Below, piece by piece: positions 1-63,214 of a stretch of DNA of 63,214 nucleotides. The DNA comes from a virus. Position 1 is the first letter of the stretch. The number at the start of each line of letters is the position of its first letter. A model generated the notes under the pieces. The model did no database searches. It was not told the origin of the DNA and saw only the letters and a program-made list of their open reading frames with translations. The DNA is taken from the IMG/VR virus record IMGVR_UViG_3300009509_000021, positions 1 through 63,214 of that record; one strand, written 5' to 3'. The position numbers were made by a program, and so were the translations under genes.

Positions 1-41
1 ATAGCCGCCATGCTGCCTCAACCTCTGGCGTGGCGCATGAT
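1..41. repeat. Terminal direct repeat, left copy (circular junction)
   Basis: The 41 bases here are identical to the last 41 bases of the window. Joining the molecule at this repeat restores a continuous reading frame on the minus strand, so the repeat marks a circular or circularly permuted genome. Its short odd length looks more like an assembler k-mer overlap than a physical terminal repeat. Confidence 0.93.
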
Positions 42-172
42 AGCGCGAAGTCCACCTGATTAACGGGGAACTTGTTGAGGAAAAACAGTCGATCCGTCAT
101 TGCAATCAACGTATTCCACAGATGTCGCTTATCATTAACACCTAAGCGTGTAGGGTTCTCAAGTTCTTCCAT
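1..172 (-). CDS. Unknown early protein, N-terminal part (gene spans the circular junction)
   Basis: This is the first part of a 246-residue protein whose remainder lies at the right end of the window. It starts at an ATG at 172, preceded by AAGGAGAAGGAG on the minus strand. The first residues read MEELENPTRLGVNDKRHLWN. Reading through position 1 and on from 63173 keeps the frame open into the segment ending at 62605. The protein is soluble-looking with no recognised family. A motif near residues 148-169 is shared with the next gene in the arm (61948-62589), so the two are tandem paralogues. It lies directly upstream in transcription of those replication-arm genes and 13 bases downstream of the VWA-metallopeptidase gene. 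Confidence 0.85.
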   Translation of the reverse strand, partial: MEELENPTRLGVNDKRHLWNTLIAMTDRLFFLNKFPVNQVDFALSCATPEVEAAWRL

Positions 173-185
173 ACTCCTTCTCCTT

Positions 186-1340
186 CTATTGCCAACTCCT
201 TGAGTCGTGTACCTTGATGGGAATGGTGTCACCATGCGTTGCCACCTTGTCGGATGTGCATACCCAGATAACATGGTAGCCCGGAGGATTACCGTAATCC
301 GTGTAGCCGTCTGTCAAGATGATAAGCGCGTCGGGACGGATCGCCTCTTGTTCCAGCTTGTCGAAGATTGCTGGCATATGGGTGCCACCACCACCTTCAG
401 GCTTGTAGTCAAGCAACTCACCAATATCCTGCAACTCATGTGGACCGTGGGCTTCCGTATCGCACGAGCCAATGTATGCAGTCATAGGTTTAAGCTCAGT
501 CAGGATCGCGTGCATTTCACCAAAGAAGTGAGACATTTCTTGATCGCTAACGGAGCCGGACGTATCTACAAACATGGCGATAGTGCCAACTTGGTAGCTC
601 TCAGTACCCGGCCAGTAAACGTGTGGCGAAATAGCGAGCCGTCGCCTGTTAGGACGCGCCCATGTTGATGCGTCCTTACCAGCAGTACGGTGCAGCGCCA
701 GCTTGACGGCCTCTTTCCAGTCAACCTGCGGTTCGCAGATATCGTTGACAAGACGTTCCATACCAGCAGGGCAGTTGCCTTGCTGCTTGGCTACGTTGGC
801 CGCTGACTTGACAGCACGTTGTACCTGAGACTTAGCAGGCGGCGGTGCGTTGGGGTCAGGTGGCAAGTGAACATCCCAATTCTTATCGGCCTTGGGGTCA
901 TCAGGAACCTTGATGTAAACATCATCAGCTAGGTCATCAGCGCCGTAGTTAGGGTGATGTAGCCCACCCATCGGCATCCGACCCACGTTCGACTTGGCAA
1001 GCCAATCGTTGATGATGTAGTCAGTTGCTTGGTTCCATCGGTTGCCACTGAACTCCTTGAGGTCAGGCCCGACTCCACGATCCATATACATCTTCATGCG
1101 TGGTACGTGCTCGAAGATTACATGGCTTACCTCATGCGCGAGAACAAACACACGTTCGTCAATATCAAGTGGGTTGAACCACGTGGGATTGACGTACAAG
1201 TACTTGCCATTAGTTGCCGCTGTCGGAACAGAATCAGTTTCCTGAATCTCCAACAAATCCATCAGGATCACAGCAAAGAACGGCTGCGCATGAATGAGTC
1301 GAGACAAAGCCTCGCTCAGTTCATAGCTTCGTTTTCCCAT
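186..1340 (-). CDS. VWA-domain zinc metallopeptidase-like protein (DUF2201 type)
   Basis: The 384-residue protein combines a zincin-like N-terminal half with a von Willebrand A domain. Residues 69-73 read HEVSH, an HExxH zinc-binding motif followed by a hydrophobic helix. The C-terminal half holds a MIDAS motif DTSGSVS at 259-265 and a second metal-site segment LTDGYTD near 342-348. This order matches the VWA-like metallopeptidases found beside MoxR ATPases in bacteria. The gene follows the MoxR-type ATPase and a DUF3150-like gene on the same strand, so the three probably form one chaperone-like complex. The ribosome site AAGGAGAAGGAAG sits just before the ATG. The client and the role in infection are unknown. 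Confidence 0.85.
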   Translation of the reverse strand: MGKRSYELSEALSRLIHAQPFFAVILMDLLEIQETDSVPTAATNGKYLYVNPTWFNPLDIDERVFVLAHEVSHVIFEHVPRMKMYMDRGVGPDLKEFSGNRWNQATDYIINDWLAKSNVGRMPMGGLHHPNYGADDLADDVYIKVPDDPKADKNWDVHLPPDPNAPPPAKSQVQRAVKSAANVAKQQGNCPAGMERLVNDICEPQVDWKEAVKLALHRTAGKDASTWARPNRRRLAISPHVYWPGTESYQVGTIAMFVDTSGSVSDQEMSHFFGEMHAILTELKPMTAYIGSCDTEAHGPHELQDIGELLDYKPEGGGGTHMPAIFDKLEQEAIRPDALIILTDGYTDYGNPPGYHVIWVCTSDKVATHGDTIPIKVHDSRSWQ

Positions 1341-1355
1341 CTTCCTTCTCCTTTG

Positions 1356-2543
1356 TTATGCACTAAACATGAACTCATCTTCATCGAAGTCAGGTGCTTC
1401 CTGCTCCTCCTCAGACTCGTTCTCCTCATCTTCCGGTTCCTTCACACCTGCGGGGAGAATCTCTGTTGACAATGATGCCAAGAAGTTCATGTCATCTTGT
1501 GTCTGTTGATTCACCTCTGGCTGATCGTTTTCTTCCGTGACCGTAAACTCGGGGTCAATAGAATCAACGACTTGCACAGGCACTTCGCTTATTGACGTTG
1601 CGTTTGGATCTTTCAGTTCAACACCGATTGTCCACACATCATTGTCACGAACATCCTGAGCAATGGCTCTGGCCGATGACACAGCAGCGCCTGCCAAGCT
1701 CGCGTTGTCCTTGTAGGCATCAACTTCGTGCTGTAACAGGTGCGACTCAATCTTATCGGCAATCGCCTCGATCGCAGGGTTGTTGACAAAGTTCATGGAC
1801 CGAGCCATTTCTGTCAGGTGCTTGAGGTTACCGACCATAGACTTGAACAGTCTGGTCTTTTCACCAGCTACCACCTTGCTTAGCTGCGTGTCCATCCTCT
1901 CCAGTTCCTGCAATAAGCGCCGCTGCACATCCGAGAGAGCGTTCTCCATCTGTGCTGCCATGTTGCGCTCATACAAGTCCTTGAGACCAGTTGCCAGATC
2001 AGCCGGTATGTTGGTGAGCCGGTCAAAGTCTGTGGTCTCAGGAAGCGGAGTCAATGTCATTTCTGCTCCGAACAATGATGCGACCTGCGTGCGGTGCGGA
2101 TACTGTGACGGGTCGTACAGTGCACCGAGACTGACAGCAGATGCTTGGACAGCAGCGTCGTACTCATTCAAGAACTCGTTGAGTACTACTATCGCTTCAT
2201 TCTTCAGCTTGGCGAAGTCACTAAGAAAGGTGATTGACTTCACGGTTGATACAAGGCGATCACCTTTCATCGCCCCGACTGACGCAGTAGTCCACGGTGC
2301 CGTGTTCTCATAGAAGAAACTACGGATACGTGTAAACGCTGCGGCGGTCTCCTTCAGCTTAGCGTCATTGCCCGCCAGCAGATTCTTGACGACAGAAGCT
2401 GCGTTAGACACAGCACCCTTGTCGGCAAGCAGTTCCACGGTTGCGTTCTTGTCGGTCTTACGGCCCGACCAGATGCGAACGTGGAGCTTAGCCAGCATAT
2501 AGTTATTGGCAAGAGCTTCACCAATGTTGACTTTCTCATCCAT
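1356..2543 (-). CDS. DUF3150-like partner protein of the MoxR/VWA set
   Basis: The 395-residue protein is helical, with long charged segments around residues 200-280 and a strongly acidic C-terminal tail rich in Glu and Asp (about 360-395). It lies between the MoxR-type ATPase and the VWA metallopeptidase, 15-25 bases from each, in the order usual for MoxR/DUF3150/VWA gene sets. The family name is inferred from this position and the overall character, not from a clear motif. A good ribosome site (AAAGGAGAG) precedes the ATG at 2543. It may be an adaptor linking the ATPase ring to the VWA protein. Confidence 0.6.
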   Translation of the reverse strand: MDEKVNIGEALANNYMLAKLHVRIWSGRKTDKNATVELLADKGAVSNAASVVKNLLAGNDAKLKETAAAFTRIRSFFYENTAPWTTASVGAMKGDRLVSTVKSITFLSDFAKLKNEAIVVLNEFLNEYDAAVQASAVSLGALYDPSQYPHRTQVASLFGAEMTLTPLPETTDFDRLTNIPADLATGLKDLYERNMAAQMENALSDVQRRLLQELERMDTQLSKVVAGEKTRLFKSMVGNLKHLTEMARSMNFVNNPAIEAIADKIESHLLQHEVDAYKDNASLAGAAVSSARAIAQDVRDNDVWTIGVELKDPNATSISEVPVQVVDSIDPEFTVTEENDQPEVNQQTQDDMNFLASLSTEILPAGVKEPEDEENESEEEQEAPDFDEDEFMFSA

Positions 2544-2567
2544 AATGGACTCTCCTTTGTTGCAGGG

Positions 2568-3659
2568 TTAGTACGTGGTCTGAAGAACCAGCGCACGATT
2601 CTTGGCAATCCACTTGCCGAGCCTCGGGCTGTTGAGAAGCTGACCACCTGACTTCTCAAGCATGGACTTGGCAGCACTCGTCTGAAGTTCCAGCGGCAAG
2701 CGCTCAGTCCACTCCCAGATCGCGTCGATGTTCTTGGCATCAGCGTGGTGCAAGCACAACTGCACACCAGCGTATGCCGCGTCGAGTCGATCCGGTGCCT
2801 TGGCCTTCTTGGGGTCTTTCAGAATCTGCTCAATCGTGGGCAGATCATCAGCGACCTTGAGGAAGGCAAACAACTCTGTGGCAGCACCATCACCAATGTA
2901 CCCTCCCACGAACTCCTGACTAACATGGTCAGTCACGATCTTCATGTTGGGGTGCCCATCGGCATCAGTACCTGCCACGTTCTTGAGGAAGTCCCATGCC
3001 ATCGTGTAGGAACGTGGCGTGTTGTAGGGCTTCGGCTCAGACGGAACCTCCTTTGCAAAGATTCCGGGGTGTGCCTTGGCAAAGGCAATACCCATTGGGT
3101 GCATCTTGTGTTTCTCCCACCAGTGTGCCGACGAGTCGATATCAAAATCGACTTCGATGGTCACCTCGCGGTTGATAAGATGCATTGGTGGGCGAATGAC
3201 AGCACTCTTGTCAGAGAGTCGGTTACTTGTGGAAATAACACGCCACCCCGGTGGTAGCCGATGCTCTCCAAACTTGCCGTCAAGGACTACGGGACCAAGT
3301 GCAGTCTGTGTAAGCAACTGCGCCTGCGACCGTTCATCCAGCACCATGATTCCTCTTGGATGCTTGGCAAGATACTCCTCGCTCGGCATGATCGCCGGTC
3401 GTGTGAAGTAGCTGATACCTTTGCCGTCCTTGTCCTTGGATGGGACGAGAAACCCTCGTGCATCCGGCGCGTCGATGGTCGTGCAAACTTCTTCACGCTT
3501 ACCAAACTGCTCACCGAAGTGCTCAGACAGTATGCGCGGAAAGTCATGCAAGGCGACTGTCGTCTTGCCGCAACCCGGAGGACCGATCAAGTGGAGCGAG
3601 GTGTTGGACTCGTACCAGTTGACGATGGTCTGGGGTTTGTTGAGGTCTTTCATAAGCAT
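2568..3659 (-). CDS. MoxR-family AAA+ ATPase
   Basis: The 363-residue protein has a Walker A motif GPPGCGKT at residues 26-33, a Walker B segment GIMVLDE at about 103-109 and a sensor-like STSNR segment (about residue 145), typical of MoxR AAA+ ATPases that remodel protein complexes with a VWA partner. The reading frame extends 30 codons further upstream, but the ATG at 3659 is preferred because AAAAGGAG lies 7 bases before it; a second ATG two codons later is possible. It is the first gene of a three-gene set with the DUF3150-like and VWA-metallopeptidase genes, and two palindromes lie upstream of it. Confidence 0.85.
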   Translation of the reverse strand: MLMKDLNKPQTIVNWYESNTSLHLIGPPGCGKTTVALHDFPRILSEHFGEQFGKREEVCTTIDAPDARGFLVPSKDKDGKGISYFTRPAIMPSEEYLAKHPRGIMVLDERSQAQLLTQTALGPVVLDGKFGEHRLPPGWRVISTSNRLSDKSAVIRPPMHLINREVTIEVDFDIDSSAHWWEKHKMHPMGIAFAKAHPGIFAKEVPSEPKPYNTPRSYTMAWDFLKNVAGTDADGHPNMKIVTDHVSQEFVGGYIGDGAATELFAFLKVADDLPTIEQILKDPKKAKAPDRLDAAYAGVQLCLHHADAKNIDAIWEWTERLPLELQTSAAKSMLEKSGGQLLNSPRLGKWIAKNRALVLQTTY

Positions 3660-3730
3660 AATGCTTCTCCTTTTCCATTGTGACCCGATGGGAATATTGA
3701 CGTTGGGTGGGTCATGTCTCAACGTCAACA

Positions 3731-3749
3731 GTGAGTATAACATACTCAC
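3731..3749. promoter_or_regulatory. Operator-like palindrome upstream of the MoxR gene set
   Basis: GTGAGTATAACATACTCAC is a perfect 8+3+8 inverted repeat, 72-90 bases upstream of the MoxR start. A related palindrome of the same length occurs at 6144-6162 before another leftward gene. Two sites sharing the outer arms GTGAG/CTCAC suggest a binding site for a dimeric regulator. No binding protein can be named. Confidence 0.5.
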
Positions 3750-3760
3750 ATAGAATGTCT

Positions 3761-3780
3761 ACTGACAAGGACTTGTCAGT
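3761..3780. promoter_or_regulatory. 20-bp perfect palindrome overlapping a stop codon
   Basis: ACTGACAAGGACTTGTCAGT is a 9+2+9 inverted repeat that overlaps the stop codon (3776-3778) of the 68-residue gene. No T tract follows on the minus strand, so it is a poor intrinsic terminator. An operator or an RNA hairpin protecting the upstream mRNA are alternatives. Confidence 0.4.
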
Positions 3781-3982
3781 GGTAGGTACGTACTTCAGCC
3801 ATCGCACGCACTACGTCAATAGCGGTGGCTGTATCCACGATGTATCCGTAGAACTCAAACTCTGCTTCGTTGTTCTCAATAGCTTGACGAGTAGCGATCT
3901 TAAACTCCGCTTCCATCTCGTCCGTCGCTATCGACAACATGCCCGTCTCGTTGTTGTAGATATCAGGCGGTTGGCTACTCAT
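3776..3982 (-). CDS. Small acidic unknown protein
   Basis: The 68-residue protein is acidic with no recognised motif. Its ATG overlaps the stop codon of the preceding gene in an ATGA arrangement (3979-3982), which points to coupled translation and supports it as a real gene. It closes the run of small early genes before the regulatory gap and the MoxR gene set. Confidence 0.65.
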   Translation of the reverse strand: MSSQPPDIYNNETGMLSIATDEMEAEFKIATRQAIENNEAEFEFYGYIVDTATAIDVVRAMAEVRTYH

Positions 3983-4305
3983 CGCAACATCTCCCTCAAC
4001 TCCTCAAGGTCTAAATCCTCAAGTTTACGCTTGCTGTCCACGAACCTAGCATATGCTCGTAAGTCGTGCATCTCTTGGAAGCTGAGACCTTTGGATACCA
4101 TTTCCAAGAAGGCCAAGCGGTGTGCTGCGTACTTCACAGTATCAGCCAGATGCGCAAGACCTTGGCGACTCATATCCATCGCCAACCATTTCTCGCGGTC
4201 CCTGTCGTACTTCTCAAGCGCTTTGACAAGACGCTGATGTTCTTGAAAGCATCTCGTGACTAAGACGATACCCGCCTCGTCCGTAGAGTCCTTTGAAACA
4301 GCCAT
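3979..4305 (-). CDS. Unknown early protein, helical
   Basis: The 108-residue protein begins MAVSKDSTDEAG at an ATG preceded by GGAGGAGGAA, much better than the longer open frame that reaches 4452. It is rich in charged residues and predicted helical, ending in an acidic segment near residues 92-105. No family is recognised. It overlaps the membrane-protein frame upstream by about 92 bases and the next gene by 4 bases. Confidence 0.65.
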   Translation of the reverse strand: MAVSKDSTDEAGIVLVTRCFQEHQRLVKALEKYDRDREKWLAMDMSRQGLAHLADTVKYAAHRLAFLEMVSKGLSFQEMHDLRAYARFVDSKRKLEDLDLEELREMLR

Positions 4306-4513
4306 GACGTTCCTCCTCCATCTCCTGACTACCACGTGGCAAGTCAGCGCAAGCACAATGCTCGGCTGGCGTGATAGCGCGTACTGACACGCGGGTGTCG
4401 CGTGCTTGCTCAATAGCCCACAGTATCCACAAGAATATAAGTGTGCCTCCAATCAATACACCAAGGGCTGCCAATCCCGGTGCTGTGAAATTGCGCCTGA
4501 ACCAATTAATCAT
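4214..4513 (-). CDS. Small single-pass membrane protein (overlapping gene)
   Basis: The 99-residue frame starts with MINWFRRNFTAPG and has one strong hydrophobic segment (about residues 13-33) after a positively charged N terminus, so the N terminus is probably cytoplasmic. Its ATG overlaps the lipoprotein stop codon as ATGA. Its last 92 bases overlap the following gene in another frame, which is unusual; the C-terminal part may not be under protein-level selection. Function is unknown. The pairing with a lipoprotein gene resembles spanin-type gene pairs, but no diagnostic feature supports that. Confidence 0.5.
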   Translation of the reverse strand: MINWFRRNFTAPGLAALGVLIGGTLIFLWILWAIEQARDTRVSVRAITPAEHCACADLPRGSQEMEEERHGCFKGLYGRGGYRLSHEMLSRTSASCQSA

Positions 4514-4743
4514 TGCATCCTCTCCATCATTTGTCCGTATGCTCCTGACTCAAAGCACTTGTTCTCACGCTTCATGTTCTCTCGCGTATCTTCTACCCAC
4601 ACTCCACCATTGCGAAGACACCATGCTTTGTGCTCACGTTCTTGCTGTCTTGCGTAATAGCGGTCCCATTGCTCTACGGTCTGGGGCGTTGTTGAACACG
4701 CACACAGTACTGCAAAGACGATAAGGCTACCTAACATCTTCAT
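4510..4743 (-). CDS. Small lipoprotein
   Basis: The 77-residue protein has a short N-terminal signal with a lipobox ending LCAC (cysteine at about residue 16), followed by a charged, Gln-rich mature part. It is expected to be lipidated and anchored in the inner or outer membrane of a Gram-negative host. It overlaps the preceding gene by 17 bases and the following membrane-protein gene by 4 bases. A lipoprotein in the early arm could modify the host envelope (for example superinfection exclusion); this is inference only. Confidence 0.7.
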   Translation of the reverse strand: MKMLGSLIVFAVLCACSTTPQTVEQWDRYYARQQEREHKAWCLRNGGVWVEDTRENMKRENKCFESGAYGQMMERMQ

Positions 4744-5167
4744 CGTATAATCCCTCCCTCAAGGATCGAGTAAAACCGTGGTCTTTTCCCCACTCTCCAA
4801 TCATCTTATCGTGAGCGATCTGCTCATGGATGTGATCTGCTGATAATGCTTTCGCTCGCAGCCAATCGTTACTCTTGACGGCTCTGTCCAGCTCCATCGT
4901 GTAATTACGCTCTACTGCCAACATCCTGTAGACAAGTGCCAGTTCTTTGACAGCCTCATTTGTTGACACGAAGTTCCTGAGTTCTTCAGCCTCATCGTCA
5001 CTCAAGAGCGCATACACCCTCAGGTAGTTTTCCTGTTGCAGCATCTTGCGTGCTTCACGGAGCGTTGCCTGATAGTAGCGCACCTTACCCTCAAGCTCGG
5101 TGATTGATGCCAACAACTTGTCACGATAAGCACGCAGCTTGAGTACCTTGGCGTTTCGTCTAGCCAT
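4727..5167 (-). CDS. Unknown early protein with coiled coil
   Basis: The 146-residue protein has a basic N terminus (MARRNAKVLKLRAYRD) and a heptad-like helical stretch at about residues 15-50. No family is recognised. It starts one base after the stop region of the preceding gene and overlaps the lipoprotein gene by 17 bases, consistent with one early operon. Confidence 0.7.
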   Translation of the reverse strand: MARRNAKVLKLRAYRDKLLASITELEGKVRYYQATLREARKMLQQENYLRVYALLSDDEAEELRNFVSTNEAVKELALVYRMLAVERNYTMELDRAVKSNDWLRAKALSADHIHEQIAHDKMIGEWGKDHGFTRSLREGLYDEDVR

Positions 5168-5484
5168 TACTCCCTCCCGTATGTGCTGTTCTGAATGGCA
5201 AAGAGCAGCACGTTCCTACACTGGCGTACTTGTTCCACAGGCCAGCGATCTGGATTGTCAGGCAACTCATTGAGAACATCGAAGGTCTCCATGATTGCCT
5301 CGTGGTTACGACGTCGTTCGTCATCCAGTTTGTTCCATTGAGCCTTGATAGCCTCAAAGTTGGTAAGAGCCTCACGATACGCTTCGTGGGCCTTGTAAGC
5401 ACGTTCACGCCACAGCATCCACTTGTGAAAGCTGTACCCTATCGCAAGCCCCATTGCTGCGATTGCTATGCTGATTACATCCAT
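5167..5484 (-). CDS. Small membrane-anchored coiled-coil protein
   Basis: The 105-residue protein has an N-terminal hydrophobic segment (residues 3-20) followed by a long charged helical region, suggesting an inner-membrane anchor with a cytoplasmic or periplasmic coiled coil. The ATG at 5484 lies 6 bases after AAGGAG; an earlier ATG at 5490 abuts the ribosome site and is less likely. Function is unknown. Confidence 0.65.
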   Translation of the reverse strand: MDVISIAIAAMGLAIGYSFHKWMLWRERAYKAHEAYREALTNFEAIKAQWNKLDDERRRNHEAIMETFDVLNELPDNPDRWPVEQVRQCRNVLLFAIQNSTYGRE

Positions 5485-5681
5485 CTCCATCTCCTTGTTG
5501 ACAGCGAACAAATAAGGATTATTAAGATAAGAGCAGTTTACGGCTGGTTTTCAGAGGCCAGTCTCGCTCGCCAGTCATGCTCAGGACCGTGGGCCAATGC
5601 TGATGATACAAGCGCACCCGGCGGGTACACGTGGCCCTATACACCCGGCCTACCACTCCCAAATGAGTGGTGCCTTGGTGA
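5485..5681 (-). other. Gap of about 200 bases with a small hairpin
   Basis: No convincing gene was found between the 105-residue and 144-residue genes. It holds a 7-bp hairpin (5652-5671, arms ACCACTC and GAGTGGT, 6-base loop) just after the stop of the upstream gene. No T tract follows on the minus strand. A promoter or processed leader could lie here. Confidence 0.4.
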
Positions 5682-6116
5682 TTACGTCTTGCTTGAAGCG
5701 GTGCGGAACTCAGCAATGATTGCCAGCGCACGCTCCACATCTCCGAGGATGATCTCATCCTTCGCTTCCTCATACATCTCACGCAGCTTCTTGGCACGCT
5801 TGTCCCATGCTGCGAGCTTGGCATCAGCCGGTGCGACGTATGCCTTGCTCAAGACATCATCCAACTCGTTCATCAGGTGGTAGCTGATCTCGTGCGTCCA
5901 CCTGCCTCCGTCGCGCCTGATCTCAGCCTCGAACGCCGTGATAGCGCGTTTCACCAAGGCTGGTGTGACCTTGACCTTGCCAGTACGCATCAGTTCTGCC
6001 CTGCCGATCTTATCCGCGTCGGGATCTGGTTTCGGGCGTTCGCCAAGCACATTGTAGTATGCTTCCTGCAAACGGGTCAGCGCGTGATCCATCTGTGACT
6101 TCATCATTCTTGCCAT
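5682..6116 (-). CDS. Unknown early protein
   Basis: The 144-residue protein starts MARMMKSQMDHALTRL at the ATG at 6116, directly after a strong purine-rich ribosome site with three GGA motifs; the open frame to 6155 lacks such a site. It is charged and helical with alternating basic and acidic segments and no recognised family. The palindrome at 6144-6162 lies 28-46 bases upstream, so it probably heads a separately regulated transcript. Confidence 0.65.
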   Translation of the reverse strand: MARMMKSQMDHALTRLQEAYYNVLGERPKPDPDADKIGRAELMRTGKVKVTPALVKRAITAFEAEIRRDGGRWTHEISYHLMNELDDVLSKAYVAPADAKLAAWDKRAKKLREMYEEAKDEIILGDVERALAIIAEFRTASSKT

Positions 6117-6143
6117 TTCCTTTCTCCTTCTCCATCGTCGTTG

Positions 6144-6162
6144 GTGAGCATACATTACTCAC
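6144..6162. promoter_or_regulatory. Operator-like palindrome, second copy
   Basis: GTGAGCATACATTACTCAC has the same arms GTGAG/CTCAC and the same 19-base length as the site at 3731-3749, with a less perfect centre. It sits between the stop of the 121-residue gene and the ribosome site of the 144-residue gene. It may be bound by the same regulator as the first copy. Confidence 0.45.
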
Positions 6163-6172
6163 GTTAAGAACA

Positions 6173-6538
6173 CTAGACTCCATACCCACCTGTGCGCTTC
6201 TTGATGTGACGCATCTGTATGACGGTGCGTATCTCTCGCGGTGAAGCGCCGAGTAGGGATTGGTTGCCATACACCTCGTCAATGTAGACACCCGGATAAA
6301 CATGATAGTAGTCTTGCGGCCTGTACCCATGACCGCAATGCGTTTGATGTAGATTTGTTCCCAACCTCTTGGGAGGAAGGTTGGTGTATCGCTTGTTTCG
6401 CTCCTCTAGCTCGTCGTAGTTCTCCCCCCTTGCTTGAGGAGTGCCGATGTTTCTCTTGAAGCTCGCATCCATACACCCAAGCCAGATACTCACCCATGAA
6501 TCTATGGACGCTTGCGGGTCTGGTCGCTTGTATCCCAC
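6173..6538 (-). CDS. Unknown early protein, aromatic-rich
   Basis: The 121-residue protein is rich in Tyr, Gly and His, including a segment HCGHGYRPQDYYHVYPG (about residues 67-83). A GTG start at 6538 is chosen because AGGAGG lies 7 bases before it, although the frame is open to 6559. It overlaps the upstream gene by 37 bases. No family is recognised. Confidence 0.6.
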   Translation of the reverse strand: MGYKRPDPQASIDSWVSIWLGCMDASFKRNIGTPQARGENYDELEERNKRYTNLPPKRLGTNLHQTHCGHGYRPQDYYHVYPGVYIDEVYGNQSLLGASPREIRTVIQMRHIKKRTGGYGV

Positions 6539-6705
6539 GGCGTATCCTCCTTGCTCCACGCAATGATATTATCTTCATTGGCTCTGAGCCAGATCATAAA
6601 CTCTGGTTGGTGAATGAGAGTGCCGTTAGTGTTGACAAGGAGTTGTCTGACAGCACTCAGTTGTGCCCGGACTGGGAGTGTGCGCAGTTGTTTCCAGAAG
6701 TCCAT
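6502..6705 (-). CDS. Small unknown early protein
   Basis: The 67-residue protein starts MDFWKQLRTLP at an ATG 8 bases after GGGGAGG, which is itself within the last codons of the preceding gene. A GTG three codons earlier is too close to that site. The protein has no recognised motif. Confidence 0.6.
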   Translation of the reverse strand: MDFWKQLRTLPVRAQLSAVRQLLVNTNGTLIHQPEFMIWLRANEDNIIAWSKEDTPWDTSDQTRKRP

Positions 6706-6706
6706 G

Positions 6707-7117
6707 CTAGTCACCTCCCCATCGCTCAGTTAGTGCCACGACCCTGAGAAGATCACCACTCAGCGCCGCCCGCCTGATCTCACCGAGGTGCGAGTCCATT
6801 GTGGCCAAGCGTTTGCTCAGATCCTTGTGGAACTGCGCATTGCTGTGTGCTGTACGTTGCCACATGGATAGCTGCGCGGTCTTGTGCCTGATCTCTGCCT
6901 TCTGCCGCTTGACCTTTGCTCCCAAGCTCTTGGTGAGATCATACCACCTGTTCTCAGGCACGTGACGTATGATCTTGAGATACGCCTGTATCTCTTGCAG
7001 TTCGGTGGCCTGACGGTTGATACGCATGAGACAGTCCTGCAACAACGCTGTAAAGCCCGAGTTCTTGGAGCCATACATGGCCGACTGTATCCTGTCGGTC
7101 AGGCGGTCAGTAATCAC
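6707..7117 (-). CDS. Unknown early coiled-coil protein
   Basis: The 136-residue protein starts with a GTG overlapping the stop codon of the preceding gene (GTGA). It is predicted helical, with a heptad-like basic region at about residues 60-110. No family is recognised. It belongs to a string of coupled small early genes. Confidence 0.65.
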   Translation of the reverse strand: MITDRLTDRIQSAMYGSKNSGFTALLQDCLMRINRQATELQEIQAYLKIIRHVPENRWYDLTKSLGAKVKRQKAEIRHKTAQLSMWQRTAHSNAQFHKDLSKRLATMDSHLGEIRRAALSGDLLRVVALTERWGGD

Positions 7118-7338
7118 GAGTCATCGACCAACTCAAGCTGGTCGCCCCCGAGCCTGCGTATCACTGTGGTCTGCCCCATCTCAGGCTCCTGAGAAGTACA
7201 GGTATCACAGGCGCAGTAAGCGTCATCGAACTTGGTCTCGCCCGATGCCTCTGCCACCTTGAGAAGAAACATCACCAGTTCACAGTGATCTTCGTCGTCG
7301 TTATCCAACGCTATTGCGATGTCCTTGATCTTTCCCAT
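7114..7338 (-). CDS. Small acidic protein with a cysteine cluster
   Basis: The 74-residue protein is acidic and carries YCACDTC near residues 41-47, so three closely spaced cysteines could bind metal. The ATG is preceded by AAGGAGAAGGAAG, identical to the start region of the VWA-metallopeptidase gene over 21 bases including the first codons (Met-Gly-Lys in both). Function is unknown. Confidence 0.65.
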   Translation of the reverse strand: MGKIKDIAIALDNDDEDHCELVMFLLKVAEASGETKFDDAYCACDTCTSQEPEMGQTTVIRRLGGDQLELVDDS

Positions 7339-7358
7339 CTTCCTTCTCCTTGCTGTCG

Positions 7359-7805
7359 TTACTTGGTGCAGTACGGTGCACCAAGGCGTGAAGCAGCTTC
7401 GTAGATAGACTCGGATCGTGCTGCTCCACTATCCTGAATAGCCCTTCCCACGTGCCCGTATCCATGATTCAACTCCTCCTTGAGTGTCTCTGCCATGATG
7501 AGCGCAAGCGCTGCGTGCCCATCCTTGATGCGGTTGTGTATCCCGGTGGCGATGCGGTGCCACCGTTGCACCTGAGCATCCCGCATGATCGCAGACTTGC
7601 CAGCCCCCGGCGTGATAGCGCGCATCGGCTCACGCCAGTGTGCATTGGCCAGCTTGGTCTCAAGCTCACCAATACGCTCAGCCTGACGCTGGATGGTCTC
7701 GCGCATTTCGATAATCTGGCTTGAGGCATCTGCCAACATTTCTTCGATGGCTACACGTGCGTGCCTTAGTGCAGCTATGCCTTGGTCTTGCGTGATTTTA
7801 CCCAC
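7359..7805 (-). CDS. Unknown early coiled-coil protein
   Basis: The 148-residue protein begins at a GTG at 7805, placed 7 bases after AAGGAG inside the end of the previous gene; the longer open frame to 7958 lies mostly in that gene and is not used. Residues 20-55 form a likely coiled coil. A segment TPGAGKS resembles a P-loop but has no matching Walker B and is probably fortuitous. No family is recognised. Confidence 0.6.
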   Translation of the reverse strand: MGKITQDQGIAALRHARVAIEEMLADASSQIIEMRETIQRQAERIGELETKLANAHWREPMRAITPGAGKSAIMRDAQVQRWHRIATGIHNRIKDGHAALALIMAETLKEELNHGYGHVGRAIQDSGAARSESIYEAASRLGAPYCTK

Positions 7806-7989
7806 AGTACTTCTCCTTGATGTCGTCGTCGTGATAGATGAAAAGCCACGCCATGTATGCGTAGCACTCTTGGTAATTACTTGTGGCCTTTGTCTCCAAT
7901 GTCTTGAGAGCATCGAGTGCATCTTCTTTGGAGAGGCGTCCGTCTGCGTACTGTGCATTGACGAGACGTACCATTTCGCAGATTGTCAT
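7798..7989 (-). CDS. Small unknown protein next to the repeat array
   Basis: The 63-residue protein starts MTICEMVRLVNAQYADGR at the ATG at 7989, nine bases after AGGAG. It is the first gene downstream (leftward) of the repeat-rich gap at 8000-8454, so its transcript either begins in or reads through that gap. It is helical and acidic with no recognised family. Confidence 0.6.
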   Translation of the reverse strand: MTICEMVRLVNAQYADGRLSKEDALDALKTLETKATSNYQECYAYMAWLFIYHDDDIKEKYCG

Positions 7990-8018
7990 GTTCACACACT
8001 CCTGTGAGCAAGGTATTT

Positions 8019-8369
8019 AAATGTCCGGACATTTGCCTTTAAATGTCCACGCCATTTCGTGCGCATGTTATTGATGTGACAGGTAGATTTGCTTAAATGT
8101 CCAAATGTCCACGTGTTTTTGAGAGAGTATAGGTAGTACTTCACGGTTATGCGGTTTTACGTGCGCACACATCACCGCTAGACCAACGCCAAAAACGTTA
8201 TCTCCCTTTTATTATTATGGACATTTGGACATTTAATAATAATAGGGCATTTTATTGCTATGATTTCAACAACTTGAAATGTCCACGCGGGTTGGACATT
8301 TCAGGGGGTCTGCTGGACATTTAAATTTTATACCTTTGGGGTCAGATACTTACACACGTTTAAATGTCC
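8019..8369. repeat. Array of AAATGTCC/GGACATTT repeats (origin or control region)
   Basis: Eleven exact copies of the 8-base unit occur within 351 bases. Seen as AAATGTCC they start at 8019, 8041, 8095, 8103, 8277 and 8362; seen as GGACATTT at 8027, 8219, 8227, 8294 and 8315. The first pair forms a perfect 16-base palindrome, AAATGTCCGGACATTT. Two pairs are in tandem (8095-8110 and 8219-8234). The stretch is AT-rich around 8200-8260 and has no plausible gene. Iterons beside an AT-rich segment and large hairpins fit a replication origin; multiple operators for one repressor is the main alternative. Confidence 0.8.
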
Positions 8370-8372
8370 AAG

Positions 8373-8420
8373 CGGTCTTGCGATGTACTCTCACCGTGGC
8401 AAGAGTACATCGCAAGACCG
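8373..8420. repeat. 19-bp perfect inverted repeat (large hairpin)
   Basis: The arms CGGTCTTGCGATGTACTCT (8373-8391) and its exact complement (8402-8420) enclose a 10-base loop. It begins three bases after the last AAATGTCC repeat. No T tract follows in either direction, so it is not a typical terminator. It could be a single-strand replication structure, an RNase III site or a protein-binding cruciform. Confidence 0.75.
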
Positions 8421-8440
8421 TGACACCATGATGGTGTCAC
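8420..8440. repeat. 21-bp palindrome next to the large hairpin
   Basis: Arms GTGACACCAT (8420-8429) and ATGGTGTCAC (8431-8440) flank one base. It abuts the 19-bp hairpin and lies 15 bases from the stop codon of the 176-residue gene, which reads toward it. The two hairpins together could end or process that transcript. Confidence 0.65.
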
Positions 8441-8454
8441 GATCCTGTCTGACA

Positions 8455-8985
8455 TTACGATGCCAGCTTCGACTCGGCCTTCTCCACCGCTTTGTTGATA
8501 GCAGCGAACGACTTGCCGTTCTTCTGCGCGGTCTTGACAAGACGGAGTACTGCCTCGTCCAGATCCCACGATTTCGCAGGCGTGGACTTACCGAACACAT
8601 CTTCCTTCTCGAAGTACTCAACAAGCAGGGCCTCAAACTTGTGACCGACCGTACCGTCCTCGAACGTGTGGTCTGCCATCAGCTTGGCATACTTACCCTT
8701 CTGCTGCTTACCTGAGAACACACGGTCAGTGCCTGACCATGCGAAAGGAACCAGACTCGGCACTACGCGGGCGAACGTGCGATAGCGACCACACGCCAGC
8801 GATGCTTCAACCATGCGGTTGATGTGCGTCGTGTCGTTGGTCTCAATCGTGCGTGCGATAGCGTTTGCACACAGAGTCTTGAAGTGATCGAGTTGCTGCG
8901 GTCCAGTCTTGATAAGCCCAAGAACTTGGGACGAGAAAGAGCGATTGCTCAGGCGGTCGAACCGTACCAGTTTGATTGCTTCCAT
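8455..8985 (-). CDS. Unknown protein, first gene of the leftward arm
   Basis: The 176-residue protein starts MEAIKLVRFDRLSNRS at the ATG at 8985, eight bases after GGAG; the frame is open 13 codons further. It has a basic N terminus and a Lys/Ala-rich C terminus (about residues 140-176), as might suit a nucleic-acid-binding protein. It is separated from all other genes by the divergent control region and the repeat array, so it is probably made early and alone. A role in replication initiation or repression at the array is an attractive guess, but no family is recognised. Confidence 0.65.
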   Translation of the reverse strand: MEAIKLVRFDRLSNRSFSSQVLGLIKTGPQQLDHFKTLCANAIARTIETNDTTHINRMVEASLACGRYRTFARVVPSLVPFAWSGTDRVFSGKQQKGKYAKLMADHTFEDGTVGHKFEALLVEYFEKEDVFGKSTPAKSWDLDEAVLRLVKTAQKNGKSFAAINKAVEKAESKLAS

Positions 8986-9545
8986 TGTTCCATCTCCAGT
9001 AAACGGTGCAGAATTGCACCCCAAAGCACCCGCGTCGCAGACGCTTTGGCGGTGGAATTCTCCACAGTTTCCTGCTGCCTTTCTTGGGCTGGTCCGATCG
9101 GACCCCCTCGCGCCGGGTTAAGCATATGTCTCCAACGGAGTGATGCGTGACCGACTGGCTGAGTCTAAGGCGTGAGCACTTTCTACGTGTCTGGTGTTAC
9201 CAGAGTAGGCTCCAAGTCTACCAACTACGGCAGAGTCCTTTAATCAACCCCCTTGCCGACTTCTGATCGCGTCGTCTCGGCGTCTTGCTCTCGCGTGACG
9301 CCTAACCGAACACAGCGGCCGTCAGGTTGAACCCTCCACAAGCACCTGACCGGGGCGACGTATCGCACATGCGTATCAGGTACTCATCTATCGGATTATT
9401 AACAAACGACCCCCGGCATGGACAGGCCCACCCCCACACGGTCCGGCGCTCATCTAAGTCCCCCATAAGTAGTTGCAAAATATGAAATGAGGATGTAATC
9501 TACACCGCCTAACCGCAGCACCATGGAATTTCTAGCACTACGATA
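8986..9545. promoter_or_regulatory. Divergent control region without genes
   Basis: This 560-base stretch separates the leftward arm (8985) from the rightward arm (9546). No convincing gene was found; the open frames are short and lack ribosome sites. It is rich in inverted repeats: GGTGCA-gaat-TGCACC (9005-9020), CCAAAGC...GCTTTGG around GCGTC-gca-GACGC (9021-9049), GGTCCGATCGGACC (9091-9104), TCTGGT-gtt-ACCAGA (about 9190-9204) and GTCAGGT...ACCTGAC (9321-9350). It must hold divergent promoters and could also hold a packaging or attachment site. No tRNA cloverleaf could be assembled from it. Confidence 0.55.
9473..9501 (+). promoter_or_regulatory. Weak sigma70-like promoter candidate for the rightward arm
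   Basis: TTGCAA, a 17-base spacer and TAATCT lie about 45 bases before the first rightward gene. The -35 matches four of six consensus bases and the -10 only three of six. The position is right, but the sequence support is weak. Confidence 0.25.
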
Positions 9546-9857
9546 ATGAACATTCACTTCCGCTCGAATCAGCCAGTTCATCTCAATGCGACCATCATCT
9601 TCGTCGGCGGAGCCACCTATGCGTTCCAATGTCGCCTGACCGGTCAAAAATCAGTATGCGGTGTTCACACGATCGTGGGGAGAAAGCCATCCGACATCAA
9701 AGAGCTCTGGCTCGAATACGACGGCGTGAAATACCAGTATCCATTGGTCATGGATGGCAAGCGAGACGGTTTGGCGGTGATCGACATTTACGGCGGCCGG
9801 GATAAGTGGTCGGAGCTGCTCAGACGCAAGGCCATGGAGGTGCCGGTCGGTGAATAA
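9546..9857 (+). CDS. Small unknown protein, paralogue of the next gene
   Basis: The 103-residue protein ends with IYGGRDKWSELLRRKAME, closely matching LGGDKWNDLLRQAAMD at the end of the next gene, so the two are diverged tandem paralogues. The ATG lacks a good ribosome site; it overlaps (TAATG) the stop of a seven-codon open frame starting at 9523, which could be a leader peptide or chance. It is the first gene of the rightward arm. No family is recognised. Confidence 0.6.
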   Translation: MNIHFRSNQPVHLNATIIFVGGATYAFQCRLTGQKSVCGVHTIVGRKPSDIKELWLEYDGVKYQYPLVMDGKRDGLAVIDIYGGRDKWSELLRRKAMEVPVGE

Positions 9858-10215
9858 AACCATACGCGGCGGAATTCTGTGGATTGAAAATAGACATGAG
9901 TATTCTATCCATATAGAATGGGCTCAGTTCAATTCCTACGAGAATCCACGAACTTGGGACTTTCACGAAAAAGATCACAAACTCAGTCCGTACTTCGGGC
10001 CGAGCAATACCGCGAAACTGGCAATACCGGTGCGCGGCTCCGGGAGGGTGTGGATAAGGTATCAGACCGGGGGCGCTGCGGATCCTCACCTTACCACGTT
10101 CGATGTTACATACGATGCGCAGGGGGAGCCTTTCCCGTATATACTGGGCGGCGACAAGTGGAACGACTTACTCCGCCAAGCCGCAATGGATGCGCCTAAT
10201 GACGACTCTCAGTAA
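9850..10215 (+). CDS. Small unknown protein, paralogue of the preceding gene
   Basis: The 121-residue protein starts with GTG, seven bases after GGAGGTG, and overlaps the preceding gene by 8 bases. Residues 40-95 look beta-rich (alternating hydrophobic and polar residues) and the C-terminal helix contains GGDKWNDLLRQAAMD, shared with the previous protein. Function is unknown. Confidence 0.65.
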   Translation: MNKTIRGGILWIENRHEYSIHIEWAQFNSYENPRTWDFHEKDHKLSPYFGPSNTAKLAIPVRGSGRVWIRYQTGGAADPHLTTFDVTYDAQGEPFPYILGGDKWNDLLRQAAMDAPNDDSQ

Positions 10216-10507
10216 CACCTTCATACCAGAGCTGTGGAGTGAGCAGATCATCAAGGATTTCAAATTCAATCTCACTGGGGCAATTGTGCAGAAGCAGAGC
10301 AAGGGTACGCGCTTGTTGCGTGCGGCTGCTTTGGGTGTGCCTCAGGAAGAAATTGACAAAATCGACAACGAACCGGACTACGTGACAACAGGAGAACTGT
10401 ATGAGTACCTTAAGGACGAGTGGACTAACGACGCTGCTGATGCTCTGCGGTATGCTATTGATGCAGACATCATGGGCAACCTGTCCACCGGGGCACGAAC
10501 GAAATGA
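10199..10507 (+). CDS. Small protein with capsid-like N terminus and terminase-like C terminus
   Basis: The 102-residue frame starts MTTLSNTFIPELWSEQII at the ATG at 10199. Residues 7-32 align with residues 27-53 of the major capsid protein (shared FIP-LWS-II-F pattern), the N-terminal region typical of many capsid proteins. Residues 75-92 (WTNDAADALRYAIDADIM) resemble the end of large terminase proteins, including WADLADALQYACLGTAQ in this genome. It overlaps the preceding gene by 17 bases and the following secreted-protein gene by 107 bases in another frame. It may bind capsid or terminase; function is unproven. Confidence 0.55.
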   Translation: MTTLSNTFIPELWSEQIIKDFKFNLTGAIVQKQSKGTRLLRAAALGVPQEEIDKIDNEPDYVTTGELYEYLKDEWTNDAADALRYAIDADIMGNLSTGARTK

Positions 10508-11249
10508 CTCGTGCTCAGACGAAGCGGACAGCATCACGTCTAGCTCAACTGCGACCGCAGGAGCTACGTCGAATAGTGAAGCTACTGCAGGAGCAACCTC
10601 TACCGCCACTTCAAGTTCGGGCGGTAATAGCCAATCCGTCAGTATTACAAGCGATCACCCACGAACTACCACGATCCGTAATGTGGCGAGCCCGGATACG
10701 CCTAATCCGTACCCTACTGCCCCTTGTCGGGTTGGTGTTTCGGCGGGGTTATCTCTGGCAGGTGGTGCGCTGAGTGGCGGAGGCTCTGTCGAAGATACCG
10801 AGTGTACGCTCCGTGAAACCGCAAGGTCGTTTAAGGACTTGGGTGTACCGGAGCTTGGGCTTTATCTCCTTTGCACACAGAGCGACGTTGTCAATGGACG
10901 GCGCAATAAGAAGGGTGAACTTGAAGACGATCAGCCCCAGCCCATTGGGTCCGCTGAATGTCTACGACTCGTACGGCAATATCAAGGGAGTCCTGATGAG
11001 CATGTCAGTGAGCGAGGCGACGTTGAGGAGCTTAGGCGGCAAGTGGAAGTTCTACAAGAGCAGCTCGATCAGAGTGAGTCAGCGCATGAAACCCTTGCAT
11101 CCGAAGTCGCTGAAGTACGCGAACTCCGTAATCGTCCCGCTCCACGACCTGCCGCACCTCGGACTGAGATAATTCAGCAGGAATACATCACACCTGAGAA
11201 GCGAGCCAAGCTCGCCGCGCTCATTTCAGACGAAGATAGTCGGGAGTAA
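10401..11249 (+). CDS. Secreted protein with Ser/Thr-rich and coiled-coil regions
   Basis: The 282-residue protein has a clear signal peptide: a short polar start, a hydrophobic core (about residues 9-22) and a likely cleavage after TSWA (about residue 26). A Ser/Thr/Ala-rich low-complexity segment follows (about 45-85), then a Gly-rich hydrophobic stretch, four or more cysteines, and a coiled coil at about 205-245. AGGAG precedes the ATG by six bases. Location in the periplasm or envelope is expected. It may belong to the lysis set with the next, membrane-bound gene, but no family is recognised. Its signal-peptide coding region overlaps the preceding gene. Confidence 0.65.
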   Translation: MSTLRTSGLTTLLMLCGMLLMQTSWATCPPGHERNDSCSDEADSITSSSTATAGATSNSEATAGATSTATSSSGGNSQSVSITSDHPRTTTIRNVASPDTPNPYPTAPCRVGVSAGLSLAGGALSGGGSVEDTECTLRETARSFKDLGVPELGLYLLCTQSDVVNGRRNKKGELEDDQPQPIGSAECLRLVRQYQGSPDEHVSERGDVEELRRQVEVLQEQLDQSESAHETLASEVAEVRELRNRPAPRPAAPRTEIIQQEYITPEKRAKLAALISDEDSRE

Positions 11250-11254
11250 AAATC

Positions 11255-11530
11255 ATGTGGGAGCAGATCAAAGAGTTCAAGGAAGTACTCACACTCATCA
11301 GCGGCGCGGCAATTGTGCTGATGGCCATTGGAGGCTATTTGATGGAGTGGCGGATCGACGTAAATGTGCGAGAGCAGGTGAATGCAGTCAATGCAATCAC
11401 ACCGCAACAGCTTGAAGTTGTTGTCACGAAGTTGGAGGCAATCAAGGGCGACGTGTCACAGCTGGAAGGGGCCAATTCTCGCTTGGAGGATAAGATCGAT
11501 CAGGTGATCGGTATTTTGCTGGAGGATTAA
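11255..11530 (+). CDS. Small membrane protein with C-terminal coiled coil
   Basis: The 91-residue protein has one hydrophobic segment at about residues 13-29 and a heptad-like C-terminal half (about 50-88). The topology, a short N terminus followed by one TM and a long coiled coil, resembles inner-membrane spanins and some holins, but this is not diagnostic. It starts five bases after the secreted coiled-coil protein, so an envelope-acting pair is possible. Confidence 0.6.
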   Translation: MWEQIKEFKEVLTLISGAAIVLMAIGGYLMEWRIDVNVREQVNAVNAITPQQLEVVVTKLEAIKGDVSQLEGANSRLEDKIDQVIGILLED

Positions 11531-11537
11531 AAGGCGT

Positions 11538-11972
11538 ATGCTAAACTGGTTCTATAACTGGATTGATCCCAAGATCCTGAGATTAGAGAAATGGGTCAAC
11601 CGCAAAGTTGTGCAGGAAAACTTGATCGACATCGACTTGGACAAAATCAAGAAAGACGAGGTGCGTGAAAACAATATGTTTCGTCAACCGCCGAAAGACG
11701 GCTCATACGGACCTTTTCTCACAAACCTGCAGGATGGTGTTGTCACAGAGTACATGGTGGGCCCCAGCGAATTTGAAGCGTTCGCTAAAATTGAATGTCG
11801 GGGCGAAAATTGGTGGCGACACCGCGATGGCGGTACAACTGAGGATTTCCGCGAGGAAGCCTTTGACGACATGAAAGAGTTTTTCGAGTACGCAATAGGG
11901 GACACCCAGAAATATTGGGATTGTCAGTTACGAACCAAAGCCTTGAAGGAAGACGATGGACCTGAGAACTAG
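11538..11972 (+). CDS. Unknown protein
   Basis: The 144-residue protein is acidic and Trp-rich, with an amphipathic start (MLNWFYNWIDPKILRLEKW). No motif is recognised. It starts seven bases after the membrane protein and overlaps the methyltransferase gene by 17 bases. Confidence 0.65.
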   Translation: MLNWFYNWIDPKILRLEKWVNRKVVQENLIDIDLDKIKKDEVRENNMFRQPPKDGSYGPFLTNLQDGVVTEYMVGPSEFEAFAKIECRGENWWRHRDGGTTEDFREEAFDDMKEFFEYAIGDTQKYWDCQLRTKALKEDDGPEN

Positions 11973-12567
11973 ACGTGAAATTGAAGCCCGAAATCGTAAC
12001 GCTGAGTACCAAAGACGGAGGTCGGACGTGGCAGCCGGTACGTCTTGCAGGCATGAAATTGCTTTGCTTGCGCCTAAGGGTTGCGTTGGGGTCGAGTGTG
12101 GTGTTGACACTGGCCAGTTTTCTGAAAGGTTGTGGAATACCGGTCAGTTTTCGGCCTTTCATTCAGTTGATAAATGGGACGATATCGCGCATCCCGAGAC
12201 ACAGTATTGGGCTGCATGTGAAAAATTGATTCCTTACGAGGGGATTCGCGTATGGCATATGACGGCACAGCAGTTTGCGAAGATAGCGGGATATGCGAAC
12301 TTGAAGTTTGGGTTCATCTACATGGATTGCTACGCGCATACGGGGCAAGATTCTGGCGGAGTCTTGGAAGCGATGTGGCCACTTTTGGAAGATGGTGGGG
12401 TGTTTGCAGGAGATGATTACGATGAAAAACAATGGCCAGATAACTACCGGCTCGCAAACGAGTTCGCAGAGCGAGTGGGCAAAGCTATCTACCAATTCGA
12501 CGAACACCTCGGTGACAGTGACCGACCTAAGTACGATACCTACCCTAGCTGGATCATCCATAAGTAA
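11956..12567 (+). CDS. Class I SAM-dependent methyltransferase-like protein
   Basis: The 203-residue protein has a glycine-containing SAM-binding motif GVECGVDTGQF at residues 45-55 and a matching strand FIYMDCYAH near 119-127, followed by GGVLEAMWPLLEDGGVFAGDD, the motif IV to post-motif pattern of small Rossmann methyltransferases (Methyltransf_24-like). The substrate cannot be read from the sequence; such enzymes act on small molecules or sugars more often than on DNA. AAGGAAG precedes the ATG. The last 146 bases are overlapped by the next gene in another frame. Confidence 0.7.
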   Translation: MDLRTRREIEARNRNAEYQRRRSDVAAGTSCRHEIALLAPKGCVGVECGVDTGQFSERLWNTGQFSAFHSVDKWDDIAHPETQYWAACEKLIPYEGIRVWHMTAQQFAKIAGYANLKFGFIYMDCYAHTGQDSGGVLEAMWPLLEDGGVFAGDDYDEKQWPDNYRLANEFAERVGKAIYQFDEHLGDSDRPKYDTYPSWIIHK

Positions 12568-12778
12568 TGGGTACTACTACGTAGACACTAGCGTGGGAAC
12601 CATGACCGTCACTCCGCCACAACCTATGGGGTCCATGCTGACCCTGATGAAAACTGGTGATGGGGAGTTTGTTTTGTCTGGGCAGAACGCTCAACGTCTG
12701 TTGATGGAATATTTTGAGCAATCGCCTGAATTGTGGCTACGGCTCATGGCACTAAAAGTGGAGGAAAATGATGGCTAA
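12422..12778 (+). CDS. Ser/Thr-rich small protein overlapping the methyltransferase gene
   Basis: The 118-residue frame starts MKNNGQITTGSQTSSQSE at an ATG nine bases after AGGAG. The first 48 codons lie inside the methyltransferase gene in another frame; the rest is unique and reads as a compact beta-rich domain with a C-terminal helix. A later start near 12601 would avoid the overlap but has a poorer ribosome site. It may be a small structural or decoration protein. Confidence 0.55.
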   Translation: MKNNGQITTGSQTSSQSEWAKLSTNSTNTSVTVTDLSTIPTLAGSSISNGYYYVDTSVGTMTVTPPQPMGSMLTLMKTGDGEFVLSGQNAQRLLMEYFEQSPELWLRLMALKVEENDG

Positions 12779-12995
12779 GCCCCGTTCAGGGATGGTAAAG
12801 TCGAATTTGTTTATTGACCCAAAGGTCCAGAAAGGCATTCAATTTCTGGCTGAAAGGCGCGGTACGTCTTATTCGGCGCTGGTGCGAGAGGCCATGAGGT
12901 CTTTTCTCATTGAGGCACTCAAAGAGGAAAAGGAGATCGCACAGCTTGAGGAAGGGAGTGAGATAGTTGAGCACGCTGCCAGCGACAGTAGCTGA
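12771..12995 (+). CDS. Ribbon-helix-helix DNA-binding protein
   Basis: The 74-residue protein has the basic beta strand then helix-turn-helix pattern of RHH (CopG/Arc-like) regulators: KSNLFIDPKVQKGIQFLAER followed by TSYSALVREAMRSFL. Such proteins bind palindromic operators as dimers. The second of two adjacent ATGs is preferred because GGAGG is six bases before it. It is located immediately before the small terminase gene and could regulate the packaging genes or bind one of the palindromes described here. Confidence 0.7.
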   Translation: MAKPRSGMVKSNLFIDPKVQKGIQFLAERRGTSYSALVREAMRSFLIEALKEEKEIAQLEEGSEIVEHAASDSS

Positions 12996-13443
12996 CTTCA
13001 ATGCGATTTCTGATTCGGATTCTCGGCTCGCTGTTGAGATCGCAATCCAGATCCGCCCCGTTGCAGACATCTTGGGGGTATATAACCTCTCCCGGAAGGA
13101 CTTGGTACGTAAACTCAAAGACCCCATGTTCCGAGACATGGTCAAGCAAGCCAAATCGCTGTGGAGTAGTGATCTCTCTGTCAAAGAACGCATCCGACTC
13201 AAGTCGCAGGTTCTTGTCGAGGACTCCATGCTTGAAATCTTCTCAATCCTACACAATCGAGATAACGCAATCCCAGCCCGCCTCGATGCTTTCAAACAAC
13301 TCGCAAGAGTCGCAGAAGTGGATCAGCCTGAGCGCGGGAAAGGTGATTCGGGTTCAAGGTTCACCGTCTCAATCAATCTCGGAGATACAATCCAACCAGT
13401 CGTAATTGAGGGAACAAGTCATGGCGAAAATGAAACCGCATAA
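12967..13443 (+). CDS. Probable terminase small subunit
   Basis: The 158-residue protein has an N-terminal helical region with a helix-turn-helix-like pattern (VADILGVYNLSRKDLVRKL, about 32-50), a central helical domain and a C-terminal beta-rich tail, as in DNA-recognising small terminases. It starts with TTG, about nine bases after GGGAG, overlapping the RHH gene by 29 bases. Position about 750 bases before the large terminase supports the call; sequence similarity alone is not decisive. Confidence 0.6.
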   Translation: MSTLPATVADFNAISDSDSRLAVEIAIQIRPVADILGVYNLSRKDLVRKLKDPMFRDMVKQAKSLWSSDLSVKERIRLKSQVLVEDSMLEIFSILHNRDNAIPARLDAFKQLARVAEVDQPERGKGDSGSRFTVSINLGDTIQPVVIEGTSHGENETA

Positions 13444-13573
13444 ACCCGCAAAGGTAAAATCTCCCATTCTTGAAAAAGCAAAGAAAGTGCCGCCCGGTGG
13501 TTCAAAGACTCCCGGCGCTAAGGGCACTTACCCGATGCCGAAGGCTAAGAAAAAAGCCCCGAGGAAGAAGTGA
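13421..13573 (+). CDS. Small Lys-rich protein
   Basis: A 50-residue protein, MAKMKPHKPAKVKSPILEK and on to a PKAKKKAPRKK end, is encoded here; it starts inside the small terminase gene's end and its stop overlaps the next start (TGATG). It is extremely basic and probably binds nucleic acid. Confidence 0.55.
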   Translation: MAKMKPHKPAKVKSPILEKAKKVPPGGSKTPGAKGTYPMPKAKKKAPRKK

Positions 13574-13875
13574 TGGCCGAAGGTGGTGAAAAACGTTCTA
13601 AAACCGCTCATCGTACCCCTTCTCAAATCAAGCGCCATGGAAGAACGTATCAAGCGACGCCTAGCCAAAAGAAAAAACGAGCTAAGCGCAATGCTGCTCG
13701 TGCAAAAGTTGTCGCTGAACGAGGTGCGTCTGCTGTACGGGGAAAGGACGTCGGTCATAAGACCCCTCTTAGCAAGGGTGGGGGTAACAGTAGCAGCAAT
13801 CTTAAAGTCCAAAGCAAAAATAAAAATCGCGGCCACGGAATGACAAGGGGGAAGAAACCCAACAAAGGCAGGTGA
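13573..13875 (+). CDS. Small basic protein
   Basis: The 100-residue protein is rich in Lys and Arg throughout, with segments KKKRAKRNAARAK (about 33-45) and a Gly/Asn/Lys-rich C terminus. It is low in hydrophobic residues and likely binds DNA or RNA or is packaged with the genome. It is one of four small basic or cysteine-rich proteins packed between the terminase genes. Confidence 0.6.
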   Translation: MAEGGEKRSKTAHRTPSQIKRHGRTYQATPSQKKKRAKRNAARAKVVAERGASAVRGKDVGHKTPLSKGGGNSSSNLKVQSKNKNRGHGMTRGKKPNKGR

Positions 13876-13878
13876 TTT

Positions 13879-14067
13879 ATGAATTGCGAAGATTGTAGGT
13901 ATTTCGAGGCAAAAGAAAGCCGAGAACACGAAGGTTATTGCCATAGGAACCCACCGCTGCCGAGCGCATTTCCTGATCCACATGATGGTAGAGAATGTGT
14001 GACACAGTACATTCACGTAACCACTACAGATTCTAACTGGTGTGGTGAATGGAAGGCGATAATGTAA
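13879..14067 (+). CDS. Small zinc-ribbon-like protein
   Basis: The 62-residue protein starts MNCEDCRYFEAKESREHEG and holds CxxC at residues 3-6 plus cysteines near 21, 40 and 55, a likely metal-binding arrangement. Similar small cysteine proteins are common near phage packaging genes. Its stop overlaps the start of the next gene (TAATG). Confidence 0.6.
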   Translation: MNCEDCRYFEAKESREHEGYCHRNPPLPSAFPDPHDGRECVTQYIHVTTTDSNWCGEWKAIM

Positions 14068-14192
14068 TGCCAGCAAAAACGAAAAAGCAGCAACGCTTCA
14101 TGGGCATGTGCTCAACGACGAAAGGCCGTAAAAAGGCAAAGGGTAAATGCCCACCCAAAAAAGTGGCAAAAGAGTTTGCCCGTAAGAAATGA
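14067..14192 (+). CDS. Very small basic KQQRFMG protein (DUF3008-like)
   Basis: The 41-residue protein begins MPAKTKKQQRFMGMCSTTKG; the KQQRFMG segment followed by a Lys-rich tail is the signature of a small phage family. It is coupled at both ends (TAATG before, ATGA into the terminase gene). Function is unknown. Confidence 0.65.
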   Translation: MPAKTKKQQRFMGMCSTTKGRKKAKGKCPPKKVAKEFARKK

Positions 14193-15613
14193 AACTTGAC
14201 TTCACGCCAACACCAACCTGCCGAGATTTCATGCTCTCCAAAAAGAGAGTACGTTTCTTGGTCGGAGCTGTTGGATCGTCTAAAACAACGACATGCCTTT
14301 ATGAAATCCTCCGTAGGGCAGCTGAACAGGCTCCAGCGGAAGACGGGACTCGCTATACACGTTTTGCAATCATACGCAACACACTCGCGGCAATTAAGAG
14401 TACCGTACTTAAGGATATTCAGCAGATATTCGGCCCTATTATTGACTATCGGGTTTCGGAGTCTACGGTCTATATAAGACAGGGTGACATTCACTGTGAG
14501 ATATTGCTTATACCGTTGGACACTCCTGATGACCAAAAGCGCCTCCTGTCTTCGCAGCTCACGGGCGCTTACTTTAACGAATTTGTCGAAGTTGACCCTG
14601 TGTTTATTTCTGGAGCCCTTGGTCGTTGTGGTCGCTACCCTTCACAGCTCAGGGGTAAACCGACATGGTACGGTGTCTTTGCAGATTCAAACCCGGGGAC
14701 CGAGGACTCGCCCTATTATGAAATACTTAAGGTCGAATTACCGGAGTCCTACGGTTACTTCGAGCAACCGTCACCGCTACTGAGAGACGATGCTGGCAAC
14801 ATTACAGAGAACCCTGCTGCCGAGAATATTGAGAATCTGCCGGGTGGATTTGACTACTACTGGACACTACTCAATGGTGCTTCGCCAGAATGGTCTGAGC
14901 GGTTTGTATTCGGTCAGTGGGGTGAGTCCCTTGAAGGTCAGGCAGTTTTCAAAAACACGTTCACGGAGAGCTTTCATGTGGCGACATCTGAGCTTACTCC
15001 ATCGGCTGGTCACGCGCTTATCATTGGGATGGATTTTGCTCGTGCGCCTGCTGCAGTCATCTGTCAAGTGGACCACACTGGGCGTTTGCTGGTCTTGCAA
15101 GAAGCGTATGAAGAAAACATGGGCGTTGAAAAGTTTGTTCGTGACCGCCTCATGCCCATCGTGTTCAGCCCACGCTTTCAGGGGAAACCCATGTACATCG
15201 TCGGGGATCCTAGTGGTACGACCAAGTCACAAATCGGGGAACGATCCGTTTTCTCAATGATACGAGGTCTTGGTTTTGAGGCGGTTCCTGCACAAACGAA
15301 TCATATTAAACCTCGGTTGGATGCTGTGGAGAAATGGCTCCTCATGCAGCGAGAGGGTTCAGCGGCAATACTTTTTGACCCAGTCGGCTGTCCTGAGCTT
15401 ATTACTGCTCTTAAACACAAATATCGTTATCGAGCTCGTAAAGATGGAGAGCTGGAAGATAAGCCCCATAAGGTCCGTCCTTGGGCTGATCTTGCTGATG
15501 CTTTGCAGTACGCTTGTCTCGGCACTGCTCAGAACCTTATGGGTAAAGTGATGAGACGTATGCAACGAAGTCACGAGAAAAAACCCGATATGCCTGTAGG
15601 AGCATGGACATGA
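14189..15613 (+). CDS. Terminase large subunit
   Basis: The 474-residue DNA-packaging motor has an adenine/Walker A region GAVGSSKT at residues 26-33, a Walker B-like TGAYFNEF at about 124-131, and a nuclease domain with acidic residues in IGMDFARAP (about 279), VGDPSG (about 343) and DLADALQY (near 450). It cuts concatemeric DNA and drives it through the portal into the head. The ATG overlaps the preceding small gene (ATGA), and the stop overlaps the next start in the same way. Confidence 0.93.
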   Translation: MKLDFTPTPTCRDFMLSKKRVRFLVGAVGSSKTTTCLYEILRRAAEQAPAEDGTRYTRFAIIRNTLAAIKSTVLKDIQQIFGPIIDYRVSESTVYIRQGDIHCEILLIPLDTPDDQKRLLSSQLTGAYFNEFVEVDPVFISGALGRCGRYPSQLRGKPTWYGVFADSNPGTEDSPYYEILKVELPESYGYFEQPSPLLRDDAGNITENPAAENIENLPGGFDYYWTLLNGASPEWSERFVFGQWGESLEGQAVFKNTFTESFHVATSELTPSAGHALIIGMDFARAPAAVICQVDHTGRLLVLQEAYEENMGVEKFVRDRLMPIVFSPRFQGKPMYIVGDPSGTTKSQIGERSVFSMIRGLGFEAVPAQTNHIKPRLDAVEKWLLMQREGSAAILFDPVGCPELITALKHKYRYRARKDGELEDKPHKVRPWADLADALQYACLGTAQNLMGKVMRRMQRSHEKKPDMPVGAWT

Positions 15614-16059
15614 TTATCACCCTAGAACGTTTTGCTTATCTTGACGACTGCACGAGAGGTGTGATGCATGTCGGTAACCAACAATTCCAGACCATTGAAA
15701 GACCTTGGGTTAAAAATCCAGCTGGCCCGGGCGGGATGCCGTTTCAGAGTTGTGTCCCGGATGGTACGTATCGTGTACGTGCTTACACACGCCCTTCTGG
15801 AAAGAAGGCATTTATCTTATCAAACCCTGATTTGGGAGTCTGGGAGCAGCAAGAAGACCGTGACTCTACCACGTGGGGGCGTTATCTGATTCTCATACAC
15901 CCCGGCAACACCGTCGAAGACGTAGTCGGGTGTATAGCTCCCGGCCTGACTGGATCGGATCGCTCCGTTGGCAATTCTCGCGCTGCGATGCTGAAGCTGC
16001 ATGAGCTTCTTGAAGGATACGAGCATGACCTCGCAATCCGGCCCAAGGGCACGAGCTAA
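15610..16059 (+). CDS. DUF5675 family protein
   Basis: The 149-residue protein matches the DUF5675 pattern: an N-terminal TLERF strand, a TIERPW segment, SCVPDGTYRV, then LILIHPGNTVEDVVGCI and a C-terminal NSRAAMLKL helix. The family is common in phages and has been suspected of a cell-wall role, but its activity is not established here. The second of two near ATGs is chosen because AGGAG is seven bases before it and it overlaps the terminase stop (ATGA). Its 3' end overlaps the convergent next gene by 4 bases. Confidence 0.75.
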   Translation: MIITLERFAYLDDCTRGVMHVGNQQFQTIERPWVKNPAGPGGMPFQSCVPDGTYRVRAYTRPSGKKAFILSNPDLGVWEQQEDRDSTTWGRYLILIHPGNTVEDVVGCIAPGLTGSDRSVGNSRAAMLKLHELLEGYEHDLAIRPKGTS

Positions 16060-16586
16060 CCATTCAGTCCGATAAACTTCGCTACCGTTAAGAGTTTCTT
16101 CTGCACCCACTCACCGAAGGTGCCGCTAGTGGTATGTCCGCTTATTGGCTCGTCCCACACCGCGTCTGCGATGTTGTCGAGGTCGCCTTGGCCGAGGGAC
16201 TGAGACTCGTTCCGGATCAGACCGGCTGAGTTCGTCGGAATCACTGTTACGAGGCTTGTCGGAACTAGGATCCCGTTTTCCACGTCGAATAAGTTGTTGT
16301 TTGATCCTTCCAACCTCACAGAGTATTGGCTTCCAGTGAACTGAAATTGGATGCTGAAACTGTTGATGAATTCAATTGTACGCGCATACGTCGTACCGGC
16401 TACAGTTACTTCCGTATTGTGCTGGTATGCGTCAGGTAGCCAGATATAAGGCTCGCTTGCCAGTAGAGTCATGACGTCTTTTCTGAACTGGTCTGTATCG
16501 AGTGAATACAGCGTACCAGTGACAAGCGTCAGGTCAGCCTGAGGAATCGTAATCAGGCGAGTTACTGGATCAAGATTGAGTGCCAT
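16056..16586 (-). CDS. Probable phage structural protein
   Basis: The 176-residue protein is beta-rich in its first 120 residues, followed by NIADAVWDEPISGHTTSGTF, a segment typical of C termini of phage tail and particle proteins. It is the last gene of the opposite-strand block and converges on the DUF5675 gene with a 4-base overlap. It overlaps the preceding coiled-coil gene by 17 bases. Confidence 0.6.
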   Translation of the reverse strand: MALNLDPVTRLITIPQADLTLVTGTLYSLDTDQFRKDVMTLLASEPYIWLPDAYQHNTEVTVAGTTYARTIEFINSFSIQFQFTGSQYSVRLEGSNNNLFDVENGILVPTSLVTVIPTNSAGLIRNESQSLGQGDLDNIADAVWDEPISGHTTSGTFGEWVQKKLLTVAKFIGLNG

Positions 16587-16923
16587 CCACGTCTTCCGGA
16601 GTTGTGCTGCCGCCTGTAGCCAGCCAGCTTACACGTTCAATGTTCCACTGCTGCCGGAACTGATCGAGTTCTTTGCGCATGTTGCTGACCAAGTTGACGA
16701 GATGATTGTTCTGTGAAGAAACGTCATCAACCAGTGCTCGCAGGATCTTCATCTCATTCATGACCCCCTTGACCGTGGCTTGCTCACCCATGGTCATCTT
16801 GGCCTTATTGATATCCTGCATGGCACCACGAAGCTCAGCTTCCGTCATGCGTCTTTCTTCAGGCGGGCCACGATCAATAGGAACGCCGTCGATATCTTCG
16901 TCTGTACTGCCAAATGAGCTCAT
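16570..16923 (-). CDS. Coiled-coil protein
   Basis: The 117-residue protein has an acidic N terminus and a long heptad-like helix from about residue 45 to 95. It could bridge the adjacent structural proteins or act as an assembly chaperone. The ATG overlaps the stop of the 622-residue gene (TAATG). Confidence 0.6.
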   Translation of the reverse strand: MSSFGSTDEDIDGVPIDRGPPEERRMTEAELRGAMQDINKAKMTMGEQATVKGVMNEMKILRALVDDVSSQNNHLVNLVSNMRKELDQFRQQWNIERVSWLATGGSTTPEDVDGTQS

Positions 16924-18791
16924 TATTCGTCCAATAGCATTAGTGCTGTGATGTCGCTACCTGCACTAGCATCAGTCACAGTCAGCGTTGATTGTCGGTA
17001 ATAGGGAGAACTTGTGCTCTTTCTCGCCCATCCTTTGAGACCTTGCGATGCTGGCCAAGTCTTTGAGGACTGTACCACACCGGTAGTACTGGTTGTCCCA
17101 TACAAGGCTACGTAAGAGAATATCGGTGTGCCACCTGCTGATGCAGATGCGCTTGCACTCACTGTATAGGTAAATTGGGTGGTTGAAGTTACTGTAATTT
17201 GAGCCACCTTGTTGTACAGCTCATCCCCTGCATTCCTGATGACAACGTAATCATTAGTTGCCAATCCATGCGCAACCGATGCTGTCAGAGTAGCTGTACC
17301 ACCAGTTTGCGTGAGTGTTGATACGCCAGCTTGATACGGGAAGCCTGAACCACCGCCATTGTCAGAAGTCTCAAGTAGTACTCTAGCAGAGGCTACTGCA
17401 CTGCCTGTTTCGTCAATTGTTGTCACTTTCGTGGTGACAGGATCAACTACTAACGTAACCGTGATACCAGCTGCATCGTCAACACCGACGTTTGACGTTG
17501 TTGCCGGAGAACCACCTACTGTGCAGCCAACAAGGTTCACATTGATGGAACCTGATGTAGCATCAAACCTGAGCGTGGCATCGTTTGCATCGGCTGTTGA
17601 ACTAAAGCCAGTGAAATCGATGCCAGTCAGGGTTAGGTCATGGGCTACATTGGCACCGAACCGGATAGCATGGTGGGCGTTTGTGCCCTTGCTGAATGTG
17701 CAGTTATCAAGCTCGGTGATGGAGGTCGCGCCAGAGGTAGTGCGATTGTCATATACCGCGCCCTCGTCAGCGGCTACGGTAGGTGTAAGAATTTGTGATC
17801 CTGAGATGTCAGCTTCGTTGAGAATAATCTGTCCTGAGCTTGTCCACTGGCTGTTAGTGCATGAACTTGAGCCGTTCGGGTTGAACGTGGTTGTGGCACA
17901 GCGGGAAAAACGATTGTTGTCCCCCGCGAATGTGCCTACGTTGAGTGTCAGTACAGCGGGGTAATTGGTGCCGAGATGCTGGATAGTAATACCGTCCCAT
18001 TCGACATTCGAGCTGGCATTCCTGATCTCGAATTCGTTGAAACCAGTTGGTAGAAAGATGTCATTGAGGACGACGATGTTTCTGTTCGAGTCGCGAAAGT
18101 CTACCGCTGTTCCTGTCAGGCCCATGACAAAGCAACCATGGAACTGGTAGCCACCAGCAACCGGCGTGAGGAGGCCCCAGCGACGTGTCGTAGCAGCGTC
18201 GAATGTGGCCGCGCCAAGGAAGGTGGCATAGCCACTGGTCACGTCACCGTTGGTGCATTGAATCTCACGCCCATGCCTGAAGGCATCGATGGCATTCGGT
18301 GAACCCTTCAGCGAGCCTGAGCCGAGAATCTTCCACTGTGCACCAAAATACGTAGTCGCCGTGGGTGTGCCAGTGCTGGTCGATGGTGTCTGCGTGGGAT
18401 CGACGGCATAGGTTACCCACGAGAGCAGGTCGCTACCTTCTACGTCTGAGCCATCCACGTAGAACTGGTCGTATGATCCTGTGCCATCACCGATCAGCAC
18501 CTGACCACCACCCGCTGCGGTCGTGTCCATCAGGTTGCGGTTGGCCTGCCTGAGCCAGATGAACAGCGCGTCACCGGACGTGATGGTGGTTGCACCAGCA
18601 CTGTAGATCATGCCGCGAGTGTTGGCCGTGAAGCCAGCCTTCGAGATACAGGCGTCACCTTGGATGTAGTAATCCGTTTCCGAGGCGAGACCAGACGCAC
18701 CACCACCGAGAGCCGTCCAGTTGGTTGTACCACCGGCTGTATCTACCACGTTAATGGTGGATAGGTCAGTTGTATAACTCGGCGCTGCCAT
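16923..18791 (-). CDS. Large beta-rich structural protein, possibly a beta-helix
   Basis: The 622-residue protein is rich in Gly, Thr, Ser and Asn, with repeating short hydrophobic strands and Asn-rich turns at about residues 180-430, as in parallel beta-helix fibres or spikes. No catalytic motif is seen. The C-terminal part (about 470-600) contains further repeated beta segments. It is probably part of the particle surface or tail. It starts where the zinc-ribbon gene stops. Confidence 0.6.
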   Translation of the reverse strand: MAAPSYTTDLSTINVVDTAGGTTNWTALGGGASGLASETDYYIQGDACISKAGFTANTRGMIYSAGATTITSGDALFIWLRQANRNLMDTTAAGGGQVLIGDGTGSYDQFYVDGSDVEGSDLLSWVTYAVDPTQTPSTSTGTPTATTYFGAQWKILGSGSLKGSPNAIDAFRHGREIQCTNGDVTSGYATFLGAATFDAATTRRWGLLTPVAGGYQFHGCFVMGLTGTAVDFRDSNRNIVVLNDIFLPTGFNEFEIRNASSNVEWDGITIQHLGTNYPAVLTLNVGTFAGDNNRFSRCATTTFNPNGSSSCTNSQWTSSGQIILNEADISGSQILTPTVAADEGAVYDNRTTSGATSITELDNCTFSKGTNAHHAIRFGANVAHDLTLTGIDFTGFSSTADANDATLRFDATSGSINVNLVGCTVGGSPATTSNVGVDDAAGITVTLVVDPVTTKVTTIDETGSAVASARVLLETSDNGGGSGFPYQAGVSTLTQTGGTATLTASVAHGLATNDYVVIRNAGDELYNKVAQITVTSTTQFTYTVSASASASAGGTPIFSYVALYGTTSTTGVVQSSKTWPASQGLKGWARKSTSSPYYRQSTLTVTDASAGSDITALMLLDE

Positions 18792-18964
18792 TATTCAAGA
18801 GCCTCTACTTCAGCATCAGTGAGGTTTTCAAAAGGCCCTGATGGTCCTGATTCTTTCAAAACAGTTTCACCACAGGTACAGACTACTTCTTGTGGAACTG
18901 GATCACTAACGCTAAACCAGATCACATCCCCGCAGTTGCTACAACGTGTTGCTTTTCTTGCCAT
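18791..18964 (-). CDS. Small zinc-ribbon protein
   Basis: The 57-residue protein starts MARKATRCSNCGDVIWFSV and has CSNC (residues 8-11) and CTC (about 30-32), suggesting a zinc ribbon, then an acidic C-terminal helix. It overlaps the sulfotransferase-like gene by 43 bases and shares one base (TAATG) with the next start. Function is unknown. Confidence 0.55.
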   Translation of the reverse strand: MARKATRCSNCGDVIWFSVSDPVPQEVVCTCGETVLKESGPSGPFENLTDAEVEALE

Positions 18965-19398
18965 GTTGAACGTGGTCCATAGTGATCGTTGATAAGCGTC
19001 AGTTTGTAGACTGCTCGCATGTCATCTCTTAGCAGTTGCCAACCTACTCGTGAAGGGTCTGTATCACCTACTTTTCCCCAATCTGTAATGCGGGGATCTT
19101 CTTGCTTATCTACGCAAATGACATCAATGTCGATGACAGTATTCAGCATTTGTAGACAAGCAAGAGAGATATAAAATTGCCCGTGAAAGAACCTTTTTGG
19201 GTCGGATCTCCTGCACCAAGACCGCCACACATCTGGGGGGTTTCGTAGCGGGACTATTACATGTCTCCCTTCTATACGCCGAAGTAGTGAATCCCAATCC
19301 GTTGTAGTATGGATATGGTCTTTGATACCAAGGCGCTCTTTCAGAAACCGTGTCCCAGTGTGAGGCGCTGATACGATAATTGGATCAGGTGTCGTCAA
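18922..19398 (-). CDS. Sulfotransferase-like protein
   Basis: The 158-residue protein has a P-loop-like 5'-phosphosulfate loop APHTGTRFL at residues 11-19 and a 3'-phosphate motif RNPPDVWRSW at 52-61, the two PAPS-binding signatures of sulfotransferases. It is short for the family, which usually exceeds 200 residues, so it may be a minimal or degenerate enzyme. A role in modifying a glycan or small molecule is possible. It overlaps the large structural gene upstream by 14 bases and is coupled to it. Confidence 0.55.
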   Translation of the reverse strand: MTTPDPIIVSAPHTGTRFLKERLGIKDHIHTTTDWDSLLRRIEGRHVIVPLRNPPDVWRSWCRRSDPKRFFHGQFYISLACLQMLNTVIDIDVICVDKQEDPRITDWGKVGDTDPSRVGWQLLRDDMRAVYKLTLINDHYGPRSTWQEKQHVVATAGM

Positions 19399-21706
19399 TG
19401 CGATTCACCGACGCCGTACCACCGGTATTGGTCATATCACCGGTTGTTTCAGCCGTCTTAATTGGCGTTGCTCCACCGTCACGTACTCGAACAAAATGTG
19501 TTCTGTCTGAGCTATAAACGTAGCTGAAGCTATCTGACGTAGTAGTAGCTGTGTAGTCAAGATAACCAACAAAAACGTTGTTACCGCCGGTTGCGTTGTT
19601 GGTGCTGAAGTCCGTCGATGGGATGGTGAATGTATCTGCCGTGGTATCAAATGCTGTATACCGATGCAGCGAATACAGACCATCATCTCGCTCAATTCTG
19701 ATCGAGCCCTTGGTGCCCGCTGAAGTTGGCGTATCTGACGGAACACCCGGGGCCGGGTTGATAGGCACCGATGTAACGTTAGTAGCCGACAGCGTAGAGT
19801 TCAACGCCATTTGTGTAAAGTTGATATCACCAGCGTTATCTTCAGTAACCAGTACATAGTCGCCGGAGATAAAGCCAGAGACTGTGAAGGTAACGTTATT
19901 CGGTGGGTTAATCGGGTTGTTACCCAGATCGAAGAAGGTATCTGCTGCCGAAGTATCTGCAGCCTCCATACCAAGACCGTAGGCACCGATAAGTGCAGAA
20001 CCAGTCGATACACCAACAAACGGCGTCGATACACTGTATGCCACTGAATCAGCACTCAACGTGTAGTACGCAGGGTGATTACCCGGATCATACAAACGAG
20101 TGTTATTCAGCGGAGCTACACCCTTGGTCAACTGACCGTAGATGTTGCCAGTTGCTCCTTGATCGTCCAGTGCAAAGATTGCGAGCTCGCCAGCGGCGTT
20201 CTGTATTTCTTCACCGGCAGGCGTAGCGGAGACCGTTGCCTGTGCTCCCGATGACTGACCCGTGAAGGTATCGGAGATCGTGACCGTACCGAATTCGATG
20301 TCGATGATGAGCGACGTATCCGTGCCATCAACACTCAGTACTCGACCTTTCCACGTTGGCGTGGCCGTGTCCTCATGGACTGCCTCACCTACCGTGAATG
20401 GGCCACCCGTGACTGCACCATGGTTGACGTAAGTACCGAACACCCACTTCTCGTTGGTGGCAGCGGCTGGCGTACCAGTTTCCGTGTCATAAGCCATCGA
20501 GTGGGTTACACCACGATGCAGCTCACCATTCTGTCCATTGAGCGTGGATGCCGAGCTGTCGGCTGACAACAACTTCATACGCTCATAGAACTGGTTGATG
20601 GTGTACGTGTCTCTGTTCCACTCCGAGTAGTATTCCTCATTCGTACCATCACCAGAGATGTCGATGAGTCTCAGACCTTCGGTATTGGTGATCGTAGACC
20701 AGCCATTTACCGTGGCGAATGCCGTAGTGTTATTGAGGTCACCACTATCGGACAGAGCCAATACGTTGTTACCCGGGGAGGTGCCGTTGATGGAAAACTC
20801 ACCGTAGGTATTGCCGTAACGACGATTAGTGCCCAGAAGACGTCGGCGTCCAATATCTACACCAAAATCACGGACTTTGACCATGAAGCGATGAGAAATA
20901 CCGGCACCTGCATTAGCGTTAATAGGCACTGCGATGTTGTACACATCAGCTGCTACCCAGTCGTTCGACGTACCACCATACAGTTCAGCTACTGTAATAG
21001 TAGTAGATGAATTTGCCGTGACAATTCCCTGTGAACCATCTGTAACATTGCGAATGGTATAGCCAACCCACTCGTCTGTCGTCCAGCTGGCCGTCGAGTC
21101 CGTGAGGACAGTCGTGCTGGTGCCACCTGAATGCGAGCCAGCTTGCCAGCCGTAGTTCCAATAGTCATCTGACAGAATTGCACCATTCTGAATGACCTGA
21201 ATGTGAACGTCGCTATTGCCGAAGTTTACGATACCGTCCCAGCGTTCCTGCGTTGGTCCAACGCCTTGCGTAATGGATCCATCATACAAATGCTCAATAG
21301 CGGTAGCATCCACGTTGAACCCATTGGTCAGCGTGATAATGTTATCCGTTGAACGAGCCGAAGGATCGCTAGAGATGATATCCAGCTCATCATCGCCTGC
21401 AAACTCAGGGTCATCGGCCAGAGCCTGCAACCATCTATGGAACTGAATGACTGTTGCATAAGACGCAGCTTGTGTAGCTACGCCAGTACCGGTTCCGGCA
21501 CCTGTTGCCTCGAAACGCAATCCAACAGTATTGCTGGCTGCACCTACGAGCGTGAAGTCAGTCGTACCGACTGATCGAATTTGGTAATAGTCACCAGTAA
21601 CAAAACTACCAGCGTTTACCGTTGTCGTTGGACTGTGGTCAAATCCGATATACCGTATATTTCCGGTTGCACGATCGACACTCCAGTCACCATCTACCAT
21701 TGGCAT
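19385..21706 (-). CDS. Large repetitive structural protein
   Basis: The 773-residue protein is rich in Thr, Gly, Asn and Asp with many short beta segments and few charged helices, typical of tail or capsid-surface proteins. Segments such as ATVSATP and GNNVFVGYLDYT suggest stacked beta modules. No enzyme motif is visible. With the 622-residue protein it makes up most of the opposite-strand block. Confidence 0.6.
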   Translation of the reverse strand: MPMVDGDWSVDRATGNIRYIGFDHSPTTTVNAGSFVTGDYYQIRSVGTTDFTLVGAASNTVGLRFEATGAGTGTGVATQAASYATVIQFHRWLQALADDPEFAGDDELDIISSDPSARSTDNIITLTNGFNVDATAIEHLYDGSITQGVGPTQERWDGIVNFGNSDVHIQVIQNGAILSDDYWNYGWQAGSHSGGTSTTVLTDSTASWTTDEWVGYTIRNVTDGSQGIVTANSSTTITVAELYGGTSNDWVAADVYNIAVPINANAGAGISHRFMVKVRDFGVDIGRRRLLGTNRRYGNTYGEFSINGTSPGNNVLALSDSGDLNNTTAFATVNGWSTITNTEGLRLIDISGDGTNEEYYSEWNRDTYTINQFYERMKLLSADSSASTLNGQNGELHRGVTHSMAYDTETGTPAAATNEKWVFGTYVNHGAVTGGPFTVGEAVHEDTATPTWKGRVLSVDGTDTSLIIDIEFGTVTISDTFTGQSSGAQATVSATPAGEEIQNAAGELAIFALDDQGATGNIYGQLTKGVAPLNNTRLYDPGNHPAYYTLSADSVAYSVSTPFVGVSTGSALIGAYGLGMEAADTSAADTFFDLGNNPINPPNNVTFTVSGFISGDYVLVTEDNAGDINFTQMALNSTLSATNVTSVPINPAPGVPSDTPTSAGTKGSIRIERDDGLYSLHRYTAFDTTADTFTIPSTDFSTNNATGGNNVFVGYLDYTATTTSDSFSYVYSSDRTHFVRVRDGGATPIKTAETTGDMTNTGGTASVNRIDDT

Positions 21707-21717
21707 GATTCAAGTCC

Positions 21718-22173
21718 CTATGAGTATGTTAATGAAGCTCGGTTATCCCAGATATTATCTCTGTTGCTGTTTCCGTCAGCCCATTCAGTAACCGAATCGG
21801 TATTGCCGCTACCATCAACAGTAAAGGTTATCCGCCTGATTCTCCAAGCGGCAGAGCTCGTCGTAGTTCCGGGCAGAGCGTCGCCAACATACAAAGTGTC
21901 GCCGCCGTTTTCTTCGTCTACTCGCTGAGCGTTTGACATTTTTTCAATTCCAAAGTCAGTTCTTACCCAAGACCCCGGCGTGGCGTCATCGGGCTTGATG
22001 ACATCGACTCCGTCGTCAGAACGGGCGTCTGTATCATCAAATATGAACCATCCTTCTTCATCGCCCACGAGCAATGAAGCAAGGTCATTGTGGACCGGCG
22101 CATCCAGTGCGCGCAACTCCGCGTATGTTCTTGCACGTAGCGTCGCGGATCGTTGGACTCTTTGGATGCCCAT
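21718..22173 (-). CDS. Probable structural protein
   Basis: The 151-residue protein has an N-terminal basic helix, then a WFIFDDTDARSDDGVDVIKP segment of the kind found at the start of phage fibre and spike proteins. It may connect the large structural protein to the particle. It lies one base after the ParB-like gene and 11 bases before the 773-residue gene. Confidence 0.6.
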   Translation of the reverse strand: MGIQRVQRSATLRARTYAELRALDAPVHNDLASLLVGDEEGWFIFDDTDARSDDGVDVIKPDDATPGSWVRTDFGIEKMSNAQRVDEENGGDTLYVGDALPGTTTSSAAWRIRRITFTVDGSGNTDSVTEWADGNSNRDNIWDNRASLTYS

Positions 22174-22174
22174 T

Positions 22175-22609
22175 TCACGCGACTGCCTTTAGCATACGAG
22201 AGGCCCATGAGCTTTTCTTCCAGAGGTCATCTCCGGGATGCACACAGGCCATGAATGTTTCGAGATCGGGGTGTTCGATGTGTTGGTAGTCACCAAGACC
22301 ATCGATTGGAGGGGGTTGTTGCTTACAAATAACCAGAGCTTTGATTGTGTCGTGTCCAAGCTGTTGCCACGCTTCTACTCTGTTGTTCCCCATTGCAATG
22401 CGAAAGCGTGGGGGGTTTCCTGAGTCAACTTCAACAACAATAGGGTTTCTTAACCCGTTCTCCTTGATGTTTTCTTTAAGCGCTAAGAACTCGTCGAGAG
22501 GCATACCCCCAGTCTTCAAATCACCGTGTCTCATGTGACTGAAGTTGAGGATATTCAGCCTTGCTATCGGTAACTCCTCAAAGTAGTAAGCCCGGTAGCG
22601 GGAGTACAT
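22175..22609 (-). CDS. ParB-like domain protein
   Basis: The 144-residue protein matches the ParB N-terminal (sulfiredoxin-like) fold: ARLNILNF strand, LKENIKENGLRNPIVV, then GNNRVEAWQQLGHDTIKALV at residues 74-93, corresponding to the GxxR nucleotide-binding box. There is no helix-turn-helix DNA-binding domain, so it is a stand-alone domain, perhaps a CTP-binding switch or nuclease-like protein. It is the first gene of the leftward block, starting 84 bases from the portal gene on the other strand. Confidence 0.75.
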   Translation of the reverse strand: MYSRYRAYYFEELPIARLNILNFSHMRHGDLKTGGMPLDEFLALKENIKENGLRNPIVVEVDSGNPPRFRIAMGNNRVEAWQQLGHDTIKALVICKQQPPPIDGLGDYQHIEHPDLETFMACVHPGDDLWKKSSWASRMLKAVA

Positions 22610-22633
22610 AGCACCAGTTCCTTGTGACTACTG

Positions 22634-22662
22634 TTGACACGAGCTTGTTTATAAACGATATT
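22634..22662 (+). promoter_or_regulatory. Sigma70-like promoter for the portal gene and late genes
   Basis: A perfect -35 TTGACA (22634-22639), a 17-base spacer and GATATT (four of six) lie 32 bases before the portal ATG, in the gap between divergent genes. This fits use by host RNA polymerase. Confidence 0.55.
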
Positions 22663-22693
22663 CCGCATACTAGCAACTTATTGCGGACATGAA

Positions 22694-24736
22694 ATGGCGG
22701 GTATTCTCCAAGTAGCTTCTCCTCAGCAAGTCGCTGACTATGAAGCCCGCGTCCGAGCTGAAAGGGAACCTCCAATTCAGCCAATGGAAATTGAAGGATT
22801 GGTGGCGCTGATTCGTCGCGAGTTCAACGATGCCCGCAATGCTCGATATACCAATGGTGTGTCTCAGAGGCTCATTGAAGCCCAACGCACTTATCGAGGC
22901 GAGTACTCTCCTGAGAAGCTCCGTGCTATCAAAGCGTTTGGCGGGTCAGATGTCTACTCCCGGGTCACACCCACCAAATGTCGCGGAGCCACTTCTGTCC
23001 TCAGGGACTTGTATCTATCCGGATCCGAGCCTCCATGGGAGCTCCAACCAACTCCCATACCTACGCTACCTGAGGACATTGCCGAGGCCGTAATAGGCCT
23101 CGTGCAGTCTGAGGTGCAGGCAGCCCAGCAGCAAGGGCTGACCGTTAACGAAGATATGATCCGGGATCGTATGAACCAGATGTATAACGCAGCACAGATG
23201 GCTGCTATACGTACATCAATCGAAGAAGCCAAGGATGCAAGTCGTCAGCTCAATGATGTATTAACCGAGGGTGGTTTTTACCGAGCGCTCAAAGAATTCC
23301 TCATTGACCTGCCGATTTTCCCTATCGCTTGTATCAAGGGCCCCACCGTGCGGCTCAAGACCAAGGTTCGATGGAAAAATGGAAAGCCATCCCGAGAGAC
23401 CGCCCCCAAGCTATTCTGGGATCGCGTCAGCCCCATGGACTTGTATTTCACCCCTGATGCTGGACATCTAGACGAGTCCTATATCATTGAACATGTTAGG
23501 TATTCTCGGCAGGAACTATACAATTTGATTGGCGTCCCGGGGTTCAAAGAGGACGAGATCAGAGCAGTACTGGCTGACTTCAAAGATAAAACTCAGTCCC
23601 GTCAGTGGAGGGACTGGTTTGATGAGGAAAGGGAAGACCTTGAGGACCGAGACCACTGGGAGTCCGCCCGTGGCCAGCTAATTGACGCTCTTGAGTGGCA
23701 TGGTTGCGTACAGGGACAGATGCTGCTGGACCACGGGTTTACCGAGAAAGACATCCCGGACCCTGAACAGGAATACATGGTTGATGCGTGGCTAGTTGAC
23801 CGCTATTGCATCAAAGCACAAATCTCTCCGGGCGTTACGCAACGTCCCAAGTACTACATCACCAGTTTTGAAAAGATCCCCGGATCCATTTGGGGCTATG
23901 GCTTACCAGACATTCTGCAAGATATCACGTCTGTCTGTAACACCACGATGCGCAGTATTGTCAACAACCTGTCAATAAGCTCCGGCCCGCAGGTTATTGT
24001 CAATCTCGATCGATTAGCTCAGACCGAGGATGCGAACACTCTCTACCCGTGGAAACGTTGGCATGTGGTAGATGATCCGTTGGGCAACAACACTCAGAAA
24101 CCTATCGAGTTCTACCAGCCCAACTCCAACGTTCAGGAGCTAATGGCCGTCTATGAGAAGTTTGCAAACATGGCGGACGAAGCATCGGCTCTCCCCAAGT
24201 ACCTCACCGGCTCGGGCGCAACTGGCGGCGCAGGCCGTACAGCGTCTGGTCTTGCGATGCTTATGGATAACGCATCTAAAGTTATGCAGAACGTCGCGGC
24301 GAATGTGGATGATGACATCCTCACACCTTCTATAGAGGGCTTGTACGAGATGGTCATGATGAGTTCGCAGGGGCCAGAACTCAGAGGCGACGAGACCATT
24401 GTTGTCAAGGGCGTGACAGTAGCCGTCCAGAAGGAAACGGACCGGATGCGCAAACTTGAGTTCTTGCAGATGACCGCGAACCCGATTGACATGCAAATCA
24501 TGGGTATCCCGGGCCGCGCTGCTGTACTCGAAGATGTTGCGGAAGAACTTGGTATGAAAGGGAAAAAGATAGTACCATCTCCCGAAGAACTTGGTGGCAT
24601 GGGGCAACCCCCACCGCCACAAGTAGGAGGAGCTCCGGGTGGGCCACAGGCAGCTCAAGCTCCGGAAGCAGGCCGTGACCCCGCTATGGCAGCGAGACAA
24701 GGCCAAGAAAATGTGACCCGAGGAGTCGTTCAATGA
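22694..24736 (+). CDS. Portal protein
   Basis: The 680-residue protein is a podovirus-type portal: a conserved end-helix region with GSGATGGAGRTASGLAMLM (about residues 503-521), followed by a mixed domain and a Pro/Gln/Gly-rich tail (about 620-680). It forms the dodecameric ring at the head vertex through which DNA is packaged. It follows a promoter and is directly coupled to a small gene (ATGA). The ATG has only a weak ribosome site. Confidence 0.9.
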   Translation: MAGILQVASPQQVADYEARVRAEREPPIQPMEIEGLVALIRREFNDARNARYTNGVSQRLIEAQRTYRGEYSPEKLRAIKAFGGSDVYSRVTPTKCRGATSVLRDLYLSGSEPPWELQPTPIPTLPEDIAEAVIGLVQSEVQAAQQQGLTVNEDMIRDRMNQMYNAAQMAAIRTSIEEAKDASRQLNDVLTEGGFYRALKEFLIDLPIFPIACIKGPTVRLKTKVRWKNGKPSRETAPKLFWDRVSPMDLYFTPDAGHLDESYIIEHVRYSRQELYNLIGVPGFKEDEIRAVLADFKDKTQSRQWRDWFDEEREDLEDRDHWESARGQLIDALEWHGCVQGQMLLDHGFTEKDIPDPEQEYMVDAWLVDRYCIKAQISPGVTQRPKYYITSFEKIPGSIWGYGLPDILQDITSVCNTTMRSIVNNLSISSGPQVIVNLDRLAQTEDANTLYPWKRWHVVDDPLGNNTQKPIEFYQPNSNVQELMAVYEKFANMADEASALPKYLTGSGATGGAGRTASGLAMLMDNASKVMQNVAANVDDDILTPSIEGLYEMVMMSSQGPELRGDETIVVKGVTVAVQKETDRMRKLEFLQMTANPIDMQIMGIPGRAAVLEDVAEELGMKGKKIVPSPEELGGMGQPPPPQVGGAPGGPQAAQAPEAGRDPAMAARQGQENVTRGVVQ

Positions 24737-24906
24737 AGAACCTTAACTCATCGCTCGTTAAGAGGCATGGAAAGCCTCTGTCCTATACGGATGGCGAGCA
24801 TACCCAGTCGAAGACCAAAGGTGGCGGAAAGAACTCGTCCATCATGTCGAATCCAAACACCAAGTCGGATCGTTGCGGCTACGGCGTTAACGGCGTCGGC
24901 AAGTAA
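24733..24906 (+). CDS. Small Lys/Gly-rich protein
   Basis: The 57-residue protein starts MKNLNSSLVKRHGKPLSYTD at an ATG overlapping the portal stop, with AGGAG seven bases before. It is basic and Gly/Ser-rich, and probably part of the particle or a DNA-binding peptide. Function is unknown. Confidence 0.55.
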   Translation: MKNLNSSLVKRHGKPLSYTDGEHTQSKTKGGGKNSSIMSNPNTKSDRCGYGVNGVGK

Positions 24907-24916
24907 GGGGGCAATC

Positions 24917-25192
24917 ATGGCCTACGAAACGTATCCGAAGAATGGCAAGACCGGTTCCCGACATGTGTTCAGTGGTGAAACCCACATGGACAGTTGGGCA
25001 TGGCGCGATGGTCGTGAGAAACGCGACGGCTATAAGCGCTCTGGCCGCGCTGAGTTCGCTGGCAAAGCCCAGTCGAGCGAGAAATTCCAAGTCGGTAAAG
25101 AATCTCCCGGCAACACGAGCAAGCGTGAGTATCCGAAGTCCGGACACAAAGGCGCGAAGTTCGGTTCTGTCAAGAAGCAGGGGAATCACTGA
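24917..25192 (+). CDS. Small basic protein
   Basis: The 91-residue protein starts MAYETYPKNGKTGSRHVFSG at an ATG after AAGGGGG and is Lys/Gly/Ser-rich with little hydrophobic content. The same frame opens further upstream but those codons overlap the previous gene. It belongs to the small basic set between portal and scaffold. Confidence 0.6.
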   Translation: MAYETYPKNGKTGSRHVFSGETHMDSWAWRDGREKRDGYKRSGRAEFAGKAQSSEKFQVGKESPGNTSKREYPKSGHKGAKFGSVKKQGNH

Positions 25193-25443
25193 TGTATTGC
25201 ACTGCCAACAAACGCGGAAAGAAGGCTAAGCGTCCCGGTACTGCTGGTACTGGTAAGGACGTGTCTCCTTCTACGATGTACAGCGCCGTTGAGTTTGGTG
25301 GCGGACGCCCAGATGGGTCTCGTCGTTTGACGAACAACTACGGCAAGACGGCTGGTAAACGCAATGAGTTCAAACCCGAAGTGGGTGACAACAGCAGGCG
25401 CACTGGCCGAATGTTCAACTGGATGAAGGGAGAGAGTTATTAA
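25192..25443 (+). CDS. Small basic protein
   Basis: The 83-residue protein overlaps the previous stop (TGATG) and is basic, with KRGKKAKRPG near residues 7-16. Its last bases overlap the AUU start of the following frame, so the genes are likely coupled. Function is unknown. Confidence 0.6.
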   Translation: MYCTANKRGKKAKRPGTAGTGKDVSPSTMYSAVEFGGGRPDGSRRLTNNYGKTAGKRNEFKPEVGDNSRRTGRMFNWMKGESY

Positions 25444-25678
25444 ACTCGATCAAGAAACTGCTGAGGCTATCGTTCGCTTAGCCAATAACAAGGACTTCAA
25501 GACGTTCCTTGATTGGTTTGACGATGCCCATGCGCTATTCGTCAATGGTGCTGTTATGGGGCACGACCCCAATTACAGCCCTGACGTACTACGTGGCCGT
25601 GCACAAGGGCTCTCCATTCTCAAAAATGAGATGGAAAAAGCACCTGAAGTTGCTGGCCGGATTCAGAGAATAAGCTAA
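25439..25678 (+). CDS. Small unknown protein with a possible AUU start
   Basis: An open frame of 79 codons reads KLDQETAEAIVRLANNKD and on, without an ATG, GTG or TTG near its beginning. The only fitting start is an ATT at 25439 that overlaps the stop of the previous gene (ATTAA), about six bases after AGGGAG. The protein has a helical composition similar to small proteins placed between portal and scaffold in related phages, and it fills an otherwise empty gap. A sequencing error converting ATG to ATT is the alternative. Confidence 0.55.
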   Translation: MKLDQETAEAIVRLANNKDFKTFLDWFDDAHALFVNGAVMGHDPNYSPDVLRGRAQGLSILKNEMEKAPEVAGRIQRIS

Positions 25679-25691
25679 GAGGAATACGCCC

Positions 25692-26768
25692 GTGGCGCTC
25701 CCAAAACAATTACGCGATCAGATTAAGCAAGGCAAAAATATCGAAGCAGAGCTTCGTAAGCAGCAGGCAGAGGCCGGTCAAACCGATACCTCTCAGCAGG
25801 AAATCGATGCGCTGCTTGCATCAGTAACTCCTGAGGAAGAAGCGCCGAAGGAGGAAAAGAAATCTGCCAGCGTAACTGAACTCCACCCAACGACTGATGA
25901 AGGAGGTGATCCGGCATCTACGCCCGAGGTCAAGCCCGAACGTACCGACTGGAAGCAGAAGTACTCGGTATTGAAAGGCAAGTATGATGCGGAAGTTCCT
26001 CGCCTGTCGTCAGATTTACGGGATGCCCACAATCGAATCAGTAGGCTGGAAGATAAGCTCACTGAGGTAGCGGCAAAACCGGTCACGCAGCCTGAGGAAA
26101 CCAAACCTCGGACGGACTTTACGCCTGAAGAAATCGCTGATTACGGTGAGGATCTTCTGGACGTAATGGGGCGTAAGGCACGCTCAATTGTGGAGGCTGA
26201 ATATCTCCCGCGTATCGATTCGCTCAATGCAGAAATCAATTCACTCAAGCACCAGCTTGGTGAGACCGGCCAAAGAGTCGGCAAGTTTGAAACCAATAGT
26301 GTGTTCGCTCAGCTCGATCAAGAAGTCGAAAACTGGCGAAACATCAACGTAGATCCAGAGTTTCACGAGTGGCTGGATAACGTAGACCCGTACACGGGTG
26401 AAACTCGTAAAGAGCTCATGTTGAAAGCCTTTAACCAAAAAGACGCCCACCGGGTTAAAGCATTCTTCGTGAACTACAAGAAGGAAAACGCTGCTGTAAT
26501 GCCAACATCAGCCGATCCAACACCCTCTGGGCAAGGGGGAATGGAATCCGGATCGAGACTGGAACTTGGCGATTACGTATCCCCCGGTACGCCAAAGGGC
26601 GGGGGTAATGCGGGCGCTCCTAGAGAAAAACGTCAATGGACTTCTCGGGAAATTGGTGCGTTCTACTCTGATGTACAGAAGGGTAGGTATCGTAGCCGAC
26701 CTGAGGATAAGGCCAGAATCGAGGCAGACATTGTTGCTGCCACACGAGAAGGGCGTGTAACTGCTTAA
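25692..26768 (+). CDS. Scaffolding protein
   Basis: The 358-residue protein starts with GTG and is highly charged, with acidic and coiled-coil segments (about 95-205) and an N-terminal KQLRDQIKQGKNIEAELRKQ helix. Position just before the capsid gene and the character of the sequence identify a procapsid scaffold. It would be lost or degraded after assembly. Confidence 0.8.
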   Translation: MALPKQLRDQIKQGKNIEAELRKQQAEAGQTDTSQQEIDALLASVTPEEEAPKEEKKSASVTELHPTTDEGGDPASTPEVKPERTDWKQKYSVLKGKYDAEVPRLSSDLRDAHNRISRLEDKLTEVAAKPVTQPEETKPRTDFTPEEIADYGEDLLDVMGRKARSIVEAEYLPRIDSLNAEINSLKHQLGETGQRVGKFETNSVFAQLDQEVENWRNINVDPEFHEWLDNVDPYTGETRKELMLKAFNQKDAHRVKAFFVNYKKENAAVMPTSADPTPSGQGGMESGSRLELGDYVSPGTPKGGGNAGAPREKRQWTSREIGAFYSDVQKGRYRSRPEDKARIEADIVAATREGRVTA

Positions 26769-26785
26769 TTTTGGAGTGACCTGAA

Positions 26786-27736
26786 ATGGCAACAATTTTT
26801 CCACAAGTAGCCAGTGCTGGCGCGAGTGCGTTTAACTCGCTCCCCGCAACGGACTACAGCGGGGTCTTTATCCCGCAGCTTTGGTCTGGAAAGATCATCG
26901 AGAAGTTCTACGATGCGACTGTCCTCGCGGCTATCGCAAATACGGACTACGAAGGTGAGATTACCAGTTATGGCGACAAGGTTACGATTCGTACCAAGCC
27001 GAAAATCACCATCAACGACTACCTCGCATACAGCCCGCTGACGACTGAAACGCCGTCCAGTACTGCTGTAGAGCTGCTCATCGACCAAGGTAAATATTGG
27101 TCTACGGCTCTTGACGATGTCATGGAAGTCCAGTCGGACCTCGACCACTTCAGCCTGTGGGCAGACGATGCCTCTGAGCAGATGAAGATCGAGATCGACA
27201 CCGACGTCCTCGCTGGCATCCCGGCAGGTGTGTCTGCTAACAACCAAGGCGGCACCGCAGGTGTTCAGAATGGCACGTCGATTGACCTCGGCGCAGCCGC
27301 TGCACCGGTTACTGTTAGCGCAACCAATGTGATCGAGAAGATCATTCAGTGTGGCCAGATCCTTGACGAGAACAACATCCCTGAGACGGGTCGTTGGATT
27401 GTTATCCCTGCGTGGATGGCAGCTCTCATCAAGACGTCTGACCTGAAGGACGCTTCGCTGACTGGCGATGGCGTTTCGATGCTGCGCAACGGCCGTCTGG
27501 GTATGATTGACCGATTCACGCTGTATGCGTCGAACCTGCTTCCGTGGAATGCATCGGATTCGGCCAACACGATTATCTTCGGTCATTCGCACGGCCTGAC
27601 GTTTGCTTCGCAGCTGACGAAGGTTGAGACGCTTCGTGCAGAAAGCACCTTTGGTACGATCCTGCGTGGTTTGCAGGTCTTCGGCTACAAGGTTGTAGAC
27701 GGCACGGCTCTCGGTCTCCTGTACGCAACGCGGTAA
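26786..27736 (+). CDS. Major capsid protein
   Basis: The 316-residue protein has the N-terminal FIPQLWSGKIIEKF segment (about residues 30-43) and HK97-fold features with a long alternating domain, and lies between scaffold and head-completion genes. It forms the icosahedral shell. A strong terminator follows it, consistent with high expression. An 11-of-26 match to its N terminus occurs in the small gene at 10199. Confidence 0.9.
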   Translation: MATIFPQVASAGASAFNSLPATDYSGVFIPQLWSGKIIEKFYDATVLAAIANTDYEGEITSYGDKVTIRTKPKITINDYLAYSPLTTETPSSTAVELLIDQGKYWSTALDDVMEVQSDLDHFSLWADDASEQMKIEIDTDVLAGIPAGVSANNQGGTAGVQNGTSIDLGAAAAPVTVSATNVIEKIIQCGQILDENNIPETGRWIVIPAWMAALIKTSDLKDASLTGDGVSMLRNGRLGMIDRFTLYASNLLPWNASDSANTIIFGHSHGLTFASQLTKVETLRAESTFGTILRGLQVFGYKVVDGTALGLLYATR

Positions 27737-27755
27737 TAGTCAGGAGCTCTGACAA

Positions 27756-27783
27756 GGGAGGGGGGCTTTCCCCCTCCCATTTT
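27756..27783 (+). terminator. Rho-independent terminator after the capsid gene
   Basis: Arms GGGAGGGGG (27756-27764) and CCCCCTCCC (27770-27778) pair perfectly around a five-base loop and are followed by ATTTTG. It lies 20 bases after the capsid stop and would limit transcription of the downstream tail genes relative to the capsid. Confidence 0.85.
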
Positions 27784-27797
27784 GACTGGGACTAAAC

Positions 27798-28091
27798 ATG
27801 GCAGCGAAGTACATTCAATCTGTGGTAACTGGTGTTGTGCATGGCTACAACGAACCGGCACTGAAGTGTAAGGATTTCCGTCTGATGACCCCTGCCGAAT
27901 GTGCAGAATATGAGGTATCGCTGGGAATCTCTCGCTCTGAGCCTGAAGTTGTTGCTGAGCCGGAACCGGTGTTTGAGGAAGTTGTTGTAACGACCTCGTT
28001 TACGCCGGAGCCTGAGCCGGAAGCAGAACCTGAGCCGGAAGCAGACGACACCGAAACTGACAAGGTACTGGCAGCACTTGAGGTTGAGTAA
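27798..28091 (+). CDS. Small protein with acidic EP repeats
   Basis: The 97-residue protein has a compact N-terminal part (about 1-45) and a C-terminal run of Glu-Pro repeats (PEPEPEAEPEPEAD, about 71-84). It probably belongs to the head or connector. It follows the terminator and overlaps the next gene by one base. Confidence 0.6.
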   Translation: MAAKYIQSVVTGVVHGYNEPALKCKDFRLMTPAECAEYEVSLGISRSEPEVVAEPEPVFEEVVVTTSFTPEPEPEAEPEPEADDTETDKVLAALEVE

Positions 28092-28441
28092 TGCCAAAGT
28101 CTATTGACGATATCCTGACTGATGCTCGCGTCATTTTGAATGACGAGCTGGGAGATCGTTACACAGATGCAGAACTGATTTCAGATTTGAACAGCGCCAT
28201 CTCAATGACGAAGATGATCCGACCGGACATTTTCATTTTGGGGGAAGCGCTGCCTGAATTTACGACTGCGGATCTTGGACAGGTTCCAGCTACTGACTTC
28301 CCGCTGCCTGAAGTCGTATACCAGAGCTTTGTGTATTACCTCGCAGGTAATGCTGAGCTACGGGATGATGAGTTCGCAGTTGATGGTAGGGCAATGACTT
28401 TGCTTGCTGCTTACAGGAGGAACCTTACCGGAACTGCATAA
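28091..28441 (+). CDS. Head-tail adaptor protein
   Basis: The 116-residue protein fits a phage adaptor family seen beneath the portal (DUF6682-like): ILTDARVILNDELGDRYTDAEL, then LNSAISMTKMIRPDIF. It probably bridges portal and tail proteins. Location after the capsid gene supports this. Confidence 0.65.
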   Translation: MPKSIDDILTDARVILNDELGDRYTDAELISDLNSAISMTKMIRPDIFILGEALPEFTTADLGQVPATDFPLPEVVYQSFVYYLAGNAELRDDEFAVDGRAMTLLAAYRRNLTGTA

Positions 28442-28453
28442 TAGGAGAATCCA

Positions 28454-29134
28454 ATGCCGCAAAGTGGCTTTGAAGAAGGTTTTGTTGTTGCTACGAGTGG
28501 CTCTCTCGATGAATGGGTCAAGGAGATCCATGCTAAGGTTCCGGGTGCTATCGAGGGATACATTTACGATCAGCTCAAGCTGGTCATTAAGGATTTCTTC
28601 CAGCGAACGAAATCATGGCGGGCGTTCATTGGCCCGTTTACCGTCCCTGCCAATGATGGGACATACTGCCTCAACCCTGTTGACGCTTACTCCAATGTGA
28701 TCCAAGTACTCAACGTAGTACGCAACGGGTCAGCTCTTACGCACATGCCTGAGAAGGCAGTACCATTCCAGTTTGCTACTGAGTCGTCAGCACGAACTGC
28801 GTCTCGGTTCTATCTGTCACCTTACGACACGATAATTTTATTTCCTACACCTGTTGAAGACATCGATGAGGTCTACGCAACTGTTGCATTGACCCCTAGG
28901 CTACGCTCTGACAACAGGATCCATCAGTGGATTATTGACCAGCACTACGAGGTTATTAAAGCCGGTGTGTTGGCAAGACTGTACGAAGAACCCGGTAAAA
29001 TTTACACGAACACCGAAGCTGCCAAACTATGGGGCGGCCGTTATCGTTCAGAGATGGTCCGTTCTCGCTCTGCTGCTATCAAAAACTATGGTGAGATGGC
29101 GGGGCCGTGGAGCTATAACTCATGGGTGATGTAA
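28454..29134 (+). CDS. Tail tubular or adaptor protein (gp11-like)
   Basis: The 226-residue protein has helical and beta segments typical of podovirus tail-tube adaptor proteins and lies between the head-tail adaptor and the tail nozzle genes. It contains a membrane-free, mixed fold with a conserved-looking C-terminal helix (about 150-190). Assignment is by context and general character. Confidence 0.6.
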   Translation: MPQSGFEEGFVVATSGSLDEWVKEIHAKVPGAIEGYIYDQLKLVIKDFFQRTKSWRAFIGPFTVPANDGTYCLNPVDAYSNVIQVLNVVRNGSALTHMPEKAVPFQFATESSARTASRFYLSPYDTIILFPTPVEDIDEVYATVALTPRLRSDNRIHQWIIDQHYEVIKAGVLARLYEEPGKIYTNTEAAKLWGGRYRSEMVRSRSAAIKNYGEMAGPWSYNSWVM

Positions 29135-29668
29135 ATGCCAATACCAGCATACGTAGACACATCACTCTACCTACCCCTTGGAGGCGTCAATGGATTTGAA
29201 GTCAATGGCTTCGACGTCAACGGGGTCGGATTGGTTGACAGCCCGTTCGCAGGAGTTGAATTCAGACTTGACCCATACCGGTCGGTACTTTCGCTGGATC
29301 GGTCGGAAGTGGATATGGTCGCCATCTTTCCAACGCTGCTTAATCCTGAGTCTTTCGTTTCTGTACAAAGAGGCGAAACATTGGAGGCAGAGGTTTGGGC
29401 TGCGCGTGGCGAAAGCACAGTGGACAGCGAAAGAAATGAAACGGAACTCGCAGCTACGCAGATGGCGCTGGTCAATGAAGTGGAAAGCATTTCTGTCGTC
29501 CGTACCGAGTACCGCACATCGTATGTATTGGCGTCACATCCTGCGTCACTATCCGAGGATAGAGCAATTTCGGATGTGGACAAATTACCGCTCAGTTATG
29601 AACCGGATACAGTCGATGTCTCCGTCGTCCCAGCTGAAGATAGAACAACGAAAGTCCGGAGAATCTGA
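29135..29668 (+). CDS. Unknown tail-region protein
   Basis: The 177-residue protein starts with a repeat-like GVNGFEVNGFDVNGVG segment (residues 17-32) and a beta-rich, Val-rich remainder. It is probably a structural component. Its stop overlaps the next start by one base. Confidence 0.6.
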   Translation: MPIPAYVDTSLYLPLGGVNGFEVNGFDVNGVGLVDSPFAGVEFRLDPYRSVLSLDRSEVDMVAIFPTLLNPESFVSVQRGETLEAEVWAARGESTVDSERNETELAATQMALVNEVESISVVRTEYRTSYVLASHPASLSEDRAISDVDKLPLSYEPDTVDVSVVPAEDRTTKVRRI

Positions 29669-29982
29669 TGGCATTACTTGACCGTTTCGTTAAACAACCA
29701 GCAGAGATCAAGAAGTATCAGATTGATTACTCTGAATGGCTGCCTACTGGCGAAACTGTTACATCAGTCGTCACGGCAGTAACCGTACTGAATCCTGCAG
29801 ATGGAGATGTCGGTGAACCAACTCTGACAATAGGTACTACGCAGATTGTTGGTGGTACTGTTTATGAGTATTACGTGAGTTCCGGTACAGATGGAAAGCG
29901 CTACAAAGTAACTTACCAAGCAAGCACAAGCGATTCTCAAACTGTTGAGAGCGAGATTGAATTTAAGGTGACTGACACATGA
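29668..29982 (+). CDS. Small Ig-like structural protein
   Basis: The 104-residue protein reads as an immunoglobulin-like beta sandwich (strands with alternating V/T, ending in GTDGKRYKVTYQASTSD), a domain seen in phage decoration and tail proteins. It overlaps the next gene by 4 bases. Confidence 0.6.
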   Translation: MALLDRFVKQPAEIKKYQIDYSEWLPTGETVTSVVTAVTVLNPADGDVGEPTLTIGTTQIVGGTVYEYYVSSGTDGKRYKVTYQASTSDSQTVESEIEFKVTDT

Positions 29983-30983
29983 CCATTCTTTTTAAAAATA
30001 ATGCATCAGCCACTCTCAGTGTGCAGGCTGAGATTGCGCACACTACTCTCACTCTACAAACAAATGAGGGGGATCTGTTCCCAGCACCCGGAGCAGGAGA
30101 GTTCTTTTATGTAACTCTGGAAGATACCAGCGGCAACATTGAGATTTGTCGATGCACTGGTAACTCTGCTGATGTGCTGACAGTAACTCGTGCACAAGAA
30201 AACACCACTGCAAAAATATTCCCCACTGGCTCCAAGGTAGAGCAACGTACCACTGCTGCGACGTTCGATGAGTTTGTACAGGTATCTGGCGATGCCATGT
30301 CGGGTGACCTCGACATGAATGGTAACAATGTAGTTGATCCAGTTCTTACCAGTACTGGAGCTGCAGCTATCAAGGGTGTACCAATGCAGGGCGCTGATGG
30401 TGGTACGGCTAATCAGCTTCAGGTGCCCTCCGCTGGAGGAGCGCCGACTATTGGTTCTGGCACAATCTGGCATTCTGCTAATGACGGAGCAAGTTCAGGG
30501 CTCGATGCGGATTTGCTCGATGGGCAGCAAGGATCCTATTACGCCACAGATGCTAATGCTGCTAGTGCGTCATACCTGACAACGGGTACTGTAGCCAATG
30601 CACGACTCGATGCCACAGTTGCTCTGCATAATCAGAAGAACGTGTGGACTGCCGGTGAATATACCGCTGAAGATACAAATGCAGCTACAGCTACATTCGA
30701 TATCGATGCAGACGTATCAAACGCCCACCATATAACGATGGGTGCAAATATCACTACCTTGACTCTCAGCAACATGGATTCTGGGCAGTCAATAGTAGTG
30801 TTGTTTGAGCAGGATGGGGTAGGTAGCAAGACTTGTGCTTTCCCCGCTGCATGGGTGTGGAAGAACGGCTCAGTGCCTACGTTGTCAACGGCACCGAACT
30901 CACTGGATGTTCTGACACTGGTTCAATTTACTGTAAGTGCGACGCCGACTGTGTTTGCGTCGCTGACTAAAGCATTCTCATAA
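29979..30983 (+). CDS. Tail fibre-like protein
   Basis: The 334-residue protein has an N-terminal domain (about 1-105) shared with the next gene and a repeat-rich fibre shaft with DLDMNGNNVVDP and LDADLLDGQQGSYYA, the latter a fibre motif common in phages. It probably makes a trimeric fibre or spike for host binding. Confidence 0.65.
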   Translation: MTILFKNNASATLSVQAEIAHTTLTLQTNEGDLFPAPGAGEFFYVTLEDTSGNIEICRCTGNSADVLTVTRAQENTTAKIFPTGSKVEQRTTAATFDEFVQVSGDAMSGDLDMNGNNVVDPVLTSTGAAAIKGVPMQGADGGTANQLQVPSAGGAPTIGSGTIWHSANDGASSGLDADLLDGQQGSYYATDANAASASYLTTGTVANARLDATVALHNQKNVWTAGEYTAEDTNAATATFDIDADVSNAHHITMGANITTLTLSNMDSGQSIVVLFEQDGVGSKTCAFPAAWVWKNGSVPTLSTAPNSLDVLTLVQFTVSATPTVFASLTKAFS

Positions 30984-31583
30984 ATGGCACTGATTGTTTT
31001 TGAAAATAATAGCAATGGGACGCTGGCTGCAGATATTAACGACACGCAGACCACGATCACATTGGTTGGCGGCCATGGGAACAACTTTCCCAGTATTACT
31101 GCGCCTGATGAAATCTTTTTTATCACGCTACAGAACTACGCCGCCCAGCTTATTGAGATTTGTCGTGTTACAGACCGTATGGGTGACGTCCTCACTGTTA
31201 CTCGTGGCCAAGATGGTACTACGCCGCAGAGTTGGGCAGCGGCTACAACTGCGTTACAACTCCGTGTTACGAAGGAGACGCTTGAGGCTTTTGTACAAAA
31301 GGCTACCTCCCTTACTGCGGGGGAGCTTGTTACAGTAAATTCATTGGGGCAGCTGACACCGCTTAGCGATGGGCTACCGCAAACGTGGGAGTACTTCACT
31401 TCTACTGAGGGGCAGGCAGTGTTTAACACTTCTGCGACTTTGCCTGACACAGACAATAGAGTGCAGGCGTTTATTAACGGAGTGCGCCAGTTTCCACCGG
31501 ATCATTTCGCAGTCACAGGGACTCAACAGCTCACATTTACCGAGGGCTTAGCTGAGGGTGACTATGTAGCCATAGGGATTTGA
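30984..31583 (+). CDS. Fibre-associated protein, paralogue of the previous N-terminal domain
   Basis: The 199-residue protein shares the previous N-terminal domain (IEICRVTDRMGDVLTVTRGQD versus IEICRCTGNSADVLTVTRAQE). It lacks the long shaft. The tail-end segment resembles a fibre tip. It likely assembles with the previous protein. Confidence 0.65.
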   Translation: MALIVFENNSNGTLAADINDTQTTITLVGGHGNNFPSITAPDEIFFITLQNYAAQLIEICRVTDRMGDVLTVTRGQDGTTPQSWAAATTALQLRVTKETLEAFVQKATSLTAGELVTVNSLGQLTPLSDGLPQTWEYFTSTEGQAVFNTSATLPDTDNRVQAFINGVRQFPPDHFAVTGTQQLTFTEGLAEGDYVAIGI

Positions 31584-31584
31584 C

Positions 31585-31746
31585 ATGAAGTTCACTATTA
31601 ACAACCCGCTCGTACTCATCTCAGCCAAAGTGTTCGGTATTGGCATTGAGTTGAGCCTTCACCACGTAGATAACAAGTGGTCACTTTGCTTTCAGGTTGA
31701 AGCAGTAGCATGGAGCTACTGCAAGGAGTGGTCTCGTGTTAGGTGA
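31585..31746 (+). CDS. Very small unknown protein
   Basis: A 53-residue protein starting MKFTINNPLVLISAKVFGIG is encoded between the fibre gene and the holin; its stop overlaps the GTG start of the holin by 11 bases. It is mildly hydrophobic at the start and contains two cysteines. Function is unknown. Confidence 0.5.
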   Translation: MKFTINNPLVLISAKVFGIGIELSLHHVDNKWSLCFQVEAVAWSYCKEWSRVR

Positions 31747-32188
31747 TCTCGTAAAGGGGGCACTTGGCCCTATTCTGGATGGAGTGCTTCGTTTCATTCC
31801 AGATAAGAACGCACGCGCTGAAGCCAAGGAGCAGTTTGAAGGGCAGATGCTTTCTGCCATGACGAACTTGGTTCAGGGCCAGCTTAAGATCAACGAAGTA
31901 CAGGCACAGCACGGCTCAATTTTTGTGGCTGGTGCGCGCCCATTTATTATGTGGGTATGTGGAGTAGCTCTTGGTTGGAATTATCTCCTACAGCCAATTT
32001 TTAACTGGGGCGTTTACGTCCTCGTGTTACAAGGGTCGATAGATATGACTGTGGCCGAAACGCTACAAGCACCAACCTTAGACACAGGAGAGCTGACAAC
32101 CATTCTATTGGGAATGCTCGGACTTGGGGGGTTGCGCACTTATGAAAAACGACTCGGCGTTGCACGAAACGATATCAAAAAGGGATGA
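31736..32188 (+). CDS. Three-TM holin (GTA-type)
   Basis: The 150-residue protein has an N-terminal cytoplasmic helix and hydrophobic segments at about residues 60-80, 84-105 and 120-137, with GARPFIMWVCGVALGWNYLL and LLGMLGLGGLRTYEKRLG, the pattern of the 3TM holin family first described in gene transfer agents. Holins open the inner membrane for lysis. It starts with GTG and is coupled to the small preceding gene. Confidence 0.8.
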   Translation: MLGDLVKGALGPILDGVLRFIPDKNARAEAKEQFEGQMLSAMTNLVQGQLKINEVQAQHGSIFVAGARPFIMWVCGVALGWNYLLQPIFNWGVYVLVLQGSIDMTVAETLQAPTLDTGELTTILLGMLGLGGLRTYEKRLGVARNDIKKG

Positions 32189-32194
32189 GGAAAA

Positions 32195-32407
32195 ATGTCA
32201 ATCGACCCCGTATCCCTGTTATCCGTGGCCTTCGGTCTCTGGGCGAGTGTTGTTGCATGGGGAGTCCGTCGCATCACTGGTCAACTCGAAGGAATCTCGA
32301 AAGACCTCAGAGAAGAAGCGAAAAAACTCAATTCATACATTGTTCAAACTGAAGCTCGTTTGGCCGTTTTGGAATCACACACAGGAGTAAGAAATGGGAA
32401 ACGCTAG
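32195..32407 (+). CDS. Small membrane protein with coiled coil
   Basis: The 70-residue protein has one N-terminal hydrophobic segment (about residues 7-24) and a coiled-coil C-terminal half. Next to the holin, it is likely a lysis accessory, possibly an inner-membrane spanin or antiholin. It overlaps the next gene by 14 bases. Confidence 0.6.
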   Translation: MSIDPVSLLSVAFGLWASVVAWGVRRITGQLEGISKDLREEAKKLNSYIVQTEARLAVLESHTGVRNGKR

Positions 32408-32753
32408 TCAGGCACATAAACTCAGAACTCGGGGATACAATTCTCTGGGTGAGAGAAAAGCCCTACAGTATATTCAACGGCAGCATGGGTCTGATACCTT
32501 GCCAGCAGTGATTGTGCTTGAAGGGCGTTGGAGCGGCACCGATACCGTTACGGCAACTGTCAATATCGGTGCTGGTAATTTAACACCAGCTTATTCGCCT
32601 TCTGGCGATGAGGATGCTGTAGCAGCAGCTGCTGGGCTTGCAACGCAAATCGCGCTGGAAACCGATGTTTCTGCTACGAGCGCTGCAAATCTTGTATACG
32701 TCACCAAGTCAACTGCGGGGACGGTAGACATCGTTAGTGTAGTTATTACGTAA
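32394..32753 (+). CDS. Unknown structural protein
   Basis: The 119-residue protein has a basic start and a beta-rich body (DTVTATVNIGAGNLTPAYSP). It may be part of the tail assembly. It overlaps the next gene by one base. Confidence 0.6.
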   Translation: MGNASQAHKLRTRGYNSLGERKALQYIQRQHGSDTLPAVIVLEGRWSGTDTVTATVNIGAGNLTPAYSPSGDEDAVAAAAGLATQIALETDVSATSAANLVYVTKSTAGTVDIVSVVIT

Positions 32754-35398
32754 TGCTCATTCATCTCAAAGACTTCGGAGGGTTAGTCCCGAAGCTGTCT
32801 GACCGTTCATTGCCACCCAACTCGGCAAAGACGGCTCAGAATACTCAGTTGTATTCTGGGGAAGTTCGTGGTCTCAGGCAGCCGCTGGAAGTAGCTGACC
32901 TTACCGCAGAAGTATTTACTGTCTTACGGGCCTATCGGCTTAATGACGGATCAACTTCTATTGCTGATGCAACAGGAGATTGGATTGCTTTTGATGATGA
33001 GGAAGTAAACTTCATCCGAGGTGCTTTGAAGAATGATTCATTCGATCGTTACTATGCTGCGGGAGGTACGCAAGCGCCTGTCGTTGCCGAGGCAACCGAA
33101 TGGGCTGCTGGGAATACACCACACGACCTTGGAGTACCGGCTCCGACAGCGCCTCCTACCGTTACGCCGCCAGCGTCTGGGACTGTTGATGAGACGCGGG
33201 CCTACGTATATACGTTTGTTAACGAGTGGGGTGAGGAGTCAGCTCCGTCGCCTGCATCGACGGTTGCAACGGGCGATATCGGTGGCACATGGCAACTGAC
33301 TGGTATTGCTACGACGTATCCGGCGGGGCTTACAAACCCAAATCCTATAGACAAAGTTCGTATCTATCGTACTGTAACTGGTACGAACTCTGTGGATTAC
33401 AGGTTTGTAGCCGAACTCGATCCGCCAGCGGCAACTTACAATGACCTTATTTCTTCTGACACTGTTAGTCTTAACGAGTCTCTTGAATCTCTTGGTTGGG
33501 ATATACCTCCTTCTGGGCTTCAAGGAATCGTCAACATGGCGAACGGGATCATGGTCGGGTTCGTCGGGAGGGATATCTATTTTAGTGAGGCTTATCGTCC
33601 TCATGCTTGGCCTGCTGATTATATTCGTTCAGTCGAGAACGATATTGTTGGCCTTGGAGTTTATCAATCAGGTGTGGTTGTCTGCACAACCTCAAACCCT
33701 TATGTAGCAACAGGCGTCAGTCCTGCGAGCGTAGCGCTTACTCGTATTGATGATGTCGAACCATGTCAATCATTCCGCAGTATCATCAACGGACTGGATG
33801 GCGTTTCGTACGCTTCTCAGAACGGCATGATCCTTGTCAATCAGGAAGGCGCACGTAACCTGACGCAGCCACTGATTACTCGTAACGAGTGGCGAGATGA
33901 ATATTTCCCCAGCGATGTATCCGCCGCCGCTGATGGGTCTCGCACCATTGCATTCTACAGCACCAGTTCAGGATGGATGTTCCAGCCAATGGAACCGCTT
34001 GGCCATTTAGTAGACCTGACTGGCTTCGCTGATGTGGCAACTGTACAGACTGACCAGTTCACTGGTGAGACTTACATCATTTCACGTGATGTAGTTTATC
34101 TCTGGAACCCCATTGCTACTGCGCCACAGTCATACGTGTGGGAGTCCAAACAATTTGAACTTCCATATCCAGTCAACATGGGTGCTTATCGTCTACAGTA
34201 TGAAGATGTTATTACTGGGCAAGACTATGCACCGGGGTATGACTATACCAATTACAATACTTCTCGTTACACCGCTACAGACGTTACTGCGGAAATTGTC
34301 GATCCTCCTACGATTTACGATGACGTGCTGTTTCAAGCTGACCTTGAAGGCACGAACGGCAGCACTACGTACACGGAAGAATCACCGTATGCCAGAACGG
34401 GTACGTTTACCGGCACTGCTACGATATCAACAGGTTCTCCAATCTTTAATACTTCCTCGTTGGATACAGGGGGTACTGGGTCCGGTAATAACTTAACGTT
34501 TACAGTAGCTGATACGGGTGACCGTATTGATTGGGACGCAACAGGGCGTTGCCTTACCATGGAGATTGGTTTTAGCCTTGATTCAATACATACATCTGGT
34601 GATAGGTATCTGTGTTTACTAGCTAGTGATGATGTGCCATTTGGTAGGTTTTCTCATTATATTACTGGCGGCACTCATTCAATACGCTATGGCTTTGGCA
34701 CAACTGCAACACTTCAGCCGATCACTGCTTTAACAACTGGCGTTGATTACTTTCTCATTGTTGAAGCTGATTATACGGCTGGCGCTGGCAGTGGTGTTGA
34801 AAGAGCATGGTTAGGAACCGTATCAGGCGGAACTTGCACGCTGATTGGGACAAGAACTGGACTAACAGCCCCGCCGTATACGCAGTTCGAGGAACCCTAC
34901 AGCGATATCCGTCTGGGTGCATTGTCAGCAACTGCATTCAATTTGGACGGCAGAATTGACCACGTACGTATTACCAACTCGGCTACTAACCGCTTTGGTA
35001 CTGGAAGCACAGTCGCAATTGACACTGCTTATACAACTACTCCCGGTGGCGGCACCAGTACGATTGCTACAAACCCGCTGAACACTTTGAATCTATACCC
35101 TATCAATGGGGTACGCACCGAGACGGGGGTAACGGAGTCTCCGCCTGTGGTGCAATGGACTATGTCTGTTGGAGGCAGCCCTTTGGTTCCTACGGAGCCA
35201 ACGACCATCCGTGACAGTATCCGTGTGCAAATATACGGAGATGATGTACTGAGATATGATCGAGAGATCACAAGCAATGATGTGATGCGCCTTCCCAGCG
35301 GGTACAAAGCTGACAAGTGGCGTGTCCGACTGACGACGGCGCAAAACATCTATTCATTCAAAATGGCAGGCACAGCTAAGGAACTTGCAAAAGCATGA
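32753..35398 (+). CDS. Tail nozzle/stabiliser protein with inserted LamG-like domain
   Basis: The 881-residue protein looks like the podovirus tail nozzle (beta-rich, repeated V/T/Y patterns, NMANGIMVGFVGRDIYFSEA near 261-280), related to T7 gp12-like proteins. Residues about 520-750 form a separate domain with LamG/concanavalin A-like character (LEGTNGSTTYT, ending DHVRITNSATNRF), inserted between nozzle segments. It makes the distal tube; the inserted domain may bind a surface glycan. Assignment of both parts is by pattern and context. Confidence 0.7.
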   Translation: MLIHLKDFGGLVPKLSDRSLPPNSAKTAQNTQLYSGEVRGLRQPLEVADLTAEVFTVLRAYRLNDGSTSIADATGDWIAFDDEEVNFIRGALKNDSFDRYYAAGGTQAPVVAEATEWAAGNTPHDLGVPAPTAPPTVTPPASGTVDETRAYVYTFVNEWGEESAPSPASTVATGDIGGTWQLTGIATTYPAGLTNPNPIDKVRIYRTVTGTNSVDYRFVAELDPPAATYNDLISSDTVSLNESLESLGWDIPPSGLQGIVNMANGIMVGFVGRDIYFSEAYRPHAWPADYIRSVENDIVGLGVYQSGVVVCTTSNPYVATGVSPASVALTRIDDVEPCQSFRSIINGLDGVSYASQNGMILVNQEGARNLTQPLITRNEWRDEYFPSDVSAAADGSRTIAFYSTSSGWMFQPMEPLGHLVDLTGFADVATVQTDQFTGETYIISRDVVYLWNPIATAPQSYVWESKQFELPYPVNMGAYRLQYEDVITGQDYAPGYDYTNYNTSRYTATDVTAEIVDPPTIYDDVLFQADLEGTNGSTTYTEESPYARTGTFTGTATISTGSPIFNTSSLDTGGTGSGNNLTFTVADTGDRIDWDATGRCLTMEIGFSLDSIHTSGDRYLCLLASDDVPFGRFSHYITGGTHSIRYGFGTTATLQPITALTTGVDYFLIVEADYTAGAGSGVERAWLGTVSGGTCTLIGTRTGLTAPPYTQFEEPYSDIRLGALSATAFNLDGRIDHVRITNSATNRFGTGSTVAIDTAYTTTPGGGTSTIATNPLNTLNLYPINGVRTETGVTESPPVVQWTMSVGGSPLVPTEPTTIRDSIRVQIYGDDVLRYDREITSNDVMRLPSGYKADKWRVRLTTAQNIYSFKMAGTAKELAKA

Positions 35399-35793
35399 CG
35401 ATCCAACAACGCCCTATTGCTATTCCAGAGCCAGTCAATCAGGTAGATGCCCTGTGGCGTACCTGTCAGGCTCTTAAGGAAGCTGTTGAAGTGTTGCAAG
35501 GGCAACGCGGAAACCGTGCGGCTGCGTTGGTTACTCAACTGAATAGTGAGATTGCTTACCTGCAGAGGCAGATAGCAAACATTACTACTGGTGGTGGAGT
35601 ACCAAGTAGCGACCATCCTCATACGGGGGAAGTAACAGGTACTACCGCTTTGGCAGTACAACCTCTTGCCATTACGAATAAAACAGATGTCGTTGCAGAC
35701 TCTGCTGACGATGTAATGATTTCAGATGACTCAGATTCGGGGAGTCTGAAAAAAGTAAACTTGAGTTCCATCACGGATGCTGGATATTTTTAG
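35395..35793 (+). CDS. Fibre or tail base protein
   Basis: The 132-residue protein has a helical trimerisation-like region (about 15-65) and a fibre-type motif VVADSADDVMISDDSDSGSL (about 100-119), as at the tips and starts of fibre proteins. It is coupled to the tail nozzle gene by 4 bases. Confidence 0.6.
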   Translation: MTIQQRPIAIPEPVNQVDALWRTCQALKEAVEVLQGQRGNRAAALVTQLNSEIAYLQRQIANITTGGGVPSSDHPHTGEVTGTTALAVQPLAITNKTDVVADSADDVMISDDSDSGSLKKVNLSSITDAGYF

Positions 35794-35806
35794 AGGGAAT
35801 TAACAA

Positions 35807-37570
35807 ATGGCGAACACAATTAGGATCGCGAGATCCGCTTCGACAAACACTCCGAGCTCTCTGGCTCAAGGTGAGTTGGCGAACTCCGAAGTGGGTTCGC
35901 CTAATGGTATTAACGAATTATTCGTTGGCACCACTGGCCCAACAGTATTCAAGCTGATTCGTAACAGCAATGGGGCACCTGCCGAACCAACTGCTGGACT
36001 GGCTGGCGCTACGCCAGTCACTTCTGACTATATGGTGTTTGAAGATGTCACTGACAGCACCGGTAAGCGCGTACTGTTCAGTGCCACACCGCTCAGTATC
36101 TTTAATGACGACCTGACTTATGTTGGTTCGTTTACAGCTGGTGTCGGCCTCATCAATAATGGCACGGCTTCTGCACCTGACGTCGCTTTGGATTTCTCTG
36201 AGCTAACCGACATGACCGGTGCCATCAGTGGCACCACGGAGTTTATTCTCCAAGATGGAGCAACTGAAAGTCGCAAGGCCGCAAGTGAGATCGATCTCAG
36301 TAACTTCTTGAACACCACACTGGTTGAAACCATCACGGCTGGCACCGGTCTGGTTGGCTCTGGCACGACCACGGTCACGCTTGATCTGGACTTTTCAGAG
36401 CTAACGGATATGACCGGAGCTATCTCCGGTACAACTGAGTTCATCCTGCAAGACGGCGCAACCGAAAGCAGAAAGGCTGCTTCCGAGATTGATCTGAGTG
36501 CCATGAATAATGACATTCAGAACATCATGGGTACATATGCGTTTGACGCAACCACTACAGCAGGTGACCCCGGTGCCGGAGCGATCCGTTTCAACAACGC
36601 AACCCCGGCTAGTGTCACGAACTTGTACATCGATGATCTTGAAGACAACGGCAATGACTGGGGATGGATCCTTAGCAACCTCGCCTCGAACGACATCCTT
36701 GTCATTAAGAGCCATGTGGATGCGGCTGACTACTTGATCGTACAGGTCAACTCGGGTCCGACTGATAACACGGGCTACTGGACAGTCCCTGTCACAGTAC
36801 TGTTTTCTGGGGCGTTACCTACAGCAACTGATCTACTCAATATTGAAGTGCAGTGGTTCAGTCAGGGTACAGCAGGTACGGTGACCTCGGTCACGGCTGG
36901 CACGGGTCTGGTCAACAGCGGCTCTGCCTCGGCAGTTGTGCTGGACTTCGACTTCAGTGAACTCACAGATATGACTGGATCGATCAGCGGCACGACTGAG
37001 TTCATCCTTCAGGATGGCACTACGGAAAGTCGAAAGGCTGCGAGTGAGATTCAGCTTCAGTTTTTCGACAACTCGATAGCTGAGTTCGTCAGCGAGAACG
37101 ACACGCTGGTGGTTGCCGACTGGAACTGGGTGTTGGATGAAGACACGCTGGTATCCAACTCGGATGTCCATGTGCCGACCCAGCAGTCCGTCAAGGCATA
37201 CGTTGACTCGGCAGTATCGTCGGCACTGACCTATCAGGGTGGCTACAACGCGGCGACCGATACCCCGGCTCTGGACACGGGTAGCCCAACGATCTCGGTC
37301 GGTGATACCTACGTGGTCACGGCAGCTGGCAACTTCTTCACGGAAGCCGTCGAAATCGGTGACATGCTGATCTCGGTGGTCGATTCGTCGGATGCTGCGG
37401 CGCTGTCTGACTGGACCATTGTGCAAACCAACATCGGGGCTGCATCTGAGACATCACCGGGTTACATCGAGATCGCAACGCAGGCAGAAGTTGACGGTGC
37501 TTCAGACACTACCCGAGCTGTTGTATCGGCATATCTGCATAACACAACGTTTGATGGTGGCACCTTCTAA
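35807..37570 (+). CDS. Tail fibre protein with internal repeats
   Basis: The 587-residue protein has an N-terminal attachment domain (MANTIRIARSAS, about 1-60), three copies of the unit FSELTDMTGxISGTTEFILQ (about residues 130, 195 and 383), and a C-terminal region with DNDTLVVADWNWV-like segments. A domain at about 242-358 is shared with the next fibre. It is a receptor-binding or connector fibre; the repeats differ strongly in DNA but little in protein. Confidence 0.75.
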   Translation: MANTIRIARSASTNTPSSLAQGELANSEVGSPNGINELFVGTTGPTVFKLIRNSNGAPAEPTAGLAGATPVTSDYMVFEDVTDSTGKRVLFSATPLSIFNDDLTYVGSFTAGVGLINNGTASAPDVALDFSELTDMTGAISGTTEFILQDGATESRKAASEIDLSNFLNTTLVETITAGTGLVGSGTTTVTLDLDFSELTDMTGAISGTTEFILQDGATESRKAASEIDLSAMNNDIQNIMGTYAFDATTTAGDPGAGAIRFNNATPASVTNLYIDDLEDNGNDWGWILSNLASNDILVIKSHVDAADYLIVQVNSGPTDNTGYWTVPVTVLFSGALPTATDLLNIEVQWFSQGTAGTVTSVTAGTGLVNSGSASAVVLDFDFSELTDMTGSISGTTEFILQDGTTESRKAASEIQLQFFDNSIAEFVSENDTLVVADWNWVLDEDTLVSNSDVHVPTQQSVKAYVDSAVSSALTYQGGYNAATDTPALDTGSPTISVGDTYVVTAAGNFFTEAVEIGDMLISVVDSSDAAALSDWTIVQTNIGAASETSPGYIEIATQAEVDGASDTTRAVVSAYLHNTTFDGGTF

Positions 37571-37579
37571 GGGAAGTAC

Positions 37580-40360
37580 GTGGCCAACACTATTCAAATA
37601 AAAAGAAGCTCCACTGCGAGTAATGTCCCTACAGCTGGTGAATTAGCTGAGGGCGAACTTGCGATCAACACCAATCCTGCTGACCGTGCCCTCTACTCGA
37701 AAGACTCAGGGGGTACGGTTTTTCAGATTGGTGCTGGCACCATCGGTGGCACGATCTCTGACAATCAGGTTGCTGTTGGTGCTGCCGTTGGCAACACCAT
37801 TGAGGGCAGTGCGAACCTGACGTGGGATGGCAGTCAGTTCCTGCTGCCTTTAGAGAACGACGCTGTTACGCCGACGCTGGCTTTTGGCGATGGTGACAGC
37901 GGCTTCTATGAGCTGTCGGATGACACGATCCGCATGGCTATTGCTGGTGTGGCAGAATACCAATTTTCTTCATCCTATATCACTGGTGCTAGCAGCGCAT
38001 CGTTTCATTGCGACAATGGTACTGCATCCCGCACCGTTGCGACGATAGGCCCAAGGCGCGGCAACTCAGGCTTTGGTGCGCAGGACACCACCGAAATGTC
38101 GATCATCCTGTCTGGCACAGAGATGATCCGATTCATCGATAATGGCACCTACAACGCCATCCTGCCGCAGTTCGGATTGTTTATTGCAGAAAGAGCAGCT
38201 GCCGATGTTGACATTGCTGCTTATGGTCAAATCTGGGTTGAAAACGACGCTCCCAACAGAGTGAAATTCACGGACGATGCTGGCGCAGACTGGCCACTAC
38301 AGTCAGTCCATGAGGCTGAGTACGCCTATAGCTCGACCGTGACAGCCGGTGACCCGGGTGCATATACGTTGCGTTTTGACAGCGTCACCATTGGTTCGAT
38401 CGCCAACATGTACATCGATGACCTGTCCCGATCCGAAGACTGGGACTGGGTGTTGTCGAATCTTGCTGATGGAGACCTCATCAGCATTAAGTCTGCTCTC
38501 GATCCTGCCGACTACATCATAGCTACAGTCAACGGCACACCGACCGATGGCACTGGCTACTGGACCGTACCGCTGACACTGGTCCATACGGGAACGATCT
38601 TTACCAATGGTGATCCCCTGCGCGTTTCGATCCAATGGTTCTCGCAGGCGGGGGGAGGCGGCACTATCGGTGGCTCGATCACTGACAACCAGATTGCGAT
38701 CGGTGCATCCACTTCCAATAGTATCGAGGGTAGCGCAAACTTTACGTTTGACGTGTCAACAGGAACAATAGCTCTTTACGATAGTCTTGGAACGTCACTT
38801 TCCGACATACAGCGAACTGCCACGACGCTTGAGTTTGATCTCGACGTTGCCACCGATGACTACATCTTCCGCACTGCCGGTGCATCACGGATGCAGATTC
38901 TCGGCAACTCGACCATTGAGTTGCAGCTCAACACGAATGTTTCAGGAACGCTGGCGGCAACCACGGTCACGGGAGCGAATGTCACCAGCGGTGTTGATCC
39001 GGGCCACACACATACTGCTTATCAAGCTGCTGGCTCATACCTATCCAATGTTGTAGAGGATACGACTCCGCAACTTGGCGGCGTCCTCGATATGCAGACG
39101 TACAGAATCACTGGTAACAACGGTGGTTCAACCGGAGCAAGTACAGCGACACTACAAGCCTCTGGTGTCGGCACTACAATTAACGCTGGTACGTATGCGA
39201 GCTTTTATCGTACGTATTCCGCTGGTGCAACCGGTATCGGTAACAATGTCTACGTAGATTCAGACGATATTGTCGCTGGACAAGTACGATACGCGGCAAC
39301 TCATGCCTCACTTGGCCATACAGCTTATGAGTTGTCCGGTGGTAATCACTACTGGTACGGAGATAGCGCCAGCGTAACAGCCGATGCAATCGTCACTAAG
39401 AAAGAGCTGATGAGATTAAGCCATAGTGGTAGTGGTCTTACAGTTTATGACGACGCTGGGGCTGACTCGTTGACTTTTTCCGCGTCAACCACTGACGGCA
39501 AGATAACATCTACACAGCATGTTTGGATGAGTCCAGCAGCAGGGCACTCTATTTACGGTTACACGAGCGGGCAAACTGTAGCGATAGGAGTGTATGACGG
39601 CTCTGGCGTTGACTCATTCTTTATGAAGGATGATGGCTCTATTGCGTACTTGGAAGCGAATAACAATAATATTTATCTACGGACGAACGCGACAAACGTC
39701 GCGTGGGCGAATACAAACGGTGACTTTTACGCTGGTGCCAACCTCATACTGAATACCAATAACACAGGTATTTATGGTCGTGACTCTGGTGGAACGGTTC
39801 GCAAGGTATTTTCCGTAACCAATATTGATGACATTCAAATAGGTGATGTCAACCTATCTGAGATTGTTTTTTACAACCAGCTCAAGTTGCAGGAGAAGAC
39901 CGCAGCAAGCGCAGACAGCTCAGCCTTCGGTCAGATCTGGGTCAAAGACGACGCGCCTAACACGCTCTGGTTCACGGATGACACCGGAGTTGATTACCCT
40001 GTTGGAACTGGCGCGTACAAGCTGAAGGGCAACGCATCGTTCAACATGACAACTGCGTCTGTTGCCGAGCAGATGGTCAACGCCATCTGGTATAAGACCA
40101 ACACCACGGCCTACACGCTGACACTAGAGACGTCGAGTACGACCAACTTCCCGGCTGGCGCACAACTGACGATCGTCAATGCAGGCTCCTCGGGTAATCT
40201 GACCATAACTGACCAGACAACCAACACCTGTTATGTATTGGATGGATCGTCCAAGACGGACATCGCGGGAACTGCAACCATCGCCCCCGGTGGCTACGCG
40301 ACGTTGATTCGTATTAGCACTACGGAAACGTGGTTGATGGGGTCAGGAATCACGGCATGA
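37580..40360 (+). CDS. Large tail fibre protein
   Basis: The 926-residue protein shares the N-terminal MANTIQIKRSST pattern and the domain at residues 247-357 with the previous fibre, and has an internal duplication of IGGxIxDNQxAxGAxxxNxIEGSAN near 50 and 370. Its C-terminal part (about 830-926) looks like a separate compact beta domain. It probably makes the main host-recognition fibre or shaft. It ends in ATGA overlap with the next gene. Confidence 0.75.
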   Translation: MANTIQIKRSSTASNVPTAGELAEGELAINTNPADRALYSKDSGGTVFQIGAGTIGGTISDNQVAVGAAVGNTIEGSANLTWDGSQFLLPLENDAVTPTLAFGDGDSGFYELSDDTIRMAIAGVAEYQFSSSYITGASSASFHCDNGTASRTVATIGPRRGNSGFGAQDTTEMSIILSGTEMIRFIDNGTYNAILPQFGLFIAERAAADVDIAAYGQIWVENDAPNRVKFTDDAGADWPLQSVHEAEYAYSSTVTAGDPGAYTLRFDSVTIGSIANMYIDDLSRSEDWDWVLSNLADGDLISIKSALDPADYIIATVNGTPTDGTGYWTVPLTLVHTGTIFTNGDPLRVSIQWFSQAGGGGTIGGSITDNQIAIGASTSNSIEGSANFTFDVSTGTIALYDSLGTSLSDIQRTATTLEFDLDVATDDYIFRTAGASRMQILGNSTIELQLNTNVSGTLAATTVTGANVTSGVDPGHTHTAYQAAGSYLSNVVEDTTPQLGGVLDMQTYRITGNNGGSTGASTATLQASGVGTTINAGTYASFYRTYSAGATGIGNNVYVDSDDIVAGQVRYAATHASLGHTAYELSGGNHYWYGDSASVTADAIVTKKELMRLSHSGSGLTVYDDAGADSLTFSASTTDGKITSTQHVWMSPAAGHSIYGYTSGQTVAIGVYDGSGVDSFFMKDDGSIAYLEANNNNIYLRTNATNVAWANTNGDFYAGANLILNTNNTGIYGRDSGGTVRKVFSVTNIDDIQIGDVNLSEIVFYNQLKLQEKTAASADSSAFGQIWVKDDAPNTLWFTDDTGVDYPVGTGAYKLKGNASFNMTTASVAEQMVNAIWYKTNTTAYTLTLETSSTTNFPAGAQLTIVNAGSSGNLTITDQTTNTCYVLDGSSKTDIAGTATIAPGGYATLIRISTTETWLMGSGITA

Positions 40361-40896
40361 TTTTTGTACCCAAAAAGAATATCTGGACACCCCCGAGAAA
40401 CTGGGGGATGCCTAAGTACCAGAAGGGAGTATTGCATCCCGCTGGATTTTGGGCCGCCGCTGGATCGTCTGATGTCGTCACTCTTTCTGGCGAGTTTGTT
40501 AACGTCCAGCCTAACTGGGAAGATGTTGCTGGTATCTATGTGTACGGCACTGGCACCTACGTAGGTAAAATACGCAAACGTGAAGGGACTACGTATACGG
40601 TCATTGATGGTACTACCGATTGGGTCATCCCCAATTCTTCTGGATCGGATACAAACTATGACATCAAGTGCACCATTACAGCAGATGTTGGCGGCTCCTC
40701 TGGATTCACTATCAACTCTGGTACTGGGACATGGCTACAGCTGGGCGGGTTTACCAGATCGTGGGGCGTCCAAGCTGACGGTCCATATGGTGCTGACAGC
40801 CGTGATATTACATTTACGCTAGAAATTTCTGATGACGGTGGCAGTACCACACTCGACTCTGCCTCATACCAAGTCAGATCAGCAGGAGACGTTTGA
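40357..40896 (+). CDS. Fibre-tip or accessory protein, tandem paralogue
   Basis: The 179-residue protein starts MIFVPKKNIWTPPRNWGMPK at an ATG overlapping the fibre stop (ATGA). Its beta-rich body (about 45-170) aligns with the next protein, sharing TDWVIP and GADSRDITFTLEI-like strands. It may be a fibre tip or chaperone. The longer open frame upstream lies in the fibre gene. Confidence 0.65.
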   Translation: MIFVPKKNIWTPPRNWGMPKYQKGVLHPAGFWAAAGSSDVVTLSGEFVNVQPNWEDVAGIYVYGTGTYVGKIRKREGTTYTVIDGTTDWVIPNSSGSDTNYDIKCTITADVGGSSGFTINSGTGTWLQLGGFTRSWGVQADGPYGADSRDITFTLEISDDGGSTTLDSASYQVRSAGDV

Positions 40897-41342
40897 TGAG
40901 TTTGTTCGGGGCACCGCCGTTTTTTGATGGGGGACCAAGTGGTGATGTGACCCTGACTGGGTTCTCTGTCAATGTGTTGTGGACTCAGTATGCTGGCATT
41001 ACTGTCGGCTCCAATGGGTACATCTACAAGATTGATGACACGGGCACCAATCTGGTCAATACCAGCACGGACTGGGTTATCCCGCACGGAGATAATGACG
41101 GACTGTACGAGGTCCGGGTAACTAATGTTGTTGACACAGGAGGTGTCGGCGGGGACTGGGACACCAAGCCCACAACGGACGATACGTGGATAGCGATATC
41201 GTCCAACCGTACATGGCAAGTCAAGGGAGTGGCTGAGTATGGGGCAGACTCCATGGGCAGGGATTTTGACATGGAGATTAGATATGATGGAGGGCCGGTC
41301 TTGGCGACCGCTTCATTTAGTCTATTTTCAGGAGGCTCATAG
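40896..41342 (+). CDS. Paralogue of the preceding fibre accessory
   Basis: The 148-residue protein overlaps the previous stop (TGATG), with AGGAG seven bases before the ATG. It shares the pattern DVTLTGFSVNVLW, NTSTDWVIPHGDND and GADSMGRDFDMEI with the preceding protein, so a gene duplication is evident. Confidence 0.65.
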   Translation: MSLFGAPPFFDGGPSGDVTLTGFSVNVLWTQYAGITVGSNGYIYKIDDTGTNLVNTSTDWVIPHGDNDGLYEVRVTNVVDTGGVGGDWDTKPTTDDTWIAISSNRTWQVKGVAEYGADSMGRDFDMEIRYDGGPVLATASFSLFSGGS

Positions 41343-41587
41343 TGGCTCAGATACTTAACGAACAATACAACGCTGTACTTGGCAAAAGTCTTCAGGTTCT
41401 CAGCGATGGCAGGGTACTTATCCCCGCTGATGGCAACGACGCTATTGCAGATTTGAAAAACCTTTTGCGGCTGTTGATGAGTATGCAGGTTTTGCTGATT
41501 GAAAAACCGCAAGAGGACCAGCAGAGACCGGAAGGCCCCAAGGCCGTACCAAACAATGGGAAGAAAAAGGCAAGTGCTTCCGAATAG
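41342..41587 (+). CDS. Small unknown protein
   Basis: The 81-residue protein starts with GTG, coupled to the preceding stop by one base. It is helical with a Gln/Pro/Lys-rich C terminus. It overlaps the start of the acetyltransferase-like gene by about 30 bases. Confidence 0.55.
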   Translation: MAQILNEQYNAVLGKSLQVLSDGRVLIPADGNDAIADLKNLLRLLMSMQVLLIEKPQEDQQRPEGPKAVPNNGKKKASASE

Positions 41588-42035
41588 TACCGACATTGAC
41601 ATCCTTGGACCGTGGGCATGGGCCCAGATCGGTCAGGGAATGTGGTATCCGGAAGGAAAGTCGGGGATGGGGTACATCCATCCCCTGACCAAGAAGCCCA
41701 CGTGGGCGGTCATCTTTGATGACTACGAGGAGTTCGGGAGTATCAAGATGCACGTGGCATTGACTACTCCCAAGTGCGTGACAAGACGAGCAATTCAGGC
41801 AGTTTTCGAGTATCCTTTTTCTCAACTTGGTGTGAAGAAGGTACTGGCCACTGTCAACAGTGAAAATCACGCTGCCCTTTCATTTGATCTCAGGCTCGGC
41901 TTCAAGGTAGAGGCCGTGATTAAAGATGCGTATGAAAGGGGTGATATGTACATACTTTCTATGACACCTGAGCAGTGTCGCTGGATACGAGGAAAGACAC
42001 ATGGGAAGTGCGAAGAAAGCTCCGCCGCCGCCTGA
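41556..42035 (+). CDS. GNAT-type N-acetyltransferase-like protein
   Basis: The 159-residue protein has the GNAT pattern: central strands HVALTTPKC, a helix RRAIQAVFEYPFSQLGVKKV, then strand ATVNSENHAALSFDLRLGF, the latter the acyl-CoA binding helix and NxxS region. The start is uncertain (ATG at 41556 or a GTG near 41574); it lacks a strong ribosome site. In phages such enzymes are found among late genes without known targets. It overlaps the previous and next genes by 30-35 bases. Confidence 0.65.
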   Translation: MGRKRQVLPNSTDIDILGPWAWAQIGQGMWYPEGKSGMGYIHPLTKKPTWAVIFDDYEEFGSIKMHVALTTPKCVTRRAIQAVFEYPFSQLGVKKVLATVNSENHAALSFDLRLGFKVEAVIKDAYERGDMYILSMTPEQCRWIRGKTHGKCEESSAAA

Positions 42036-43092
42036 TACCAGCAAGTACTCAGACGCGGCATACGCGCAAGGACAGCAGTCCAGCGAATGGGCCAAGACGA
42101 TGTGGGACATGGGCCAGCAAGAGTGGGGCCGCCTGCAGCAGTGGGGTCAGGACATTATTGGCAAGGCCTTCCCAGCAATGGAGGACATGTACGACTGGGC
42201 TAGGCAGCAGAAGGATAACTACGAGCAGTATGCTATCCCCGCCATGCAGAGCCTGTTTTCCGAGGCAGAGCTGTATGCCTCGAAAGAGGAGGAGTCCCGC
42301 CAGAGAGCCTCTGCCGTACAGGATGTCAAGTCTGCCACTGAAGCTCAGCGGCAGGCCAACCTTCGCAAACTTGAGAGCTACGGTGTAGACCCCTCAGAGG
42401 GTCGGTATCAGGCGCTCGATAAGCAGGCTGGGGTAGCCGAGGCCGCCATGAGTGCTCTCGCTGCCAACCAAGCTGGTGAGCGTACCAAGCAGATTGGCCG
42501 TGACTTGAGAGAAAAGGCCATCGGCGTGGGTCAGACCATGGCTCAGAACTACCTGAATGCCAGCCAGCTCGCTGGCAACACCGGCACAGCGGCTATTGGT
42601 GCGGCCACAGGAGCCAACGTAGCAGGCTCTCAGATGGCGCAGGGCGCGTTGCCGTATATCCAAGGGGCATACGGAGGGTACGACCTCGGTGCAGGCATCG
42701 TGGACACCTCGTATGGCCGTACGCTCGATCAGATCGAGCAGAACAATGCCGCTTCCCAGCAGAATTTCAACCAGATGATGGAGGTCGGCAAGGGCATCGG
42801 TGGCATGATCCCCGGTCTCCCCAAGGCCGCTGAAGGTGGCCCGATCTCAGCTCCCGGAGGCCCCACCGCAGATCGTGGAGCGATCACCATCAGTGACGGC
42901 GAGTACGTGATCCCGGCTGATGTTGTCAGGAAGTTGGGGACAAACCACTTCGACAAGATGATTGAGAAAGAGACTGGACGGCCACCTCCTGCCACTAAGC
43001 AGGCAGTACCAGTTGATCCTAATGCCTCACCGCCACAGGCTGCGGGGATGGCACCACAAGGCTACGCCTCCCAAGCAGGAGTACTTCGATGA
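42001..43092 (+). CDS. Internal virion protein (gp14-like)
   Basis: The 363-residue protein is rich in Ala, Gly and Gln, with helical regions (about 60-200) and a segment ISDGEYVIPADVVRKLGTNH (about 299-318) often seen in podovirus internal virion proteins. A Pro-rich C terminus follows. It should lie inside the head near the portal and be ejected into the cell. Confidence 0.7.
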   Translation: MGSAKKAPPPPDTSKYSDAAYAQGQQSSEWAKTMWDMGQQEWGRLQQWGQDIIGKAFPAMEDMYDWARQQKDNYEQYAIPAMQSLFSEAELYASKEEESRQRASAVQDVKSATEAQRQANLRKLESYGVDPSEGRYQALDKQAGVAEAAMSALAANQAGERTKQIGRDLREKAIGVGQTMAQNYLNASQLAGNTGTAAIGAATGANVAGSQMAQGALPYIQGAYGGYDLGAGIVDTSYGRTLDQIEQNNAASQQNFNQMMEVGKGIGGMIPGLPKAAEGGPISAPGGPTADRGAITISDGEYVIPADVVRKLGTNHFDKMIEKETGRPPPATKQAVPVDPNASPPQAAGMAPQGYASQAGVLR

Positions 43093-44531
43093 TTGGTGGA
43101 GTTTTAGGCGCAATCGCCGGGGGCACACAGGGTTATAGCGAAGGTCGGGTACGTGAGGAGGAGCTTGCTACCTCCCGGTCCCAGCGCAGAATCAACGAGG
43201 CAGTTGAAGGGCGCAATGCCGATAGGCATAAATGGGTTCAGGATATGGCACGAGACTTTGAACTACGTGGCATGATTGAAGACCCCGCTCAGTTCCAGCA
43301 GTGGCAGCGGTTCTTCTCAGGCGCTGGACCTGTAGCTGCGCAGCCTATCGCTGCCCCTACCCCAGTGCAGGCAGTGCTTCCGGGCCTTCAGACCATCCAG
43401 AATATGCCTCAGCAACTGCCGAAGTTCGCCATGGGCGGGCAGGCTGTCGTACCTGAGGAGGAGCAGCAGGCACTGCCAGCTCAGCCAGCTCCGCAGCAGG
43501 CACCGGCTCCACAGCAGGCACCGGCTCCGCAGCAGGCACCTATGCCTAAGACCACTCGCCGGGATAGATACAACGAGTGGTACAACCGTGCCGCCCGTAA
43601 CGCCGTCTTGAACGGCGGGCTTGAGGGCTACCAGAAGTTTCAGGAGATGGAGAATGCAACGTCGCGTCGTCAAGTTCTTGGGTACGCACTTCAAGCAGTC
43701 CGTGCTATGGACGAAGGCAACGTCGGGGAAGCTATGCGGGCAGGTAATGCTGCGCTTGAGGTCACGCCCTTCGATACAGGGCTGAAGTTCGAGGCACAGA
43801 ACGGCAAGCTCTACATGGTAGGGCAGGATGGCCAAGCAGGTAAGCCCCTCGATGCCAATATGCTCCGGGCCTTCACGGAAGATCACATGAAGACGCCTGA
43901 GAACTATCTGGACTGGAAATCACAGTACGAAGAAGAACGTTCCAACATGGCCACTGAAGGTATCCGCAGGACAGAGGCCGAGACATCTCGCAGGCAGGCA
44001 GATCAGTGGGTTAAGGAAGGTCCGGGCCGTGACTTGCTCCGCAAAGCTCAAGCCTACAACGCTTTGGCTAGTGGCGAGGCAGCTCTTACGAGGGCAGACG
44101 ATGCCGGAGAAGAAGGAGGGCTCGCTTGGAATGAAAACAACATCCTCAAGATCGAAGAAATGGAACAGACTGCTATGGATGGTGGCCTTGGGTTTGGGGG
44201 TGAATGGATGGGTGAAGGCGCTCGCAACACGCAGCTTCATAGCAATGCGATTGCGGCTGCTGTAGAAACAAGAGTCGCTAATCCGCCGAACGCTATGACG
44301 CATAACGACGCAGCAACGTTGGCACGCATGGCTTACTTCCCTGACTTGAAAGACGCGAAAGGTAATCCTGTGCCACCGCAGACAGGTATGCTTGATCTTC
44401 TTAATGAGACCAAGGTATTTACGGACGACAACGGTAACTACATGGTCAATTACAAAGGTAAGAACCTGCTAGTACCGCCGCATGTCGGATCAAAAATTCA
44501 TAGCAACAAGCGCAATGTACCGGCTGAGTAA
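43089..44531 (+). CDS. Internal virion protein (ejection protein)
   Basis: The 480-residue protein starts with a short Gly-rich hydrophobic segment (MIGGVLGAIAGGTQGYSEG), has a Pro/Gln/Ala repeat APQQAPAPQQAPAPQQAP at about 135-152 and long charged helices. It follows the first internal protein with a 4-base overlap and precedes the giant protein, as in T7-like gp14-gp15-gp16 arrangements. Confidence 0.7.
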   Translation: MIGGVLGAIAGGTQGYSEGRVREEELATSRSQRRINEAVEGRNADRHKWVQDMARDFELRGMIEDPAQFQQWQRFFSGAGPVAAQPIAAPTPVQAVLPGLQTIQNMPQQLPKFAMGGQAVVPEEEQQALPAQPAPQQAPAPQQAPAPQQAPMPKTTRRDRYNEWYNRAARNAVLNGGLEGYQKFQEMENATSRRQVLGYALQAVRAMDEGNVGEAMRAGNAALEVTPFDTGLKFEAQNGKLYMVGQDGQAGKPLDANMLRAFTEDHMKTPENYLDWKSQYEEERSNMATEGIRRTEAETSRRQADQWVKEGPGRDLLRKAQAYNALASGEAALTRADDAGEEGGLAWNENNILKIEEMEQTAMDGGLGFGGEWMGEGARNTQLHSNAIAAAVETRVANPPNAMTHNDAATLARMAYFPDLKDAKGNPVPPQTGMLDLLNETKVFTDDNGNYMVNYKGKNLLVPPHVGSKIHSNKRNVPAE

Positions 44532-44536
44532 TGTAG

Positions 44537-47500
44537 ATGGCATGGCGAGAGCTGACACAAGAAGACGAGGTAAAACAGACCCCGCCTGAGAGCAATCAAG
44601 GGTTCGCCCTGCCTGTTCCTCAGGATCCTGAATTTACTGACCTCAAAAAATCGCTCTTTGAGGAAGTCAAAGCTGGTATCCAAGGGGCTGAAGACCCGCG
44701 TTTCGCTCGGCTCCGCTTCGGCCCACGGGACAGGCAGGGCGGCGGTGGTGAGGGAGCGCTGCCTCCTGAAGAACCGACACAGTGGCGTCAGCTTGAAGAC
44801 CCACCGCCTGCACCAAAACCAAAAGAAGAAATGGGTGTCTGGGACCGTCTCGTTGATTGGACCAGTCGTAGCGTAATTGAACAGATGGCTGGCGGTGCCC
44901 GAGAGATGGGACAACGCTTTGCTTTCGAGTCAGCTACCGAGACCGGCAAGGAACTACAGCAAGTACGCGATCTTGAAGGCCAGCCTGAAGGACAAACTGG
45001 ATACTTCGGCCCTCGTAGTCTTGGCGATATGATGCGCCACCCCTTCAAGTACATGAACCCTGTTGACGCACTCGCCAAGATGGGGCTGTCGGCAACTGAA
45101 GAAGGGCGACAGGTACTCGAAGCCAAGCTGCTTGAGGAGATGCAGGGGAAGCTGGACAAGGCTAAAAAGTATGCTGAAGGCGCTGAGATGCGTCCCTTCT
45201 CCAAAGTTACACAACAGTTTTTGAATCCTGAGTCTGAAAATTCAGCTTGGGAAGACTTTATGGCCGACCCGGTGACCATTGTTGCCGAGCTGGGAACTCG
45301 GTCACTCCCCAATATGGCACCGGGTATGGCCCTCGGTGTGGCCGGTGGTACAGCTGCCGGTCTCCCCGGCTTCTCCGCAGGTATGGGTGCTGGTTCAGCT
45401 CGTGTTGAGTATGCAGCCACCATTATGGATGAACTGCAGAAGCAAAAGATTGATGTCTATAACGCCGAAGAACTTATGGGGGTTCTCGGTAATAGTGAAT
45501 TGATGGATGAAATCCATCAGAAAGCAGTCACTCGCTCTAAGAATATCGGCGGTGCTGACGCAGCAGCAGGTGCCCTTGGCGGAACAGTTCTCGTCAAGAA
45601 ACTGGGCGGCCCTGTCATTACGAAGCTGACAGAAGCAATTGCTCAGATGGGTACGCAGGGAACGCTCGGTGGTCTTGGTGAAGCCCTTGCTATGGAGGCT
45701 ACTGGTGAAGCAGATAGCCTCTGGGAAGCTGCACAAACTCGTGATGTTCTTGCTGAAGTTGCTGGTGAGGCTGTTACGGCTCCGATTGATGTGGCCGCTG
45801 CAACCATCTCAGGAGTACGTGAGCAGCGTGCTGGCAAGACCGTACCAATAGCAGAGACAGACATTGATCCTGATACTGGTAAGCCAGTCATCCGTAAAGA
45901 ACCAGAGGTCGAGGTCACGCCTGACGTACAGGCTGAGACCAGAGCCCCAGCATTTGAAACGCCCGAAGATGGTATGTCTGAAGCTGAACGTGCAGGTATT
46001 GAAGCTGCACTTGATGAGCAGGCGCAACCAGAACAAAGTACACTCGATCTTCCCCCGCAGGAAGGGCAACCGGCACCACCAACCCCTGAGCCTACGCAAG
46101 CGACGCCGACGCCTCCTGCGGGGGAGACTCAAACAGCTCCGGTAGAAGACCAAGTAATCACTGAAGAAGACTTGGTTAATGAGCCTTCGCTCCCGGATAT
46201 GAATGAGTCCACAGCAACTCCTGAGGATGTTGCTGCTATTACTCAGCGAGAAGAAGACCTTGCAGAGCCTGCTCCTGCTCCAGTAGAGGAAGCGCAGCCT
46301 GTAGAGAGCCCAATGATCGACAAGAAAGAAGTCGAGACTGGGTTCCGTGATCTCAATAAGCGTACTAAAAAAGGTATGCCGGGTATTCGTAGGGCTATCC
46401 GCGAGCTAGGCACTGCCATTCAAGCTGTTTTCCCTGACGCTAAGCTGCCCTCCTTGAAGGGGACGATTGGGCCAAAGCGTATAGCAGACTTTTTCGCCAC
46501 GCTGGACGAGCAGGTTGTCATTGATGATGTCCTGCCTAACCTCAAGGAGTATCTGCGTGCCGTACTGGAAAGTCCTGATGCAGCTACTGCTGTGCAGAAT
46601 TTCAACAGCCTCAAAGAATACGTACAGAATAGTGGTGTCGGTGTTGTATCGGAGGGTGCGAAGACTCCATACTTACAGCAGGCTACTAAGGGCATAACCG
46701 CCTACGATACCTATGAAGCTGAGCGAACTTCTAAAAAACAGAAATACAAAACTGTCGATAAGAACAAGAAGTCTCCGACCTACGGTAAGGTGGTTGAAAG
46801 AGAGCGACTCACAGGTCCAAAGAATCGACTGGCTAACCGTGCAGTGGCAGTTGATGAACTTGCTACGACGGTTACGTCGCTTACTGAAAGAGCTACGGAA
46901 CTTGGCATTAGCGTCCCTGCTGAGGTTAACGAGACAGTACGTAGGGCCCGCTCTTACCGTGAGAGCTCTCAGATCGCAAAACCCAGAACTCTTAAAGGCG
47001 GGGCAGGATCGACTGTCACGCCTCAAAAGTTTAGCGCAAAGAATCTCAACGAAGTCGGCGGGAAATTACGGGCAGCGGCCCAAACTCTAGTCGAACAAAT
47101 CGCTGCAGCAGAGGCTGAAGCCCCGAAAAAGCCTAAGGTAGAGGCTAAGGTCGAGGCGAAAAAGCCCGTTACAGAGGCTCCTGCGAAGCCGAAAAAAGCT
47201 GAAGCAGCCAAAAAGACCTCAAAAGCCAAGGCTGAGAAGAAGGCAGCTCCTGAGAAGCCCGCTGCCAAGAAGGAGCAAGCTCCTGCGCTGAAGGCTTACA
47301 ACGAGCTACGTCAGCGTGCTAAAGAACTTGGTGTCAAGTCTACTGGCAAGAAGGAGGAGCTCGCTGCCCGCGTTGCTGAAGCAGAACAAGCCCGTGGTGA
47401 GGTAAAAGTTGAGAAACAAGTCAAGGTCACCAAGAAGGGTAAGCCCAAGAAGGTTGAGACTGTCAAGGCTGCTCCGGATCCTGAAGCAGTCATCGAGGTT

Positions 47501-50500
47501 GCACCTGTACCCACCCGTGGTAAGCAGGCTGGCAAGGTGGTCGAGGAGCTGGGCTTTGAAGCGGGCACTTCGCTGGCGGAAGCCTTAGAAGAATCAGGCA
47601 TTGACAAGAAATCTGCCGACCGTGTTCGTGGCCTCATTGCACAGGCTGATGAGGAAGGGCAGAAGAAAATCATTCAGGCCATCCGGAACTACAAGGGTGC
47701 TGATGACATGGTCAACTTCGTCGCTACTGTCAACGATGCACTGGGAGGGCAGGTTGATAACGTAGCGATGATGGATGTTCTCAAGTTCGTAGAGACAATG
47801 GCTGAACGTAAAGCCATGACTCTTGATGAGCAGAACAGAAGCGCCTCGCAGGAAGCCTTGGCTGAAGAAGCAGCGGCGCAAGGTATGTCTGTCGAGGACT
47901 ACAAGTTCATCTTGGAGGAGACTGGGCAGTACAACGAGGAGATGGAGCAGGCTGAGACTCCATGGAGCGATGAGTTCCATGATATGTCAGTCGATGAGTT
48001 TGAGAACTCGCAGTTCATGACCTCAGACAGTGTGCCTCAGGGTGCGCTGGATAGCATGAAAGACATCGTCCGCGCCATGATGAAGAAGGGTGGACTGATC
48101 GACTTCATGTACCGGTTCACCAAGCAGCGCGGTAAGCCGGACCCCGGTCCCATGACTGTCAATGGTCTGCTGGAAGCCATCATTACAGCATTGCCTGAAA
48201 ACAACAGGTATGTTCCGTTGGCTCGCAGGCTGCTACAGCTTGACCTCGATATCCCCGTATACCTGTACGATGATTCTCCGTCACTGTCTGATGGTCGCAA
48301 GGTCTTGGGATCATACTATCCGGGCAACGAGTTTGACCCATCGACTCGCCGGATCAGGCTGTACTGGGGTGAGGACACCGACAAGCGTCGGGTGATTGCC
48401 ACCGCCTTGCATGAGATTGTCCATGCCGCAACGCTGGCAGGCTACCACTCTGACCCGGTGTTCCGCTCAGAGATTGATGCCCTGTATGACCAAGCTGTTG
48501 AAGCAATGGATCAACAGGAACCGAACTGGCGTGACATGAATGTCCAGAAGACCGCGAAGTACTACGGTCTGACAGATCAGCTTGAATTCATTGCTGAAGC
48601 CTTGACTAACCCAGAGTTTCAACAGTGGCTGTCGCAGATACCAAGCGGCAAGGAACAAAGGCAGACTTCCGTTGCTGGCACGATGTCTGGACTTATGCGT
48701 TCATTCATCAACTCCATCAAGAAATACCTTGGGTACTCCATCCGTAATTCTGTGCTGGAAGATGTCCTGATTCTTGTTGATGCTAACCTGCAGACAGAAG
48801 AAGACGTTTTGATCTCGCAGCAGAAGCTGCAAGTCCAGCATCGCAGAGCAAAGGAAAGGCTGAAGGCAGAAGACACAGTAGTGTCTGAACGTAATGAAGT
48901 ACTTGATACCCAGAAGGAATTGGGTACAACTCTCCGTAGTAAGATCAAACAAATCTTGGGTATGACCAATGACTTGGCACAGAGGGGTAACCTTGGCCTG
49001 AGCAATCTTGATGTAATGGAGAGGGATTTCCGTGCCCTGTTCGATAAGGCAGCAGCGACAATCAAGAAAGCTAACCCGCTCACAGCGTACACCAAGGCGA
49101 AGAACTCGGCCTCAGCGCTGGCTCGCAAGTATGAGAAGCAGGCTTATCAACTCTTAAGAAAACTTCAGAAAGTCGATAACGCTGTGCGCTCAAAGATGGA
49201 AACCATCATGCGAGATGTCACGCTGTCGAACATTGACCCGACGCAGCCGCTGAATAGCGCAGCCAATGCTCACATCTGGACGAAGGGTGGCAAGAAAACA
49301 CCGCCTCGCATATCCAAGAAGTATGCTGACAAGGCACCAAAGGCACGGCAGAACTGGATCAATTTCCAGAAAGCTCATCCGGAAGAAGCAGCACTGCTTC
49401 AGGAGATGGCCGCACTTACTCGTAAGATTCATGATACGAAGGTGAGGTCAGCGCTGTTCGCACTTGGCGAGATGTTTGAACTACCAAGCTCGATGATCTC
49501 AGCGTTGCAAGCCGCCACTGAAGCAGCTGACATTGACAAGATTATCCATCCCGATGCTGTTGAAGTGCTTGAGAAGAAACTCGAAGGCGCAGATAAGAAG
49601 ACCAAGAAAGCTATTGAGAAACTCATAGCACAAGCAGAGGCTCATGCAGAAGTGGCTAAGAGCGCTAAGAAGATACTGCATGAGTCCTCAATCAAGGGAT
49701 GGTATTTCCCGCTGCGTCGTTACGGTGATTTCGTTGTCTCCACTGAGCCCGACGTAACGGGTTCTGACAGGTATGTCTCGTTCCATCAGACACAGGAAGA
49801 AGCCAACCGCATAGCCGCTGCTCTCAACGCCAAGTACCCGGATAACCCGGTTACTGTGTCGCTCAAGTTGCAGAAGGCGGCAAGCACAGCTGATGTCAAG
49901 TCAGTTGTCGGTGACCTGACACGCAGGTTCCGTGGCGAAGGTAACAAAGCTACTCGTGACAGGCTCCGTGCTGCCATGGCAGAAGTACTAGCAGCCAATG
50001 CTGCGTACCAGAGCCAACTCACTCGTCAGAATGTGGATGGTGTAGCTGCATCTGACATGGCCCGAGGGTTCGAGGAGTACGTACACGTATCCAAGTTCAC
50101 TATCGGTGACTTGCTGGTATCACACAGGATTGCTGATGCTATCAATGACCTGAATGATTTGCAGGCAAATGCGACTGGTGTCACTGATAACGAACGGATC
50201 CAGATCGGCCGTGTTGTTAACGAAATCAAGAAGCGTAATGTCAGTGATGCTAATGATCGTCAGATCAGTAAGTTCCAACGAGCTGTTGGTCTGATAGGCT
50301 TCTTTAACTACCTCGGTGCTCCCTCATACTGGGCGCTCAATGCTACCCAGACATACACTGTCACCGTGCCATACATCACGGCTAAGTTTGGTATCAAAGC
50401 ACCGGTTGTTCTTGCTAATGCTCAAGGTACAGTCTTGAAGGCTGTTGCTAAGGCACTCGCAAGTAACGACAAGTCATACGAAGGGTTCAAGGCACAACTC

Positions 50501-51823
50501 CCACCTGAAGCGCAGATGATTGTTGAGCAACTGGAAGCTGACAACATCATTCAGTCCACTATTGCTCACGAGTTTGGTGACATGCTCTCACCAAATGCAA
50601 TGAACAAGATGCGTAAGCACGCACTTGGGATGCCTGTTGCACGTACCGCAGAGCTCGCGGTGCAGGTAATGGAGAAGGTTCCGGAAGCAGTCGAACACTT
50701 TAACCGTATCAGTACTGCGCTGGCTATCTACAACCTGACAAAAGGCAACATGCAAGCAGTCACTGACGGCGTGCAGGCAACACAGTTCAATTACGATACG
50801 GGTAACCGGGCTCGTCTCCTCAAAGAGCTACCCGGAGGACATGGTGGTCGTCTTCTTATCACTCCGGTCATGATGTTCAAGACATACGGTATTGGTATTG
50901 CTCGACTGTTATACGGTGCAATGATTGATGTCGTACGCAAGGAAGGCGGGAGAGCTGAAGCGGCTAAGCTGGCGGCGGGGCTCATCACTTCGCATACCTT
51001 GTTCGGCGGTGTGGCTGGTGGCTTGATGATGGCACCGGTCATGGCGATTCAAGCAGCAGCCAACGCTGTGTTCAGTGAGGCTGGTGACGAGTGGGATTTG
51101 GAAGATGCTGTAGAGGAATGGGCACGAGAGATTAGTGGTGACACGTTCGCAACCATGGCTCGTCGTGGCATACCAGCTGCAGTACTTGGCACCGATATGA
51201 GTCGTTCAATCAATCTTGGCAACTTGTTGTGGATGAGTGATGACAGGTTGGACCCCACCAAATATGGCGAGCTTGAGCAGATGATCTTCAGGACAGTAGG
51301 TGGCCCCATTGCCAGCTACGGTGCCAATACGTGGCGTGAGGGGGCGAGGTTGATAGATGAAGGTGGTAGGAATTGGCCTGAGTTCTTGGAGGCAGCGATA
51401 CCACTGAAGGCTTATCGTGGTGTATCTCAGGCGGTGCGTTACAACACGCAGGGGATAGAGACTCGGGGTGAGCTTGAGTTCGTGAAGCCAGAGGAGTTCA
51501 AGCATATGTTCCAGACATTGCTTGGGTTCCAGTCGTCACAGAAGACAACGGTGCAGGATGAGTACTACTCTGAGCAAGCTCGTCAGATGAGAAGGTCTGA
51601 TCGCAGGGGTCAGTTAATGAACTGGGCCAACGAAGCAATACGCGATGGAGACTACGATGCTCTTGCCAAGGTCATGAATGACATTGAGAAGTTCAACGAG
51701 TCAATTGCCACACGCCCAGAGGATAGGCAGTACCGTGTTACGCCACGAGACTTGGCCATGCTCAGGTCACGCAGACGCACGGCTCAGCGAGAGTACGACA
51801 AGAAGTTCCGCTACTCTGACTGA
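44537..51823 (+). CDS. Giant polyvalent ejection protein with zincin and SAP-like domains
   Basis: The 2428-residue protein is the last of the internal virion set (gp16-like position). Seen in order: an acidic/Pro-rich N terminus, a Gly/Ala-rich hydrophobic segment (about 240-440), Pro/Glu-rich linkers, a Lys/Ala-rich histone-like stretch (about 857-918), a SAP-like DNA-binding motif LRQRAKELGVKSTGKKEELA (about 924-943), a zinc-peptidase-type HEIVH at 1292-1296, long coiled coils (about 1400-1750) and a final basic helix ending RSRRRTAQREYDKK. This multidomain layout is that of polyvalent proteins of phages and plasmids. It probably enters the cell with the DNA. Catalysis is not proven. Confidence 0.75.
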   Translation: MAWRELTQEDEVKQTPPESNQGFALPVPQDPEFTDLKKSLFEEVKAGIQGAEDPRFARLRFGPRDRQGGGGEGALPPEEPTQWRQLEDPPPAPKPKEEMGVWDRLVDWTSRSVIEQMAGGAREMGQRFAFESATETGKELQQVRDLEGQPEGQTGYFGPRSLGDMMRHPFKYMNPVDALAKMGLSATEEGRQVLEAKLLEEMQGKLDKAKKYAEGAEMRPFSKVTQQFLNPESENSAWEDFMADPVTIVAELGTRSLPNMAPGMALGVAGGTAAGLPGFSAGMGAGSARVEYAATIMDELQKQKIDVYNAEELMGVLGNSELMDEIHQKAVTRSKNIGGADAAAGALGGTVLVKKLGGPVITKLTEAIAQMGTQGTLGGLGEALAMEATGEADSLWEAAQTRDVLAEVAGEAVTAPIDVAAATISGVREQRAGKTVPIAETDIDPDTGKPVIRKEPEVEVTPDVQAETRAPAFETPEDGMSEAERAGIEAALDEQAQPEQSTLDLPPQEGQPAPPTPEPTQATPTPPAGETQTAPVEDQVITEEDLVNEPSLPDMNESTATPEDVAAITQREEDLAEPAPAPVEEAQPVESPMIDKKEVETGFRDLNKRTKKGMPGIRRAIRELGTAIQAVFPDAKLPSLKGTIGPKRIADFFATLDEQVVIDDVLPNLKEYLRAVLESPDAATAVQNFNSLKEYVQNSGVGVVSEGAKTPYLQQATKGITAYDTYEAERTSKKQKYKTVDKNKKSPTYGKVVERERLTGPKNRLANRAVAVDELATTVTSLTERATELGISVPAEVNETVRRARSYRESSQIAKPRTLKGGAGSTVTPQKFSAKNLNEVGGKLRAAAQTLVEQIAAAEAEAPKKPKVEAKVEAKKPVTEAPAKPKKAEAAKKTSKAKAEKKAAPEKPAAKKEQAPALKAYNELRQRAKELGVKSTGKKEELAARVAEAEQARGEVKVEKQVKVTKKGKPKKVETVKAAPDPEAVIEVAPVPTRGKQAGKVVEELGFEAGTSLAEALEESGIDKKSADRVRGLIAQADEEGQKKIIQAIRNYKGADDMVNFVATVNDALGGQVDNVAMMDVLKFVETMAERKAMTLDEQNRSASQEALAEEAAAQGMSVEDYKFILEETGQYNEEMEQAETPWSDEFHDMSVDEFENSQFMTSDSVPQGALDSMKDIVRAMMKKGGLIDFMYRFTKQRGKPDPGPMTVNGLLEAIITALPENNRYVPLARRLLQLDLDIPVYLYDDSPSLSDGRKVLGSYYPGNEFDPSTRRIRLYWGEDTDKRRVIATALHEIVHAATLAGYHSDPVFRSEIDALYDQAVEAMDQQEPNWRDMNVQKTAKYYGLTDQLEFIAEALTNPEFQQWLSQIPSGKEQRQTSVAGTMSGLMRSFINSIKKYLGYSIRNSVLEDVLILVDANLQTEEDVLISQQKLQVQHRRAKERLKAEDTVVSERNEVLDTQKELGTTLRSKIKQILGMTNDLAQRGNLGLSNLDVMERDFRALFDKAAATIKKANPLTAYTKAKNSASALARKYEKQAYQLLRKLQKVDNAVRSKMETIMRDVTLSNIDPTQPLNSAANAHIWTKGGKKTPPRISKKYADKAPKARQNWINFQKAHPEEAALLQEMAALTRKIHDTKVRSALFALGEMFELPSSMISALQAATEAADIDKIIHPDAVEVLEKKLEGADKKTKKAIEKLIAQAEAHAEVAKSAKKILHESSIKGWYFPLRRYGDFVVSTEPDVTGSDRYVSFHQTQEEANRIAAALNAKYPDNPVTVSLKLQKAASTADVKSVVGDLTRRFRGEGNKATRDRLRAAMAEVLAANAAYQSQLTRQNVDGVAASDMARGFEEYVHVSKFTIGDLLVSHRIADAINDLNDLQANATGVTDNERIQIGRVVNEIKKRNVSDANDRQISKFQRAVGLIGFFNYLGAPSYWALNATQTYTVTVPYITAKFGIKAPVVLANAQGTVLKAVAKALASNDKSYEGFKAQLPPEAQMIVEQLEADNIIQSTIAHEFGDMLSPNAMNKMRKHALGMPVARTAELAVQVMEKVPEAVEHFNRISTALAIYNLTKGNMQAVTDGVQATQFNYDTGNRARLLKELPGGHGGRLLITPVMMFKTYGIGIARLLYGAMIDVVRKEGGRAEAAKLAAGLITSHTLFGGVAGGLMMAPVMAIQAAANAVFSEAGDEWDLEDAVEEWAREISGDTFATMARRGIPAAVLGTDMSRSINLGNLLWMSDDRLDPTKYGELEQMIFRTVGGPIASYGANTWREGARLIDEGGRNWPEFLEAAIPLKAYRGVSQAVRYNTQGIETRGELEFVKPEEFKHMFQTLLGFQSSQKTTVQDEYYSEQARQMRRSDRRGQLMNWANEAIRDGDYDALAKVMNDIEKFNESIATRPEDRQYRVTPRDLAMLRSRRRTAQREYDKKFRYSD

Positions 51824-54564
51824 TCTTCAAGGAGTTCGATGAAGGCTACATCGTCCAGCGTGATGTCTATGCACGGCGCACGTGTTTGTACTGCGTTGTC
51901 AATACCAACGGTGACTGATGCCTTACGCTCGACGCATCCCTGAGCTCTCAGAGCCTCAACAAGTCGGGTGTGAGGTTCCTTATGGTGCTCGTACACCCAC
52001 TCGACAAACGGGGCACGCTTTATCCTCACCTTCTTGTCCTCTTTGGCGTAGACACCAAGAATCTCGCCCCGAGGTAGTGGTGAGCGCAGGCTGCCCACTG
52101 ATGCTACGCCCTTCCCTGATAGGTGGTCGAACACTACGATCTGATCTTTATGTATGTCCAAGAATTGGAACAGGTATTTCTTGGCCCGGATCTCGATAGG
52201 ATCAAAGTCCATTGTCTGCTCCGCACGGCTCCTGCGGAACTCCTTAACCAGCCAGCTCGTGAACTCATCAATGTTGATAGCAGTCCAGCCCTGCTTGTTG
52301 GTGATGATGGCGGCGGTGAGTAGCGTGCTGCAAGTAGCAACCCAGAAGCGTTCAGCTGAATCAGCATGAACTTTCTCTGAGAAAGACCGTTTAACTTTCT
52401 CCAACAAAGGGGGGAGCTTTTCTTGGTTACGTACCATCCACTCCGCGTACTCACCGCCAATGATTCCGAAGTTCGTATCAAGGGCAGCAGCCATAGCGTC
52501 GATGTCCTGACGCCGCTGCAAATAAGGAACCGTGACCTCGAACACACGCAACAGCCCTGCATCCGTCCCGTGTACCAGATGACGTACGTGATCTGTGATG
52601 GACTCATTCGAGGCCACGGTAATCAGTGTATTCCAAGTACCCACGTGCTGCGTGGTGATGTTTGAACGAAGGCGGGAACGCTCCTTGCCTTGGCTCACTT
52701 GGAACATAAGCAGGACGAATTTTTCGACCTGCTCTTTCATTCTTAGTTCGTCCCAAAACGCAGGTAAATTATTGAGCTTACCCATACGATTAGCGACAGA
52801 TAGGGGGGTATCATCAAGAGCATTAACACCACGACGAGGATCACCCCATACTGCCTGCGCAGTTCTAAGGGCAGTTGACTTACCCGTGCCACTTTTATCA
52901 GATACCAACGCCAGAACACAACCATTCACTCCTGTGAATGTGATGAGCGGGGCCGCGAACGCGGATAGTATTCCTGCCGTAACTGCATGGCGGTCTTCGC
53001 TTGTAAGGTAATGAGCAAGTCTGGTCCAAGCCTCTTTATCTCCCTGTGGTGTGAAGTCCTTGACAAATTCTCGATCAAGAAATGTAACTTCCTTATCACC
53101 CGAGCTCTTAGTAATTGTCCGGTCAATAATCGTAAATGCTGGTTCGTTATCAATTTTTGTCCACCCCAAAGCTAAGGTAGGTTGCCCCACTTGTTTAGCT
53201 TGCACCATCTTGTCGGCCCACGTTGTCATGAGCTTAACGAACTCCGGATATTCATGCGGTTGTAACGGTACATCAGCATTCGAGAGTTCGACAAGTAGCT
53301 TCCGCTTGTCAGCCAACGCAGAGGTCGTAAAGGTTGCCTGCTTTGCTCCGTACTTGTCCACGGTGAATCTAAATACCATTCCCTGACTTGGGTCCGGTGA
53401 GCTAAACAGTTGGAAGTCTTCAATAGCAAAAGACACAACCTTGACAGCTTTGCTTTCAACTTCACCGTTCTCATTCTCTTTGTTCTCTAATCTGTAGATT
53501 GCCTTGTCGTCTTGTTTGTACGGAAACGGTATTTCAGTACCATCAGTCTCGCGGCCAAGAACAATCGGACTCTTGATCCGTCCACTAAATCGACAAGTTT
53601 TGCACTTCTCGGGGAGATACATACCCAGAGTTTTACAAAGCGGTGGGCCAAATTTGCCCGACTCTTTGACACGAAGCCGCTGAGCGTACTTCTTCTCCGT
53701 ACGTTGGTAATCATATCCCGGGTGCTGATCCGAAAGAGAATGGATGTACTCGCTGCCATCAACCGCATATGCCATGAGTGATAGCTGAGCCATCCAGAGT
53801 GGTTCGACTTGTCCCGCCCCGCCAGTTTCGTAAGTGTGCTTAAGGACGTTGCAACGCTCGATGATTTTCCGTCCGAAGAAGGGAAGCCCATCGCTTGTAG
53901 CCGCGAAGTCAGTGTCCATCTCCTGCGCCATAGCGCCGAGTCTTTCGAGTGCCTGAGACTTCGTGGTAGCCAGCTTCTCGTTGAGTGTCGTCGGAGAATA
54001 TTCTTGGGTAGTGGCATGTATTACTTTGACTTCGCGTGGCGCGTCACCCTTTTGATTGTAGGTGCCGGGGACTCTGAGGATTCTGGCGGCGTCGGCTGTG
54101 ACGGTTGGGTCTGCTCCAAACTCATGGACTTCGCACAGTTCTTTAAGTGCTGTTGCCATCGGGATCCATGCTTCAACTGATACATCCTTGTTGAATGTCC
54201 AGTACGCATGGATGCCACCACCTGAATCTACCAGTATCGACGGTCGGACGAAGTGTTCGTCGCAGAAACTGTATAGTTCCTTGATAGCAGACTTCTTATC
54301 TGGATATAACTTTCCGAGTCCGCAGTCGATATCAAGATAGAGTGCTCGCTTGTATTCACAATCGTGTTGGGTACGCTGTTCAGCAAAGCTGCCAGTCGCA
54401 AAGTAAACGTCGCACTTTTTTCCCTGACATTTATTCGCAAAAGATACGAGTGCGTCGAGGTCTCGTAATTTGTGTTGAGAAAATCCTCTACGTGTAACGA
54501 GTGCTCCGTAGAGTGTGTGGCCTGAGCTTGGTAGGGTGCGTTGCAGGAATTCTTTGGCATCCAT
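51811..54564 (-). CDS. Primase-helicase (AEP primase plus DUF927-like helicase)
   Basis: The 917-residue protein has archaeo-eukaryotic-type primase motifs: LDID at residues 77-80, SGGGIHAYW at 114-122 and RILRVPGTYNQK at 161-172. Its C-terminal half has a Walker A motif SGTGKSTAL (about 555-563) and Walker B-like FWDELRMK (about 603-610), as in DUF927/superfamily 3-like helicases. It would prime and unwind DNA at the fork. A strong hairpin lies upstream of its start. Its end overlaps the giant virion gene on the other strand by 13 bases. Confidence 0.8.
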   Translation of the reverse strand: MDAKEFLQRTLPSSGHTLYGALVTRRGFSQHKLRDLDALVSFANKCQGKKCDVYFATGSFAEQRTQHDCEYKRALYLDIDCGLGKLYPDKKSAIKELYSFCDEHFVRPSILVDSGGGIHAYWTFNKDVSVEAWIPMATALKELCEVHEFGADPTVTADAARILRVPGTYNQKGDAPREVKVIHATTQEYSPTTLNEKLATTKSQALERLGAMAQEMDTDFAATSDGLPFFGRKIIERCNVLKHTYETGGAGQVEPLWMAQLSLMAYAVDGSEYIHSLSDQHPGYDYQRTEKKYAQRLRVKESGKFGPPLCKTLGMYLPEKCKTCRFSGRIKSPIVLGRETDGTEIPFPYKQDDKAIYRLENKENENGEVESKAVKVVSFAIEDFQLFSSPDPSQGMVFRFTVDKYGAKQATFTTSALADKRKLLVELSNADVPLQPHEYPEFVKLMTTWADKMVQAKQVGQPTLALGWTKIDNEPAFTIIDRTITKSSGDKEVTFLDREFVKDFTPQGDKEAWTRLAHYLTSEDRHAVTAGILSAFAAPLITFTGVNGCVLALVSDKSGTGKSTALRTAQAVWGDPRRGVNALDDTPLSVANRMGKLNNLPAFWDELRMKEQVEKFVLLMFQVSQGKERSRLRSNITTQHVGTWNTLITVASNESITDHVRHLVHGTDAGLLRVFEVTVPYLQRRQDIDAMAAALDTNFGIIGGEYAEWMVRNQEKLPPLLEKVKRSFSEKVHADSAERFWVATCSTLLTAAIITNKQGWTAINIDEFTSWLVKEFRRSRAEQTMDFDPIEIRAKKYLFQFLDIHKDQIVVFDHLSGKGVASVGSLRSPLPRGEILGVYAKEDKKVRIKRAPFVEWVYEHHKEPHTRLVEALRAQGCVERKASVTVGIDNAVQTRAPCIDITLDDVAFIELLEDQSE

Positions 54565-54581
54565 GTACCTTCATCTCCGAT

Positions 54582-54613
54582 AGGGCCGGAGCGTCCATCA
54601 CCACTCCGGCCCT
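54582..54613 (-). promoter_or_regulatory. Strong hairpin in the leader of the primase-helicase gene
   Basis: Arms AGGGCCGGAG (54582-54591) and CTCCGGCCCT (54604-54613) pair perfectly around 12 bases between the ssDNA-binding gene and the primase-helicase start. No T tract follows on the minus strand, so attenuation, RNA processing or translational control is more likely than plain termination. Confidence 0.55.
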
Positions 54614-54627
54614 TCAGATTATTACAA

Positions 54628-55593
54628 TCAATCGAGGTTGTCGAGAGACCCGAGGATGTCCTCCAACTCTGAATCAAGAGCGTCGTCGGACTCGTCCGTA
54701 GCCTCTACTTTTTCTTCCGGTTTGGCTTCGGCTTTCGCTTCAGGCTTCGGATCAGCAGGGGCTTTGGCCGGTGCTTTGGCAGCAGTTTTTTGCTGTACCT
54801 TGGGGGGTTCTTCAAAGAGATTCTCCTCCGCATCGGTGTCGCTGTCAGCCACAGGAACTACCTCCAAGTCCTTGGCCAGCACAGCCTCGATCTTATCGGA
54901 GAATTCATGGTCGTTCAGCAGCTTGATAATGTCGTCAGCTTCCTCGTCAGTGAGAGGACGGACAGCATTGAACTCCAGCTTAGGGAAGCTGACCGTGTGG
55001 TCAAAACTTATCCGGGTAACGATGGTGTTGTAGGGGAAGCCCCTGTTCTTCATCTTCTTGCCGAACTGCGACAGATTGGACAGAGACGATGCCGGTATCC
55101 GGAGGAGCATTGGCCCTCCATACACTTCGTTCTTGAAGTCGCCTTCAGGTATAACCGCAATGCGCCGACTGTCACCGCAAGCCTTGACTTTCTTACCCGC
55201 GTCCGTGACCCGACTGCCAAAGACATTCTTCGGACAAGCTGCGCAACTCGGAGCCTGCTTATCTGCTGCTGGATCTGGGTGGATGCCGTCGATAGACCAG
55301 CACGTAGGTGCCTCGTTAGCACCTTCCTCGTAGCCGCCAGAGTAATAGTTCTTGCTGACATTGGGGCTGGCTTTAAGGAGGACCACACGGAGGGATCCAA
55401 CTGGATCACCACTCGTGGGGTCAGTGATCGTGGTTTCTTCATCACCCACCTTCACATGCCAACGTGAGCCACGGATTGATAGCACACTGTAACCACCACG
55501 GACGCCAGAGGAGAGGTCGTCGTTGTCTCCCTGAAATGCGTCCACCAATTTCTGAGGGACTTTACCCCCTGTGAATTGAGCAACTTCGCCCAT
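54628..55593 (-). CDS. Probable single-stranded DNA-binding protein
   Basis: The 321-residue protein has a mixed beta-rich body, four conserved-looking cysteines in SCAACPKN and nearby (about 106-148), and a long Ala/Pro/Lys/Glu linker (about 255-300) leading to a strongly acidic C-terminal tail ending LEDILGSLDNLD, a layout shared by many phage SSB proteins, whose acidic tail contacts replication partners. It lies between a small partner gene and the primase-helicase gene. The family is not certain. Confidence 0.6.
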   Translation of the reverse strand: MGEVAQFTGGKVPQKLVDAFQGDNDDLSSGVRGGYSVLSIRGSRWHVKVGDEETTITDPTSGDPVGSLRVVLLKASPNVSKNYYSGGYEEGANEAPTCWSIDGIHPDPAADKQAPSCAACPKNVFGSRVTDAGKKVKACGDSRRIAVIPEGDFKNEVYGGPMLLRIPASSLSNLSQFGKKMKNRGFPYNTIVTRISFDHTVSFPKLEFNAVRPLTDEEADDIIKLLNDHEFSDKIEAVLAKDLEVVPVADSDTDAEENLFEEPPKVQQKTAAKAPAKAPADPKPEAKAEAKPEEKVEATDESDDALDSELEDILGSLDNLD

Positions 55594-55595
55594 GT

Positions 55596-55982
55596 TTATC
55601 TCCTGATCCTGACCACTTTGGTCTCTTGATAGTTCACGCCCGGGACAACCTCTCCTGTTTCTTCGAGGTAATCCTTGACTACGGATTTCGAGACACGGTT
55701 CTCAAGTAAGTCCCACATCTCGTTCTTGATTATGAAATCGAACAGGGCATCCCTGTCCTTGACTGTCGCTGCCGCCACAGTTGACACGTATGCTGTGCCT
55801 TCCTTCGTCTTCTGGCTCTCCACTTTGCGTGTTTGGAGGTCACGAAGCAACCAGTTTTCCAGCAGGGTCATTTTCTCTGTGATCGGGCGCAACGCCTCGG
55901 CTTGCTCCCTTTTCATTTCGTTCTTACGGTCACGGAGTTTGATGTATCCGCGTACTACTTCATCAACGGTTGGTTGTCCCAT
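55596..55982 (-). CDS. Small unknown protein, partner of the ssDNA-binding protein
   Basis: The 128-residue protein starts MGQPTVDEVVRGYIKLRDR at an ATG six bases after GGAG; an earlier ATG lacks such a site. It is helical with a basic start (RDRKNEMKREQ) and a C-terminal beta segment. Small proteins of this type commonly precede phage SSB-like genes. Its promoter lies within the end of the helicase gene. Confidence 0.6.
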   Translation of the reverse strand: MGQPTVDEVVRGYIKLRDRKNEMKREQAEALRPITEKMTLLENWLLRDLQTRKVESQKTKEGTAYVSTVAAATVKDRDALFDFIIKNEMWDLLENRVSKSVVKDYLEETGEVVPGVNYQETKVVRIRR

Positions 55983-56022
55983 ATCCTGCTCCATGTGTTT
56001 TTTCGGATTTTAAGATGCGCCT

Positions 56023-56050
56023 ATTATACACCTAGTTTCTGATCTTTGAA
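56023..56050 (-). promoter_or_regulatory. Sigma70-like promoter inside the end of the helicase gene
   Basis: Reading leftward, TTCAAA, a 16-base spacer and a perfect -10 TATAAT occur just before the ssDNA-binding operon; the -10 contains the stop codon of the helicase gene. The -35 matches four of six bases. It probably supplies extra transcription of the 55982, ssDNA-binding and primase genes. Confidence 0.5.
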
Positions 56051-57574
56051 TAGGCTCAAAAGCACACCCATGATCTTCTCGTTCCTTGCCAGTTTCTTGA
56101 ATATCCTCCTTTCGATCGGTGTTCCGGTTAGGTGAATGATGTTCATGTGCTGTTTCTGCCCCGGACGAGTAATGCGAGCATTCGCCTGCATATACGTTTC
56201 AAGTGAGTGAGTCGGGGTGTACCAGATGATAGTAGACGCGCATTGGAGATTGATACCGTGGGCCATGCAGCCGGGATGAGCGACCAAAATTCGGTGGGAC
56301 TCAGAGCCTCTGAATAGTGCAATGGATTTATCACGCTCCCCTTTGGGGGTAGCTCCTGTAATGGCCAGCGGAGAGCCAACGTGATTGAGAACACGCTCAA
56401 GCATAGCCACAGCCCATTTGTAGCACGCAAAAACAATAACCTTTCCCTCGGCTTCGGATACGAGGTCAAGTGTCGTCTTGAGCCTGTTCCGGGCGTCCAG
56501 ATACTCACCCTTCCCATCCTTGGTGTATGCGAAACCGGCCCCGACTTGGATGAGCTTGTTGATTCTCGATGCTTCGTTGACAACGGTGATTACCCCCGCT
56601 TTTTTGCTCTCCATAGCATACTCATTCATTAGTTGCTTGTACGCCTTCTTTTGTCGTGGTGACAACGTGACATCACGGGAAGATACGGTAATAGGCGGTA
56701 GGTCGTGGCAATCCTCTAGGGAGAACCGCACAGAAGGCTGCATGGCCTCATGGACGATATCGTTAGCCTCCTCCCGAGGCACCCACTTGAACTGAGTGAT
56801 TTGTCGCATCGTCTGCTGTTGGAAAGCACGAAACGACATGCGCATACGCTCTGGTGTCAGGAGCTTCACCTGACCGTAGGCATCTGTTGGCCCGTTCGGT
56901 GTGGGTGCCCCGGTTAATCCCCATGCATATTTCGCGTTCTGCACGATGGGACGCAGGGCCTTCCAGCGATTTGTTCTTCGATTTCTGTAGACAGCCAGCT
57001 CATCAATAACGATGCAGTCAAACTTCTTAGCAAGAAGCTCCTTCTGTATAGTAGTAATCCCATCGTGATTGATAACATAGATGTGGTGGTCTTCCCCCAA
57101 GACGCTAAGCCTCTTTGCACGAGTTCCATGGAGCACTCCTACAGAGAGATGGTGGAAAGTCTCGAAAGTCTCGCCTTCCCATACTGGCGCAAGCGTACTC
57201 AGGGGAGCCACCACAAGACAGTTGCTCACAACTCCCTGTGATCTTAGGAAGTCGTAGCTGAATAAGGCGGCCCGGGTTTTTCCCACTCCCATACTAGACA
57301 ATACATACGCACGCTTGGAGGTCGTAAGTAGTGCGGCGGTTTCCCGCTGAGAGTCAAACGGGATCATCCCGGGCCAGTTGTACTTGTTGAGGATCGGGGC
57401 AGGGGTCTCTATCCCCATGTTGTTGAGGAGACGAACTTCGTCTACCCCGTAGGTAATCTTAAGGTATTCCTTACCGTTGTGGTCAAACGGTAAGGCGGTT
57501 GGCAGGATAGTGTGAACATCCTGTCTGTATGGAATCACTATCGCATCGTGCTTAGGCGAAATCAGTACAGCCAC
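56024..57574 (-). CDS. SNF2-type superfamily 2 helicase
   Basis: The 516-residue protein has motif I SMGVGKTRAA (about 94-103), motif II VIDELAVYRN (about 191-200), ATP-domain III-like segments, and motif VI QANARITRPGQKQH (about 465-478), a SNF2/Rad54-like pattern. It would translocate on double-stranded DNA, helping replication or recombination. It overlaps the VRR-NUC gene by 13 bases at its start. Confidence 0.85.
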   Translation of the reverse strand: MAVLISPKHDAIVIPYRQDVHTILPTALPFDHNGKEYLKITYGVDEVRLLNNMGIETPAPILNKYNWPGMIPFDSQRETAALLTTSKRAYVLSSMGVGKTRAALFSYDFLRSQGVVSNCLVVAPLSTLAPVWEGETFETFHHLSVGVLHGTRAKRLSVLGEDHHIYVINHDGITTIQKELLAKKFDCIVIDELAVYRNRRTNRWKALRPIVQNAKYAWGLTGAPTPNGPTDAYGQVKLLTPERMRMSFRAFQQQTMRQITQFKWVPREEANDIVHEAMQPSVRFSLEDCHDLPPITVSSRDVTLSPRQKKAYKQLMNEYAMESKKAGVITVVNEASRINKLIQVGAGFAYTKDGKGEYLDARNRLKTTLDLVSEAEGKVIVFACYKWAVAMLERVLNHVGSPLAITGATPKGERDKSIALFRGSESHRILVAHPGCMAHGINLQCASTIIWYTPTHSLETYMQANARITRPGQKQHMNIIHLTGTPIERRIFKKLARNEKIMGVLLSLFKDQKLGV

Positions 57575-57852
57575 AGACGTAGCTCCTCGTACTGTATGGG
57601 ATCGCCAGCAATGACAAACACTTTCATTCCTGCTTTCTCCATTTCCCTGATGATAGCCAGTTGTCGTACTGTCGGATGCTTCCCCGGTGCTTTAGTCTCA
57701 ATAGCAAAAGCCCTACCCCGACTGCTGCCGAGATAATCAAGCGTGGGCGAACCATAGCCGGTTTGTACTGGCATGAAGTAATACACTTCCGGAGAGTGTT
57801 TAAGGATGAACGATACACGGCGCTTGACCTTACCTTCTGGGGTGTCTGCCAT
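57562..57852 (-). CDS. VRR-NUC nuclease
   Basis: The 96-residue protein is a minimal VRR-NUC domain: an EGKVKRRV start, LDYLGSSRGRAFAIETKAPG with the catalytic D and ExK residues (about 36-55), and HPTVRQLAIIREM. Such stand-alone domains cut branched DNA such as Holliday junctions and are common in phages next to an SNF2 helicase. The start at 57852 is preceded by GGAGAG and sits two bases after the previous stop. Confidence 0.85.
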   Translation of the reverse strand: MADTPEGKVKRRVSFILKHSPEVYYFMPVQTGYGSPTLDYLGSSRGRAFAIETKAPGKHPTVRQLAIIREMEKAGMKVFVIAGDPIQYEELRLWLY

Positions 57853-57853
57853 A

Positions 57854-58531
57854 TCACTCTCCGTGGTGTGGACATTTGGATACTGGGCAATACTTCTTGC
57901 ATAGATAGCTCGGACGCGCAGGAAAAGACTCCTCTCTGTGAGCCTTCTCATAACGCTTCAAACGCGGCATCAACTCCACAACGATCCTCTTGATATCGTC
58001 GCGAACCAAAGGAACTTCATCCCTCGTCAGCTTTTTCTCCTTTGTCCACAAGTAACAGAGATCAACTGTTTGAATCTCTGGCTCATGTAGCATCAGCAAC
58101 GTCCCTGCCAGCCGTAGCTGTGTGAAATCGTCACTGATCTTTCCTGTTTTGTAATCGACAACGACAGCCTTGGGGCCATTGACGATTGCGAGGTCAATAA
58201 TAGCACGACACCATGTATCTTTCGAGAACCAGTCACACGGTTGGAACATATTGTCGATAGCAAGTTGTTGCTCGGTCAGCTTCTCCCCTGCTGCATCGGA
58301 CAGCTTGGCTGCGTATTTCTCCAAGTGACGCAAGTTCATGGGGAGTTTGGCCCCCTTGCCTACGCGATTTTCCAATGCCTTGTGAACAATTTTTCCATAC
58401 CGCATTTGTTCTGACTCTTGAAACGGTATGTCCTTGCGAACTGACTCATGCCAGAACTTTTTAGGGCAAGTCTCAAAGCTGTTTAGTCGGCTATACGACC
58501 ATGCGGCTTGTTTAGCCTTTTTTGTTGGCAC
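57854..58531 (-). CDS. Cas4/RecB-like PD-(D/E)XK nuclease
   Basis: The 225-residue protein has the Cas4/RecB-type order: SYSRLNSFETCPKKFW (about 12-27), GKIVHKALE, then AIIDLAIVNGPKAVVVDYKT (about 114-133; catalytic D, D and K), and a C-terminal cysteine cluster CKKYCPVSKC that with the N-terminal cysteine could hold an iron-sulfur cluster. It is likely a 5'-3' or 3'-5' exonuclease for recombination or replication. It is coupled to the VRR-NUC gene. Confidence 0.85.
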   Translation of the reverse strand: MPTKKAKQAAWSYSRLNSFETCPKKFWHESVRKDIPFQESEQMRYGKIVHKALENRVGKGAKLPMNLRHLEKYAAKLSDAAGEKLTEQQLAIDNMFQPCDWFSKDTWCRAIIDLAIVNGPKAVVVDYKTGKISDDFTQLRLAGTLLMLHEPEIQTVDLCYLWTKEKKLTRDEVPLVRDDIKRIVVELMPRLKRYEKAHREESFPARPSYLCKKYCPVSKCPHHGE

Positions 58532-58739
58532 TACGTCGCTCCATTTCAGTTACACAGAATTCAATAACGTTTCGTATGCCAACTTCATTAACTAATATGT
58601 CAGCCACTTCCTTGCTGTTGACGTACTGGTCTGCTGTCCGATACATACCAATGATTTTTGGCCATGCCGAACATTTAGCTAATCGCTCTGCGAGAAATGC
58701 ATCTTCTGTCATTTCAAACAGGTCACTTTGCTTCTCCAT
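58512..58739 (-). CDS. Small unknown protein
   Basis: The 75-residue protein starts MEKQSDLFEMTEDAFLAERL at an ATG preceded by GGAG; the frame opens four codons earlier at 58751. It is helical and acidic. It overlaps the Cas4-like gene by 20 bases and the polymerase gene by 17 bases, so it is part of the replication operon. Confidence 0.6.
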   Translation of the reverse strand: MEKQSDLFEMTEDAFLAERLAKCSAWPKIIGMYRTADQYVNSKEVADILVNEVGIRNVIEFCVTEMERRSANKKG

Positions 58740-60567
58740 AATTGTCTCCAACTCCTATCTCACAGTTGACTGGTAGGTTAGGCATCCACGGCACAGGAGC
58801 CGTTAGCGCCATACGTAATGCTTTGACGAATGTCGTTACCTGATCTTCACGAATAACGTACACAAGTTCGTCATGGACAGATAACGCAGCGGTTACGCCT
58901 GCTCTTGCTAACCGCAGCTCTGCTGTCGTCATAACAATTCTGGCAAGTGCTTGGACAACATTCTCTGTCAGCTTGCCACCATAGATATCACGCCATTCCT
59001 TACCGAATTTGTATTTGTAGCGGCCGTTGGCGTTAGTGAGTTCCGGATACGTCAGGAACATGCCGTTTGGTAGCAATATCTGGCCAAGAAGAACATCTAT
59101 CGGCCCAAGACTAAATCCTTGGCCTGACAACATGCACTGTTTGATGTGTTCCATCTTGCCCCAAAGATCGACTATCTTGGTGAAGGAGGAACGGTAGGTC
59201 TGCACGACTGCTTGGGCATCTGGGTAGGTAAAGTCTTCGACGCCGAAGGCGAGCATACTGTCGTAGAACTTCTGAGCACCCGATTGATAACCCAAGGAGA
59301 GGACGCCGGTCTTAGCGACGAACCTTTCAGTCTCATGTTTCTTAGTGATTGTTCTAGCGTATACCTTGTCACCAAATTCGCAGTAAACGTCACGATCACC
59401 CGCAGGGATCGCGTCGTAATACCTAAATAGTTCGACAAGATCATCCTGCCCTGCAAGACAGGCTGTGATACGCGCTTCGATCTGTGACAAATCCCCTGCC
59501 ACCACCTTGTAACCGGGCGGTGCGATGATAGCGCGGCGCAGCGGAGACTTACGCCCAAGATTTTGCAGATTGAGCTTATCCAATCCGGAAAAACGGCCCG
59601 GGTGTGCGCCGTAGTATAGCAATGGACATGCCAGCCACGATTCGGCTGTTGCGTTGGCGACTGCGGAAAATCTTTCAAGGCGGGTTTCTTCGATGGTGGA
59701 TTTGAATTTGAGGCGTGCATTGACCAAGTTCCTGACATTAGGGTTGTCATGCCGTAGAAGGCGTGTGAACTGGGGATCGCTCTTTGCAAAGGCAAAGGTT
59801 TGCTCACCCGTTGTTGGTGATAGTTTGGTGGGAGGTTCTATGCCGTACTTACGCAAAAGATCAGCAAATTTCGGGTTGGACATTAACGGGCTAGGATCAT
59901 CAAGCCCTGTCTTGGCAAGGGTTTCAGCCTTGTCAGCTTTAACTTCCCGCAGAGCTTGGTCAACAATAGTCTTATCAACTCTGAGCTTGGGGCGAGTAAA
60001 TTTTTTGACGGTGAGGTCGATCAGCCTGACCTCATCCTTAGGGAATTGGGGGTATAGCTTTTGGAAGACGCGAGAAGTGATAGCAACGTCTTGTATACAG
60101 TAGGCTGCGTAACGAAGTAGCTGTTCCTTATCGAAATCTCTCCGCCGCATACCCGAGACGTTATGAACTTCAGTACCCTTATCGCCACAGTTCAGTCGTC
60201 GAGAAACTGAATCAAGGTTCATCTGCCCTGTGTATGGTGTAACAAAAGGACGCGCCCCCATCATCGTGCAGAAGTAGCGCCACGGTTTGATACCTAGTTT
60301 CCATTCGAGTATCGCCCCATCAAACATGGCGTTATGAGCGACACAAATCGTTCCCTTCTCCTCAAGATCATAAGCAGATAAGAACGCGGAAACATCGAGT
60401 AGGCTGTCAGCCGAATGCCATCTTGGTTCGCCGCCATTAACAGATACGGCAAGACCAATAATCTCGAAACGCGGATCGTTAATATACTGTGCAGTCGTGA
60501 TGTCTTTAAGCGAGAAAGACTTAGCATCATAATAAGTCTCAAAATCAATCGTTACGAATTTTGCCAT
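58723..60567 (-). CDS. Family A DNA polymerase with 3'-5' exonuclease
   Basis: The 614-residue polymerase has exonuclease motifs DFETY (residues 8-12), AHNAMFDG (about 77-84) and YCIQDVAIT (about 156-164), and polymerase motif A AGDLSQIEAR (about 354-363), motif B RFVAKTGVLSLGYQSG (about 412-427) and motif C VHDELVYV (about 560-567). At the position equal to E. coli Pol I Phe762 it has Leu. It is the main replicative polymerase of the phage. Its start overlaps the next upstream gene by 23 bases. Confidence 0.92.
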   Translation of the reverse strand: MAKFVTIDFETYYDAKSFSLKDITTAQYINDPRFEIIGLAVSVNGGEPRWHSADSLLDVSAFLSAYDLEEKGTICVAHNAMFDGAILEWKLGIKPWRYFCTMMGARPFVTPYTGQMNLDSVSRRLNCGDKGTEVHNVSGMRRRDFDKEQLLRYAAYCIQDVAITSRVFQKLYPQFPKDEVRLIDLTVKKFTRPKLRVDKTIVDQALREVKADKAETLAKTGLDDPSPLMSNPKFADLLRKYGIEPPTKLSPTTGEQTFAFAKSDPQFTRLLRHDNPNVRNLVNARLKFKSTIEETRLERFSAVANATAESWLACPLLYYGAHPGRFSGLDKLNLQNLGRKSPLRRAIIAPPGYKVVAGDLSQIEARITACLAGQDDLVELFRYYDAIPAGDRDVYCEFGDKVYARTITKKHETERFVAKTGVLSLGYQSGAQKFYDSMLAFGVEDFTYPDAQAVVQTYRSSFTKIVDLWGKMEHIKQCMLSGQGFSLGPIDVLLGQILLPNGMFLTYPELTNANGRYKYKFGKEWRDIYGGKLTENVVQALARIVMTTAELRLARAGVTAALSVHDELVYVIREDQVTTFVKALRMALTAPVPWMPNLPVNCEIGVGDNYGEAK

Positions 60568-60751
60568 GACCAGCCGCTTCCAAAAATATGTCTTTCTTAA
60601 AGTTGTCGTTTACCAATGCGAAGTGTGCTGCCATAGTCTCAGCGAAATCGTCCATCGCCTCTGATTCGATGCGATAGGTTTCGTGCATCCGTTCTCGTTG
60701 CGCTTTGATAGCTTTCGCCACGAGTTCGTAATCCTTTTTGGTCATAGCCAT
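60545..60751 (-). CDS. Small helical unknown protein
   Basis: The 68-residue protein starts MAMTKKDYELVAKAIKAQRE at an ATG seven bases after GGAG. It is predicted helical with alternating charge. It overlaps the preceding coiled-coil frame by 113 bases, so one of the two may be non-functional, but this start has the better ribosome site. Confidence 0.6.
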   Translation of the reverse strand: MAMTKKDYELVAKAIKAQRERMHETYRIESEAMDDFAETMAAHFALVNDNFKKDIFLEAAGHGKIRND

Positions 60752-60884
60752 GTTCCGTCTCCATTGCCCACTTAAGGGTTTCGTTTTCTTTTCGTAGTCT
60801 CCTGTTCTCACGTTTGAGACAGTCAACCTTATTCTGCAAGCGTTGGATGCGATCACCCAACACTTCGTACGTTGTGCGTGTCAT
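60639..60884 (-). CDS. Small coiled-coil protein
   Basis: The 81-residue protein has a leucine-zipper-like helix (about 9-40: RIQRLQNKVDCLKRENRRLR). Its ATG overlaps the previous stop (TAATG). The last 113 bases overlap the polymerase-side gene in another frame, so the C-terminal half is uncertain. Confidence 0.5.
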   Translation of the reverse strand: MTRTTYEVLGDRIQRLQNKVDCLKRENRRLRKENETLKWAMETEHGYDQKGLRTRGESYQSATRTDARNLSHRIRGDGRFR

Positions 60885-61180
60885 TACGCCACCAATGCGA
60901 TTGCTGCGCGTACCTTGTCACTAAGATATGGCATGTTGCGTGCCATAGTCGGTTCGTCCACCCACCCTAATGTCATTGCTAAATGAAAGTCGATGGGGAT
61001 AAGCGGTGCCCCAAGGTTATTGCGGTAGAAACTTTCAAGCCCCCCACAATAACGTTGAGGATGCATGTTGCCTACTGGCTCATCATCGTACACCACTTCC
61101 CCATCGTGGGGCAGGTAGAAGAAGTAAAGCGCTTTCCTATAAGTAGGAGACACATTGTTTTCTTCAATCTGCCACATCAT
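60884..61180 (-). CDS. Unknown small protein
   Basis: The 98-residue protein is Tyr/Pro-rich (RKALYFFYLPHDGEVVYDDE) and looks like a small globular protein. It is coupled to both neighbours through TAATG overlaps. No family is recognised. Confidence 0.6.
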   Translation of the reverse strand: MMWQIEENNVSPTYRKALYFFYLPHDGEVVYDDEPVGNMHPQRYCGGLESFYRNNLGAPLIPIDFHLAMTLGWVDEPTMARNMPYLSDKVRAAIALVA

Positions 61181-61728
61181 TACTTCACCAGTGTCAGCTT
61201 AGCCTTGCCGGAGTGGACAGCATTGACGTTGTTAATCATATGCATGAACGCTTCGGACGAATTGAGCCAACGCCCATCGTCTGACTTCATTGCACCCATA
61301 GCATGAAGGGCCTTGTGACATTCCTCAAGTTCCTTGCCGGTGAGTGTGAAGTTGATCTGATGATGGTCAATAGCTTCGATGCGATTCTGGATCGCACGTA
61401 TACCGATCTTGTCGTTGATCTTCGGAAGCACATCACACATATGCGTGAGGCCGAAACGCTTAAGCAATTCGACTGCTTCGTGCTTGAGATATTTGAGTCG
61501 CCGGAAGTGGCGATACATCGAAGCGTACTTGAAGCCAGTGGAAGGCGTGTACGTTAGTTCTTCTTCGATAAGGTGGGTCATGGAGTTGTACTCAAGTAGC
61601 TCGTACAGCTTGCCATGTTGGATAGACGACAAGATGGAACCCATGTCGTAGTAAGCCTCTACTGTCTGATAGTCCAACTCTTTCAGACGGTCGAGGAGTT
61701 TGGCGGCATACGCTTTATCTGTTGCCAT
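61180..61728 (-). CDS. Unknown protein, helical
   Basis: The 182-residue protein starts MATDKAYAAKLLDRLKELDY at the ATG at 61728, six bases after AAAGGAG. It is helical with a segment LEYNSMTHLIEEELTYTP near 45-62. It overlaps csrA by 14 bases, so the two are probably co-translated. Function is unknown. Confidence 0.65.
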   Translation of the reverse strand: MATDKAYAAKLLDRLKELDYQTVEAYYDMGSILSSIQHGKLYELLEYNSMTHLIEEELTYTPSTGFKYASMYRHFRRLKYLKHEAVELLKRFGLTHMCDVLPKINDKIGIRAIQNRIEAIDHHQINFTLTGKELEECHKALHAMGAMKSDDGRWLNSSEAFMHMINNVNAVHSGKAKLTLVK

Positions 61729-61924
61729 TGTTTTCTCCTTTATGATCGTCGGGGTAGCGGTCAAGTATCTCGCTCCTCACGATATTAACGTCCTTGGGGG
61801 CGTCGAAACCTACGCGGATTTCTGTCCCTGTCGGACCCTGAGCCGATAGGTAGGTCACAACAACATCCCCTGCGGGATGCTTGATTACTACACTATCGCC
61901 AATCCTTCTCGTTAATATGAGCAT
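61715..61924 (-). CDS. csrA: CsrA/RsmA-type RNA-binding translational regulator
   Basis: The 69-residue protein matches CsrA: MLILTRRIGDSVVI at the start, GTEIRVGFDAPKDVNIVRSE in the middle. The RNA-contact residues Leu4, Arg6 and the late Arg of the VxREE position (Arg50 here, numbered 44 in E. coli) are kept, with about six extra residues in the middle loop. CsrA dimers bind GGA motifs in mRNA leaders and block or alter translation. A phage copy could reset host carbon or biofilm genes, or control the GGA-rich early phage leaders. AGGAG precedes the ATG. Confidence 0.88.
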   Translation of the reverse strand: MLILTRRIGDSVVIKHPAGDVVVTYLSAQGPTGTEIRVGFDAPKDVNIVRSEILDRYPDDHKGENNGNR

Positions 61925-61947
61925 CCTATACTCCTTTTATCACTCAT

Positions 61948-62589
61948 TCAAATTTTCTGTCGCAAAACCAAGCTAACATCGAGTCCTTTCCGTCGCTCGG
62001 GGCTGAGCGTCCCCAGTGCCAGCACGTTCGCCAACTGCTCCATACGTTCGTCATTAGGAGTGAAGTCGCGTGGGATACGCGACGCTCTCTCTGCATCTGC
62101 AAGCGTACTTGTGAAGTAGTTGGGAACAAACCGGATGATATCGTCAGTAAGCACGCGCTTGATCTGACCAACAGAGTGACACTGGTTAACGCAGTACTCC
62201 AACCAACTCATCGCATCACGTAAGTTCTGCATCGCTTCGTACTGATCGTCACAGTACTTGAGGATAGCTTCGTGAGTAGGATGCTCTAGTGGAACAGGCA
62301 TATCCTCATAGGGAATCTTCTCATCTATTGACAGCCTGTATTCGTACAAGTCGCCACGAATTTTGAAATGACTGTTATACCCACCAGTCATTCGTATGAG
62401 ATTCTTCTGCTTCTCTTTGAGGTAAAGCCAGCGGTCTCGTATATCTTCAGGAAGTAGCGAGTATGTCCACTCTTTGAAATCATCTTTCGCAACTGGAAAG
62501 ACTTGGTTATTAAGCGACTGTCTTGCTACTGCATGGAACCGACTAGCAATCTGGTTACGATCATTGTCGGTAATTCTTGCTGTTGCCAT
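61948..62589 (-). CDS. Unknown early protein, paralogue of the junction gene
   Basis: The 213-residue protein shares CHSVGQIKRVLTDDIIRFVP (residues 137-156) with CNTVGQYKRVSPDLLTFLP in the gene that crosses the circular junction. It is soluble, helical and charged with no recognised domain. A ribosome site AAAAGGAGAAAGGA lies just before the ATG. It is transcribed before csrA in the same arm. Confidence 0.7.
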   Translation of the reverse strand: MATARITDNDRNQIASRFHAVARQSLNNQVFPVAKDDFKEWTYSLLPEDIRDRWLYLKEKQKNLIRMTGGYNSHFKIRGDLYEYRLSIDEKIPYEDMPVPLEHPTHEAILKYCDDQYEAMQNLRDAMSWLEYCVNQCHSVGQIKRVLTDDIIRFVPNYFTSTLADAERASRIPRDFTPNDERMEQLANVLALGTLSPERRKGLDVSLVLRQKI

Positions 62590-62604
62590 TCCTTTCTCCT
62601 TTTC

Positions 62605-63214
62605 CTATAGCTCTAGCCGACGAAAGTCTGACTTGTCGAACTTCTTGGTACGTGGAAATTGGGCTATGTGGTAGGACGTATTCCCCCACTTAGGCCGGTT
62701 TTGATACTCCTGTTCTGCCGTATGTATTGGTTGCAATGCAGCATACGCCAAAGTCGCCATTGTTGTCTCGATTTCTTCCGGCTCGCAGCCGATAGCTGGA
62801 TACGGTGACGACTTGGTGTAGTCCTTGAGAGCAAGCCTGTACTTCTCTGGCAAGAACGTGAGTAGGTCGGGGCTGACACGCTTATACTGCCCCACGGTGT
62901 TGCAGCTATGGACGATAGACTTGATGACTTTATTTGCCCTCAATATCTGGTCCTCAAGCCTTACTTGCCGTTGTGCCCACTCCCCCACGGGGTCTTGGAA
63001 ACGGTTACCCTTTGGTATCTTATATGGGGAACCAATGTTCATGAACACACGGTCTTGATAGTATGTGCGGCCGTCAAGCTCCTCTCTGTATAGATGAAGC
63101 CTAAACACATGGTCATTACATACAAAGTAGTTGTCAGAAACTGGTGACAAACTGTTCTTGTATTCTCCGACCAATAGCCGCCATGCTGCCTCAACCTCTG
63201 GCGTGGCGCATGAT
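62605..63214 (-). CDS. Unknown early protein, C-terminal part (gene spans the circular junction)
   Basis: This is the rest of the 246-residue gene that begins at 172 on the other side of the join. The frame runs to the window edge; the shortest start inside, a TTG at 63174, is an artefact of the cut. The motif CNTVGQYKRVSPDLLTFLP (residues 148-166 of the full protein) is shared with the next gene. Function is unknown. Confidence 0.85.
   Translation of the reverse strand, partial: SCATPEVEAAWRLLVGEYKNSLSPVSDNYFVCNDHVFRLHLYREELDGRTYYQDRVFMNIGSPYKIPKGNRFQDPVGEWAQRQVRLEDQILRANKVIKSIVHSCNTVGQYKRVSPDLLTFLPEKYRLALKDYTKSSPYPAIGCEPEEIETTMATLAYAALQPIHTAEQEYQNRPKWGNTSYHIAQFPRTKKFDKSDFRRLEL
63174..63214. 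repeat. Terminal direct repeat, right copy
   Basis: Exact copy of bases 1-41. It closes the circular molecule; only one copy exists in the real genome if the overlap is an assembly product. Confidence 0.93.

Follow-up and report, generated by a model that had tools for sequence, protein, structure and literature searches.

An octamer array at the AT maximum of a ~63-kb tailed-phage genome is a probable replication origin with SaPI/PICI-like anatomy

Results

Genomic setting of the array

The window analysed here is the whole of IMG/VR record IMGVR_UViG_3300009509_000021, a stretch of 63,214 nucleotides. The record carries a 41-bp repeat at its ends and is therefore probably a complete circular map of ~63,173 bp. 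It is the genome of a tailed phage, with the terminase, portal and capsid genes on the + strand and a long replication operon on the - strand that encodes CsrA, a family A DNA polymerase, a PD-(D/E)XK nuclease, an SNF2 helicase and a primase-helicase. The CsrA-like regulator at 61715-61924 (Pfam CsrA, 1.1e-14) is 77% identical in the close relative G007. Among isolates, the Rhizobium phages of the RHph_TM27A group are nearest, with a capsid protein that is 57% identical, and Pseudomonas phage Rollin is more distant. A DNA search with the array region gave no match to any named phage. Relatives were also seen as separate ~61-kb contigs in Bradyrhizobium assemblies (L308 and L309; NZ_JADPKS010000067.1 and NZ_PSRT01000042.1), pointing to a carrier or plasmid-like state or else to phage DNA present in the culture.

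The array lies in a non-coding gap between two leftward open reading frames, 7798-7995 and 8455-8985, and the gap itself contains only spurious 50-aa frames. The features of the locus, and the genes to which we refer below, are as follows.

8019-8369, six copies on + and five on -: iteron array of 11 exact AAATGTCC/GGACATTT octamers (exact-copy count and shuffles), proposed replication origin
8019-8034, both strands: abutting palindromic pair AAATGTCC-GGACATTT, copies at 8019/8027
8093-8111, +: tandem direct iteron pair TTAAATGTCCAAATGTCCA (8095/8103), left arm of a 19-bp perfect inverted repeat
8206-8265: 60 bp with the highest A+T content of the genome (77%), a proposed DNA-unwinding element
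8218-8236, -: opposite-orientation tandem iteron pair (8219/8227), right arm of the 19-bp perfect inverted repeat
8277-8301: convergent iteron pair, 8277 on + and 8294 on -
8373-8447: two overlapping hairpins (arms of 19 nt and 17 nt) that separate the array from the 176-aa gene
8455-8985, -: 176-aa protein beside the array, without known family
51811-54564, -: 917-aa fused AEP primase and DUF927 helicase, proposed initiator
58723-60567, -: family A DNA polymerase

The octamer is concentrated in one gap

The array had been described from the letters alone as 11 octamers in both orientations within 351 non-coding bases, and both the exact count and the shuffles bear this out. Octamers start at 8019, 8041, 8095, 8103, 8277 and 8362 on the + strand and at 8027, 8219, 8227, 8294 and 8315 on the - strand, and a near-copy with one mismatch lies inside the array at 8245-8252. 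The tandem pairs (8095/8103 and 8219/8227) and the palindromic pair (8019/8027) of that description are present as claimed. In Markov shuffles of the 351-bp gap (n=1000), no 8-mer was repeated more than three times, against 11 copies of the most repeated 8-mer in the gap itself.

A count against shuffled sequence was what the sequence-only reading had named as the check that could undo its proposal, and the octamer turned out not to be common elsewhere. The whole window has 13 exact copies, whereas 100 shuffles of it gave a mean of 1.91 (sd 1.22, maximum 6). The iteron is specific for the array within its replicon, with 11 of the 13 copies falling in 8019-8369. The same reading had noticed a single copy outside the array, at 57870-57877; there is a second at 28225-28232, and both are intragenic and within chance expectation. 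When one mismatch is allowed, the window has 42 octamers against 50 expected, which is below expectation, and the octamer is not generally over-represented across the window.

The large hairpins reported next to the array were recovered at 8373-8447. They are unlike ordinary terminators because no T run follows them, and they are not established as a feature conserved among the relatives. It is possible that they serve as a priming hairpin for a RepB'-like primase. An Rfam search gave no match.

The neighbouring 176-aa protein has no relatives in INPHARED or IMG/VR. Its sole detectable homologue, found by tblastn at 25% identity, adjoins the TAATGTCC array in G016 / L122, and a profile of the protein found no relatives among the genes flanking other arrays. 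Its predicted structure is of low confidence and has no PDB match. Judged by these sequence comparisons, the protein is not widely conserved. We do not claim it as the array binder, given the one homologue and the low-confidence structure without a PDB match.

Many relatives carry arrays in the same slot, mostly of other words

Relatives were gathered by searching with the capsid, MoxR-like ATPase and terminase proteins, which yielded many IMG/VR contigs, and arrays were identified by scanning for repeats and by a statistical survey that included shuffled controls. More than 25 related contigs have a short-repeat array between the terminase and MoxR genes, a count that is approximate because some of the surveyed loci overlap or share one phage. 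These arrays score 6 to 23, whereas the shuffled controls reach at most 5.1 on the same scale. The survey method gave no clear array in about half of the relatives whose contigs cover the slot. Repeats in the matching gap, the other check that had been named, are thus present in many relatives.

The repeated word mostly differs from that of the window: it is TAATGTCC, AGGTCTAG, TAATCTA or others. By contig, we found TAATGTCCA in G016, GAATGTC in G032 and AGGTCTAG in G031, and further words of slot arrays are TAATCTA, TAATTCTA, CCATCTA, TTGTACAA, TGTAACA and CCACCAT. Scanning for the tandem-pair pattern AAATGTCCAAATGTCC gave four more long contigs, G058-G061 (62.6-68.6 kb), each with a AAATGTCC array in the terminase/MoxR slot that holds 8 of 8, 9 of 9, 7 of 7 and 4 of 5 of its copies. 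These four are only distantly similar to the window in their proteins (23-25% identity for the primase-helicase and ~40% for the terminase). The close relatives G007, G008 and G011 have primase-helicases that are 70-78% identical, but their contigs lack the array region, in which AAATGTCC-like arrays would be predicted.

Dense repeats were also seen at other places, namely at ~10500-12600 in L194 (AGCGAGCC) and at ~18000 in L267 (CGGCTACG, 15 copies), the latter away from the AT maximum. These repeats could belong to an element of another kind.

The array coincides with the AT maximum, where iterons tend to change orientation

An AT-rich core had been claimed for the array, and the most AT-rich 60 bp of the genome indeed falls within it: 60-bp windows of at least 75% A+T occur in the window only at 8206-8280. 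The A+T content of the array is not exceeded by any 60-bp window outside it in 17 of the 20 genomes tested (three being partial contigs). The exceptions are G032, which has one higher window, G043 and G056. The repeats first picked in G043 and G056 do not lie at the AT maximum; the AT peak of G043 bears a separate GTGATAAA array.

Across 32 arrays, the orientation of the iterons tends to flip at the AT peak, with 180 of 243 against 156.3 expected (sd 4.7), a difference whose significance is overstated because tandem copies were treated as independent. This plan of two opposed sets is cleanest in G058, G060, G061, L383 and L375. The array of the window is looser, its outer copies being mixed in orientation and its AT peak overlapping the right-hand tandem pair.

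Other marks of origins were sought as well. GC skew, which the sequence-only reading had proposed as a check, has its cumulative minimum no more than 3.5 kb from the array in 6 of 12 genomes. This measure is confounded by gene direction and not decisive, and GC skew at four-fold sites in the window gave no replication asymmetry. DnaA boxes (exact TTATCCACA, 20 relatives) form no cluster at any array; in G039, two TTATCCACA copies lie 43 bp apart, far from its array.

The phage encodes a Rep/Cch-like primase-helicase

The 917-aa protein matches DUF927 (2e-18), and its match to RepB_primase is slightly under the Pfam cut-off. Its predicted structure has a mean pLDDT of 78.9, and the top PDB matches of the model are SCCmec Cch (5dgk, E 2.8e-20) and SaPIbov1 Rep (8tch, E 2.6e-17), while the primase part also matches RepB' and S-2L PrimPol. 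Going by the predicted structure, the protein belongs to the SaPIbov1 Rep/Cch family of initiator helicases, which open iteron origins. The DUF927 protein Cch is related to SaPIbov1 Rep, and SaPI Reps recognize their iteron origins via the C-terminal domain (PMC7581432).

The C-terminus of the primase-helicase, whose C-terminal domain spans about residues 785-917, was no more alike between phages that share an iteron than between those that do not, and no other window protein was specially common to the members of the AATGTC group. Since the C-terminus does not follow the iteron, no protein is specially shared and the 176-aa protein is not widely conserved, we divide the role of iteron binder among three candidates: on balance it would be the phage primase-helicase, another phage protein is a rather doubtful candidate, and a host protein is an unlikely one.

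Discussion

Here, we have described an array of 11 octamers in a fixed slot of a tailed-phage genome. The array probably serves this ~63-kb phage as a replication origin with an anatomy like that of SaPI/PICI origins. The sequence-only reading had offered the array as a candidate origin or master switch. The origin half of this proposal gains from the conserved slot, the AT maximum, the iteron plan and the Rep/Cch-like helicase. The switch half gains little, because 7600-9700 contains no sigma-70-like promoter where 2.1 would be expected by chance, with the caveat that host promoters may differ.

A switch would mean that the octamers are a multi-site operator through which a phage regulator controls the long leftward operon that starts left of the array. 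The array does lie upstream of the leftward early genes, which extend across the circle from 7995 to 51811. Dimeric regulators, ribbon-helix-helix proteins among them, typically use tandem 8-bp sites that occur in both orientations. However, no ribbon-helix-helix protein was found among the proteins searched, and the genomes that have AAATGTCC arrays concentrate nearly all of their copies in the single array and have none at other operons. An operator, moreover, gives no reason to expect the AT maximum of the genome in the array, and we regard this explanation as improbable. That the AT maximum is unaccounted for applies equally to a pac- or cos-like packaging site, at which the small terminase subunit would bind short sites that are repeated, in the manner of phage P1 pac. 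Such a site would suit the closeness of array and terminase gene in most relatives, as well as the several contigs whose ends fall a few kb upstream of MoxR, but contigs do not end consistently at the array. Taken as physical genome ends, the contig ends are only mildly uneven and not decisive. The small open reading frame 13001-13405, unnamed by Pfam and PHROGs, lies directly upstream of the large terminase, is kept in nearly all relatives and is the likelier small subunit; a packaging site is thus very improbable.

A parS-like partition centromere of a plasmid-like prophage is hardly credible. It could draw on a ParB_N-like 144-aa protein encoded at 22175-22609 and on the relatives that occur as ~61-kb contigs in Bradyrhizobium assemblies; the ParB_N-like gene, however, adjoins the portal gene and is found in close relatives only, and the proteins searched yielded no ParA.

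For the replication origin that we prefer, we infer iteron binding, melting and initiation, and the identity of the binder, in the following scheme. An initiator, most probably the phage primase-helicase (51811-54564), would bind the AAATGTCC iterons in their opposed tandem pairs and melt the AT-rich tract between or at the iterons. The primase-helicase would then load as a hexameric helicase, its fused AEP primase would prime synthesis, and the phage family A DNA polymerase (58723-60567) would extend the primers.

It is quite possible, though we put it forward tentatively, that the whole clade of ~55-68-kb tailed phages uses a SaPI/PICI-type replicon, in which a fused primase-initiator helicase acts in trans on a two-sided iteron origin of fixed position, and in which the recognition word has been replaced many times. 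A 2018 description found the organisation of PICI origins in no other known bacterial replicon. If our suggestion is true, phages of this clade could have given rise to the satellite replicons or be a sister to them, and the phage origins would form a natural series of matched initiator-iteron pairs. Iteron origins as such are already well known. The literature searched gave no precedent for the placement of the array, for the phage clade or for iteron words that turn over while the slot stays fixed, which leaves their novelty unproven, and no annotated origin was found for this phage clade. The array offers a candidate origin for a widespread, little-studied clade, testable in the isolates Rollin and the Rhizobium phages. 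It also ties tailed-phage replication to the initiator helicases of SaPI and SCC elements, and the many natural iteron variants provide material on how initiators change their DNA specificity.

Comparison with known systems

Phages RHph_TM27A and Rollin have core genes that are related to those of the window and in similar order, and no origin is annotated in their records as shown. Rollin has a TATGCAA array with the AT maximum of its genome at 250-650. The RHph gap is ~770 bp, with the strongest AT peak in the terminase/MoxR slot, and its repeats are degenerate. In the same gap of Rollin (L148, 1-700), repeats of the AAAAGGTAGTAACTTACTACCTTTT type were seen beside the TATGCAA array.

In phage lambda, as in iteron plasmids, the iterons lie beside an AT-rich unwinding element, an arrangement shared by the window. 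Lambda O and the plasmid Reps recruit the host helicase and act on longer iterons, mostly arranged as direct repeats, whereas the presumed initiator of the window is itself a helicase. Phage P4 has an alpha protein that combines primase, helicase and origin binder, and its origin has multiple copies of a short iteron. The window likewise combines a fused primase-helicase with a multi-copy short-iteron array, a likeness drawn from the description of alpha. P4, however, is a satellite with another iteron sequence, and the window is a tailed phage.

The closest resemblance is to SaPI/PICI elements, in whose origins an AT-rich region is always bordered by two sets of iterons (PMC6092414). As in SaPIbov1, SaPI1 and EcCICFT073, the window has short iterons in two opposed sets (8095/8103 on + and 8219/8227 on -), and an AT-rich putative melting region lies between them, though its peak overlaps the right-hand pair. 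Where the origins of these elements lie directly 3' of rep or pri-rep, the array of the window is ~17 kb from the primase-helicase gene on the circular map. SaPIs and PICIs are satellites, whereas the window is a ~60-kb tailed phage in which iteron binding is predicted. Both encode their own Rep/Pri-Rep-type initiator helicase, to judge in the window from DUF927 and the structural match to Cch and SaPIbov1 Rep; in some PICIs a primase is fused to the helicase, as it is here, and the iteron sequence varies between the elements just as it does among these phages.
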